Positions 1 to 64,000 of a DNA stretch of 64,000 nucleotides are shown here, piece after piece. The stretch is from Lineus longissimus (Eukaryota > Nemertea > Pilidiophora > Heteronemertea > Lineidae). Under the pieces are notes generated by a model. That model had not been told where the DNA came from. It was given only the letters and a program-made list of their open reading frames with translations, and ran no database searches. Position numbers and translations under genes: made by a program. The DNA lies in the NCBI RefSeq assembly GCF_910592395.1, contig NC_088310.1:27483491-27547490 (forward strand), given 5' to 3'. Within the stretch, counting starts at the first letter, position 1. Each line of letters opens with the position of its first letter.

Positions 1-87
1 ACACAAATTGATGATGTTTTTGGCTTTCAGCATGAGGCATAACACTTTCCAATTACACTTTAACATCACTTAGCATAAAAGACTTAC

Positions 88-3000
88 CTTCACTGGTGAG
101 CCTGGTTTGTCTTCCACATCCGACACATCACCAAACTCTTTCTCCACATCATTCTGAAGCTTCCACACTGAGTCAGGCTGCGGCGTCTCCGGTGCAGACC
201 CGGGCGACTCCATCTTGATCAAAGCAGTCTCATCTGTATTCAATTTCTTCGGCGAGTCATCTCCCTTTTTACCTGATTCCTCACTTGTTTGTGATTGGCT
301 CTCTTCCTGGTGGAAGCTATAATCAGGCAGCTGACGCGGCGTGCGACGTGTCACCTTCTTCTTCGGTGAGAGGATTTTAACCGTCGGCGGTGAGGAGTCC
401 AAATCTGATGCAGTCTCGTCTGTCCTGCCATCACTTTCTGATCTTAATTTCGTGTAATGGACTGTGCTTTTTGCAGGTGATGTCACACTGATAGTGACCG
501 CATCACCGGAGGATTGCTGGGAGTCCGTCGGACTCTGTGGCGGTGTCTCCGTCTCCTGGATTTGCTCCAAGTCTCCAACAGAAACGTTGCTTGTGTCTGA
601 AAAAAATATAATGCCACTTTCATCCAGTATTGGATCCAGTAACTTGTTGCTAGAAAATACATCAAACCAATATTCCAAAGTTGATCTTAAAGTTATCATT
701 AGCATGCATGCAAGACAAATTCCTGTTTGTTTTTGAACATGTACACGAACCTCTGCCTCTGTTCCTGGGGATAACAGGACTAGCGGGTCCAAATGTATCG
801 TCATGACGTCTACAGCGGTGATGTTGAGCATCAATCGTGTTCAAGATGATCCTCACAAGTATCGTGACGATACCTGATAGTGCAGCGGTATTGTATTGAT
901 ACTGAAAACAAGAGAAGACCGATAAGAACTTTGTGTTGTGGCCCAAACTTAGAGCAGACTGGCCTCCTTAGCCCTGGTTGTCCTGCAGCCAGCCCAGAAG
1001 AGAAAAGTCTAAAATCAAACTGGGCAAAGTCTCGACATCAACAAGGGGAAGGGTATTGTCCTATGGTGGCAGAGCTTTTCAATGTGCTGCTCCAACCCTG
1101 TGGAATCAACTCCCTGCCAATATCAGGAAGGTCGAGAGGACTTCTGTTTTTGCTCGCCATCTCAAAACCTTCCTCTTTGCTCGCTACAATAGACAATCAT
1201 AATTTCTTTACAGTGTCACCAATCACAATTCTGTGGAATCTGGCACTTTAAATACTAGTCATTTTCATTTCATTTTCATTTTCAACAAGGAGCCCATCTG
1301 AAAACATGGTGGAAAAGGTTTTTAAGTTTCACATGATGGTCCTAGCCACATGCATGCAAATTATCATACAATTTGTTATTTTCCCTCTCCTAGCGACCCC
1401 CTTCAATTAGCATTTGGCTTGCAGCTGCCTAAACCCAACCTACCTTGTACAGCACAGTTAAGAATGTAAGGAGCCATGTTAATCTCGTGTGAGGCTCGAG
1501 GAACCACAAGGTGTAGTTAGGTGGCTGGTAGTCGGTAGCGTATCGTTGGGGCGAGGGACTGTAGGCCAGTAGTGACAAACACAATGGTAGGATCGTGTTC
1601 CCAAGCGTGAAGTTGTTGTCCAGCACCTAGAGGAGGAAAGAAAAGGTCTGTTAGACACTTTTGTGATCATCAATGTCGGTTTATTCTACGGTAGCCCCCA
1701 ATGAAATAACCAGCTACATCTGGGCCAAGACACACTCTTTACTCTTTACAACTTTTACGCACCTGTGGTAATCCCGACAGGAAAGCATTGAAGACAGTCG
1801 AGCATCTCAGTTTGAACGGAGGAACACTAAATGCCTTCTCTGTCTGGTTATATCCAAGTAGCACATTCAAGTGACGCAGCACAATGCTCTGGGCCTTCAC
1901 GGAATGGCGGTCATCAGTCATGGAAGTTCGCTCACATGCCATGAACTGAAATAGTAGACATAATGAGATTGATAATGAGACAGGCCATACCAAAAAAACC
2001 AAGATTGTTCAATCAGAGGACTTAGGCGTATAGGCAGCCATTATCCCCCACTTCAATGGTATGTCGGGTGAGGTGGAGGGGCAGTGCAACAGGACCAAAT
2101 GTGCAAAGATCACATCTGTATAAGTCAATCCATCTACGCTTCATTGCGATGACCGTTTGACCCCGATGATGTTGACGTACCTTCATGAGTAGAGCGGACA
2201 GCTGGTGGACTGTGTCTCTGTCAACGCCTTCGAGATCCATGGCCCTCTGGAGTAGTGCAGCAAAGTTACTCTCCTCATCGGTGAATTCTCTCAGCTGGCC
2301 ACCTAGGGGAAAACTTATTATGTTCTCGATGTTCAGCTTTTCTTGAAATCACCCAAAACAGATATCTCATTCAGGGCAGCTTATTTTGGTATCATTACTA
2401 CTTCAAAGCATCGTTTCGTAAAGATCAATGTTGCTTACAGCAAAGGTGCCTTCAATAAGAGATTATTCTAACAATTTGTTGGGCCATGAACTAACACTGA
2501 GCTCTTGAAGGATACAGTTGACAAACTCAAAAGTATGAAGTTTTATGAACCAGATATGACCAGAGTGACCTTGACACATTACTCAGTATAAATTTTCTCA
2601 AAAAATTGGAAAATCATCATATCTCTGGTGTTTGTTGTTGATGTGCTTAGCTGTATCAAGTGTTAAGGTGTTGAAGTGTTAGTAAAGCATAAGAACAAAT
2701 GTGAAGCATGGTTAGTTAAGTCTGATCAAGTCGTAACGGTGATGTGTGTTTAATTGATTCGAGTACAACTTCGAGCAGCCAGACACTACAACACCTACAT
2801 TTCAATGCAGTTTACTGCTACCCACCAAATAAAAGTGCTAATTAGTCAAATAGTTGTCACGTGCAGATTGAGAATTTCTCGATGCATTTTCAAGTAAATT
2901 TCAAGCAAACATTCCTTTCTAATACCGGTACCTATAAGGCATGCATGCAACGACAAGAATGCACTGAAAAGTTGCCCAGGGCTGGAAGGGCTGCTGTGCA

Positions 3001-6000
3001 GACGGTAGATCCTATCCTGAGGTCTTGAAATATACTTGTACATGTACATATACATGTTACGGGGAGAATTAGAGATGCCTGTACATTTCAATGAATAACC
3101 TTCCACTAGAAAGTTGTCATCTTAAAAACAGTGTGAATGTTTCTTCTATAAAGGAATTCTTCAGTATTTGGTCTTTGGCAATAGTTTCTATCACAGCAAT
3201 TTGGATGCTAAGTTTATTGTGTGCAAATGTTGACACTTGTGTTAACTCAAATAGCTTGTCTCTGGCAATGTCCAGTATGTCTCAATGAGTGTTGGTTGGT
3301 TTTTATTGTGTATTTTTGTTTGTCTTTTAATTGCTTCAAACCAGGAGACTGACTGCTGAAAGCATGAAGATATGGAGGGTCAAAATGCAACATAATCACA
3401 CGTGAGAGTCAACATTCAGGATGCAGGGGCACCAAACCACCAATTGTTCATGGACTTTATCAAGCTGACAGTCCTTGATGTCTCATCATGACCGGTCAAC
3501 ATCGTTACTTGCACAACATCTGGCAGAGCAGAAACTGGTCGGAATATCAGACAATGAGGAGGCAATACCAATATGACGTTATTTACACGATGAGGAAATG
3601 AAATAAACTGGCAGGCAAATGGAATGAACGTTTTGGATGATTGGATTTGAACCGTAGGATTCTGCTAAAGCAAACGTGAAACTATCAGGCGTAATAATCT
3701 GATGAGATCCCAACCAACATCTGCCACATTTATGAACACACAGTGCAGACATGTAACATGTAAACACCGAGGTAATCAAGGCAAGGACAACAACAAACAC
3801 TCCAAACATAATCAGGACAGTGTAACGTATCAATATGTTACACTGCCTGGAGCATACAACACAAACTACACTCCAGACTTAGTGCGGGCAGTGCACATCC
3901 CCTGTGATTTACAAGGGAGTCACACTGCGTGGAGTGTACAACAAAATACAGCAGACGTTGTCTAAATGTAACAGCATCACTTGTGGAGTTACAGACAGCG
4001 GGCAGACAGCTAAAGTCACTCACTATCCGTGTCTAAACCTGCTGTAATCAGGTGTCAAATCAACTAGAATACGACTCAAATTTGTATGAAAAGCTGGAAG
4101 CGTTGATTAAAGGAAATAAAGAGGAGAATAGGGACCACTGTAGCGCAGTAGGGCAATGAGGACTGACCTGCCAACAAAACTTAATAAACAATCAAAGTCA
4201 TATGAACTTATTAGAAACATTTGGCTCTTAACTCAAAACTTAAAATCACGTTTATGAAATTCACACCCTTAGAATTCTACATAATGAAGACGGAAAAGAT
4301 TACGCTTAATTGTTTTAACGAAATTCACACTTTTAAACTGCTACATTTAAAAGACTATTAGTAGATTTAGTTTGACTGATTATACCCTTTTGCTGTTTAT
4401 TGCTGTTCACGTCTCGTTTGCCTAGATTTGAAATTTAGAAATAGAAAGTGTGTTTAGAAATTTGAAGTGAATATATCTATACTAGAAGTGCAGCAGCAAA
4501 GACCTATGTTGATTTGAAGAACAGGCAGCACCACCATATGGTAAAGAATTCAACTAAAATCTGATTGTTTCGACGCCAATGCAGATAGGCCGGACAGATC
4601 ACCACACGGACGTTGAATTAGTTCAATTTCTGTCTGCGTGGTGGTGCCGTCTGTCTGGCCAGAGATCTTGGCCACGATTCTGGAAAAGACAATGTGGATC
4701 AGATAAAGCATGTGTGATACATTTGAAAGAGATGTAGTCGCAGAAACCATAAGGAAACTTGTCTCCAAATTGACCAATGTTGTTTTTTGAAGTAAGGAAT
4801 GTATACACAAAACTGGATGTATGATATTCGTTACTTTTAGTATACCAATGATGATATTTCACGTTTTACCACAACAGTGTGCTAGACATTTTCATGGCTA
4901 AACTATCTGACATTAGGCCTACTTATCTATGTTAATCACTAACAGAGGTCACAAGAGGAGCTTTTGGGGTGTACGGATAACATCTGGGTCCAAATGCCAC
5001 ATGGGACGCTCCAAGGGGAGGGACGTGGGGACTATCAAAATAACACCCAAATATGTCTACTTTGTCTGTTTTAAGTCTTGGGTTTTAATTGTTACATTTT
5101 TATGGGACTAGGTTTTAATGGTTATCAGCTCGAGTCAACTAACAGCAGGGAAGGCTAGTTGTTACAATTTCTGGCAGTTACTGGGGTGTTCATGTTATAA
5201 AGCCAACATTTTTATGAAAGGAGCAAAGGATATTTATGTTCTTTAAATGTTCAGACGATCTGGTGAATAGTTGTGGCAATGTATTGTGGGTAGAAAGAAA
5301 CAATTTAGCCAAAATGTCAAAAAGGGATCACTGAACTTCGGTGGGTATTCACATCCCATATTATTATTACTTCTTTACACTTTCTCTGGAGATTATGGAA
5401 TGAGCCAATGTATGGTTTAAGATGTTACCAATCAATAATATATCTTTCTATCATTATTTGACCAAAAATAGATGAGAGAGACTGATCTATTTTTGACTTA
5501 TGCTGACAGGTCTGAATATTTATAAGCAATATTATGACATCACTACGCATAGAGAAAAATTGAGAAAAGACATCAAAAGTATGTAAAATTGTAAAAAGAT
5601 CTGTGGTGACTGAAACTGTTTGACTCTACCTGGAAACCCGTAATTACCAAACATTCCCATTCCAAATTTGAATGATGATTGACGGCGACGACCGAGGTTA
5701 AACTGCGGGGCAGACTGTTGCCGGATGTAAGCTTTCTCTTTCTCTGCAATGAAATCACAGTACACAGGGATGAGACATGTTCAAATGCAACCCAGGGGGT
5801 CATGGGAGGACATTTGAAGCCACTGTTAAAATTTAAGAAATATTTTGAAAATGCCAAAAATTTTGCCAACAGTTTTGCACTAGTCATACAACTTGCCAAA
5901 ACATCAGATACTTTATGTGTAGTGCACGATCTTGTCAAAGATTTCAATGAAAATCAGATGTTTTATCAGCATATGTTATGATAAAACTGATGAAGAGTTT

Positions 6001-9000
6001 GAATCATCAGAACTGCAACAAAGACTAAAGGGAAAAGGTCAGATTGTCTCATCTCTGAGTACAGTACACTATCCGATCTATCGCAGTGTATCTTGTAACT
6101 TCAATACACAACCTGGATCACTAAATTTCAGATCTTGAATACAGCACAGAACTAAGGTATGAACTGAAATAATCATATCTAAAAAGAAACCGAGTATGCA
6201 CTCTTTGACTTTTCGTGCTGAAAGATAGAACTTTAAACATTAGGATGGTTAGTAGGCAAAATGTTTGAATGTTCTCCAATGTTAGTGAAATTTCGGTAGT
6301 AGTTTTTCCCTCCTTGGAATCCACCAAGTCAAGCCGTTCATCATTCACTGGAACAACCGTAGCATTCCAGACAAACAAGATCACCAAAAATGGCAGACGA
6401 TATCATACTCACAAACGAGGTCCAAAACTGGTTCAATGGGGTCAATGACATGACAAAATGGTCGACCTTTACTTGAACACTTCACACTGAACTCTCAAGG
6501 TCACCAGAATCACGTCTGCTTGTCAAAGTGACATCACAATGAAAACAAACAAATGGAAGAAAGAAGTCTGGAAACACATTGAGTATCCACCATTCATAAT
6601 CATGACACTGTCGCATGATTTGCAAATCATTTAAAAGCATATAATTTGGTCCTTCTGTTGTGATATCACTTTTAACACATAAGAGCATTTGTTACATCAC
6701 TGTTATGACTAAACTCTATGATAAACTTTACTGGGATACAATGTACCTTTAAAACGTCAACCAACAACTTCCATAATATAACTCATGCATTCATTGAACA
6801 GGTTGGAAACACTGTACACAAAATATCCAACAAATTTCCACAGAATATAATTTGGACAATTCATGCGATGATGAACAAAGGAGATGATACAGAGTATGGG
6901 CTAGCCTTTGCTTTAGGACCCAGTGAAGCAATTTACGCAGTTTAAGCCTTGCAGAATGCCCTGCATGCATCACAGGAGTAGAGGCTCATAGACATAGTGT
7001 ATTTGCAAGATTCAAACGCCCACCACCAATTTTTCCTCTCAGCGCCTACCAGTACTAGTAGTGGGATCCTGATCATAACAATCATTAGGCGTTAACCATT
7101 TTCTGACCACTGTAACAAATGTGGTTTGTTTAGTACTGCTAACTGAACAGAAAAATCGAAAATGATATAACTACATCAATCCTGCACCTAACTTCAAAGA
7201 AGAGAAATGCTTTGACCCTGCTATTGTAAAGCCATCTGACTTGAGTTACCAGTTTCAGGACTGCATCAAACTGCCCTACTGTTCAGACCCCACCATCACA
7301 CACGAAGATGCCTCTCTAACACTAAAGACGCCTAAAACTGAATACTCGGAGTGAGATTATTGGTAAATACAGAAGTTCAAACTCAATCGCTACCAGACCT
7401 CAGGTCAAATGGTTTCTGAAAAGTAAAGCCAGGATAGAAAACCCTAACTAAGAATTCAAACCGTTAATTTCAAACTACTTTAGACTGAATAAGGACAGTA
7501 GAGAAGAGAGAATTTAAGCCTACGCTAAGAACTCAGATGACTAAGGACTGCATACCGTTATCAAACCCAAGAGACGCCTTAATCTCATTATTGTCTCTTT
7601 CTACTTACCTTTCATAGCTGGATTGATAGCGGTCTTTGCCACAAGATGGAGTGGGACAGAACATGCTCGGCGATATGGTGGCTTAGCTAAGAAACTCTCG
7701 CTGACAGATCGTACACTATCCGTCCTGGCCAGAGCGAATCTCGCTCGGTTCAGTTTCCTTATGAAGTGTTCACTGTCTCGCGCACTGCTTGTTAAGTCTG
7801 CAAGATTTAGGAAGTTATGGGACAGAGGTAACACAGATTATCGTAAGTCATGGTGCAGATTAAAACATAGGTGGATAGTATTCAACACCAGGAACAAAGG
7901 TGGCCTCAATATTGTGAAGATTAGATGTTGTCTACTGCTATCAGGCATGAAGAAAATTAGTATATTAAGAGCAAGTTGTTAACTATGGTTATTCATGAAG
8001 CAAATTCATCCTCAAGGACTGATGAAGGATGAATTTAGACAACAGTTATACGTTATAACTGAATATTTCAAATGATGACAGCTGTCCAATTTCGATGACT
8101 TCATCAGCCCCTTGGGTTGGTTAGTTTCAAGATTCAGCAGAACTACAGGAGTGATAACAATTCTGTTATACTATAGTTGAAGCAGCGTTAATGCTGGTTA
8201 TGAGAGAAATGGCAAATTCATTCCACATTAATATATGAAGAATATTCTTACCCTATAAGCTTCAAAACTTTCTAAACTCAAGCCAATAGACAATCCCCAA
8301 TGAAAATGAAATGAAAATCCCCCAAAATTGTTGAATTTTTTCACAAGTTCAAAAATCTGAAAAATTTTCAAGGTCAAAATTTTTTTTTTGACTGATGATG
8401 TTTCTTCATTTTGAGCAGAAGAAAGAAAAACAAGTGAAAAAAATATTTTGACTTGAAATTTTTTTTTCATCTCCAGCATGACATATTTGCCACAATCAAT
8501 TTCTTAACATAAATCATGGCAGGATTCGTCTGTACACAGCAATTAGGCCCTTTGGTCGGGTAGAGGGGTGAATGTACTTTGTTTATTTGATAAATACTTG
8601 TTTGTCAATCAAAGACGAGGAGTACCTGTTGCATACGGTATATCACCAGTGCTCTCCAGGTCAAGCTGAGCCTCCAAGGACAGAGTGTCGAATCGGTTCA
8701 GGAAGAATTCCCACGTCAACACCTGTTTATCCTTGATCAGCTTGTGGAGCTGGTGCATACGCTGCAGAATCATACAGCGATCGTTCATGACCGAGTCGAA
8801 TTGGAACTCCAGACACACGCAGAGGCACTGCAATGTAACATAATTTGATTTAGACTTGAGCAATGACTTAAGATCTGACTGAAAGGCCACTTTTTATAAC
8901 TTCCAAGAGTTTTTCATTGTTCTTCTTTTAGCATGTACACGAAGTTCACTTCTTCCTGTTGGTGTCAAACTTTCTGACATATCAGTTGACACGGCTCTGG

Positions 9001-12000
9001 CAAGGCCATTCAGTGTGGGTAGCACCTGCCAGTCAGGTCAGGTTTGTCCAGCGAACAAGTATATGCTTAAAGACAGCAACCCGCATCAAAAGATTTGCAC
9101 AGCACCTTGGAGAACAAAATCAACTTCACTATTTCCAAATCTCACCTTCAAAGATGTTTCCTTGATCGTTTCTAAGTAAAGAATGGTCCTCTGTGCGACT
9201 GCTGACTTCATGTCATCCAGGGAGCCAATCAGATAGCAGAAGGCATGGGCAAGGGACGTCAGGATTGGTTGGTTGCTCTTGATTGCCTTCAGTTCCATCA
9301 GTCGAGCTAGGATGGTCACTTTCTCAACTGAAAGAGGAAGAATATAATTACTGACACAATGCTCGTTATCTGGACCAAGTAACTTTACCACGATTGGCTG
9401 ATCGAGTTCCCTGAGCCTATGCTAGGACAAGCATAAGATAAAGGCCTGACCCATGTTAACAGTACCCTGTGATAGTCACCCCTTCCAACTGAGGTCGGAA
9501 TCACCCGGCCAACGGCACTTAACACTAGTGTCTCCAAGCAATACGCTTACTATGAGATTATAACAAACACAAAAGGTGAAGTACATTTCTTAAGTGATTT
9601 TAAGTACCAACCTGCTGCAAATCTTAACCTCCAGTCATCATTGGTGAAGTCATGTTCAGTGAGGCCCCAGAAGATGTCAGCACCAGAGGGCAGGGTCAGG
9701 CAATGCAGCATCAATGGTACATTCACTGATGCAATATGAGACAAGTCAGCCTGCAGTAGCTTCCAGAGACTGAAAGAGGAAGATCATCATTAGACATAGT
9801 GAAGTAGTGTCCAGCGACATCCCTTTGGACAAGGCCAACGAGAATGGGGTTGTGAGATGCTCTCCATTCCGAAACTCCTATCTCCTACTCCTGGCACCAG
9901 GGGAGAAAGCTGGTTGTGACAGAAACGGGTCATGAACTAAACCCGCCATGTCACAGGTATACATCTAATCAATATATCGTTGCGCTCAATTGAAGGGAAA
10001 AAGAGTCAAAGATGGCCTGATAAAGATTTGAATGTAAGACAAGATCATGAAAGACTCAATAGCATGACTAAGTCACTTACTTTGGAAGGAGCATCTTCTT
10101 GAGGGAGTACTTCACAAACTCCTCAGTGTCCTTGGCAGCGTAATTGAGGCATTCAGCATGCAGACAGAGAAGCTTCAAAGTCTTCAGCAGATAGTAGATG
10201 GCCTGGTGGTCCTTCTCTCGACACAACTCCTGAAGTCAAATATTAAGGTCTGTGGTGTCATGATGTCCTGTGCTCATTTCACATAGTTTATTCAGTGGTG
10301 AGATTTTACCTTCACGTGTTCAGTTACATACTGGGGGAGACCATGTCAATGGCCAACTGTGCATGATGTTGTTATCGTGACTAGACCATTCTGTAACAGA
10401 TACAATTACATGGGGGTGTATAATACGCGCCGGTCACCGATCCAAAGGTTGACCGCGCTCAACGTTGCTTAACTTCCACTCTGGGACCAACGCGCCAACC
10501 ACTGGGCCATAAAGGAATTCCCTCATGGCCGGCGGGTTAAGCCGTGCCATATACGTGGGGGTACTATACATCATTCCCCCCTTCGGACAGAGATGGATCG
10601 TCCGCGATCCTACTTAGCGCTTCATGCGTCTCAGTATCGAACTACAAATCCAGAGCTCGCATCGCGTGGGAAGGTCTGCCAGATGTATTGTACGCGCCGG
10701 TCACCGATCCAAAGGTTGACCGCACTCAACGTTGCTTAACTCCCACTCTGGGGCCAACGCGCCAACCACTGGGCCATAAAGGAATTCCCTCATGGCCAGC
10801 GGGTTAAGCCGTGCCATATACCTGGGGGTACTATACAGGGGGGAGCTGCATGTCACTGACACCCACCTGCAGAAGAGCATAAATGAGCTGGAGATGAACT
10901 GGCAGTTGGTTCAGTTCAAACGATGGACCCTCATCCTGGTCATCGGCTGGAGGTATAGGATGGTGCTGACCTGCAGTAGAATAACAACAAATTGATCAGC
11001 AGGCAATCATAGGAGATTTTGTACCAAATATTTCATTCTTCTTTTCAGAAGAGCAAGATTAATCTTAAATCCTTATACATTTGGCCTTTTTTTCTTCTTT
11101 CGTTCACCACGTTTTAGACAGTCAGTCCGGATTTTATTATAAAGTCGGTGGTCCTGCGTAGCTGCTGGAGATCCTACAAATCAGCATCATAACAACAACT
11201 TACTGTGAACCTTTGGAATCTCTTCCACCTTTGGTAACTCCTTTTCGGGCAGTCTGACCGCATCTCGAGGCGTGATGAACTCCACTGCCTGGCAGCAGAG
11301 CTGATGCCAGAGAGCACACTTGTGGCACATGACACAGTTAGTGGAGACAACATCGGTGCAGGTGTGAGTACCGTCCCAGGGGGCATGCACCATCTTAGTA
11401 ATGAGGGACATGATCTCTTTAGACATCTCGTGGAAGATGCTTTGGTGGCGCGGTGCATCCTGCAGCTCAGCCTGAAAATTTGAATTCAGAAGACATCAAT
11501 GGTACATTTTGGTACCTTTTGCCTTTGTTAAAACTCAAGTGATCTATTCACAAATAATGAGGGACAGCAAACTCCGGATAGACTTCCATCCACACAGGCT
11601 TGATGGTCACCCATTTCTGCTCAGGAAGCATGTTGAAATCATTATAAGACAAGCCATTAATAGGAATCTCCAAGGCCTGGCGACAAGAATGTGAAGCTAC
11701 TCTTACAGAGAAGAACTGAATGTCCTGAAGAGGCAAGGAAGCCTGCCAAAAACTGTAAGACACTGCTCTCTGGAGGCCCTATGCTCCATCAGGAGTAAAT
11801 GAGGGAAGTTAGTATAGGTATGAGTGATGGTCCAAAAGTTAACAATCTGCTCCAACAGAGAACAACTAAATATCCTGGGAAGTGGTTAAGCCCAATAAGA
11901 AGTGCATGACACTGGCTTGAGGAGCCCCTTTGCTTGATCCGGATTCAAGGAGCTAAGTTAGTGTTGGTATAAGTTATGCCGTATAGAGTTGTCAACACAA

Positions 12001-15000
12001 ACCTGTTTGAAGATCAAGTCAAGCATGTAGACAAAGCATTGCAGATTCAACTCAGATTCCTTGTTAACTTCATTAGTTGTGAACGATGGGGAGGGCTGGT
12101 CCCCTGGTGTCAGTGGAGGCTGCATCTCATCTGGTGGGGCACCTGGGGAGAGCGTGGCATGGACTGCCGCCTGCTGCTCCAGCTTGGCATCGATCAGGCT
12201 CTGGACGCCCGACTGGAACATGTGCACCAGGAGATGCAGGGGGATGATGATCTCCAGGGATGACAGAATCTGGAAAGCAGACGTTAAATTGTAATGTTTG
12301 ATCCTGTATACTGACAGATCGTCTTTGAATAAGACAAAAAATGTAGGTTCTTTGCACCTGACAGTCTCAGAACATGAGTAGCTTTCTCCTGGCTGAGATC
12401 GGTCAGTGGCAAACAAACACACTTGGCACCCAATTTGAGTGGTATGTGCAGACAGTCACAGGGGCAAACACAGAAGTAGATTGGTTAGTACTGGATTTAC
12501 CTGCATCCATAGAAGTGCCTGCTCCTGCACTGACGCTGTTGTTTCATCAAATCTGTCTGTGACGAACCCGTACATCCTGTCCACAGAGAATGGTAATGGA
12601 CACATGTCAATGTCGAAGCCTTTGCTGGAAATGGAATGGGTCATGATCAGGGATGAAACGAAGCAAAGAGAGGCAGTTGACTCAAATACCAAGCTGGCCT
12701 CACCATATACATTACACTGTGCGTAGGCCTCTCATATTGAAGCCTTCAGCACAGGATTCAAAATCTATGTAAATAAGTGCTCTGTAACGTTATCTGTTGG
12801 TTTATCCTATTACCACTTATAACGAAACTGACAGGTAACATACCACAGGATGACCTTGAGTTCCGACAGTTCATCTTCTGACACCTCCGTCCTGATAGCT
12901 TCCAGCCAGTACGGCATGACGTAATCCCATACTTCAAAGGTTATGATGTCATACGGGATCAGGCAAAACAAACGGTTCAAGCCCTCCTTGATCTGGCTCG
13001 TGCGACTCGATAATGTGTCCCTAGATTAAGAGATAACAGTCAAAGTACAGTACAACTTCCAGGTAGTAGTCTACAATAGAGATTCATGCTACAATATTTT
13101 GAGAGAACTTTCTTACAATGTAAGTAACTGAGATTCTGAAGAACATGAACACATTCGTACATACAAGAGGTTCATCGGCTTCATTCAAGGCACAACGCAT
13201 CGCAAATGAACTTGGAAAGGCTCCTTAAACTTCAATAACCAAATGCCCTCTGAATCAGAATGACAATCTGTGATTCTAAGCATAAGACAAACATAATGTT
13301 AGTATCCCCATTAGGTAAAGGTGTGGCTTTCTTACCAATGGCCACCAACTCTGGCATACTCCACAGGATGGGGCAGTAGACACGATAGAATCACCTCAAA
13401 GTATGACTTTGCTATCTCCTTCAACCAAGTGCAGACATACTGAAACACAAGTCATACCAGAACATCAGATAACATTGAACGCTTTTCCAGATTATTCTAT
13501 TATTGGGACCGCCCAATCTTGTGGTCGTGGTCGGGTACTGGGGTGGTCGTGTAAGTGACATTATCGTAGCAGCAGATATTACAAATGAACTTACATTTGG
13601 CTTCAGCCTTTCCAAAGCATTCCCAATATTATCTGAAAATGAAAATAGTTGAAATGAACACTCATTGTCAAAATGTAATACAACACTCAGCTGAACTTCC
13701 CTGAGGCTGGGAGAAAACAGAATATGACGTTTCCAGACAGAAATGAAAAGAAGTAGTTGAGTGTCTCTTGAAATCGTTAGCTTTTATCACTTTCTTTATA
13801 GGAATAACAAGTGTGAGAGATAGAGCAAGGGATTGAAAGATTCATTTTCATAGATCGAGCATTCTTTCTGCTACATGTAGCAGCAAATGATGCCATACTT
13901 GAACATAACCTGCCAACATTTCTCGAGTTACTGTAGGCGTGAACAAGAAACCAACAAGGCAGCAGAATTAAAGATTGTGCCAAATCATTGCTTGATGATT
14001 TGCAGGAAATGGAGTCATGCATCTTGATGTCACATCACTTGCGAACCTGTGGTACATTACATAACTGAATTGTTAAGTGCAGGGTGCAAGGCAAATAAAC
14101 GACCAAGGTGGAATCGAATGGCATACCCCTTGCAACCTTGGTTACCAAAGTTAATTGAAGCAAAAGTGATAGCAATACAGACATATGTGAGTCACAGACT
14201 GTGGGGTGTTATTAAGACTTGTCAAGTCATTGAATTGTGAGATTCATGTGTGAAAACATCAGTGTGATATTCACATTGAACTGGCCAAAAAACATCGTCA
14301 AAATGTTTTGTAGTGCTACGGATACACTGCACCACATAAGAAAATCTCGACTTTTGAACACTGTTTCGATGTTGGATCAGTCAGCAGTTGATATTCAAAT
14401 GTGCACTGGTTTACTCTGTGTGTGACCTTACCTTGAAAGTAGCAAGACAAGGTCGCAGAACTCAGACGTTCAGGATTGTGAGTTACACCTTTGTAGCAAA
14501 TATGCTGTCCTAGGTAGAAATATTTCTGGGGTCATTTCATTATAAAGATTGTGTTGGTAAGAGGACAACAAATCCACTGATACAGGGACTGTGTAGTACT
14601 CTAAACTTCCTTTTCCTGTTTGAATTTTCGGTCAGACTAAACTGCAGGTGGATATTTTAAGATGGGATGGTTTCTAAAGACGAAACGGCTCCAAATGCTT
14701 ATGCTAATATCCGAACTCAATTTTGCAGGTAAAGATGGGTCAAACCTGATACACAACCAGGGAGGGCCTACTTGCAGGCCTTCCAGCAAGGGGAGATGAG
14801 CCCATTCAACAAATAAATGGTTTATCACTACGTGGTTTGGTAATTGGAAATAAAGCTAGATTAAATGCTTTGAAGAGTTATGCAGCAAATCCTCGTGAAA
14901 CGAGACTGAATCTCAAACCAGTGAACAGTCGTAAGATGACATCAAACAGCAGCTTGGCCTCTTATAAGTACTGGGTGTGTGAAAGGTATTTCTAAATCTA

Positions 15001-18000
15001 TTTCAAATCAAGGTTAGAAAGATAAAGCACCAAAACAAATGAAAAAAAAATGAAAGGTTCAAGTCCATGATTATTGCAATTGTCAGATGTTAGGATATAT
15101 CTTAAACTTGTAACATCTTACACACCCAAAATGAAGATATTCATAGAGCGCTTTCAGGCAAATCCACGGTTCATAGACCCATGAATACCAATTCAACATG
15201 ATTTCATGTTTTTTATCTAAATATCTTCATTTGAGGTTGATGTTTGGTGTTGAGTTGGTCAAGTATCCAGAGCAGGTCAGTGAAGAGCCACACTAAACCA
15301 TACTGTACCTGATTTTATTTTGGGTGATCCTAAATCAAAGATGGATTATTTTTAGAATTGTTCATAAGAAATTGCCATGCGCTTCAAATGTATCAGGCTT
15401 GTAGTGACGCAAGGCTCGAAAATAAGAAACCTGTAGCATATATATCAGCACCAGATCGAATACTGTGTGTCTGATGCCGCGGCCCATGTGTCCATGCACA
15501 AAGAACCGAGACACCACACGCTTGAAAGAAAATATTCTTACATACTTGATCAGGAATAGCATAAGAGTTTTCTGTGGGAGCTTTCTCTGCAAAGTTTGCA
15601 TGGACCCAAGTCGAGGGAACTGCCCAGGGCTTGAGAATGTGGAGAAATCTTGTTGGCTACCTGTGCTCCACTTGGAGTGACAGAGTAAAGTCAAGTCACG
15701 TCAAAGAATCTTGATTTAGAAGTCGACCTATTTCCGAGCTCTGCATCAGGACAAGGAGACAAAGAATCTAACAAAGCAAAAACTTTACTCAGAAGAGACA
15801 GATGTTATGACCGAGACAGTGAGGCTATATGTCAGAGATAACTAACAGACAAACACATCATTTCTAGTAAGTTCCTCAGGAGAGATGTCTGAAGACAAGG
15901 GTTGATAGCTAAATAGAATATGAGGAGTAATGTTAAAACTAACACAGATTCAAAGAAACACACATATATTCTCTTTGGTAAATGATTGGGAAATTGATCT
16001 TACCATCCGGGAGATATGCTGTGGCATCAAACCACTGGAACAACATCGCTATAAGTCGACCCAAGATCTCCTGAAATATGGTAAGAAAGCTCATTTTAAA
16101 GTGTATTCGATCTTCATCTAATCTTTGAACCCAACTTCCTGTCATTTGACCAAGGTCTCCATGCTAGCTGGCTCTCAGGACTAAGCCAGCAGGACTGATC
16201 GGGTATGTACTGCTGCCTGTCTGGTTGCCTCTACTCTCCTAAGGTCCAACAGGATTGGAATCAGCCCATGATCTTTGTCAAATCCAGCTTGGTCTAATGC
16301 GTCCCTGATTAGCTTGGTCTAATGCGTCCCTGATTAACTTTGCCTAACTCCTATAAACCAGTCTCTCGTGAACATGTGACATTGGATGCTTGACACTTCT
16401 CATTGATGATTCCAAATGAACAGTTTACTTACCACCGGTACTTCTTGGCTTGGCGGGCACAGCTCCACCAGTAGCCAGACTCCGTATCTACTCAACAGCT
16501 TCTGTTCCTCGTCGTCTTCGTTTTCTTCCTCGTCCTCATCCTCCAGATGTTGCTGGGTGACCTCCTCACCCATCTCCACCACTCGCTTGGTCTCCATTGG
16601 CTGAGCCTCTTTCAGAAGTCTATAAACACAATCAATGCACATAAAGCGTTATAAGAAGTCTTCTGCTTGATACCTTGTGCCAGAAATCACTCCACATAAT
16701 ACAGATCACAAGTCTGAAACCTTACATTAGACCATGCCACCTTTCTTGAGAGTTTAGATCGAGAAAAGGACAATACCTTACCTGACGATGGCTTCCACCA
16801 AGTAGCACTGCAACTCCGGATCACATTGCCAGACACACGGCACAGTCACCTGGACCACATGTTTCTTGTTGGCATGTCGAGCTTTGTGGCAGTTCTCACA
16901 GAAGCGGATCGGCCGGTTGCCGTTGAAGCTTGCACACTCGATGTGGAAACACGTGCACATGGCTATGTTGTCTTTGGTGGTGCAGTTCTGAAAAAACAAC
17001 GATATTCCACTGTTGAACAAACCATGAAATTGTGCAACATGAAATATGTAACTGCTCAGTTGAACAAGTTGTAGAAAAGGTCTCTCAATGTGATGGGGAA
17101 ATACCTTGGTGGAGTTCAACCCTTTTGTAATTCGATCATTCAATTCGTCTCCTACCTTGTTCTCACATACGAGTGAGACGTGGTCCATGGGAAGCAAGAC
17201 GTCCACGAGATGTTCGGCATGACTCCGCCTCAGGACATCCACACAGCTACCACAGATATAGAGGGGCGGTGGCTTGTCTGCTGCTTCGATGGCAAGAGAT
17301 GGATCCAAACACATCTGAAATGAAAACAATCAAAAGTTTTCTACTGCTAGAAATCCTTCAGTCTACCGGAGCATTCTTGATTAGGGACCTACAGTGAGAT
17401 ATCAATATCTGTACTGAAATGGCTCAGAGTGACCGTTGGTCAACATAGCAGTCCTTAGCGCTCCTTGGGTGCCACACCAAGGACTATGGCTCAACGCCTT
17501 GTCCATTTCAAGTATTGACCCCAAGACAAATGCCTTTCAGAATTCTCATTTCCAGCTGCATTTTTGACTTTGATATGATTATGATCCTGCACTGTGCACA
17601 GACATTCAATACTTGACTGGAGTGAAAACCTTACTCACTTTTATAGCCACACTATTGCCAGCATTGGTGCAATTCTCTCTCTGGCATGTCAACGGCTTCC
17701 AGGCTTCAAGGGAAGAAGAAACAGTAGTTGTTTTATCAATCGAATTACTGTACGGAGATTTGAATGCAGTAACATTCATGTAGGGCGCTCCCTGCTTCAC
17801 ACACAAGCTTTATCTCATGTATGATGTACTTGAGGAATGTCTACTCCTGTATGAACTAATCAGTGTTGTCTATTGCCTTCTTTTGAATATGTGAGTTAAA
17901 AGTCTGAAGATGCAATTTGGGAATTGTGGAGGAACTTGAGTCAGTTATAGTGACTGAACGACTGGAGCAGACCAGCTCTTCTCTTTGTCAGCACTCACAA

Positions 18001-21000
18001 CAAAAGAGAAGCTCCTGCCTCAACCAACTGACCTCAGAATGGCCTTAGAATTAAGATCACCTTACCATATTCAAGGAACAAAACATCCTTGGATAGATGC
18101 ATCAATCTTTACAGATACACATTGTGACATGATTTTTTACAAAAAGTGCTTTCCACCAAATGTACACGAACTTCATTGGAACCACATGTGCGCTCACATA
18201 AAAGTGCGTGCAAACCGTCAGACTCAGACATGAAACCGCAGTCTTTATGCACATAACAAGAATAACCAGAGGCCAAACTCGCAAAAACCATTTACACTAT
18301 ATAACTTGAATGATATATACATACAACTTAAAGCCTGAAATCACACTAAAACTCATCAATCCGGTGCAGAACCAAAATTGGAAATTCAACATCATTCAAA
18401 TCAAAATATACTCCACATCAAATGCATCAACTCACTAACTTAAACAGTAAAACTCCTCTGCAAATAACTTGTCTATCTACGATAAGCCAACTGAGTTCTG
18501 AACTTGACAATATTTGTACGGCCGGCCAAGAAATTTAACTAATAGCTGCTGTATTCAGAAGTCAGTCGGCACCCATCGGCTGTATCAGGTATAACCATGT
18601 AGAATATTTGAAGATAAACCAAGAATACGTCTCTAAAAACTAGTAAAAGCAATTCAACATTTTCAGAGAAGATAAAACAGTTAGATATAAACTTGTACCT
18701 CAATAATTCTGATCCTAGTAATGATAAAAACTGTTCAACCGACAAATAAGCAGAGTTCTAAAAACAGATGCTTAAAATCAAATGTTGTTTATGGGAAGGA
18801 GGGCAATGTTTGTGAATCAAAAATGACAAATGTGTTGTTCAGGACAAGGCAATGCAGTTGTTGTCAGTTGGTTCACATGTTTGACTGAAACTTGCAGCAA
18901 TCGATTTTTAACAAACTCATCTCGTACAGAACTTAAGGTGTAAGCAACATGCCACTAATTTTCAGTTTCACATATCTGTTTTTACCCGAGTCAGCCAAAG
19001 CTGCAACCAACTCACAAAAACTTCTTTCCTTACATCATCAGTGCATGTGAATAGTTAGTGATGTTGTTATGAGACAATGGCTTAAATATCCTCGCATTAG
19101 AAACCGACACCATAACATCAAATCGTCAGGCATGCAATACACAACAACCAGAAAACACTTCAGTAACATTTTTATGAAGAGTTTTATCATTCAGTATTCA
19201 TCAACTGCACTTACATGTGTAGTTTTATACAGACAATCAAATTTCTTCAAACGAACTCAAACAAACCAAAAGTTCAACCGAAGATTACACATTTCTGGTT
19301 ATTGCATCAACGTGGAAAAGTTTTAGGGAGGAAATAGTTCAGACACAGTGTCATATTTTCTAACACCGAGTTATTTAAGCCACTGCATAACAATATACTA
19401 AAAGCCGACAACACATCGAATAACTCAACTCTGCATATACTGGCCAAGGTATGCATATCACTCTACCACTGATGCTCAACTGCAACCAACAGCTATGCTA
19501 CATTGGTTTGGGGATTGAGGGTGATAAAAGGCCAGAAGGTCATTTTAGAAAGCCAGGGCAGAGGATGCTGCACAAGAGCCTTATAAAGTCAGTATTGAAG
19601 GCAAACGTCTCGTGACAAACAGTTCAAATGAACATTACAGTACAGGTGTAACAGGATATCCAAACCTATGTAGACAGCAGTCAGTCGTAGCCTTTGAGCC
19701 CAAGCAATGGCAAGAGCTAAATGGTAACCTACATCAAGCCAACCTTACCTAGCATACCGTAACACAGCTTACTAAGCATATCAAAGCACGTGATTATCCA
19801 CATCTGGTAGGCAGAGTGCCCAAGATTACATTCTAGTCCAGGTTTGGCTTACGTTGCGGCTACTTGGAGCCGCTGCCCCCAATACCCTGCTGCTTTCTTA
19901 GGCAACGTTTTAGTTGTAATTATTGATTTCGCCAACCAAAAGATCATACCTTTCAGAATCAGACAGGCTGTTTCTCTTTTAGGGTGATGTAAAACAACAC
20001 AGTAATCTTGGACACTCTGCTGAATGAAGTGTTTGTGGCATCCTACATCAGTAGTAGAGGTCCTTGCAATGATTGTGATACTTTGGAGCTAAATCTTACC
20101 AGTGAACTCAAATCCTGATTGAGGAAGGGGTCGACACAAGTATAGATAGAAAAGAGCAGAAATCATAGAAAGTTTGGTTAAAGTTGTTTCAACATGGCCA
20201 ATGTTGGTGGTGCTTGTGTTGACAGGAATCTAGCTAACCTTTCACATGTTATTTTACCAATCAAACTGTCTTCTTCTGAAGTAGTGATGAGGACACCAGA
20301 CTGTACCAACATTTTGTGTGTGTTTGAAGTCGCCATTAGCCATCACTTTTCACAAGAACTATTGAACATACATTTCATCCAAAAATTTGTCAGTAACAGA
20401 GAAGTTTTTGAAAATGTCACCCAAACTTTAAAGCTGTGTTTGAATTTTCAAAACCTTCACTTTTTCCTTAGCTACATACATGTATATAAAACAAAACTGA
20501 ATTCCGAAACAGTGAGTGAAATTTTCAGCTGGACTTATGGTATAGTGTTATTTTAGATGTAACTGTGTAGACACACTGTATCAAGATGATTATCAATGGC
20601 ACCTAGTATGCTACCCGTATGCTATGCTTTGAATATCGCTGAAATAAAAAGGTTATCACTTTTCCGTGGAGGTACTGACAGAGGAAAAACAAACACCATA
20701 GTATGAGTACAAAGTTGCATGATTTGTTCACAAAACGATACGATTTCTGTCGTCACACAACTTATCTTACCCAAGTATTTGTAATGTCTGCCAGTTTTGT
20801 CGCAAAGGGCCTGGTTGAGCTGTGGCCAATAGTGGAAGAGGAGGTTCGCTGCTGGGGCCCTTGATTGTGGAGGTCCATAGGCTATCACCATCAACAGATC
20901 CTGGGGGTCAGATGACAACAAAGTGATAAGAAATATGAAAATATAGACAACATTTGACCTCTCTCATGTGGCCACTCCCTACAAGATGACAGCATTTGTC

Positions 21001-23236
21001 AGCCTCGTAAGGGAGTCCTCAACAGGATTCTACAGCAGTGTGACAAGACTCCACTGTGACATGCACACTCTAAGTGTCCTTTTATTGTCCTACAAGACTG
21101 TACTTGAGACGTAGACAAGTGACCTGCCTAGTTCATCCACATCAGCTCTGAATTGCTTAGTTTGTCTACAAAAGTTGACACCAACAAAATTATGAACTTC
21201 TAATACGGGGACGATGAAATGAATGATACCTTGGCTACATCCATCTTTAGGCTCATCAGGCATTCCACCAGCCTCGAGTGATATTCTGGAATATGAAAGA
21301 GAATGAAGTGAAACAAAATCAGTCTAAAGAGGTCCTTTTTGACTCCTAAGGCTTTATATTTTACTCTAACAGCAGGCTTCAGTCATTCCTTGTACGAGAT
21401 GTCTAACCTACCCAGTCACAGGAACTATGAAGCTTTACTTAAAGGAGTGTGAATCTCTCATGAGAAACTGACAAATCACATCTACTCACCTCGGTTCTCC
21501 ACATACTGGAACACCATCATGATAATGGCAGCGACCGATTCACTGGCGTATGTTGGTGTATCATTCACTTCCGCATAACCTACACAGACAGAGAATAGTC
21601 ACTTGGTATGTATGAAACAATAATTCATCCTACTTCTACACATTCAAAGAGACAGCAAGTTTCTCACACTGGAGGAGATTTGACTGGCAAACCCTCAGAC
21701 TTTCCTCCCCTGGTGTTGACAAGGTCAGCTAGGCTTAGGTGAAAACCTAGGGGACTTCTGGAGACTGGAGGATGCTTACCAGGGTCGTCTAGCACCAGCT
21801 TGTAGTCACGACTTAAAGATTCGGCAAGATTTAGTACTTACCTAAGGTCATGGGCAGCAGGTTTGAGCAGAGCAGTTCTACTGTGTCTGAGTGTAAACTT
21901 TGAGGGAAGGTAGCTAGGGTTGAAGCCACGATGTAAGGCAATGAGTCCAGAAGGTCGTACTCTAGGAAGGGCACCAGGCAGCCGAGGACACATAGCACAG
22001 CCTCACCAAGAGCTGCAGAGAAGATGAGGATTATTCAATGTGTTAAACATGCATCTTTCCAAAATATTTGTCTCCTAAACAATCTTGTTGTTTTCATGAT
22101 TTCTGAAATTCGCAATTGAATGGATTCTAGTTGGACAGCTGTATTTTCAGGGTCTCTCAATGCAGTATATGTCAGTACTACTTCATCAGGAACCACATGA
22201 GAACATGATTACAAACTGAGTTTTGAAATGAATGTGAGACAGAGAGAGATCGAATAATGCTCAAGTGAGCACTGATTAAAAACACAATATTTCAAAAAGC
22301 ACTGAAATAAACCCAAACTATCCTCATTATCACAAACTTCCCCATTACAAGGAGCTGGACACTTTCATTACGAAACAGAACATGTAGACAAGAAAGGAAA
22401 ACAGCAGTGAACAAGGTGCATTTGATACTGAACTGACTAAACTCGGTAGTCAGATGGCCTATTGTGTTCTGTGAACTTCTGTGCCAAGACTCAGCAAAGA
22501 AATCTCACAGAAATATACAGTTTTCAGGATGACGTGTCACAATGACGTGATTGATATTTGCAGTGATTGTGCATGACACAGACATAAACAGTGTAACAGG
22601 AGGAAAAGTCACCGGCTGTCAGCTCTGAAAATCCCCCTAGAAAAGAAATTGCAATTAGTACCACTTAGGCTAACACTGTCTCACCGAGTCTTTGACTTTA
22701 TGGCTTTAGTTTAAGTTAAATGCACTTTCTTTTCAGTTATGCCTGTCTTGAGTGTTTCTTACCATCCTTCGGTAGTCATTGAAAATAATAGAGAGAAACT
22801 GAACTAAAATTAAAAGTGAATTTGAAAGAGACTGGTCACTTGAAAGAAACTTCACATACGCATTACGCCAAGGAAAGACATGAAACTTCACAGACTGTCA
22901 ACTGTAGACCCAGAAATGATAGAAATCATACTTACAACCAGCTAGCAAGACAAAGAAAATTAACAAGAATCTTAAACTAAGGGAACAAACCAAATGAACA
23001 AAAGATCAAGAGATGGGATGCAGACGAGGGCATCTCGATGACTCTACAATCATCTCGTCACCGGGTGCACTCTTCCCTGGTTCACACTGGTCACAGCTTT
23101 TGTTCTTATGAGACAAAGAATACCCGATACATTTTAATTGAATCCCTATTTGCATGGTCACTTTGTTACTTAGTCTCATAAGCTAAAAGGACTACTGAAA
23201 TACAAGTAGTCCTAGCCTGGGCCATGAAGTCTAACT

Positions 23237-23274
<38 letters not shown>

Positions 23275-24420
23275 CTGAATACCTGCTTAGTAGAGCAACC
23301 ATTGTTCTAATATTACAGCCAGCCTTCAACCAATGTCCAAGTGAAGTGCGGAAAGTCTTAAGGATTAGGCTGGGGAATGTATGTACCGTATTTTTCGGAC
23401 TATAAGGCGCAGGCAAAAATTTTGAATTTGGCCCCAAATCGGGGGGTGCGTCTTATGGTCCGGTGCGCCTTTTCTGTGGCCCCTGACCCAAGCGTTTTTA
23501 AAAGACAGCAGATTATAAAGATCTTGATGAGAACTTATACTTCATTTCAATTCAACAACACCTTTCCTTACCTGTTTGTCCATACTGCAATACTGGCACG
23601 ACATCGATGATGCCAATCACACAGGCATGCAGTCCACTATAGTTCAAGTTGGGAAACACGGACAGTCGGATGCTATCTCGTTGGCGAGGTCCGTAACTCT
23701 CATCAGGAATGCTTGGCACATCCTTCAAGACGCTGGAGAAAAAACATCAGGGCTTTGGATGTACAGTGGAACCCTGACTTTGAAAATTTTTCAGAATTTT
23801 GAACTTATGAAAAAATTCAACTCTGAAGGATGAAAAAATTTCTGAGTCCAAGTATTTTTTACACACTTTTTTTTCTGCTCAAACTGAAGAAACATCACCA
23901 GTCCCAAAAAGTTTTTGACTTTGAAAATTTTTTGAAAACTTTGAAAACTTGGCAAATGTCCTAAAATTATCTCACCTGAGAAGTGTCTGCGAGAAATATT
24001 TCAGGGTGTTAGCCACATCAACACCAGATGGCAGGGGAGTGATGTTGTTGGACGATCTGTACAAGTAGTCCTTCAAATTCCGCAACTTAGCATTGACTAA
24101 AAATGAAATGGTTCTCTTGAAATAAATTAATAAGAGTTACAGATCCACTTTACTAAAGACTAGAAATGCAAAACACCCAGGTTATCTCATTCTGAACGAC
24201 AGGTCTTTTTCATCCGGTAACTACAACAGCAAATGCAACTTGAGGTGCTTCTGGATCGCTCCTATGTTTTACATTTTAAATAAGATCCAAGTCATAAGGT
24301 GTTAACTTGAAAAGAATGTCACCATCCCTCCTGAGTAATGCACCACATAATTTCCTCGACCTAACCAAGACATCAACATACATCAATCCTATACTCACAT
24401 GTTGCAGCTCTGGTCGCCAT
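88..24420 (-). CDS. UNC79: UNC79 orthologue, N-terminal part (30 coding exons, continues off left edge)
   Basis: UNC79 is a large scaffold that works with UNC80 to stabilise and localise the NALCN sodium-leak channel in neurons. Thirty minus-strand exons join in phase into 1,553 codons that align in order with the first roughly 60% of vertebrate UNC79 (about 2,600 residues). Landmarks: LPSGVDVANTLKYFSQTLL near the start; DLLMVIAYGPPQSR; a Cys/His-rich, probably zinc-binding stretch over exons 8-10 (LTCQRENC, YICGSC, CTCFHIEC, RFCENCHKARH); LIAMLFQWFDATAY; GLNRLFCLIPYDI; LPSGADIFW; LTWEFFLNRFDTLSLEAQL; DTVHQLSALLMK. The start is the 22-nt exon at 24399-24420, whose product aligns with the vertebrate N-terminus. 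The leftmost exon (88-596) is an acidic, Ser/Thr/Pro-rich linker and ends in phase at a donor, so the C-terminal portion lies outside the window. Assignment is by remembered family sequence, not a search. Confidence 0.95.
978..1290 (+). mobile_element. 3' end of a non-LTR (LINE) retrotransposon
   Basis: The plus strand at 978-1202 reads a 74-residue open segment with the motif series GRAFQCAAPTLWNQLP, then a basic HLKTFLF ending. That is the usual C-terminal tail of CR1/Jockey/RTE-type reverse transcriptase ORFs (a WN.LP motif followed by LKT.LF). It is followed at about 1258-1285 by a short array of CATTT/CATTTT units, typical of a LINE 3' terminus. Only the 3' end is present. It lies antisense in the UNC79 intron between exons 1444-1626 and 751-901. 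Confidence 0.75.
2303..5629. other. Large UNC79 intron, nothing recognised
   Basis: AT-rich intron of 3.3 kb. Short open frames occur on both strands but none has family motifs or consistent splice sites. There are small ACATGT-type simple runs near 3030-3060. A possible exon near 4590-4678 was tested and rejected because it stops in the required phase. Confidence 0.6.
5744..7608. other. UNC79 intron, nothing recognised
   Basis: 1.9 kb of AT-rich intron between exons 7609-7797 and 5630-5743. I see no repeat, coding motif or RNA gene in it. Confidence 0.55.
7798..8625. other. UNC79 intron containing an A/T-homopolymer-rich repeat
   Basis: Intron between exons 8626-8827 and 7609-7797. Apart from the dispersed repeat at 8321-8440, no feature is recognised. 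Confidence 0.5.
8321..8440 (-). repeat. Dispersed repeat, inverted partner at 23774-23905
   Basis: The segment shares two blocks with the reverse complement of 23774-23905: one built around GTTGAATTTTTTCA, AAGTTCAAAA and CTGAAAAATTTTCAA, the other around GATGTTTCTTCA then TTTGAGCAGAA, in the same relative order with an unlike middle. Both copies lie in UNC79 introns and are rich in A and T runs. Probably two old copies of one mobile family; class unknown. Confidence 0.55.
10417..10837 (-). mobile_element. Cassandra-like TRIM: LTR-int-LTR with 5S rRNA-like LTRs, copy 1
   Basis: A 421-bp element. Two 154-bp direct repeats (10417-10570 and 10684-10837) start TGTA and end TACA (TG...CA) with imperfect inverted ends, and flank a 113-bp interior. 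Read on the minus strand, TGGCAGACC lies two bases after the 5' LTR (primer-binding-site-like) and GAAGGGGGGAATGA abuts the 3' LTR (polypurine-tract-like). GGGGG flanks both ends (10412-10416 and 10838-10842) as a 5-bp target duplication. No protein is encoded. The element lies sense within an UNC79 intron, about 29 bp from the donor of exon 10867-10970. That structure defines a terminal-repeat retrotransposon in miniature, which must be moved by another element's proteins. Confidence 0.88.
10432..10477 (-). promoter_or_regulatory. 5S rRNA internal-control-region-like sequence in LTR
   Basis: Read on the minus strand this holds GGAAGTTAAGCAACGTTGAG, then a GCGCGGTC block, then TTTGGATCGGTGACC. 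Those blocks correspond in order and spacing to the 3' half of invertebrate 5S rRNA (GAAGTTAAGCAACG...GGTTAGTACTTGGATGGGTGACC), the region that carries the A box, intermediate element and C box bound by TFIIIA. Equivalent copies are at 10699-10744, 30019-30064, 30286-30331 and 30553-30598. About 20 bp upstream on the same strand is TGGCCTAGTGG, which resembles a tRNA-type A box. Pol III activity is inferred, not shown. Confidence 0.75.
11707..11975. repeat. Decayed tandem duplication, period about 150 bp
   Basis: AGAGAAGAACTGAATGTCCTG near 11707 recurs as AGAGAACAACTAAATATCCTG near 11857, and the following stretches stay alignable (GACACTG..., AAGTTAGT.TAGGTAT.AGT.ATG-like) with many substitutions and small gaps. 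It lies in the UNC79 intron between exons 12003-12269 and 11204-11471. Two units are visible; an earlier third is possible. Origin unknown. Confidence 0.5.
13633..16003. other. UNC79 intron, nothing recognised
   Basis: 2.4 kb intron between exons 16004-16070 and 13595-13632. Open frames on both strands lack family motifs, and no repeat stands out. Confidence 0.55.
16286..16335. repeat. Perfect 25-bp tandem duplication
   Basis: The 25-mer starting AGCTTGGTCTAATGCG and ending CCTGATT occurs twice, head to tail with no mismatch (16286-16310 and 16311-16335), about 100 bp downstream of the donor of UNC79 exon 16433-16619. The identity implies a recent event. Confidence 0.9.
17704..20770. other. 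Largest UNC79 intron, nothing recognised
   Basis: 3.1 kb intron between exons 20771-20900 and 17639-17703. A 120-codon plus-strand open frame (20194-20556) and others show no motif and no splice support. No repeat or RNA gene is seen. Confidence 0.55.
23238..23273. repeat. (GAT)12 microsatellite
   Basis: Twelve uninterrupted GAT triplets inside an UNC79 intron. Likely length-polymorphic. Confidence 0.95.
23386..23475 (+). mobile_element. MITE-like fragment (CGGACTATAAGGCGCA family)
   Basis: The left end reads GTATTTTTCGGACTATAAGG followed by CGCA, and the interior has GGGGGTGCGTCTTATGGTCCG then GTGCGCC. This terminal sequence and its imperfect self-complement are familiar from a widespread animal MITE family whose arms are GTATTTTTCGGACTATAAG...GCGCC. 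A complete right arm is missing, so this is a truncated copy. Family identity is from memory. Confidence 0.6.
23774..23905 (+). repeat. Dispersed repeat, inverted partner at 8321-8440
   Basis: Reverse-complement relative of the block at 8321-8440: shared TTGAAAATTTTTCAG, TTTTGAACTT, GAAAAAATTCAAC, then TTCTGCTCAAA and TGAAGAAACATCA. It lies in the UNC79 intron just downstream of exon 23976-24096. See the partner entry. Confidence 0.55.
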
Positions 24421-24453
24421 GGTAACAATCTAATCTTGGGTTGTCATGGAAAC
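24413..24453. promoter_or_regulatory. Two RFX/X-box-like palindromes, one overlapping the UNC79 start codon
   Basis: GTCGCCATGGTAAC (24413-24426) and GTTGTCATGGAAAC (24440-24453) fit the X-box pattern GTTNYCATGGNAAC, with one mismatch in the first. The first contains the CAT that is the UNC79 initiator on the minus strand, so it is in the first coding exon or 5' UTR. RFX factors control many ciliary and neuronal genes, which suits UNC79, but the transcription start is unknown. A weaker variant lies near 24567-24580. Confidence 0.45.
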
Positions 24454-27400
24454 ACAAGATCAATGTCGACTGTGGCTGCTCTAGATGGAGGAATTAATGA
24501 GGTACATTAGAACAGACCTTGAAATCGCAAAGAGAACATAGTTAGAGCTGGATAATCAAGCAAAAATTAACCATGACAACAGTACAGATGATATAATAGC
24601 AAAGCAAGTCACATCCAGGTCATAACCTGTAACCACTCTGTAAAGGGAGACCGGGAATGACAATCCAACTGGTAAAAATCTGTACAAATTTTGCAGCGCT
24701 CTACCAACTACCCTTTCTGGAGTCTTTAAGTTTGTTAAAGCCAAGGGGCTATATGCAATAGGACCAGGCTAATCACGGTCTCAATGTGATGCACAGTTAG
24801 AGAACTGGGTTGGATTCGTTGTCAGTATAAGTAATCGAAGAATAAACGACTGGTACTCGGACGTCGAGCGACTTCCAAAGTCATGTGACTGTGGAGACTC
24901 GACTCTTGGTCATGGTGGTATGAGGTGGAGTGATACATCATTTCTTCCATCCCACCTGAAAACAGTGGTGGGGTTTCATCATAAACATTAAACTCTTACA
25001 AAATACAGACAAACCACAGCTACAACACCAGCAGGTATGGTAGTCAACAGATTAGACTCAAAGCACCACTTAATCTAGTATAGGCCTAGATGATTCAGTT
25101 TTTTTGGTGCACTCTGTAGGAATTTAAAGGGAAGAAAAATTTATTGATGATAGAAAACATCTTCAAAATCGAATTACCTTAGCTTTTGCTGCACATTTTG
25201 AGGTGTTATGCAATTGTAGAAAAGTCTCTGAATATGATGATCACAATCAAATGTCGAGAATATGACGGATTAGGATGCAAATACGGCAAAATATTCATCA
25301 ACATTGGATCTCCACTCCATCCTCATCCTGCATCTTTAGTGTAGCTGTCACTTTACAGATGGCGCTGCAAGACCCAGCATCCTCCTATTGTTTGACAAGA
25401 TAACTAACTATCCTTGTGTCCAGGTTAATTGGATCAATTAACAGCACATTGTCTAGTGTATGTCAATTTCAGCATTAAATGGGTCCAAGACAATTTAAAA
25501 ACCAGGAAGTATATGAATGAAGCGTGGCACTGCTTACCAACATTTCATGCTGAGTCAGTAGGCCTTGTTATTGTCAAGTGTCACTTGTACCTTCCCAGAA
25601 ATGAAGAATATGGTGAAGACCAATTCATATTAATCATAATTTCATTCAATCATTCATGAATTGGAGTGATTCCATGATTCAACAAGGAATGACTAGGCAT
25701 GGGTCTGGGATGGGTAAGTTAGCATGGTTTTTACAAAGCTTATTTATTTGAAATGTCTCATGTCATGATCATGATGATAGCTAGTATCTGCCTGGGCTAG
25801 AATCAATCTAAGAACTGAAGACAATGTGAGTAAATGGTAGGTCATGCATGTCATATGACAAGTGATGCATGGGACCAATGTAATATACTAATATATAGGC
25901 CTACTGGTCATCCCTAACTTTCCTCATCATCGTCAGACCCAACTGTGCCAAGAAGCAAAAAAGCCCGTCGCAGTGAATTACAAGATTCAAAATTCAAGAA
26001 GACATCATCCATCATAACTTCAAATAAATGTGGGTACACTGTCAACTATTTGCTTCCCTATTTGTTTGCAAAAACATTCTTTTCAGATAATGTTTCGGTG
26101 AATGATGCAGGACACCCGGGAAACAGATTAAATGCTCTCCAAATGGATTGTCTCAATTATTTCAGTCAATAAATGATGGTCAGCTTTCTATTGGAAACAA
26201 ATTGGCGGTTATTTACTTATGAAAATAGTTTGTCTGCCAAAATGGGGGGGGGGGGGGGTTGTATGCCCCTTCTGCCCCCTCTGGATCCATTCCTGACATA
26301 TGTTTGACAGTCAACTTAGGTTTCATATAGTGGCCAGCCATTTTGGTCATAAGGTGGTTAACATTATCTGAACTTGATATAGGCATATCAGCTTCAGATT
26401 CAACGAATTGGATTTTAATTACAATGATGTCAGTGTGCACATAATAATGTGACAAAATGTTTATCTCATTTTAATCAATATCCTTATCGAAGTTTATGGG
26501 CAATGTTCGAATATAATGCAGTGGGGCATTTGGAAGGAACTATTTCATCAGTGCAAATTCAGGTAGGGCCTGAAATTCATCATCCTAGTGGCACCACATG
26601 GCTCCCCTGGGCCATTGGCTAGGATTTATCGGTTTTTACATGCACCTTTGGTTAACTACAGAAATGAGCATCTTACATTTGAAGAGAAAAGAAAAGAGCC
26701 ACTGGCACTGAGAAGACAATACAGTCTTATTGTAACCCTTCACTTCCCTCAAACTGTTGTTAACCGAAGGAATACAGCTATATAATATGTGTCATTATCA
26801 TCTAGGCATACTAAAGGCAAGGAGTATGAAGTTCCTCTTTTCAACCAATTATGCTAAGTACATTTTTATATGTTTTTCAATTGCGATGTGTCATCCACGA
26901 ATGTTTTGTGATATATAAGTGCTTCAACTGGCCATATTTGTCCCAGTCCAACACAGATATTGAAATTGCACTTGTTCCAGTACGAGCAGCAGCGCTGATA
27001 AAAGTAATAACTCCATAACTCCATTACTTTATGCTTTGTATTGGAGATCATTATGTTATCAAATGTAATTATGATCAATTTATGATATTGTTCCACCATT
27101 ACCTTGTACTATACTCTGTATTTCCTCCGAGGCACCATTGTGTACTGACTGTTTGAAAGAATCGTTGGGTTAGGGTTGTTCTCTCAAGGAATAGCTCTAT
27201 TGGACACAGGATATTCAAAACTACTTGCTTTCTTGGAATGAGTTTGCAATACAATAAAGTTATGGTAAGTTTTCTCTGAGTTTATGAGAAGTTTCACGGT
27301 TCAGGTCCACTATCGTATCCATCTGACTATTTAAAGGTTTGTTTTGGATAATAGGAAAGGTTACTTGGGCTCATAGGTTCATAAAAGTCACAAATCACAT

Positions 27401-28790
27401 TTTAGGAGAATTTCAAGAATCTGTTTTGTTATGATTTCAATTGGATAGGTGTGCAGGAGACTTTCTTCCAGCCCCACTGCTTGATTTGGACGATTCCTCA
27501 TACCCTAGTAAGAGATCAGGTTTTTCCAAACACCTTTCTTGCCAAGTCCAACTATTCTCTCCTTACTCTAATGGCCGCAATTTCTATGAGGGCATACAAG
27601 GGATTTTGCCATCTCAGAACTTGTATGTCATCAAGATGCTTGCCCAAGGACATCAACACAAGTACCGAGTGGGTTCTAACTGATCTCTGCTAATACATCA
27701 ATGCGGTCCTACAATGTCCAGATTCAGAGTAGGGTACTGCGTTGCATAGTTATTTTGAATTTGTGATTGACGGGTCAAATCCTCCAAAGACCCAATTGAC
27801 CTTAATACTCAACGTCTCAATTGCCATTCAAGATTGTTGTCCAACTGAACTTTCTCTATATGTCACAACCTATATGTGTATATATAAGATAACAAGAGTA
27901 ACCTCAGCTGAGTTTCGGCCAATAAAATGACTGTTGAATATTTTGGGAGTTATGGTATGACTCACATCCTGTTCTGTGAGACTAGAGTTACGGCTCATGA
28001 AGAGAGTGGTCGAATCAGGTGTTTGGTGAGTTACCTTATTTTAACGAAATCTTTGTTTGATAGTCTTTGCATTGCAGTCCTTGGGTCATTTTTCTATGGC
28101 TGTCTGAAATCCTTACATCGCAAAGTTCCTGTGTGGACATATTATCTAATTTGGCCATGTGACTGATTGAGGCAAGCCTCCTAATTCAATCCTAAAGATA
28201 GAATGTAATAGGCCTGATGTTTTCCTGGCGATAAAAAAGCTATCACAGAACACAAGTACATTAAAAGCCTTTCATTGTTCTATCAATATGGCCTATCGCA
28301 GAACAAGTTGATTTAGTGAGATGAAATGGCAGTGCCTCGATAAGGTTTCCATGGAGCACTATTTATAAAGAAGGTGTTGTTAACTTGATCATGTATATCA
28401 GTTGATGAGATGGCTTTTTCTGTAAGATAGTGATAACACCAGGTTTCATCAGGCTTTCATCAAGTTTTCTTCAGGAGCAGTTGGTGGTTTCAAATTTTAT
28501 TTACTTACAGACTTATTATAAAGTTTGGGCCAAATAAACAGGAACCCTTAGTATTTCATGTATTTCATACCTTATGGTACGATCAATCATATAATTCAGA
28601 CTTTCAGGGAGCAAACCATTAGCATTGTTATAGTGCACAATCACAGGTGAAGGGACCTAAACCAGATTTAGACTTTGAGTGCACAACTGAAATAACAGCC
28701 CCCATTTTACCATCCTGAGGAAACTCTGGATGACTGTCATGAGTGTATATCAATCGATAATTGAATGGCTGTCATTATTTTTCATTTCAG
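24454..28790. other. Gene-poor interval between UNC79 and the membrane-protein gene
   Basis: It should contain the UNC79 promoter and 5' UTR (minus) and any upstream untranslated exons of the plus-strand gene. Open frames such as 25429-25659 and 27441-27683 have no recognised motifs. A run of 15 G lies at 26244-26258. No transposon or RNA gene is recognised. Confidence 0.5.
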
Positions 28791-28820
28791 AATATTGCCT
28801 AACCAGCCCCTGATGACAAG

Positions 28821-31800
28821 ATGTACAGTAGCTTAGAGAGTATAGAGGCACGGTTTCGTGAACTTGAAAAGAACCTTTGTGATCCAGGAACGTTTATATG
28901 TCCACCGAGACCTCCTGTTCCAACGTGGCTTTTCGAAATTAAATCTGATGACATTAAGTATGAAATTGCTGCAGGATGTTCTTCAGGTAAGTAACTTTTC
29001 AACTGCTAGTGCTAGAGGAATCCCCAGAGTTTTTAATGACCCATACTTACTTTGCCCCCCCCCCCCGCGGATTCTACCAATCCAACTAAGGGTTGACTCA
29101 TTAGCTTCTTCAAAGCCTTGTTTAACGAGGGTTAATAACGCTAACATACTGTTGTCATACATTATGCTTGTGTTGTTTACCCACCAATCAATTACTGACC
29201 ACCATCCTTTCAAAAGTTAGGGATGCATATTTGTGATACAAATTACCCCTAATTTATGTATTTTTACTGTTGGTACCAGTTCCTGTTAATTTCCGATTTT
29301 ATATGAGGAATGCTCAGTGATTACAATTTCCGATCGGATTGTTTTTATGAGCATGATTGACCAATTTTTGACTGAGTGTTGGGAGATAATGCAAATTTTA
29401 TGAGCGATGCCTTTCTTGCCTTAAAAATGTGGTGAAGTGCAGTGGAACTTCTCTTGGTGGACACCTCTGTAAACAGGACTCCCTCTCTATTCAGGACAGT
29501 GGTTTTGGTTGTGAATGGGTCATTTCTCTAATGATTTGATCTCTGTAATCAGGACACGTCGCTATGAACGACAGCATCAGTCTCACGGGTGGCCTAGAGA
29601 AGCTTTTCTGTATTTCACTGAAATTCAAGATCAGAAAGGTTTTTTCACACGACATCTTTTTCCCCGGATTAGTCTATTCCCTGCATTTAGAACACCCTGA
29701 GTGGCTTAACGGCATTCTTCAGTCACAAGGCTGTTCTTCTTCATGATATCACATTATCAGCAGACGATTGAGTTCCAGTGGCATATATTGATGACACAAA
29801 GCTCATACTCAACACCAGCAATACTGATTGCTGCTATTTCCATGTAAAAAGATAATGAATTTTTGGTTGGTCTTAAAAAAAGATAATGGATGACAGGAAT
29901 AATCAATAAATAATATGGTGTGGTTAAATTGGGTTTGTTCAGCCTATTGTGTGTTGTGAGGCAACAGGTTTTTAAGTATCATCAAGTATACTAAAATGTC
30001 GGTTGTATTATACGCGCCGGTCACCGATCCAATGGTTGACCGCGCTCAATGTTGCTTAACTTCCACTCTGGGGCCAACGCGCCAACCACTAGGCCATAAA
30101 GGAATTCCCTCATGGCCGGCGGGTTAAGCCGTGCCATATACCTGGGGGTACTATACATCATTCCCCCCTTCGGACAGAGATGGATCGTCCGCGATCCTAC
30201 TTAGCGCTTCATGCGTCTCAGTACCGAACTACAAATCCAGAGCTCGCATCACGTGGGAAGGTCTGCCAGATGTATTATACGCGCCGGTCACCGATCCAAA
30301 GGTTGACCGCGCTCAACATTGCTTAACTTCCACTCTGGGGCCAACGCGCCAACCACTAGGCCATAAAGGAATTCCCTCATGGCCGGCGGGTTAAGCCGTG
30401 CCATATACCTGGGGGTACTATACATCATTCCCCCCTTCGGACAGAGATGGATCGTCCGCGATCCTACTTAGCGCTTCATGCGTCTCAGTACCGAACTACA
30501 AATCCAGAGCTCGCATCGCATGGGAAGGTCTGCCAGATGTATTGTACGCGCCGGTCACCGATCCAAAGGTTGACCGCGCTCAACATTGCTTAACTTCCAC
30601 TCTGGGGCCAACGCGCCAACCACTAGGCCATAAAGGAATTCCCTCATGGCCGGCGGGTTAAGCCGTGCCATATACCTGGGGGTATTATACATCGGTCATA
30701 TCAGATCGATTGACGAATGCTTTTGGTGAGTGTCTTCTCCTAAAGACTAGTCTTTATCAACTCATGCTTCCATGGATTTTTATATTGAATTTCAAGAGAG
30801 CTAGAGCATTTACCAATTGTCCACTGACATGATCAATTCTTGGAATAGTTGGCAATCATAACCTTTATATCACTAAAGGATAAGGTGTAAAGGTACTAAT
30901 TTGCATCCCATGTGTCACGACAATGAGATTTGGAGAAATCCTCACTTCTCCCTCAAGAGGGCAAGTAGAGGTGAGTATCCCCAAAGTAAAGAGACCACAC
31001 ACAGCTCAGGATACCTTGGCGCTGATGTTTACCAACCACACATGGTGTGGGGCGTTCATGCCTCTTGGATTGGATGCCTCAGGGTAGAAATATATCACTG
31101 AGAACCATCAGGCCTTCTACTGAGTCTTCTGCCATGGCTATCTGTGGACGTTTGCAATTCCTGTCAAAGTGGTGGGTGATATTGCTGGACCTCACTTTCA
31201 CTTTCACTATAGTTTGTTGCTTTTATTCTTTCCACCTGTTTATTAGAAATCAATTACCTGTGGGGTCATGTGACTCAGTAAAATTCTCACACTTGTGGTT
31301 GTCATGGCAACAGAACTTGTTTGATATTCGTTGGCGGTTTTGAGACAGGAGGGTCGTTGTGTGTCTTGTTTATACTGTGATGGTTTGTTTATGTTGTGTT
31401 GGAGGAGAAATTGCTCGGTGCTGTTGGTGATTTCATATGGTAGGTTATGTCCTTGCACATCGTTTTTCTTGCCTCGACAGGAGCACCAGGTTGTGATTAA
31501 CATGTGCATGTGATATACTGTGTGCATCTTTGAGGAGCGCTGCTGACCACCATTCCTTGATACAGCTGGTGCAGTAGTGTTGAGTTGAAGTTCACATACC
31601 CGATGTGCACTTAAATCCATCTGTGTCATCCTCCCTATAACGCGTTAAGAAGGACCTAATACTGTCTTAAACACTTCTGTCCATGTGCACTCTTAAAGCG
31701 AACTGGAACCGCCGAGCGATTTATTCAACTTTTCGACTTTCACCGCCCGAGAAAGTCAAACTTCCAACTTCCTATTCGAGTTCAGATTTGTAGCTCCGCC

Positions 31801-34800
31801 CCCAGTGCCCGAGCATGCGCAGTTCAATTTGTTATTATTGAGAATCATGTGAGAATCACGTGAGTCATGCGATCTTTCATTCATGAATTTTCGTAGTAAA
31901 TTCCATAGTAGTGACGTCACTGAATGATTGACAGCTAGGCGCCATGTTTCATTCATGCCTCGTTCTGATCACCCGATACGCGGGAAATGAAAACGAGGTC
32001 ATACGAACTGGCTTGGCGGTTCAAGTTCGCTTTAAGCAATGTTGTCATTACAGGGGTAAAAGGCCTGTTTTGCCACTATACATCTTTTGGTGGATATGAT
32101 TTCTTGACTGATGTTTATCTTTTTGTCTCTTTACAGTTGCAGGGATATCTACATCATCAATCATAGGTGAGTAAAATGGCTGGGGCTTTTCTTAATATTA
32201 GTAGTTTAAAACACGTCATGTCCATCTTGGCAATAAAAAACTCAAAGTTTTCTTCAACGCAGGCTGTCTATTGAATATGAGATTGAAAGGGTTGATAATT
32301 GGTTTTACCAGCAAACATTTAGTGTTGAGATTAGAATAACTGCAAACCTTTTGTCTGAACAAGAATGTTTTATTCTGTCGAATGCATAATAAATGAGATC
32401 ATTTTACATTCGAATTGGCTGACCAATTATTGACATTCTTAACATATCAGGTGAATGGCGGTTTAAATCAATGAGGATATAATTGAAATATCTTCTAGTT
32501 TATGATTCCTTAAAATTGCTTCCTTGAAGAACTTAGATTAGAAATGGAATGCAAATTACTGATTTAACGATTTGTCAAAGTTTTGATCTAAATCAGAACA
32601 TCATGTGTAGAACATTTCACGCAACATGTGCTTCCAGAAACAACCACTGCCACAAAAAGTACCACAACCAATTCAACCATTACCAACAGAACCGATGGTA
32701 GTTAGTATTCCCCCCATCTTTGGAATTCATGTCACATTGCATTCATGCCTAGATGGCATTGGTGTCACATCCACGAATGGCATCAGTGTCACATTCACCT
32801 CATGGCATACATTCTACGTCAAACAATGGCATCCCGCATTGGTGTCACATCAATGGGGCATCAATGTCAGATCCAGTATGAAGAGACACTACCAGTACTG
32901 GTACAGGTTCTTGTGGCACTCCCATTGGTGATTTCTCTTTTACTCACTCGCCAGAACAGCATGTCTTATTTTCTTCCAGAATCCAGCACCACCAGCTCTA
33001 GCAACAGTACTGTTCCTGTCAATGACACGAGTACAGTCACATCCAGTATAAGCCCTGTGAATAGCACAGTCACATCCAGTATAAGCCCTGGGAATAGCAC
33101 AGTCACATCCAGTATAAGCCCTGGGAATAGCACAGTCACATCCAGTATAAGCCCTGGAAATAGCACAGCATTATTGACCACACTCTCTTCACTTGTAACT
33201 ACAGTTGTCATCAATCCATCAAAAACTGATCTGTCAGGAAATGTAACAGGGTCTCCTGATGGTAAAAAAGGATTCTTTTCTTACTTTATGTCATTGGGTG
33301 ATATGAATAAAGACCAGCAAATGCTTTTATCTAAAACTCCATGTACATTTACACTAGGCGTTTCTGTACAAAATTGTAGTAAAAGCATTTACTTGTCTTT
33401 ATTCATATCGCCCATTGTTGCTCACTTGGTAGCGCAATGTGGGATTTTAGTCGCTGTGACCAGCCGTGGAGCATTGACAACAGGACAAGCGATTGAACCA
33501 ATCTTCTCCATTCCATCCACAGTCATTGTGTTGTCATGGCTCTAGCGCAGGTCGCAGCTACTAACATTGCTTATTTGTGCAGCGTTTTACTGAGAAGACA
33601 GATAGAAGCTTGAGATCAGTCTGACTTGAGTTTGATGTGTCTTTGATGACAGTCAAGTGCTACTTCCATGTAAGCTTTGAGATAGTGAGTGAGTCACTAG
33701 GTAAAGCTGGAGGATAGTGCTACTGTTATTAAATTCTGGCCAGGTAACCCAACCTTTTCCTTGTGCATCCTCCCAGGACAGTGAAATGCAATGGGCATTC
33801 TTATTCTCCAAACTCCGTTTTTCATAAAGGCTTTTGTTTCTTCCAGAGATGACTGATCCTACCATCCAGCCTTCCCCGACCACTTCCCCGTCTGGTGGGG
33901 ACACCACACCCCTAACCACAATAGACAATCCCCCATTATCCTCGAGCTCATCTGCTCTCATTACAAAAACTGCCAGCCTGTTTGTAAATACTGCTGATCC
34001 CGTCCAAACAATGTCTGTATCTGAGGTGCTAACGTCAACATTAGAGGCAACAACAAAAGATGGCAAGTTATATGACAACGTTTCAGTGTTAGATGTTGTA
34101 CCCCAATCATTTCATTTTTGTCACAATTTCCTTTTAATTTGTTGTCAACATTTTGTTTCGACTTGAATTTAATTTTAGCTCTATACCTGTGGAATACAAG
34201 TATTTTGTAATTTAGACTTCTTTCTTCTTAATTCATTTTCTTATGTTTTTCTCTTCACAATAACCCATTCAGGACTTTACAGTGTATCATCATTGAAAAT
34301 GTCTCTTGATGTTGATAAGAGATCGAGACACATTTTTCACCTGTCCCAGAAGGCATGACTACAGCGCATCCCAGCTTTTTCCCTAAAGAGACGCACTCCT
34401 TTTGCTTCAGAATGTAGAACTGTTGGACAGTGATGAAAGTTACCTTGTAGACATGTGAATCCAAGACAAAGAGTCATTAGTACTGTAATGAACTATAGTC
34501 AGATATCATATCCGATTTCAATATAACAAGCCAAAGCTTCAGCCAAGTTTTGCAATATCTGAAAATGTAATGATTGACAGAACATTTTTGTGTCTTGAGT
34601 GTAAAATATTGTTTTGGGAAGCATCCAGAGTACATCCGTCTGGTTTGATTGCAGAAATGAGTCACTCACAAAATCTGTGACGGAAATAATGCAACCCAAA
34701 GATGAGAGTTTTTAGTTATAAAATTCAAAAGTTGTTTTGTTTGAAAATTATTCAAGATAAGTAACTGTTTTATTGCAGGCGGTCTGACGACGGGGAATGC

Positions 34801-35478
34801 AACCATTGTTGCAAGTTTGGTGATAGCGGCTGTCGTGGTGATCTTCCTCGTTGTTCTGGTGGTCGTGGGATGCCTTAGGTATCACAAAAAGTGAGTAGGC
34901 CATGTTTTATCATGAAATCTGTCAGGAATTGTCAAAATTATCCAAGTACACAGTCTTTAAACCTAAACGACAGATTCATTCAATGGGAAAGTAAGCTGTA
35001 AATCCCTAAGTATTTGTCTTTCGATACTTTCAGGAAGAAGATCACCCCAATGAGCAATGGCGAACCTGGGAACTATCTGTATAACAATCAAGTCAAGAAA
35101 CGGCGATGGGTTGGTTCCGGGAATCCACAAATCTTGGCCAAACTTAGCATGAACGGGTTGACCTTGGTGCATGACAGTCCTGTTCATAGCGAGAGAGGTG
35201 AGGATGTGGAAAATGGGGAGGAAACAGTGCCATCCGAGAGACAACAAAATCAAATGAACCAATCACAGACATTCAATGGAATAGTCATGCCAAATACGGA
35301 CAATGTTACCATGGAGACAGAGGATGCCCTGCTCCAAGTGAAACATAAAAAGCGTAAGAAAAAGAAGAAGAAGAAACGATCGGCAATAACGACCGATTCT
35401 GTTGGAGATAATCAAAATGCAGAGTCTGTACCGCCGCAACAACTTCCACCGATATCTACTACATCTAAACCAGTATGA
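28821..35478 (+). CDS. Unrecognised Ser/Thr-rich single-pass membrane protein
   Basis: Exons 28821-28986, 32137-32166, 32638-32697, 32980-33261, 33847-34062, 34779-34890 and 35034-35478 join in phase into 436 codons. All introns but the last are phase 1. An in-frame TAA lies nine codons upstream of the ATG within the first coding exon, so this start is forced unless that exon is skipped. Residues 1-55 are charged with two Cys and no signal peptide. Residues about 56-255 are mucin-like, with an 11-residue unit NSTVTSSISPG repeated about four times and many N-X-S/T sequons. Residues about 261-284 are a strong membrane helix (IVASLVIAAVVVIFLVVLVV). The tail is about 150 residues with a Lys/Arg block (KHKKRKKKKKKKR). 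The intron after 34062 begins GCAAGT, a GC-AG intron. The family is not recognised; function unknown. Confidence 0.72.
30004..30691 (-). mobile_element. Cassandra-like TRIM: LTR-int-LTR-int-LTR, copy 2
   Basis: A 688-bp element made of three 154-bp LTRs (30004-30157, 30271-30424, 30538-30691) separated by two 113-bp interiors. It is flanked by the perfect 5-bp duplication TCGGT (29999-30003 and 30692-30696). The LTRs start TGTATTATAC and end GTACTATACA or GTATTATACA. The interiors carry the same minus-strand TGGCAGACC primer-site-like start and GGGGGG polypurine tract as copy 1. The extra LTR-interior unit is what unequal recombination between LTRs, or template switching in reverse transcription, would produce. 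LTRs within and between copies differ at only a few positions, so both insertions look young. Open frames inside it (87 codons, repeated) are not genes. Confidence 0.9.
31298..31311. promoter_or_regulatory. X-box-like palindrome GTTGTCATGGCAAC
   Basis: Exact match to the RFX X-box pattern, within the first intron of the membrane-protein gene. A single site with no other support; it may be chance or an intronic enhancer. Confidence 0.35.
31693..32035. mobile_element. piggyBac-type MITE with TTAA target duplication
   Basis: TTAA at 31693-31696 and 32032-32035 flank a 335-bp segment. Its ends are inverted repeats: AGCGAACTGGAACCGCC at the left against AGCGAACTTGAACCGCC (reverse complement) at the right. 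A TTAA target and short inverted ends with no coding frame fit a non-autonomous piggyBac-superfamily element. The interior includes CGAGCATGCGCAG and is GC-richer than its surroundings. Confidence 0.85.
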
Positions 35479-36052
35479 AACTGTGACTAAGCATTCCTTT
35501 TTCTACAACAGGGATCAGGTGAAGTACTTAGCAGGTATCTCAAGGTCTTGGTGGATATGTTACACCTGCTGACTTGTGCAAGATCTCTTGAGTTTTTGAT
35601 GGATATTATGTCCTTACTTGAGGGACATCTATACGGTGTCGCGTGAGAAGACAAACTATGCTGAACATAGGGCAGCTTCTTGATGCATCAAGAAGCTGGG
35701 AGTACAGTGTACAGGCCTTTCTACTTATAGTCAGTATTTACAAATTAAAGATTTGAGATCTTCAAAGTTCCAATACCCTTCCAAAGTGATAGTGACTCCC
35801 AAAATTTGGTGTATCAGCATTGATGAACATTCCTTTAAACGAACGTTGTTCCAATGAAAAGAACAATGTGAAAGGTGAATAATTTAGTCAAAATTTGTTT
35901 TAAAGTTTACAATTCTTTTTCTTCAGTTTTGGTATATAAACTAAATTTCATTGATCACCAGTGTACATATTCATTTTATCAAAGACTGATCAGCCATTGT
36001 CTTTTATATGAATTGATAGGATTGTATGCATTTCATTCTTTTATTGGATATA

Positions 36053-36058
36053 AATAAA
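36053..36058 (+). other. Poly(A) signal AATAAA of the membrane-protein gene
   Basis: The best AATAAA, about 575 bp after the stop at 35478, gives a plausible 3' UTR and sits just before the minisatellite. Confidence 0.55.
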
Positions 36059-36270
36059 ACTATGTTTTACAATACAATTATCATTTTAGTTTCTTGGGAA
36101 CTCAGATGTGTCATTCTGAGGGCAAATGGGTGTGGCCTGATATGGTTGTTCATGGATGTGTCCTATAGATTGGCAATAGATTGACCATGGCTATGGATGT
36201 GTCCTCTATTGGTTTGACCATGAACATGGATGATACCTCTATAGATTGACCATGGATGCGTCTTCTCTTG

Positions 36271-37328
36271 ATTGACCATGATCATGGATGTGCTAGAGAG
36301 ATTGACCATGATCATGGATGTGCTAGAGAGATTGACCATGATCATGGATGTGCTAGAGAGATTGACGACCATGATCATGGATGTGCTAGAGAGATTGACC
36401 ATGATCATGGATGTGCTCGAGAGATTGACCATGATCATGGATGTGCTAGAGAGATTGACCATGATCATGGATGTGCTCGAGAGATTGACCATGATCATGG
36501 ATGTGCTAGAGAGATTGACCATGATCATGGATGTGCTCGAGAGATTGACCATGATCATGGATGTGCTCGAGAGATTGACCATGATCATGGATGTGCTAGA
36601 GAGATTGACCATGATCATGGATGTGCTCGAGAGATTGACCATGATCATGGATGTGCTAGAGAGATTGACCATGATCATGGATGTGCTCGAGAGATTGACC
36701 ATGATCATGGATGTGCTAGAGAGATTGACCATGATCATGGATGTGCTAGAGAGATTGACCATGATCATGGATGTGCTCGAGAGATTGACCATGATCATGG
36801 ATGTGCTCGAGAGATTGACCATGATCATGGATGTGCTCGAGAGATTGACCATGATCATGGATGTGCTAGAGAGATTGACCATGATCATGGATGTGCTAGA
36901 GAGATTGACCATGATCATGGATGTGCTTGAGAGATTGACCATGATCATGGATGTGCTCGAGAGATTGACCATGATCATGGATGTGCTAGAGAGATTGACC
37001 ATGATCATGGATGTGCTCGAGAGATTGACCATGATCATGGATGTGCTAGAGATTGACCATGATCATGGATGTGCTAGAGATTGACCATGATCATGGATGT
37101 GCTAGAGAGATTGACCATGATCATGGATGTGCTAGAGAGATTGACCATGATCATGGATGTGCTAGAGAGATTGACCATGATCATGGATGTGCTAGAGATT
37201 GACCATGATCATGGATGTGCTAGAGAGATTGACCATGATCATGGATGTGCTAGAGAGATTGACCTTGATCATGGATGTGCTCGAGAGATTGACCATGATC
37301 ATGGATGTGCTAGAGAGATTGACCATGG
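36271..37328. repeat. 30-bp minisatellite, about 35 copies
   Basis: The unit is ATTGACCATGATCATGGATG followed by TGCTAGAGAG. It contains the perfect 12-bp palindrome CCATGATCATGG. Units differ mainly at one base (CTAGAG, CTCGAG or, once, CTTGAG). One unit has a 3-bp insertion (36364-36366) and three near 37050, 37078 and 37195 lack 2 bp. Degenerate copies extend on both sides (about 36170-36270 and 37329-37600). Because the unit is 30 bp, several frames stay open on both strands, but these are not genes. It lies between the 3' ends of two convergent genes. Confidence 0.95.
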
Positions 37329-37826
37329 ACGTGTGACTGATCATGTCCATGGATGTATCGAATGTCTCCTCTAAAGACTGACCATTGAAGTGTCCATTAT
37401 CAACTGGCCAAGACCATGGATGTGCCATCAAGACTGACCATGGAAGTGTACTCTAGAAAGTGACCGTGACCACGGACGTGTCATCTTAAGATGGACAAAT
37501 GCGGTCTCTTTTTGACAATAACCATGACCATGGACGTATCATCGGAGGACTGGAGGTGTCCCCAAGCCATTGACCATGCATGTGCAACCAGGTGTGTTCT
37601 CCATAGAATAGCCATGAAGGCCTCCTCGAAAGATGCCCGTTACCATGTATGCACCCTGGCACTCTGGTGGACTGATACCACAGAATTTTTCAGACTGGTC
37701 AATCCATGATGCTATCTTTACAAACGATGTCCTCTTTTGATCAATAATGGATGTGTCTTACAGAGAGTGAACATTGAGGTCTTGTCAAACGACAATGAAA
37801 ACAATTCCAGTTATGCAAATCGGTAG

Positions 37827-37832
37827 TTTATT
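37827..37832 (-). other. Poly(A) signal AATAAA of PAF1
   Basis: TTTATT on the plus strand, about 560 bp beyond the PAF1 stop codon. The most likely PAF1 polyadenylation signal. Confidence 0.5.
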
Positions 37833-38390
37833 TCACATGTTGCACATTACCATGCTGACAACTCTAAACAATCGATGTAATACCGGTCTGAAAGATGGAA
37901 GAATGCACCACTAGCTGTACTCAGCTTGACAAGGGTAATGATATGATCAGTCTGATAGTCAGATCTAAATCATGCTTTCATTCAATCCAGCTTTCAATTT
38001 CATAATAGGAATTATTTTGTCAGTCATCAGGAAGTTCTTGATAAAGATGACTGAATATTCACATATACTCATTATCCCAGGCAGCTTCTACAGAGTATTT
38101 TGTCAAATTATACATCTATCATCTGTCAATCTAACTTTCCAGTAAATGGACAGTCTATCAACATGTACATGTTCTCTAACAAGCCTGAAATGAGCACTTC
38201 TTGAGTTCAATAACACCATATATATCCTAATTTGATCTAGCTCGGCGGGGCTTACTTCAGACTCTTCACTTTTTTTCTGCAGTTTGTACAAATGCATGTT
38301 TTTGATAGGGCAGTGTTTCCTTACAGAACACAACTCAATGAGGCAAAGAGCCAAGTCTATTGCAAAATGCAGTTCAGTGTTGACAAGAGC

Positions 38391-41300
38391 TCAATCACTC
38401 TCCGCACCAGAGCTTCCGCCACCAAAGATGTCCTCCTCGTCTTTATGGACCTTCTCAGCCTCACTCTCACTGCCACTGTCACTCCCACTGCCATGACCAC
38501 TCCCACTGCCAGCTGGACTACCAGATCGAACACTTGACGGTGACACTGATCGGGACCGTGAACGAGATCTGGACCTGGATTTAGATTTTGACCGGGAACG
38601 TGACCTTGACCTTGATCTGGAGCCTGACCGTGAACGTGATCCTGACCTTGATCTGGATCGTGAACGAGATCCAGATCTTGACCTTGACCTTGACCGTGAT
38701 CCAGACCCAGAACGGGATCCAGATCTTGACCTTGACCTTGAGCGGGATCCAGACCCTGAACGAGATCCAGACCTTGACCTTGAACGTGATCTTGAACCTG
38801 ACCTTGACCTGGAACGTGACCTTGATCCAGAGCTTGAACGCGACCCTGACCGTGATCTTGATCCAGATCGTGACCGACTACTTCCACTTTTGAAGCTTCC
38901 AAGGTCGTCATCTTCAACATTCCCATCGCCTGAAAAGTTATGAAAACATCAATAAGAATGGGCACTATGAGCTCATGGCGTATCTGAATACAAAAACACA
39001 GCTAAGAATTTACTACTGTTGAGGACCCTGCTCATCAAATATGCATTCGAACTCAAGAATAATTATGTTTAATTTTGTTGTCAGATGAAGTGTCCCGGGC
39101 CAGAGACAGTCATTCTCCTCTGTATTTCTGGTACCGACCTGCTGGAAGCTCCATCTCTTCCTCCTCCTCCTCTTCCTCTCCAGGTGGACCAAGCATAGAT
39201 GAACGGATTTCCTGAAGAACGGAGACAAAATGTGAATCAAAAGAGAATCACATCATAAAAAGAAAAACCATTAAACAATACTCTGCTGCATCTTTGTTTG
39301 CCGCTCAATTGGGGAGGTCTAAATCCAGTTACTGATTTAGCTCGGCTTCCTGTCCAAAGACAAGCTTACAAAACAAATCAAACAAGCGTGTTACCTGTGC
39401 GTGCTCTTCTCTCTTATCCAATGACCTGTGTTTCACAATAAGTCTTGTAGATGGTGTTGGGCCAGCACCGGCAACCTTTCTTCTCTTACTAAGACGAACT
39501 CTTGTCTCCAACTCGTTATAATAGACACCATTCTCCTTGATTACGAAGAAATACGTCTCCTCGTATCCTCGAGATGACTTGTTCTTGACGTTCCAGTTGT
39601 ATTCTCGGGCTAATGTGTAATCATATCTGAAGGATACAGAGCGATTGGAATGAAATTGGGCTGACTAAATCTCTGAGGTGGCCAACAGAGGAAGCCCATC
39701 TCCGCATTACCAGGCAAGACTGACTTGAAATCAACAAGGAGAAGCTAACAGAGGAAGGCCAAAGAACACCTGGCAGTGTGACACCACAGCAGATGTGAGA
39801 CTGATGTCATTCACCTGGAAAGAACTGGAGGAGCTGGCAAAGAACAAGCAGAATTTGTTGATCACCTTTGTGACACTTGGCATTAACAAGGCACGACAAA
39901 ACCCGAGTACTCGATCGTATTGTGAAAGCCCTTGACCACTTAGACATGAGCACCGCCAAGATACTTACTCCTCATCTGACATGTATTCCTTGCCCTCTTC
40001 AGTGTCTCGCTTCCTCTTCTTGGTCGTGTCTTCCGTTGGAAGGAAATACGCAACAAACTGCTCACCGCTTTCATCCACCACACCTCTGAAATAGAACAGG
40101 AGAAACTCTCCAGTTGTAAAACAGTCGTCTTACACAAAACTTCAAAAAACACTGCATCTGTGTGCTCTCTGAGCCAATCGCCACACTTCTTCAATAATCA
40201 AATTAAAGGGCAACCTGAACTGATAACAGTCATGTCATATTCATCTATCAAAATTGGGGGAGTAAAACTATCATAACTTTACTTGTTACAAATAAACTGA
40301 TATGTCTCGCAAAGAGGGGGTGCTCTCATACCTGATCATGGCCTGTGACATTTCATCAATCTGAGCTGGAACAGACATTCCCTTGGGTGCAGGGTCCGAG
40401 TCGAATATAACTTGAGCACATGGATGTTTCCACAACTGCAAGAATAAACATGGATATACATGTAGTTAGTTTACCAACTTGAATCTGATAAATTAAACAT
40501 CATAAGAATTCAAACAACTCATCATACAGCTGTTCTTATCAAAAATATACCAGCTTACTAAATATATCTTTGGTCTTATCAAAATATCGTAACGGCGGTC
40601 GATGGTTCACTTACCTCAAAATCTGGGAAAACAGGCAGTATGTCAACTGGATGAACCCCAGGCTTGCTATAATGTTTGGTAATCTGCAAAACAAACACAG
40701 ACTTTACCTGATAAATCAAAATGATGACACGATCAGGACATATGTGACATCGACTGCGACTTATACCACACAAGCTTAGAAGTCAAAATCCCTGTATGCA
40801 GATGGGCAAATACTGATGAAGACGATGTGTTTTGACAAAAGAAATTGAGTGTGCTCTCGTACACCACTCCTGAAGCCGTATATAGAACTCACTGGTGTCT
40901 GGGCATATTCAAATGTCTTCTCAATAGCTGCGAGCTGACTTTCTCTGTCCTTGTAAAGGTCTTCATCCTTGAAATGTTTCTTGATATTATAACCAATCCT
41001 GGCCTCTGGTTTGTCGGCAAGTGGTGTGAAGCGATTAAATTCAGTGGAAATGTACTCTGTCTTTCTTAGCCATGAGACGCTCTTGCTGTGGTGACGTGAT
41101 CTGAAATAAGACATAGATTCCAAAATGTCACGCGAAGATAACTGGTAGTGGTAGGCCACATTATGCATCTGAAAGTATAACACAACAATTTGGTGCTTGG
41201 TCCGAAGAGAACACAACATGCTGAGGCAGTCAGACACTACATTTTGAAAAGGAAACCATCAACTGCAGGTCAAGCACTCTTATATTCTAATATTGCCAAT

Positions 41301-42528
41301 CCATTCGTCCTCACCTTTTTGAATCGGCCTGTCCTTGTGACTCTTCATCCAATAGCCTTTCATCTTCATGGTCAAGGTGGGCTGAAATATATTTTAATCA
41401 AAATGTTAAAGAGAATGTTTTCTAAAACCATCGCCATTCCAGGCATTCATTCTAGCTTACAATCCAGCACTTACTCATATGATAACTGACAATATTGGAG
41501 ACTGATATTTCAAACTAGTTTTACAGTTAAGAATTTCAAATGGAAAACTGTAGCAACACTTGCCATAATGCAACAATTAAATTACAACTAAATTACACAA
41601 TCTCTAATATGTTGGAACTGTCCAGGACCTACTCACCATGGTAATCAACTTTGTAAGTCGCTGGATTAATGAGATCAATATGGACTCCCAGATCGTGTTC
41701 TGTGAGTAACTCATGTTTATAGGAGCGTTCAAGTGACGTCTGGTTGTACTGTACATATCTGAAGAGAAGAAGAGTAAGATTGAACTAACGAAGCCAAAAA
41801 GGCATCAGGCTGCTATGATATTATGGAATGACTATGAATGCAAAATGAGCACTGATGAGATCTGTCACATTATCAGCACTTTTCCAACTCACCTGTTTGA
41901 CTCAAAGGGATAGGTGATGAACTTAGGGTCAAATGGAATGTCTGGTAGAGTATTGTTGTATTTCACCTTGCACACCAGATCCGATCTGAAATAAACCAGA
42001 AGAGGAATGAAACTGACAGGAACATGTTATTGTTATTGCTATTGGCCTAATGTTGGGAGATGAAACAACAAAGAGACATGCACATCTCTATACTCCAGTG
42101 GTGGTCCAAGTCCAAGTCTCATACTCATAGACAATAGAGTTATAGACATAGCCTAGGCCTTTTGGCTTTTCGACAAAGATAAAGGAATCGGAGCCATAAC
42201 AAATCAAATATTCAAATGCGCACACTCAGAACATGTTAGAAGGCCTAAGTCAAGTGCATGGACTTCGGACAATGCCATAAGCCACTGTGACTCTTTGTTC
42301 CAGTTGAAACCTCCCAAACGTAACAATCTTCCGAGTACGATTACAGTTACACGTTCTTTTCTAAACCTCTCTAAGTCTAGGGCCTACTCTAGGCCTATAT
42401 TTTGATTGTATTTTTAAGAGAACAAATAAACCTCATATTACACAAGTTGCAGAAGAAACTCACCGACGTTCTCCTCGCTTTGATCTTTCTGTGTCATCTC
42501 TTCGTGATGACTGTATAGTTGGCGGCAT
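38391..42528 (-). CDS. PAF1: RNA polymerase II-associated factor 1 (PAF1) with expanded RS tail
   Basis: PAF1 is a core subunit of the nuclear PAF1 elongation complex (with CTR9, LEO1, CDC73, RTF1), which promotes Pol II elongation and histone modification. Eleven exons join in phase into 562 codons (human 531): 42464-42528, 41893-41985, 41637-41758, 41315-41381, 40893-41100, 40615-40683, 40332-40435, 39969-40085, 39395-39626, 39139-39211, 38391-38929. Conserved blocks include [67 protein letters not shown] and [15 protein letters not shown]. The last exon encodes, from about residue 400 to 500, a run of alternating Arg-Ser/Gly-Ser dipeptides, then a Ser/Gly region and an acidic EDIFGGG end. 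Vertebrate PAF1 has an acidic Ser-rich tail with only a few RS pairs. The real frame of that exon has no ATG. Confidence 0.96.
39753..39899 (+). mobile_element. LINE reverse-transcriptase C-terminal fragment
   Basis: The plus strand reads GRPKNTWQ... followed by [14 protein letters not shown], the pattern GRP..TWRR...G.TW.E.E.LA.DR seen at the extreme C-terminus of many LINE ORF2 proteins. It lies antisense in the PAF1 intron between exons 39969-40085 and 39395-39626, with related but degenerate sequence upstream to about 39660. Dead fragment. Confidence 0.65.
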
Positions 42529-44008
42529 GATTACAACGCTTATATACCAGAAAACAGGTTTTTAATGTACGAAATAAAGAAAAACTTCGCAATTTTGCAA
42601 CTCTCGCAATATATCGCGATAAACGAGATTGCGTTGTTTTTGAATCGACTCGAACTTCAGCACTAACCCGCCATTGATGTATTTGATCATATATATAAAA
42701 AAAGTCATTTAAACGTCAAAATTAGCCTCAAACATTTTTCATCTGCGCTATATCAATACGGAGAGTATATATGGAGAGTAATGTATGCACAGATATTGAA
42801 ATATACGATTATTTGTGGAAAACTATGTTGGATGGTTTACTCTTCCACCTGCGCGACCTCGTCACATCATCGTCTGGTGGAGTGATTTTTAATATGGCTA
42901 CGACAGATGGGATTAGAGGGACTACATTTCCAGGTAACCCGCTAAGCTTGACCAAATCCACCTCTACCGGGAGGACGAAATCGGCAATCAGTTTGTCTTT
43001 ATTGACATGGTTTGTGCCCAGTCCGTCCTGAGGAAATCAAGGGTTAATGTTCGCTTTCTGGCTTTGGCATGGCCGGAGAACCTATATTAACCACTGATAT
43101 CCTCAGGATGGACCCAGTCCTGCCGGCGAAGTAACTAGGCACTGAAGACTCAGTATTAGGCGGGACAGTGACACTCAGCAATGTATGTAATGCCCACCGT
43201 GGTAGCGTTCAAACCAGTGATGTTGTGAGGAAAACGTAGTGGAAGGTTAAAGCAAGCGAATTAAAAAAACCACCTTGATGCTAGACACAAGGGCCCGACA
43301 ATCACATCAGCCATGGCAATTTGAAACAGGGTCAGAATAACACGAGACTTCATCTCCCATAGAGGGCCGACAACATGGCTCCTCTAATATGCTGGATGAA
43401 CCTAAGTAGTTTCAATAAGCACCTAACCTGGCGTCTTCTTTGGCAAGGCATATCTTCCGAGGCGTCAAGTTCAAGTACAATTCTTCTGTGATCGACCAGA
43501 TTCCAAGACTCTGAATGCTATTTGCATTCTTACTGCAGGTCTCTCACAAATAATGTTGTGACAACGTCAGCAATCTCAAACAATCACTTCAGTGATGATT
43601 AGACAAATCTGTCCGAGGAACAAAACCAGAAAGACGTGTTTCAAATTTTTATTCTTTAATTCATCCCATCATGCAAATACTGCTCATTCTACATTTCTGT
43701 GGGCTGTTCAAATGTAACTTCTACCTCCTGTTCCTGGAAAGGATGACCCTATTGTGACCTGATGCAATGGGAGAGATTCCGTAGCGTCCGATTGGAAATT
43801 TCACCTCAAATTGGTTTCATGAAGACAAAGTCACAACCAGACCACTGGGATAAGTTCACTGATATTGTAATGTATCTTTCCAAGTGAGTAAACCATCACT
43901 GATGAAACTAACACACTGCCAGTGATGCACCATAACGAAAAATCTCCATCTGGAACTTCAATATGGTGTCCTTGATTGAAAGAAATTCCTGTCTTTAACA
44001 GACACATG
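42529..44008. other. Interval between PAF1 start and DNAJC17 end
   Basis: It contains the PAF1 promoter (minus) and the DNAJC17 3' UTR. A plus-strand stretch near 42940-43090 reads an open frame with REDEIGNQFVFIDMV and VLRKSRVNVRFLALAWPEN, which could be a remnant of a mobile-element protein, but I cannot assign it. Nothing else is recognised. Confidence 0.45.
43648..43653 (-). other. Poly(A) signal AATAAA of DNAJC17
   Basis: TTTATT on the plus strand, about 360 bp beyond the DNAJC17 stop codon. Confidence 0.5.
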
Positions 44009-47000
44009 TCAATCATCCTCAGATTGTATTTGTTCAATTAACCGTTTTCTCTCTGCTGCCCTTCTTGCCTGCATGTCGGCCACACTCTCAAAATCTCGAA
44101 ACTCAACAGCTGTAGGTGGCTTTATAGGTTTCTGAAAAGTAAAGTGCAAGAAATTGAGGATTTTGAGTAAAAGTTAAGCAGGTGAACCTTTTTGTCCATG
44201 CAATATTTAGTATTCCAAGGCAGGCTACAAGTATTGGCTTGTGACTGTTACTCTAAACAGGATTGCTCCTTCCAACAAAGTTTTGAAAACTTGCTGAAGT
44301 CTTTTATATACAGAACTACATCACTGGCAAAGGACTGCAAACAAGGATTATTTTCAGTTGATCACCCGTAAAAACAAGATTTATTGACCATTTCCAAAGG
44401 ATGGACGTATACATACTTGAGCTGGTTTTGGAGGATGGATAAGAAGTCCTGCACTTTGACTGGCTGTACTCGTTTGTTGAGCCTGATGTAGTCTTTTCAA
44501 TACCGATGCCTCAAAGTCCTCAGGTTCACAGGGCAAATGGGTTCGGGAGGGTTCCTGGAGAATGGAAATATGTCACATGTACAAACGAAACTACAACGTG
44601 TTGAGTAAAATAACCAAAACAAACAGACTTTCTCTTTCCGTATGCAGATAAGGTGAGAATGCTTGACACTGATTAAAAACCCAAACAAGATCGAGGGATA
44701 TGACTGGAGACGGAATCACAAGGCCTGTATGACACCTCAGTCGAACACATTACTGCTAAAGGGTGAGCACAGAGGAAGGGAGAAATTAGTGAGACAGCAA
44801 AGACAAACAACATGACATTATTGAGTTATTTTGACTACCATGCCTGAAGTTACGAATGTAACCCCCTTATTTACCTGGATTCCATCTTTTTCTCTAGCTT
44901 GCTGGGCCTGCCTCATTCTCATCAATACAGCCTGTTCAAAATCATCAACTCCACTAGATGCACCAGGCTGGAAAAAACAGATTAACACTCAGAAAAAGAA
45001 TCACAAGAGTCCACAAGGTATCATCATGTGTAAAATTGAATGAACTCTTAATGATAATTTGACTCAGGAGAATACAAATAAGACAAGTGTACCAACCAGA
45101 TGAGTTGGACTCTCATTCCTTCGTTTGGCTGGTGTCTTTTGAGTTGGCTGTCCTTGTAGAAATATGATTGTCACTGGATTGTTTGGGAGGCCAACCTCAT
45201 GTAGGTATGCAGATTGCTGAAAGAAAAAGAAAACTATTTTTTGAAAATTACTAAGAGAATGAAGTATTCTTCACTCCACCAACATGACTAAAAAACGAAT
45301 TAAAGTTGAGAACTGGCTTGCTGGTAAGCTATTCTCGGTTCACTAACGGGTGCTTCCAGGAGATGGTTACTGCGGGGCTAACTCTCAGAGGGGATATCGT
45401 GCCTGAATGACGATGATGATGGGAAAACAAAATCGATTGTAACTTACAGCGCATGCAGATGATGCAAATTCGACAAGGGCACTTCCATTCTTCTTACTTG
45501 AGACAAGTAGATTGGTCACTTTACCATACTGAAACACGAGAGCATGACACTCATACTAGTGATAATCATGGGATCAATACTGGAGTGATCAATAAAAGGC
45601 AGTTGAATACAAAATTATGCATACTACATCATTGTAATTGTACAATGTACACGTATGAGGTATATTGCAATGTATAAAACAAATCATATAGTAAACCTAA
45701 AAGTTCCAGGTAAAGATTTGAGACACTTTGGACTTGGATTTCCACTCCTTTCTTTCACTGAATATCACAAGGAGATAGCCTAGAAGCTGGTGACAAGCCA
45801 GAGATAGACCAATTAAGTAATGAACCGTAACTTACCGTATTGTTATTTCGCTGGAGAGCACAGCAGTCAGATCTGGAATCAGATGAGCGAATACACCATC
45901 CAAAATATTACAAACCTTTGAAAATGCCTTGCGCAGAAAGTCATGGGAATAGCCGCCATTTGTTGGATCATCCTTCCTACATTTCCATTTCACCTGAAAT
46001 ATGATCAGACACATCATAGCAGCTGAGGGATAATGTGAAATGTTTGCAAAGTTGGACTGCACTGCCCAAGAAAGTCCACATTTGGTTCAAGGTCAATTTC
46101 TCATAGAATATGAACAGAGCTTACCCTAAGTTTTGGAGTAACATCTTCATCACCGTCTTCTGAAAACAGAGATCAAACAAATGCATCTTTGCTTTTCATA
46201 AGTCAAAGCGGACAAATGTTGAGGGAATTGTCTGTCAGTCCAAATTTGAACCTATTCATGAAGAATACCTTCAAGTTCAATTGTCGATTCGTCCTTCCTC
46301 TTGAGCTCCTCTTTCATATACTCCTGTTCTTGTTCGAGAATTCTCGATCCCTCTTTCTGTAAGCGCTCAATCTGGAAGTAACAAGTATCTCTTTTAAAAA
46401 TCATCATTTGAGAAGCAGAGAGGTGAATGCCACTGTGGATATCCTTCAAAAGGGTTTATGTCACTCCTGAAGCCACATCATATTGATCCTCATGTGGCAA
46501 TGACTTGAATTTGTTTGAGGCAACAAAAACATTACCAGGAAATCTGAACTAGAATAATGTGCAGGGAATGCCTCAAGATTCTGCATATACATGAGTGTCT
46601 GTGGGTTAACACCAGGAACAAATCAACAAAGTGAATCAGTTCATTCTACCTCTGCTTGTAACCTTTCTGCAGCTGTTTTATCAGGGACTGTTCTGACCTG
46701 CTGGCCAGACTGTGAAGCACTCTCTTTTGCTTCTAGGTCTGTAAGAAAATGAAGCATATTGAACTTATGACATGTATGACATGAATTATAGTCACGGACG
46801 TCAAATGAACCAGGTTCATAAACCATTTGATGGGTGACATAGCAAAGCTTGATGGAGAGCTACATGCAAGACCTCAGTGCTCATGCGAGGAAGCCGCAGG
46901 ATTTGAACATCAGTACATATTTTTTGTTGTCAAAAGTGGGACTAAATTGTGCCTCTATAAATTTGATGATTTGTGTTTTCTTGACTTCCAATCCTGAATG

Positions 47001-48670
47001 TTTCATCATGTAATCCGTAGTAAAGTTGTTATCTTTACCTGGGGTGTTATATTTATATAATATGTTTAGTCTCTGGCCAGTCCAGAGTATTTCTGTATAG
47101 GCCTATGTGGGGAATCTTGAATGTTACGACCTGGTGTTATGTAACTCTTTGTATCTCTTTGTGTATAATGAGGCTGACGCCCAGTGTTCGGCAGTGCCAT
47201 ATAGACCGGTCAAGGAATAACAGCAACTTCATATATAATATCGTCTCTATTTCGTTCACCACCGTACTCGGAGTTACTGCCAGCTAGGGGTAACAATCAC
47301 AACATTGGAATTACCTTCTTTTAACCTCCTTCTCTTAGAATCTAAAGCTCTAGTTCTCTCTGCAGCCTTTTTCTGGGCAGCACGAATCTTGTCATAAGCC
47401 GCCTGCACAAACAAGTCAAGGTAATTGTTTATAAATCATCAGAGAATGAGGAGTTAAAAAGTCTACCAACACAAATTGGTAGGGCTAAGTCATTTGCCCC
47501 CTGCCTGCTGCATGAGTCCTTGGGATCACATCTCAACCCATCAAGAATTCACATTGATCTGAAACTTCAAGATGCAGGATCATGAAGCTACATCTATGGA
47601 CTACAATACTGTTGAAGAAGAGGATAAAGTTCATGATGATGTATGACCAACATTTTGAAGGCTGATGCACAAATGAGTATGAATCTTAAGGGCCTCACCT
47701 TTGCAGCTGCATCTGTGAGAACTTCAAGAGCCTTGGACAACTCATGGAACAGGTCAGCTGAAAAAGAAACCAAACCAGTTTCTAACTCTGAAACAATCAC
47801 AGATGATTACAATGCCAAGAATTATATCTTGTTGCCCAGTAATATCAATTGGGATGATTCTACACTCTTTTTGAAAAAGCCAATTGGAATTTCAAGAAGT
47901 AGGTTTCTCCATTGAAAACGACCTTCTCTAACGGGTTCATTCAAGGCCTGCACTCACCGGCTTTAGGGTTATCTGGATTCTTGTCTGGATGGCATTTCAG
48001 AGCTTTTTTCCTATAAGCCTTCACAATCTGAAAGTAAAACATAACACAAGTAAAAGACAAGGCTGACAACCAATAGGCAATAGATCTATGAACTCAAGAA
48101 CAAAATGAAATGGCCATCAGACTTTTGGCACAGGAAATGTTCTGTTGTAGAGTTGATGATGATCATGCAAGTTTATATAGAAAGACAGTCACAACACTTG
48201 AGTGTTGGCGCCCTGGCCCTGGTCCTACACCCACCAGCCTATAGCGGGGTGCTGGTGTTGACATGTCATGGTTGCTGTCACTAGTGTCAGTGGAGCAGTG
48301 GTCTAAGATACAACAAAGAAAGGCCGAAAGTAAAATCAGCCGATGCTAATGATAAAAATATCACGTCTATCACTACGATCATCAAAGTCAAAGATCACTC
48401 GAAATCAGTATCATCAGTAAGAGGCCATCTATCCGATAATAGGATTCATGTAGGCCTGCAGTACTTAACATAAGGTAACGTTCCTAATGTCGGACACCCT
48501 TCCTCTCCAGACGAGAAATGGCGACGTTCATCAGTTTGATCACGGGCTGTGGAAAATCTACGTGAAATATGATTAACAACTGCAGCAATCAAATACACAA
48601 CCTCTTTTTCAGTTGCATCCTCGGAGACTTCTAAAGTTGCATACAAATTTTTATTTGCAAGATCCGCCAT
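44009..48670 (-). CDS. DNAJC17: DnaJ homolog subfamily C member 17 (J domain plus RRM)
   Basis: DNAJC17 is a nuclear J-protein (Cwc23-related) linked to the spliceosome. Thirteen exons join in phase into 381 codons (human 304): 48602-48670, 47958-48027, 47699-47757, 47315-47402, 46650-46738, 46269-46371, 46125-46159, 45916-45993, 45448-45528, 45097-45216, 44875-44967, 44417-44554, 44009-44131. The J domain at the N-terminus has HPD at residues 36-38 (KCHPDKNPD) and [18 protein letters not shown] charged coiled region follows ([14 protein letters not shown]), then the RRM (VKWKCRKDD...[47 protein letters not shown]). The last three exons each carry a DFE-type motif ([48 protein letters not shown]). 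Human has one such motif. The start is the first ATG, giving [13 protein letters not shown]. Confidence 0.94.
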
Positions 48671-49320
48671 TTTGGTTGGTTAAAAACCGATCAGATGCAC
48701 TTGGTATTGGCACCAAATAAGAATGACCCTCGGGCTAGCTAAATTCGGGCGCGTTGGCATTGGCATTGGCAACAGACCCAATCGGTGTGAACCTGGTCTT
48801 TCTTCAGGTCTATTTCACAACCGAAATTGCATCGGTTGCAGCATAGCCTACTGTAGTAAGTCTTAACATGATCAGGAGGGCCCGTCCCGTAGTCTCGATA
48901 AGTTGTAACTACTATTCGTGCTTTGAAATGTCAGGAATGCATCATCTCATCAAACGGCTCTGCATGACGCCATAGGACTTTCGGTATCACTATCGGGAAA
49001 ACCGGGCATGTAGATGTTCAAAAATCACAACCGCTCCGCATGAGTATGTATATGGGCTTCTACTCCCATAGGGCCAGTTTATCTCAGGTCGCAGCTCCTT
49101 ACTCCGCCCTTGTTTGAATTGTTATCATTAACAATATCATCACAATCATTATTGTCTTAAAGAAAACCCGTAACTTTACAAACTCAAGTATACATTGATG
49201 GTGCCAGGCATTCGAGCACTCTGGAGGATGGTTCAACACCCAAAACTGCGACTGGAATCTCAGCTCCCTTACGAAAAAGATCTCAGATTCAACATGGTAA
49301 AATTGGATGTTACCATGCTG

Positions 49321-49349
49321 ACCATGGTGAATTCAGCGTTCACCATGGT
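49321..49349. repeat. Perfect 11-bp inverted repeat built on CCATGG
   Basis: ACCATGGTGAA (49321-49331) and TTCACCATGGT (49339-49349) are perfect complements around a 7-nt loop. Further CCATG/CATGG units lie at 49312 and 49364-49383, so several alternative hairpins can form. Confidence 0.8.
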
Positions 49350-49469
49350 GGAATCAGAGTTTACCATGCTCACCATGGTGAATGTACCCTGACACCTGCG
49401 CGACCTAGTCACAGACGGACTGGCGACGAGTTGAAAGGGAAAGCAAATCTCGACCGCCCATGAAAGTCT

Positions 49470-49575
49470 TGACGGCTCAGCGGTTAGAGGGCTTGACTCT
49501 CGAACGGGTGGTCACTGGTTCGACGCCCGATGGTTACAGTTTTCCTTTCCTTTCCTTTTCTTTTTTTTCCTTTTC
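49470..49575 (+). mobile_element. tRNA-derived SINE-like sequence
   Basis: GGCTCAGCGGTTAGAGGG resembles a tRNA A box and D arm. About 37 bp later CTGGTTCGACGCCC fits a B box (GGTTCGANNCC). A pyrimidine-rich, T-rich tail (about 49535-49580) follows. The T stem has mismatches and no full cloverleaf forms, so it is more likely a tRNA-derived SINE or pseudogene than a working tRNA. Confidence 0.5.
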
Positions 49576-49872
49576 TTGTTTATTCATTCATGCACACTCA
49601 CCCCAGTGTGGAAGTAGAAAATGTCCCCCTGGAAAAAGTGTCCAGCCCTATTTGTCGGATTGGAACATACCAGGATCGTTCGATGAGAAATGCAATACAG
49701 CTCAACAAAGCATTTCGTGCACAATATCATATTTTAATCGCCATTCAAATAATAACCTACAATGACTAGCTACATACACACAGTCGAATATATGTACAGT
49801 GTCATGTCTCCCCGGTCTTTCTCCAATAGCGAAAGCTTCATACCATCTTTGTCCTCGCCAAACATGAGCTGT

Positions 49873-51920
49873 CTAGGTTGTGACATGGTGATTTGAGGAA
49901 AACGGTTGCACTATCAGGCGCACTTGTTGGCGGGCTGTAAATCTAGTTTTAGACGGCTCCATCACATCCATCTGCGGAACGCTCATATTCACGTTAACAA
50001 TCCACCTTATTTTTCTACTCGCTGCAAACCATGCGGACAAACTCTGAAATATAAATTCTGAAATTTGTATTCGCTTTAATTCAAGATCATTTGCAGTAAT
50101 TAAAGGCTATCGGCAAAGATGTAAAGCTAGGTTACCCGCGAACAAAAGTTTACAGTTCAATACAGCAAACTGCCTTCTCACAAGGCGCCTGGCATTACAG
50201 ATAGGATAGCAAGACTAAGAGTCAACACCTAGCTACACTCTGGACGCAGTGAATCGGCTTCCTCCTGTCGCCCGACGATCAGGATAACGACATGGACTGC
50301 ATGGGAGTCTAACACCTGGTTGGCAATTTCATCAGGGGCAGTACAGGGGCGGTGTCACTGACTTGACTATTACAGTAGCAGTACCTTCATAATCGATGGT
50401 CCCATCTCCATCAATGTCCGCCTCCCGTACCATCTCCTCCACCTCTTCCACGGTGAGTTTCTCTCCCAGGTTAGTCATGACGTGCCTCAGCTCTGCCACG
50501 CTGATGAACCCGTTCTGGTCCTTGTCAAACACCTTGAACGCCTCGCGGAGGACCTCCTGGTTCTGTGGATCCACCATCTGGCGGGCCATTACCGTCAGGA
50601 ACTCGGCGAAATCAATCGTTCCATTCCCTGGATGCAAATATGAGGTTACAATGTAAACCTGCAGTTTCCGATTTAGTGTGACAAAAAGAGCATGGACCGT
50701 ACTGTCCTTCATCAAAAAAAACCCAGCTTGTATCTCAACTTATCGAGACAAGTCAAGGCGTTACCACAACCAATCATCCTTTTCGTTACAATACCTACCA
50801 TCAGTGTCTATTTCATTGATCATTTCGCCGACTTCTTGTTGTGAAGGTGACATTCCTAGGGCTCTCATGATCGTCCCCAACTCAGAGGTGCTGATCATCC
50901 CGTCCGCATCTTTATCAAACAGGAAAAAAGCTTCCCGGAATTCTAAAAGAGAAGGAAACCATACATGTTTCTATGAGACAGTTTTCGCAACCACTGTCGT
51001 TCGTCAGGTTCGCGAATCCTGCTGTCCTCTGATAGGTGTATCACAGTACCTTCTAAAAGACAAACTGATCCGCTATCGTCCAGTTGTCTTCTTACTGCTG
51101 CGTTTTCTTAAACCTTGTGCCTTATCGTTATTGGTCTTGAAGAACCCGACCCTGTTCATTTGGAATTGTTTTAACGGACAACTTTTGAGGCTGTAAAACT
51201 AGGTTATTCTGAGGCTCTTTATCTCAATAGATCGGCTGCCAAATGAAACTGATGGATACCTTACCAGCAATCTGTTCTTCCGTCAATTGGTCAGCCTGTA
51301 AAATTGATGGAAACAGTCCACATTTTCGACCCGATGACCGATAAGCCGAATGATATTGCTGGCAAGGACACGTTTAGTCCGAAGTGGATGGACTCTGACA
51401 CCAACTAGCTTACTGTGTCGTCGAAGGCGTGAACGATGCTGTGTCATAGTGGTGTTCGAATGAGTGATGATGACATCTTGATCGACTCATTGTAAACCAC
51501 ATTACTGATCGACCGAGAACATAGGACTCTTCATTCTGGCCTAGGCCAAGTGATATCTCTACGTATAGGCCTATTGCACGAATACATTGCAGTACAACTC
51601 CTGTCTGTGCAGCAACCTGTTGTATTACTGCACCAGTTACAAAGATAAGCTCTTTGGGATCGCTGATAGAACGGCTCGCTTGTCATAATCTCGTCCCCGA
51701 TTCAGATGACAAAGGACTGCCTCGGGAGTCTAGCGGACACGGGCAGGATGTGATCTTCACATGTTGCATAGATTTATCTACAGCCAACACTAACAACTGC
51801 ACACACTCACCACCATTCAGGAGATGCTAGTTCTAGACAAAACTCACCATTGTAGTCCTTGCCCCCCCCCCTCCTCTATCAGGTATGCTGTTTCGATTAC
51901 AGCTAGACAAAACTCACCAT
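49873..51920 (-). CDS. Calmodulin-like protein A with long C-terminal extension
   Basis: Calcium sensor of the calmodulin family. Exons ATG at 51918-51920 (or the duplicate 51848-51850), 51265-51295, 50799-50942, 50385-50627 and 49873-50057 join in phase into 201 codons. Intron positions match vertebrate calmodulin genes (after ATG; in IA-E; in D-G; in YE-E). Four EF loops are complete: [12 protein letters not shown] (21-32), [24 protein letters not shown] and [12 protein letters not shown] (130-141). After EEF the protein leaves calmodulin: instead of the usual 7-residue end it has about 59 residues (start [17 protein letters not shown]) to a TAG. The last acceptor has only a modest pyrimidine tract, so that exon is the least certain. 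If its donor were skipped the protein would end about 15 residues after YEG. Confidence 0.87.
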
Positions 51921-51965
51921 TGTAGTCCTTGCTCTCCTCTATCAGGTATGCTGTTTCGATTACAG
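51833..51965. repeat. Tandem duplication of the calmodulin-like A first-exon region
   Basis: A unit starting CTAGACAAAACTCACCATTG and ending TTTCGATTACAG occurs at 51833-51902 (70 bp, with a C run at 51862-51871) and 51903-51965 (63 bp). Apart from the C-run difference they are nearly identical. On the minus strand each contains GGACTACAATG followed by GTGAGT, i.e. a start codon directly on a donor. Confidence 0.9.
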
Positions 51966-52645
51966 TACTTGGTAGACCAGACTTCTACCATCGAAATAAA
52001 AAGACAAGTCACCACCAAATATCTCTTCCTTATCTAAAATTTATTTACATTTGGTTATTATCACCCATGGAGTATTGACGATTCATTTTGATCACATGTT
52101 ACCTAATAGAAAAGAGCTTTTCTGATATCACAATAACACTATCGAGGTACATGTCCTTGTTCGGGCTTTCCAAGACTGCTCTAAGAAAGAGTTTTTTTAA
52201 ATTATATCATTAATTTGTTTGTGGCACTGCTACCATACTAGGAGACAGTCTTCATGGCCCTGCCGGATCGCGATTGTAAGTGGAAACGGCTTCAAATGCA
52301 AACAAGAGTTCCATTCGTTACGCGTATTAAATGATAATCTGAACCTCACTATTTATCGAAAGGATTTCGGCACAGCGATAAAAAACCAACATACAATGTG
52401 GTGAGGCTGTAAAACAGACCAGGAGCCGGGGGACAGTACCGATGGCTATAGCAACATTCTCAGCATATCCGCGCTCTAGCTGCCATGCATCATCTTAAAG
52501 TTGTGACGGTTCGTTAGCGAATTTACAGCAGTAAAATTGTCTAATAGTTTTCACTGATCCTGACGATCAGATGCTGCAACTTTGACGATAGCTACGTTTC
52601 GTGACAGAGTTTACAGTATTGTTATGATATCTCCACTGTTTCTGA
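51966..52645. other. Interval between the two calmodulin-like genes, nothing recognised
   Basis: About 0.7 kb upstream of calmodulin-like A and downstream of B's stop. A 61-codon plus frame (52219-52404) has no motif. The promoter of A should lie here. Confidence 0.5.
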
Positions 52646-54950
52646 TCACCGGAAAGGTGTATTGATCTGTCGCTGGGAAAGCATCCTGTCCCTGTCAGTT
52701 ATCTCCCGATCGGGGTACATCATCTTCAGGAAATCTGAAATGTAAAGGAAGAGGCATATCAGCGGCAAAGTATTTCTGGCGCTCGATATCTTAATTGCTT
52801 CTCGTCTGTCTCCAATCATTGCAAGACACGAGAGTCGAAGCGCGCCTGAAACGCAGAGTGGCTGATTTTTGTCCTTGCACTAGAAAGTGTTCATCTCGCT
52901 CCTGTCGTCGTGCCACAACCACGTCTCAACTGCTTCTCCAAAATGGTCGAATCTGGTGTTCTTGGCCCGCTGCAAACGACCGACTATCAACAGAAATGTA
53001 CACGCATATAGCGAAGAGTGTTAGCTCAGGCAGCAGACAAAAAGACCATAAATACTCAAGTACTCACGCACCTAGGTGACAATTAATGTCGCATTATACC
53101 TGATGGCCCCCGAATGTCTTCTTACCTACGTAATTAACTTGACCATCGCCGTCCCCGTCAGCTTGCCGGATCATATCTATCACGTCTTCCTCATTACAAT
53201 TCTCTCCGAGATTCTTGAGGACAGTCGCCAGCTCGGTCCAAGTGATGTATCCGTTTCCGTCACGGTCAAAGACTCGGAACGTCTCTAATAACTCTTCCTC
53301 CTCGTCTGAGTCCTTCATCTTTCGAGCCATCATGGCGCAGAACTCGGGGAAATCGATGCAACCATTCCCTGAAGAGACATAACCGCTTTTATTATGTTTC
53401 AAAATGAAAGAACTCTGCCCATCTCCCTAATGGGGGAGGAGGAATCCCGGGGGGGGGGTCATTATCAGGTTTCGATTGTCATCCTTCCTGTCCAGACACC
53501 ATAACGGAATTCAACCCCCATCCCGTGGAAATCTGTCACGGTTCCGAGCCACATCCGAATCCGGGCCACATTTGAGTCCATACCTCAGTCATGAGAGCTT
53601 CTCTTGGGACTTTGTCTCACACGCTGAGATTTCCCCTCCCCATGATTAAGATACCGCCGGGTTTTAACCCAAACTTTCGTCGCCGTTGCTAACTTACCAT
53701 CTGAGTCCACCTCGTTGATCATGTCCTGTAGCTCAGCTTCAGTGGGGTTCTGTCCCAGTGACCTCATCACCGTACCCAACTCCTTGGTGGATATGGAACC
53801 ACTGCTATCATTGTCAAAGAGCATAAACGCCTCCTTAAACTCTGAAAAGTTTAACGCATTAGGTAAAGAGCTACAATATTTGCCCTATACAGCGTTTAAA
53901 AAAGAACTGGCTACAACAGCACCTTACCTTAAAAGTTGACGCTAAGCACAACAAAAGGAAAGACAATAAGAAGGAAGTTTCATGAATTTCTAACTTCCGA
54001 ATGACATAAATTGTGGAAAGTCGTTCATGAATCATGGCACACCCACGTCCTAAAGAGAGCGACACTCTACCTTTTCTCTCTTCTCAGTTGCATTATATAG
54101 AACAGTGATGGTCAAGTCTCTTTTTGGCTGAAAGATAGTTCATTTTTAAGGACAAACTAATTCCATTTCCGTCCTAGAAAATACTGCTTTAGGAGACAGT
54201 GTACAAAACAGCACAGGACATCAGCAAAATATCAGACGGGATATCGTGCTGTTCGTTCCAATATACGACTGTAGAGAACTTTGACGACAACATACCTTGG
54301 ACCTGCTCTTCGCTGATGTTCAGCAATTTCTGATCCGCCTTGAAAAATTAAAGTAAAAAGTCAAATTAAGTGGCTTACGCGACACTGACGATGGCAATCG
54401 AAAATCGAGGCACAATCTATATCCTCCTGGTCTTTTCGTTCTTAGGACAATAAAGGTATGGCTTAAGTTCACGATACATTTTGAGCAATTTGTCCGGTGA
54501 GATATTAAATGGAACGATTCGAAGTCGATCGAGGCGAACATTGAAACACTGTGAGAGGAATTCCTAGAGTTATCCGTCCTCAGTCGGACAACTTAATAAT
54601 AGTATAGATTGCCGTTCCAGATAAACATTCCCAAGACAAATAGGATCAGCACTAAGATGATTTGCCGACAACTGGAATATGTCTTCAAGAAACCTACCTC
54701 TTCTAGCGAGAGTGACTCCTTAGCAGAGGCCATTCTGAACTTTTCCAAGTTGTTAAGAAATTACAGTTTGATTCCAGTCGACAACCACTCCATAACAAAT
54801 CGAAACATGTCACAATCATCATTTCAAAGTTAGTTTTCACATACAAATCCTTTGAATCACCACCACAATGAGAAATGACATATTTATAGGTCACAAGATG
54901 ACAAATTTCAGTTGAAATAAGGTTGAATTCAAACAATAGTTACTTACCAT
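52646..54950 (-). CDS. Calmodulin-like protein B
   Basis: Second calmodulin-family gene, upstream of and in tandem with A. Exons ATG 54948-54950, 54296-54338, 53698-53841, 53126-53368 and 52646-52734 join in phase to 173 codons; an alternative first exon at 54698-54733 gives 184. The N-terminus is [22 protein letters not shown] loops: [36 protein letters not shown] and [12 protein letters not shown]. The last has Asp instead of Glu at position 12, which usually weakens Ca2+ coordination. Helix 2 ([25 protein letters not shown]) is identical to canonical calmodulin. The C-terminus is DFLKMM plus a charged 23-residue tail, so the protein extends past calmodulin's 149. Intron positions match A and vertebrate calmodulin, so A and B arose by gene duplication. 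Confidence 0.9.
54698..54733 (-). CDS. Alternative first coding exon of calmodulin-like B
   Basis: ATG followed by 11 codons ([12 protein letters not shown]) and a GTAGGT donor, in phase 0 with the exon 54296-54338. It competes with the ATG-only exon at 54948-54950 (GTAAGT donor), which matches the usual calmodulin layout. Either may be used. The sequence before it could also serve as a weak acceptor, in which case it would not join the ATG-only exon in frame. Confidence 0.5.
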
Positions 54951-55834
54951 TTTGTGGCCAGGGATGTACCGTTCGACCAAACTTTATCAAAACTATTTAA
55001 TGACTGTCTGTAAGAGTAACTCATCCCTCTTTGATTGACCACTGAACCATAAGCGCCTTGCATTTATTTTCAAACTAACTAGACCGCGTCCCTTGTACAA
55101 ATAGCAATTAGAATGTATCCATACTAGTGCTCTAAGTAAGTGAAATGAAATAACTTGTTCGCAAACGGATATTATTGATGTTATCCACTCATGAGAAACA
55201 AGCCGATTCTCATAATAAGACATTTTCACATCTTATAATAACTTATTGAATTTTTCGATAACTCCTTTGATATCCAAGACGCACATACATTTTGTTCGCA
55301 TTCTATTTCAGCATAAAAATGCAGGTAAATGCAATAAAAATAGTCCATCAATATATGCAATTAGTCTGCTTCTTAGAGTGGAAATGTAATTCTGTCTGAT
55401 ATTTAATGTCATAGTACATGTATGTCTTTATGATAAATGATATCATAAAATATAGGCCCAGCCTATTAGTGACCAGCGTTTAGACTGTTGAAAAATCTGT
55501 TTTATGGCAATTAGTGCTTAATTGTTGGATGGAGTTCATTTCTTCTCCATCCGTGTAGTTCAGGGTGAAATTAATGTCTGAGTTTGTCAGGAGAGTGGGA
55601 CCAAATGATTCATCACGACTCAGCCGAGCACGTGTGTGGGCGTGGCTTTTCGCCTCTGCCATCAAGTGTCGCCATCTATGAAAATTTCGGATAACTACAA
55701 ATTAGAAATACAACGCGCATGACCGGAAGTAGACTAGAAAATTTTGTGAAAACATTTCTTCGAAATTTCATACGGATATTTCAGCTGATTTTTCTCAAAT
55801 ATTGGACTAATTATGAGGTTTGATACGTGAAATA
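54951..55834. other. Divergent promoter interval, calmodulin-like B / MAP4K
   Basis: About 0.9 kb between two start codons facing away from each other, so both promoters lie here. A CACGTG-like E box (55630) and GGGCGTGGC, a GC/KLF box, are near 55630-55650 on the kinase side. No repeat is recognised. Confidence 0.5.
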
Positions 55835-58800
55835 ATGAGTATGAACGCTGCTTCATCTGTAGACATATCCAGAAGGAACCCACAGGATGATTTTGAGCTT
55901 ATACAACGGGTCGGAAGTGGGACCTATGGCGATGTCTACAAGGTAAATCCGATGTCAAAAAATGGCAGCTTGTCATTTTCTTCCTCAAATCCGGTTGCAA
56001 ATATCTCCTGAATACAAGCCAGCGAGACACATAATTATGCTGAAGTACTGGCCACTTAATCTAAGGGTCATTTTATCTCCATTTGTGATGATTTCGTGGT
56101 CAGGTGTACTGTGTATAACGTTTTTGAACCTGATGAAAATCGATCATGCATTCAGACCAGACAGAGCACAGACTGTTTTGATACATGCTCCCGTATTCAG
56201 GTATTGGTATAACATACACTACACTGTAGTGTGCATGCATTCACGGTTTGTGTACCTCACTACCTGACTGGTGCATTAGCAAAGTTGCAACATTAACCTG
56301 TTTCAAGGTTTCCTGAGTCATGATTTGAATAATTACTCCACAACCACGTTTCATTCAGTTATTTTCTACCTCTTCCTTGATTTGGATTTTCTTGAATTTG
56401 TTCCTAGTGTTAGTGTTAGGATACTTTAAGAACTTCAGTCGATCCCGTATATATGCCGATGCCGATGGTACGGTGTGCGCATAACTGACCAATCAGCTAA
56501 CAGAACCAGAAAATGACGTAAATCATGCATATGTCATGACTGGTTTGAATTGCTACTGCTCCATTCCAAAATTGAATTGGTGCGCAACCATCTGCATATT
56601 CACCGTTCCAGGACTGAATTGTCGTATTATTGAATTTTATCATGGATTTATTTATTGAGTCTGTAACATTGCCACATCCTGAGAAGATTGTGCGGTATAC
56701 ACCATTTTTAATGGGAATTGATGTGATGACGTTAGTGGCAATGTAACACAGAACTTGCAGCCACGTAGAAAAGCCTTAGGAAGGTTAAGCAGGTCAGGTC
56801 TGTGAATGATTATAATAAGGACTCAAGAATCTTGGAGGCCAGCTCAAAATTTGGCACGCCATGTCCATGTACATACAGTAATCATCAAGTTTCACTGTTG
56901 GAATGTTTATACATATTGTTCTAAAGTGGTTTTCTCTTGATCATGATGAGGGTAATATCAATAATAATACAACAAATAGCAAATCACCCTTTCGGCCCTA
57001 GAACTACAGTAGAAGGATATCGGATTATGCCGTCTCACTCTTAGCCAGCATGCACTTGAGTCACTTCTCAGATCAAAATAGAACAACCCTCATCCTGTTG
57101 TTTTCCATACAGTGAACTGTGGAAGAATTCTTTCCTCAATTATTGCATGATATATTGTGTTGTGTTCTTATCATCCGTCCATATGCTGGTTACCATGTCC
57201 AGCTCTATGTTTCTCCAAATTGACTGCATTATGAAACGAGTATCTGAGTTGGCTAGTTCAATTGTATGTAGGCAAGTGTACATAATATGTACAGTTGAAT
57301 CTGTTGAGCCCATCTGTGTGCTTTCACTCCAAACCATAATATACGCGTTCAGTCTATTTTGGGTTGGTTCAGTTTTCATTAGCTCTCTGGCTTCATACCT
57401 GGAAAGCAACCTGCAATGCTGTAATTCACAGGTATTTCTTTAGCCTTGGTTTGGTTAGTTTACACTTTTGATCAGGCGATTCATTGCAATGAAGAAGCAG
57501 GACTTGCTATTACAATTGTTAGCTCAGTCGAAGTCCCAGGAAGAAAGTGACCTGTTGTGAAAAAAAAGAAACGCTTGCTATAGCAACACAGCATCAAGAT
57601 TCATAGTTTTTCGCATACTGAATTTTCCCCAAAGAAATGTTCTACTATTTGGATTACCGGGGTCCTTCATCATGCACTTCCCATCCAAAAACGTGCTCAA
57701 AAGGACACTTTTTGTGTTCATTTGCACAGTCACACTTCTGCTATATGGACGTCATTGACCTTGGAATGCTTTGGCTGGGTCCTAATTTGCCATCTTCTGT
57801 CTGTAGTTGTCTGTCTGGGAAGGCAGATTGGGATTCATTGTTGACATGTATGTTGTATTGATATGAGTGATTGATATGGGAATCAATAAGATGCCTCGCA
57901 GACCATTTGTACAATGATGTATGCAATTGTTAATGTTAGCCCTCCTCTCAGTCAGTGAACTTTGTACATTGCAACCCTTTCCAATTTACACCTCGATCAC
58001 TCGGCGTGTGTACATTGTAGGTGTTCTGTTTGATTGTAAGTCATGATCGCAATCATGGCGCACAACTACAGTCAAAGACTGATGTGTCTTTACGACATGT
58101 TCATTTAGTCACTAAGGCAACGCCGCAGAATCATCATCGCAGTCATCACGATGTAGTGAGATCTGGTGAAATGGGTATGTTGCTTTCATGGACTGGAGCA
58201 CTCTTCTTTATAAATCTTCTTTATAAAACTCCTCAATAAATTGTTCCAGTCTTATTGCTATCAGTTACTGAGTCAGTTTTGAGAATCCCACAATGTACCT
58301 ATTTTCCATTTACAGGGGTAGAACTTCTGCACTTGTTTGGTGTGTTGTTCCTTAGGTGTATGTCACAGCGTTTTTTAAACCTTCGTGAACTGTTTTTAAC
58401 ACTAACAGTCTTTTACCATTGAAATCGTGTTATCTCCTATGTCACACAATATTGTAGACAAACAGTGTGAGTGACTGATACTTGATGCTACTTGCATGAC
58501 CGGATTCCATGTTATTGATTCAAGTCCTCTCAAGACATGCAAGATGTTATCAATGTTAAAAAGACTATTATTTGTTTTCCTGTGAGTCCTCTTTTGAAAT
58601 TCTGCCCCCATTTGTGGACTCTAAATATCATTGCCAGCTGGTTTTCCAGGAATACATACATCAATATCAATGAGAAATTTATCTGACTAATGCTATACAT
58701 TGTAGCTCGGTGTATGTAGACATGATGATTGTAGTTGTACATACCGGTACATGGTTAGCAACAAGTAGGCTAAGCATATGGAGCTTGCTAGTCAATTCCT

Positions 58801-61800
58801 CATTTCTTGGCATGCATAGGATGATGCATACCGCAAACTTCATCATCAACCCTGAGTGTCGAAGCTGAGCAGCTTCCATAGACTGCCAAGCCTGTTTGTT
58901 TCCTCAAGAATGTTTTATGTTTCCTTAGTGCCTGACTCAAATCGTTTCTTCCATCTTGCACCATCTACATGGATACCTAACCTTCCCGATAGCTTGATCT
59001 ATCCTTGGGGTTGAATGTATCTCTAGATCGTTGCTTGTTGTATTAGCAAAGAATTTCAGATGCATTTGTGCTTTGATATCAAAGATACTGGCTGTCAGAT
59101 TCTGTTATCAAATATTGCATTTATCTCTAAGTGAAAGCTGCTGTCATTTCTGCATTCTAAGCTGTGTGAAAGGTTTATTCTCTGCAAGAGCTTCGTAGTT
59201 CAGTTGCCTACATGTATGATGTGATCTGCAAATGCATTTGTTAAACAATTTTTCAGCAGATTTTGGTCTCAAAGTCAAAACCACCAAAAGAGGGGAGTCC
59301 TCTCCAACACACCAGTCAGTCTTTCACTTCCCCCTGACCATGCCACGCTTCCTCGAGAGCCCTTTTCATTTTCACCATCAGTAACCATTCTCGTATGTTC
59401 TTGTTTCAGGCACGTGACCTGGCGACGAGTGAACTTGCTGCCATCAAGGTGATCAAGTTAGAGCCAGGTGAGTTCTCACTCTCAAGAGATCAGATTCAAG
59501 CTTGCATTCAGTCACATTGCATTTCTTGATGAGATTTGCCCCGGGGGCCTTGTTCTTTCGTTGTCCTTGAGCTGACAGGCTACATTATGTGGTCTGTTGT
59601 CCTTGAGCTGACGGGCTACATTATGTGGTCTGTTGTCCTTCAGTTGACAGGCTACATTATGTGGTCTGTTGTCCTTGAGCTGACAGGCTACATTATGTGG
59701 TCTGTTGTCCTTGAGCTGACAGGCTACATTATGTGGTCTGTTGTCCTTGAGCTGACAGGCTACATTATGTGGTCTAGAAATTCTTTGTGATAGCCACTGA
59801 TCTACATGTAAAACCCTCACAAATGTGCATTTAAACATGAGACTTTTCTCGTGCTTTTGAAGAATTGGTCGTCTTTTGTAAAACAATGGACTGATTGAAT
59901 GTTTCAGGGGATGACTTCTCCATCATTCAGCAAGAAATCCTCATGATGAAGGATTGTAAAAACCCAAATATTGTGCGGTATTTTGGAAGTTACCTCAGGT
60001 AAGATATAAAGATCTGGTGGAATGCCGAATTGTCATGTTCCGTGGATCACGGTATTACTTGTCAAGGGTTGATTTGTGATAAACAGCTCCTTTGACAGGT
60101 CATGAGAGAAAGGTATGGTCCATTCAGTGGATTAATATTCATGTCGCCATCATGCAATCTAATCAGACTGCATACGAAACTACAACTGGAATCATATCTC
60201 CAAGCAACAAGCTTTCCCAATCAACAAATCTCTACCAGCAGTCTGCTGATTTTTTCTCACATGTGCCACAGCCTCTTAGCAGATCTGTTCGGGTAGAAAT
60301 TCTGTTGGAATCTGGAGGGGAAATTCGATTACTGATCTGATGATTGACAATAGGGTATTTGATGGCAGTAGGTCTGATCAGAATATTGGTTTGTCTGTGA
60401 GCCAAGGCTCTAACTTCTAAGGTATTGAGAGATCTGATCAGTGACCATCCTGCTCTCAGAAGATGGCCAGGTAAAAAACGTGGGCTGCTTGAATCGACAG
60501 TCTGACAGTCGCTTCATTTTGTTGGTGACTCTGATGATGAATGATGAATGCAGAAACACTTCCAGCCACAGTCTGTCGCCAGCACCATTGAAGTGTCAAC
60601 TGCTGTTTGCAAACATTTGACAGGAATTCAAATGTGCTTGACTGTGGATATCAAGAAAATGTTCGCTAACAACATGAATCAATAGCTATGAAACTCACAG
60701 CTAGTGCTAGCTCCTTCGTATTGATATTTGCTAAAAATGAGTTGAAATATTGATAACTTCCAAATGTACATCTGACGTTTACAGGAGTATACCAATACTG
60801 ATAAATGAGGATGTGAAAAAAGCAACCTACATTTATTATGCGTTGATGGCAAGCTTGAGCAGTGTGATGCTTGCCGGTATCCGATTTGCAATGAATGTTT
60901 TTTCTCAGCGATGCGTCTTACTAAGCTGCTGCAACTAACCATTAGATATTTCATCATACATGCTCCATTGATTAGAAACCTTCTTGTCTCTTGGTAACCG
61001 GGCGTCTTTCGGCTTACACTATAGCATGAAATGGCAATGACATTGGTCATAATTGAGTTCTCTGAATTATTACGGTTTGGTTCCTTTTCAATGATAGAAT
61101 GCTATTGTTATATTCCAGGAGGGATAAGCTATGGATTGCCATGGAGTACTGCGGTGGAGGGTCTATGCAAGATATATATCATTGTGAGTATAGAGTATAC
61201 TAGAACCTCAACGACACCCTTGGGACAGAGGTCCTGATTACAGTGGTCAATTGAATAGAAATACCCAATTCCAGACCAAAGCTAGTGTTTAGAGGGTGTC
61301 CTGCTGACAGAGGTGTCTGTGAAGACAAGTTCCACAGTACTAGGCATCTCAGCTTGTTGTGTCTGTCACCTTAAGGCAGCTTCCATTGTACCTACATGTA
61401 AAGTAGGAGTGATTGTTTGGCACAGCCGATATACAGCTGCAGTTCTCAGACTAAATAGCTCGGCCTTCTCGCCAAGATGCGTCATAATGGTATCGGAGGA
61501 GCCTGTCCTCATAACTTGCATCAGAAATTCATTGATCGACAACCACCTGATGAGTATTTGCTTTTGTGTACTGTGGCTTTCAAAGCAAAGCGTTGATTTA
61601 TGATGATTAATTCGTGCAGTTAAGCGCCAATTAATGCAAGCAATCAGACGGGCTTATGAAATCATGAAACAGATTGTATGAGGGGTGAGACAGACTTCCC
61701 CCAACACATAAAAAAGCTGAAGAATAATGTTCACCTTGAATGAGCAAATCGACAAAGCAATCTCAGCGAGTCGTTTTATCACCACGCAGAAGTTGGCAAT

Positions 61801-62938
61801 ATTGATTTTGACTTGCTGTACTTGGAAGCTAGGGTGACGTTGCCTGGCTGTGCTCACCCTCGGGCAAGGCTTTGTCATTATAGTCTATTTGCCTGTCAAT
61901 TTTGTACATGTTATCGGAATCTCTTGAGGTACATTACGAGCCAGTGATTGAAATACAAGACATTTTCACTTGATAAAGTTAATGGATTTCTGTCCAGGCT
62001 TTCATTCACTTTGACTTGTACCTGTTCTAGATGCCCTCTGAGAACTACCACCCCTAATATGATTAAAGCAAAAGTTATTTCCTTTGACTTGTACCTGTTC
62101 TAGATGCCCTCTGACTGAGAACTACTCCTAATATGATTGAAGCACAAGTCATTCCCTTTGACTTGTACCTGTTCTAGATGCCCTCTGACTGAGAACTACC
62201 ACCCCTAATATGATTAAAGCACAAGTCATTCCCTTTGACTTGTACCTGTTCTAGATGCCCTCTGACTGAGAACTACTCCTAATATGATTGAAGCACAAGT
62301 CATTCCCTTTGACTTGTACCTGTTCTAGATGCCCTCTGACTGAGAACTACCACCCCTAATATGATTAAAGCACAAGTCATTCCCTTTGACTTGTACCTGT
62401 TCTAGATGCCCTCTGACTGAGAACTACCACCCCTAATATGATTAAAGCACAAGTCATTCCCTTTGACTTGTACCTGTTCTAGATGCCCTCTGACTGAGAA
62501 CTACCCCTAATATGATTAAAGCACAAGTCATTCCCTTTGACTTGTACCTGTTCTAGATGCCCTCTGACTGAGAACTACTCCTAATATGATTAAAGCACAA
62601 GTCATTCCCTTTGACTTGTACCTGTTCTAGATGCCCTCTGACTGAGAACTACCACCCCTAATATGATTAAAGCACAAGTCATTCCCTTTGACTTGTACCT
62701 GTTCTAGATGCCCTCTGACTGAGAACTACCCCTAATATGATTAAAGCACAAGTCATTCCCTTTGACTTGTACATGTACATGTACATGTGGAAACCCTGGA
62801 AGAACCTCTCCTAATATGATGTATTTTGTTGCAGTGACTGGTCCTCTCCAGGAGCTACAAATTGCCTTTGTCTGCAGGGAAACACTAAAGGGCCTTGCCT
62901 ACTTACACAGTAAAGGGAAAATGCATCGGGATATCAAG
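55835..62938 (+). CDS. MAP4K3/MAP4K5: MAP4K3/5-like GCK-family kinase, N-terminal half of kinase domain (continues off right edge)
   Basis: Ste20/germinal-centre kinases of this type act upstream of JNK and in nutrient/mTORC1 and Hippo signalling. Exons 55835-55942, 59410-59467, 59908-59998, 61119-61183 and 62835-62938 join in phase to 142 codons. Visible are [19 protein letters not shown], the P loop [10 protein letters not shown], the catalytic Lys in [11 protein letters not shown], the C-helix Glu in [10 protein letters not shown], hinge MEYCGGGS, and the catalytic-loop start MHRDIK, where the exon ends. Residues are a mix of vertebrate MAP4K3 and MAP4K5, as expected of a single invertebrate orthologue. 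ATG at 55835 follows an in-frame TGA; a second ATG is six bases on. The rest of the kinase, the linker and the citron-homology domain lie outside the window. Confidence 0.93.
55943..59409. other. MAP4K intron 1, nothing recognised
   Basis: 3.5 kb intron. Open frames on both strands have no motif or splice support. No repeat array or mobile element is recognised. Confidence 0.55.
59561..59775. repeat. 36-bp minisatellite, six copies
   Basis: The unit begins TTGTCCTTGAGCTGACAGGC and ends ATGTGGTCTG. Six head-to-tail copies with at most one or two substitutions each fill half of the 440-bp MAP4K intron 2. Frames through it stay open because 36 is a multiple of three, but it is not coding. Confidence 0.95.
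59999..61118. other. MAP4K intron 3, nothing recognised
   Basis: 1.1 kb intron without recognised repeat or gene. Confidence 0.5.
62010..62771. repeat. Tandem array of 71-79-bp units, ten copies
   Basis: Each unit starts TTTGACTTGTACCTGTTCTA and ends GCACAAGTCATTCCC. Two main length classes differ around GAACTACCACCCCTAATATG and GAACTACTCCTAATATG; the first copy lacks CTGA. The array lies at the end of MAP4K intron 4, 64 bp before the exon 62835-62938. The unique DNA between it and the exon repeats the unit's CTCCTAATATGAT, a plausible branch-site sequence. Confidence 0.93.
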
Positions 62939-64000
62939 GTTAGTACAAAAGCAAACAGTGGTCCCCATACTGCTGAGGAAATTTGACCTCGACCACTCAT
63001 ATAATGGGTCATTACCGCCTGTAAAGCAATTAGCGAGATGTTCTCGATCTTCTGTCTACATACATCCCTCGTGTTTCATTAACGATCTTCTAATTAGATG
63101 ATTTCAAAAGTATGATGCACTGGTGGTATTTATTTTGGGATGTTACAGTCTATTGTCTTTACAGTGTATGGCTTGTTTGTTTTTCTTGGTCATGGTGAGG
63201 ACTTGCAAACTCATGTTAAAACACCATCAGCATCTATTGGCTTATCTGTTTTGATCATGATTTCCGAGCCAGATACTCTATTGCCCAGCTGCTAAAACTG
63301 TTCCTAGATCCTATCACGATCAAGGTTTGAACAGTTGACGTAAAGTGACCTGCCCACAGCCAAAAGTGATTCGATTAGGGAAAATTTTAATGGCCACCCC
63401 AGGCTGGCAAATGGCTAATCAGTCTCCCCATTGAATGCACATTCCTCCACCAATGCTCACGTCACTGCTATTGCTAGCAATGACTCAGGCGCTGTGAATG
63501 CCCTTGAACATGTTGAAGGTGTCATGGAGAATGCACTCTGTCATGTCGGCCGCTGCTAATGGATGGTAATGTCCCACTCATTGCCACGGGCATAACACAT
63601 TAAGGACAATATGGTTCAGTTTACTCGGTTAGCTTTGCATTGTAGCATTGTATTGGTATCTGGTATAGGCTGGCTCTTGTTAATTTCTGTAAATTTACTT
63701 ATCTCAGACAATCATCCATTTGTGATTTAACCTGATGGATCAGTGCATGACATAGTGCCAGTTTGAGTTTGATCCGGTCGAAAATGTGAATGATGAAGTG
63801 AAAATATGAATCTATCAACCAACTGTGTTAGTATATCTAGGGCTTGACATGCTCGAAGGCAGCTGGGTCCAACACTTGACTATCATAGGCAGCGTGAACA
63901 CATACCGTGTTCTCCATACCTCCAAGAGAGGTTGGCTCATACACATATAACAAATGTACTTGGAGTCTGTCCATTAAAGTCAATTGATTCCGTAATATCT
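62939..64000. other. Start of MAP4K intron 5, nothing recognised
   Basis: After the GT donor at 62939 I find no exon encoding the expected GANILL or DFG segment, so the next exon lies beyond the window. Confidence 0.6.

Follow-up and report, generated by a model that had tools for sequence, protein, structure and literature searches.

The window analyzed here, a stretch of 64,000 nucleotides of Lineus longissimus DNA, carries at positions 30004-30691 (minus strand) a compact array of repeats, each with a stretch that resembles part of a 5S rRNA gene. This raises the questions of which family of elements the array belongs to, how it came to hold three LTRs and which machinery copies such an element.

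The array and its place among known elements

The array has the form LTR-int-LTR-int-LTR, with three 154-bp LTRs, two 113-bp interiors and TCGGT on both sides; the coordinates thus agree with the earlier note, whose account did not include the canonical copy at 10417-10837. The following features were distinguished:

29999-30003: target-site duplication TCGGT, left of the array
30004-30157, minus strand: 3' LTR of the array (element orientation)
30158-30270, minus strand: interior 1
30271-30424, minus strand: middle LTR of the array
30425-30537, minus strand: interior 2
30538-30691, minus strand: 5' LTR of the array (element orientation)
30692-30696: target-site duplication TCGGT, right of the array
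30018-30063, minus strand: 5S-promoter-like stretch of the 3' LTR (LTR 95-140 = host 5S 48-93; position mapped from the majority-LTR alignment)
30285-30330, minus strand: 5S-promoter-like stretch of the middle LTR (position mapped from the alignment)
30552-30597, minus strand: 5S-promoter-like stretch of the 5' LTR (position mapped from the majority-LTR alignment)
30521-30535, minus strand: putative primer-binding site of interior 2, majority form with one extra A (TGGCAGACCTTCCCA)
30254-30268, minus strand: putative primer-binding site of interior 1, majority form
30425-30437, minus strand: polypurine tract AAGGGGGGAATGA of interior 2
30158-30170, minus strand: polypurine tract of interior 1
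10417-10837, minus strand: second, canonical 421-bp copy (LTR 10417-10570, interior 10571-10683, LTR 10684-10837)
10412-10416: target-site duplication GGGGG, second copy, left
10838-10842: target-site duplication GGGGG, second copy, right

In element (minus-strand) orientation the array LTRs start with TGTAT and finish with ATACA, and the interiors start with TCTGGCAGACCTTCCC and finish with AAGGGGGGAATGA. The signals previously noted on the minus strand, TGGCAGACC after the LTR (separated from it by TC) and the G-rich tract AAGGGGGGAATGA before the next LTR, are both present, the latter closing each interior of the array. The LTR pairs show 3, 5 and 2 mismatches per 154 bases, and the two interiors differ at 2 of 113. 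Of the two 5S-like blocks quoted earlier, TTGGATCGGTGACC occurs in all three array LTRs; GAAGTTAAGCAACG is found verbatim in none of them, since they read ...GCAACA or ...GCAATG at that position, and is the majority form of the family.

The surrounding DNA is ordinary gene-bearing chromosome, as frames match the UNC-79, Paf1 and EF-hand families (16781-17329, 40779-41258 and 50335-50739, respectively, all on the minus strand). The window also holds about ten 74-bp tandem repeats (62002-62776) and a 30-bp unit repeated about 35 times (36270-37327); a frame overlapping the latter scores with Pfam pentapeptide repeats, probably as a by-product of the repeat.

The element is very probably the already published Ajax-1_LiLo, matched on the features given in its published description. 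Ajax was reported from Notospermus geniculatus and L. longissimus, with 1114 LTRs and 151 interiors; Ajax-1_LiLo is given as 421 bp long, with a partial 5S sequence (boxes A, IE and C) in the LTR and 5-bp duplications (Kojima, 2024; PMC10886601). Since Ajax appeared in that 2024 paper, the statement that no animal counterpart had been described does not hold. The window element shares with Ajax-1_LiLo and Ajax-1_NGe (i) the TRIM structure (154 + 113 + 154 = 421 bp, the length of Ajax-1_LiLo), (ii) a partial 5S sequence in the LTR, (iii) 5-bp target duplications, and with the published family (iv) the host L. longissimus and (v) an excess of LTRs over interiors. Among the papers listed, the only further literature on Ajax is a 2026 meeting report, with one sentence on it (PMC12859917). 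Three-LTR Ajax arrays, hybrids and a candidate partner do not figure in the sections of PMC10886601 consulted; new here are the exact duplication counts, the solo LTRs, more three-LTR arrays, the tRNA-Arg(ACG) site and two hybrid insertions. We are confident that the feature is explained as a three-LTR Ajax-1_LiLo array, together with the steps proposed below for its replication, partner, hybrids and array origin.

Three other groups of TRIMs come close. Cassandra likewise has a 5S promoter in its LTR and forms short arrays of about three LTRs (PMC7215508). However, it is a plant family that keeps both promoter and terminators of 5S, whereas the window element is of animal origin and has the promoter part only; moreover, the search pattern for Cassandra has the primer site TGGTATCAGAGC (PMC7215508), unlike that of Ajax. 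Membership in Cassandra was rejected on the host, the primer site and the absence of TTTT from the majority LTR and interior, and an independent origin of Ajax is argued in PMC10886601. Helenus, also reported in Lineus, has a putative polymerase III promoter in its LTR (PMC10886601), but this is tRNA-derived (boxes A and B) and the duplications in animals are of 4 bp, in contrast to the 5S-derived promoter and 5-bp duplications found here; with no GGTTCGANNCC in the majority sequence, this assignment was rejected too. The bivalve biv-TRIM is likewise an animal element that occurs both solo and in tandem, but its repeats are of 202-218 bp and its main text does not contain the term 'polymerase III' (PMC6934838). 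Three-LTR or tandem forms of TRIMs are thus known from both Cassandra (PMC7215508) and the bivalve element (PMC6934838).

The 5S-like promoter and the priming signals

Positions 95-140 of the majority LTR (consensus of 83 LTRs) align with positions 48-93 of the host 5S rRNA with a score of 49, the maximum in 5000 dinucleotide shuffles being 34 (0/5000 reach 49). The earlier interpretation of the feature, as an animal TRIM whose LTRs hold a 5S promoter, is borne out by both structure and alignment, and the match does not fade across the family. The aligned stretch is what we take to be the internal promoter, with boxes A, IE and C. The host 5S genes form arrays on contigs C6 and C5 (47 scored matches). 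Against a human 5S sequence the score fell to 26, a value that 6 of 2000 shuffles attained, and the Rfam 5S model gave no match in the element, in which the promoter part alone is present. A tRNA-type box A-like motif at LTR position 62 is weak (pattern in 86 of 3000 shuffles), and tRNA ancestry of LTR 41-94 was rejected, as 2371 (strict) or 472 (loose) of 3000 shuffles matched the host tRNA-Arg equally well.

Transcription by RNA polymerase III would start in the 5' LTR; with the spacing of 5S kept, the start would lie about 47 bases upstream of the 5S-like stretch. No TTTT terminator occurs in the majority LTR or interior, so that transcripts made by polymerase III would have to end at a weak stop or else extend into flanking DNA; even so, the first strand might be transferred to the 3' LTR.

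Among 44 interiors, 33 start with TCTGGCAGACCT, 8 with TCTGGCGACCTT and 3 otherwise. A search with a tRNA 3'-end pattern gave 23 matches (1 in the control), 11 of them with the common end CCTGGGAAGGTCG; two of the three of these that were read are tRNA-Arg(ACG) genes according to ARAGORN and Rfam. The third, locus L153, considered as a tRNA gene with a matching end, proved on reading not to be one, and a search for tRNA 3' ends fitting TGGCAGACC gave no signal (342 matches, 359 in the control). Of the 8 interiors that start with TCTGGCGACCTT, seven have a site perfectly complementary to the tRNA-Arg(ACG) 3' end plus CCA for 14 nt, and the eighth (L022; C19:13424442 onward) for 18 nt. Reverse transcriptase usually copies eighteen bases of a tRNA primer, and the L022 site therefore looks freshly rewritten from tRNA-Arg(ACG). 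The majority site (33/44 interiors, including all three in the window) contains an additional A and pairs perfectly over 4 nt only. In this comparison, which covered the 3' end of tRNA-Arg(ACG), that tRNA appears to be the better-supported primer candidate, though with a bulge in most copies. The fit in 8/44 interiors differs from the published account, in which the primer is tRNA-Leu, a reported rather than a defining property of Ajax (PMC10886601). The minus strand would be primed by tRNA-Arg and the plus strand by the G-rich tract, and a foreign integrase would insert the Ajax DNA.

A 17-mer of the polypurine tract plus TGTA has 70 matches in the genome and none for the reversed control. 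In 67 of the 69 matches viewed, the sequence upstream is an Ajax interior, complete or partial, and the remaining two (L089 and L110) are cut at the tract; an autonomous partner traced through this tract was thus rejected. At L089 (262-2823) there is a Gypsy-like element with its own LTRs (97% alike), the primer site TGGCGACGAGG and a gag-like frame, whose match is just under the Pfam cut-off; much of its middle is gone, with an Ajax piece, from the polypurine tract through the LTR, in place. At L110 (816-969) an Ajax LTR preceded by little beyond the polypurine tract lies in other DNA, perhaps as strong-stop DNA joined to the genome.

Copies in the genome and the origin of the three-LTR form

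The L. longissimus genome note gives 391 Mb in 32 scaffolds (PMC8593623); the sequence searched comprised 391,118,348 bases in 30 contigs. The 421-bp query gave 421 candidates, 40 of which were scored, and the 45 matches listed correspond to 40 loci (38 plus the two window copies). Among these matches the element ends, with TG/CA termini, are flanked by exact 5-bp duplications at 31/40 loci and by duplications with one mismatch at 4/40, as against 4/480 in shifted controls, in support of the earlier interpretation. A duplication is also present at 15 of 17 further loci, which comprise 12 of the 13 solo LTRs, a pair of two-LTR elements and a three-LTR array (L109). The exceptions are L119 and L110, the latter a truncated copy. 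Where two LTRs of a locus were scored (37 loci), divergence within the pair has a median of 2.0% and a mean of 2.7%; a length filter excluded the incomplete third LTR at L030. Local clusters of Ajax were seen at C3:27.337-27.514 Mb, with two three-LTR arrays, and at C13:16.11-16.17 Mb, although the query consisted of the window's own copies, which may bias this picture.

A satellite-like tandem repeat of 5S-gene origin, rather than a retrotransposon, is a scarcely credible reading of the array: Tandem Repeats Finder does report 2.6 copies of a 267-bp unit, but 421-bp copies and solo LTRs, both with TG/CA ends, are scattered over many contigs, and the 5-bp duplications flanking them refute this reading.

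Three-LTR arrays number four among the 40 listed loci: the window array, L009, L015 and L030 (third LTR partial). An exact duplication is present at L015 and absent at L009 and L030. The variant T67 is found in all three LTRs of the window array and in none of the 80 other scored LTRs; growth from a single element is therefore the most likely history of the array. Unequal recombination between LTRs, on sister or allelic copies of that element, would be a simple explanation of the three-LTR form and would preserve the outer duplication. Reverse transcription, through concatenated cDNA, would be a less likely source, and the LTR variants fit both origins alike.

Hybrid insertions and the candidate partner lineage

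A search for the primer site without a preceding Ajax LTR end gave 12 matches (2 in the control), and together with the reading of loci L068 and L142 it revealed two hybrid insertions, which account for two of the 12. In each, the 5' LTR is a different, 200-bp sequence, and the interior and 3' LTR are those of Ajax. The hybrid L068 (C2:10543.1-10543.6 kb) has AACTT on both sides; the second (C16:4400023-4400489), whose LTRs were placed by searches and not by full reading, has TTTGC. Since the duplications differ, the two are separate integrations. At L136 (C13:16160172 onward) an Ajax interior follows yet another LTR-like end (...GGGGGAGACTAAACA); this is possibly a third hybrid, with a different partner.

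The 200-bp LTR contains CATAAAA (TATA-like) at position 52 and AATAAA at 112, and has no match to 5S (score 17 against 44). It agrees with the Ajax LTR in 14 of 16 bases at the start and in the final 8 (A[C/T]AATACA in both families), and between these ends the two are essentially unrelated. There are 12 matches to it in the genome, 7 of them near full length, two of which are those of the hybrids. On contigs C3, C9 and C10 the sequence after the LTR is TCTGGCGACCTTCCC, as in the minority interiors of Ajax, and three primer sites of the 200-bp-LTR family are 13-nt perfect complements of tRNA-Arg(ACG). The tract before the 3' LTR of the C3 element is AGGAGGGGGGTGA. The 200-bp LTR thus adjoins nearly the same primer site as that of Ajax. 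A coding domain was not found for the family in the material searched. In a 361-base sample of the interior at the C3 locus (C3:12351884-12363722, 12 kb), frames reach at most 73 aa, and none of the 150 scored out of 1018 Peptidase_A17 candidates lies at a 200-bp-LTR locus. PMC10886601 names no autonomous element for Ajax in the sections consulted and states that there is no indication of one behind Cassandra.

In ordinary reverse transcription the two LTRs of an element end up identical, and where unlike LTRs lie within one duplication, sequence must therefore have been exchanged prior to integration. The strong-stop DNA of the plus strand comprises the whole LTR and the primer site. Such DNA of a 200-bp-LTR element would be transferred, at the primer site common to both, to the minus strand of Ajax, giving a product with a foreign LTR, the Ajax interior and an Ajax LTR, which is the polarity seen in both resolved hybrids; the transfer would require both elements in one particle. 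The hybrids fit strong-stop transfer between co-packaged elements and suggest a partner lineage, and a second element family probably shares its copying machinery with Ajax. With slightly better than even confidence, we propose that Ajax and an LTR element of polymerase II type use the same particles, enzymes and tRNA-Arg(ACG) primer, the hybrids being fossils of plus-strand strong-stop transfer; the machinery would be common to Ajax and the 200-bp-LTR lineage and perhaps supplied by the latter. One point counts against transfer: the primer site in both hybrids is the majority one of Ajax, extra A included, not the site of the 200-bp-LTR family, so that the minus-strand version must have won at the junction. 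No title among the literature listed concerns strong-stop transfer in TRIMs.

The 200-bp-LTR family may itself be a fellow passenger. That it is non-autonomous too, with a third, unseen element supplying the enzymes for both, is a possibility to be entertained, if short of probable; it agrees with the low copy number (7 near-full LTRs, and 3 genome matches to the leader), with the want of a coding domain in the C3 sample and the scored Peptidase_A17 candidates, and with the L136 interior behind yet another LTR end. We consider it unlikely that the hybrids began as ordinary Ajax insertions whose 5' LTR later underwent gene conversion by, or ectopic recombination with, a 200-bp LTR. The short common ends and the nearly identical primer-site junction could seed conversion, and the majority site in both hybrids is in line with it. 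However, the LTRs are essentially unrelated between their ends, the polarity (foreign 5' LTR, Ajax 3' LTR) is the same at two loci, and each hybrid lies within its own 5-bp duplication, which an ectopic crossover would be expected to destroy. If this were nevertheless their origin, the hybrids would be silent on co-packaging.

The observation made on the window is thus sound and its element already published; the hybrid copies are the new, testable part. PMC10886601 argues that LTR homology may be unnecessary for mobilization, and hybrids that share only LTR ends and primer site offer a concrete test of that idea. Copies with LTRs of different families inside one target duplication provide a way to search for the partners of other promoter-swapped TRIMs. 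If co-packaging is true, the 200-bp-LTR family would be the first named partner lineage for a TRIM with a 5S promoter, and it would follow that a TRIM can replace an entire LTR by one of polymerase III type and retain no more than the signals at the termini and the primer site.
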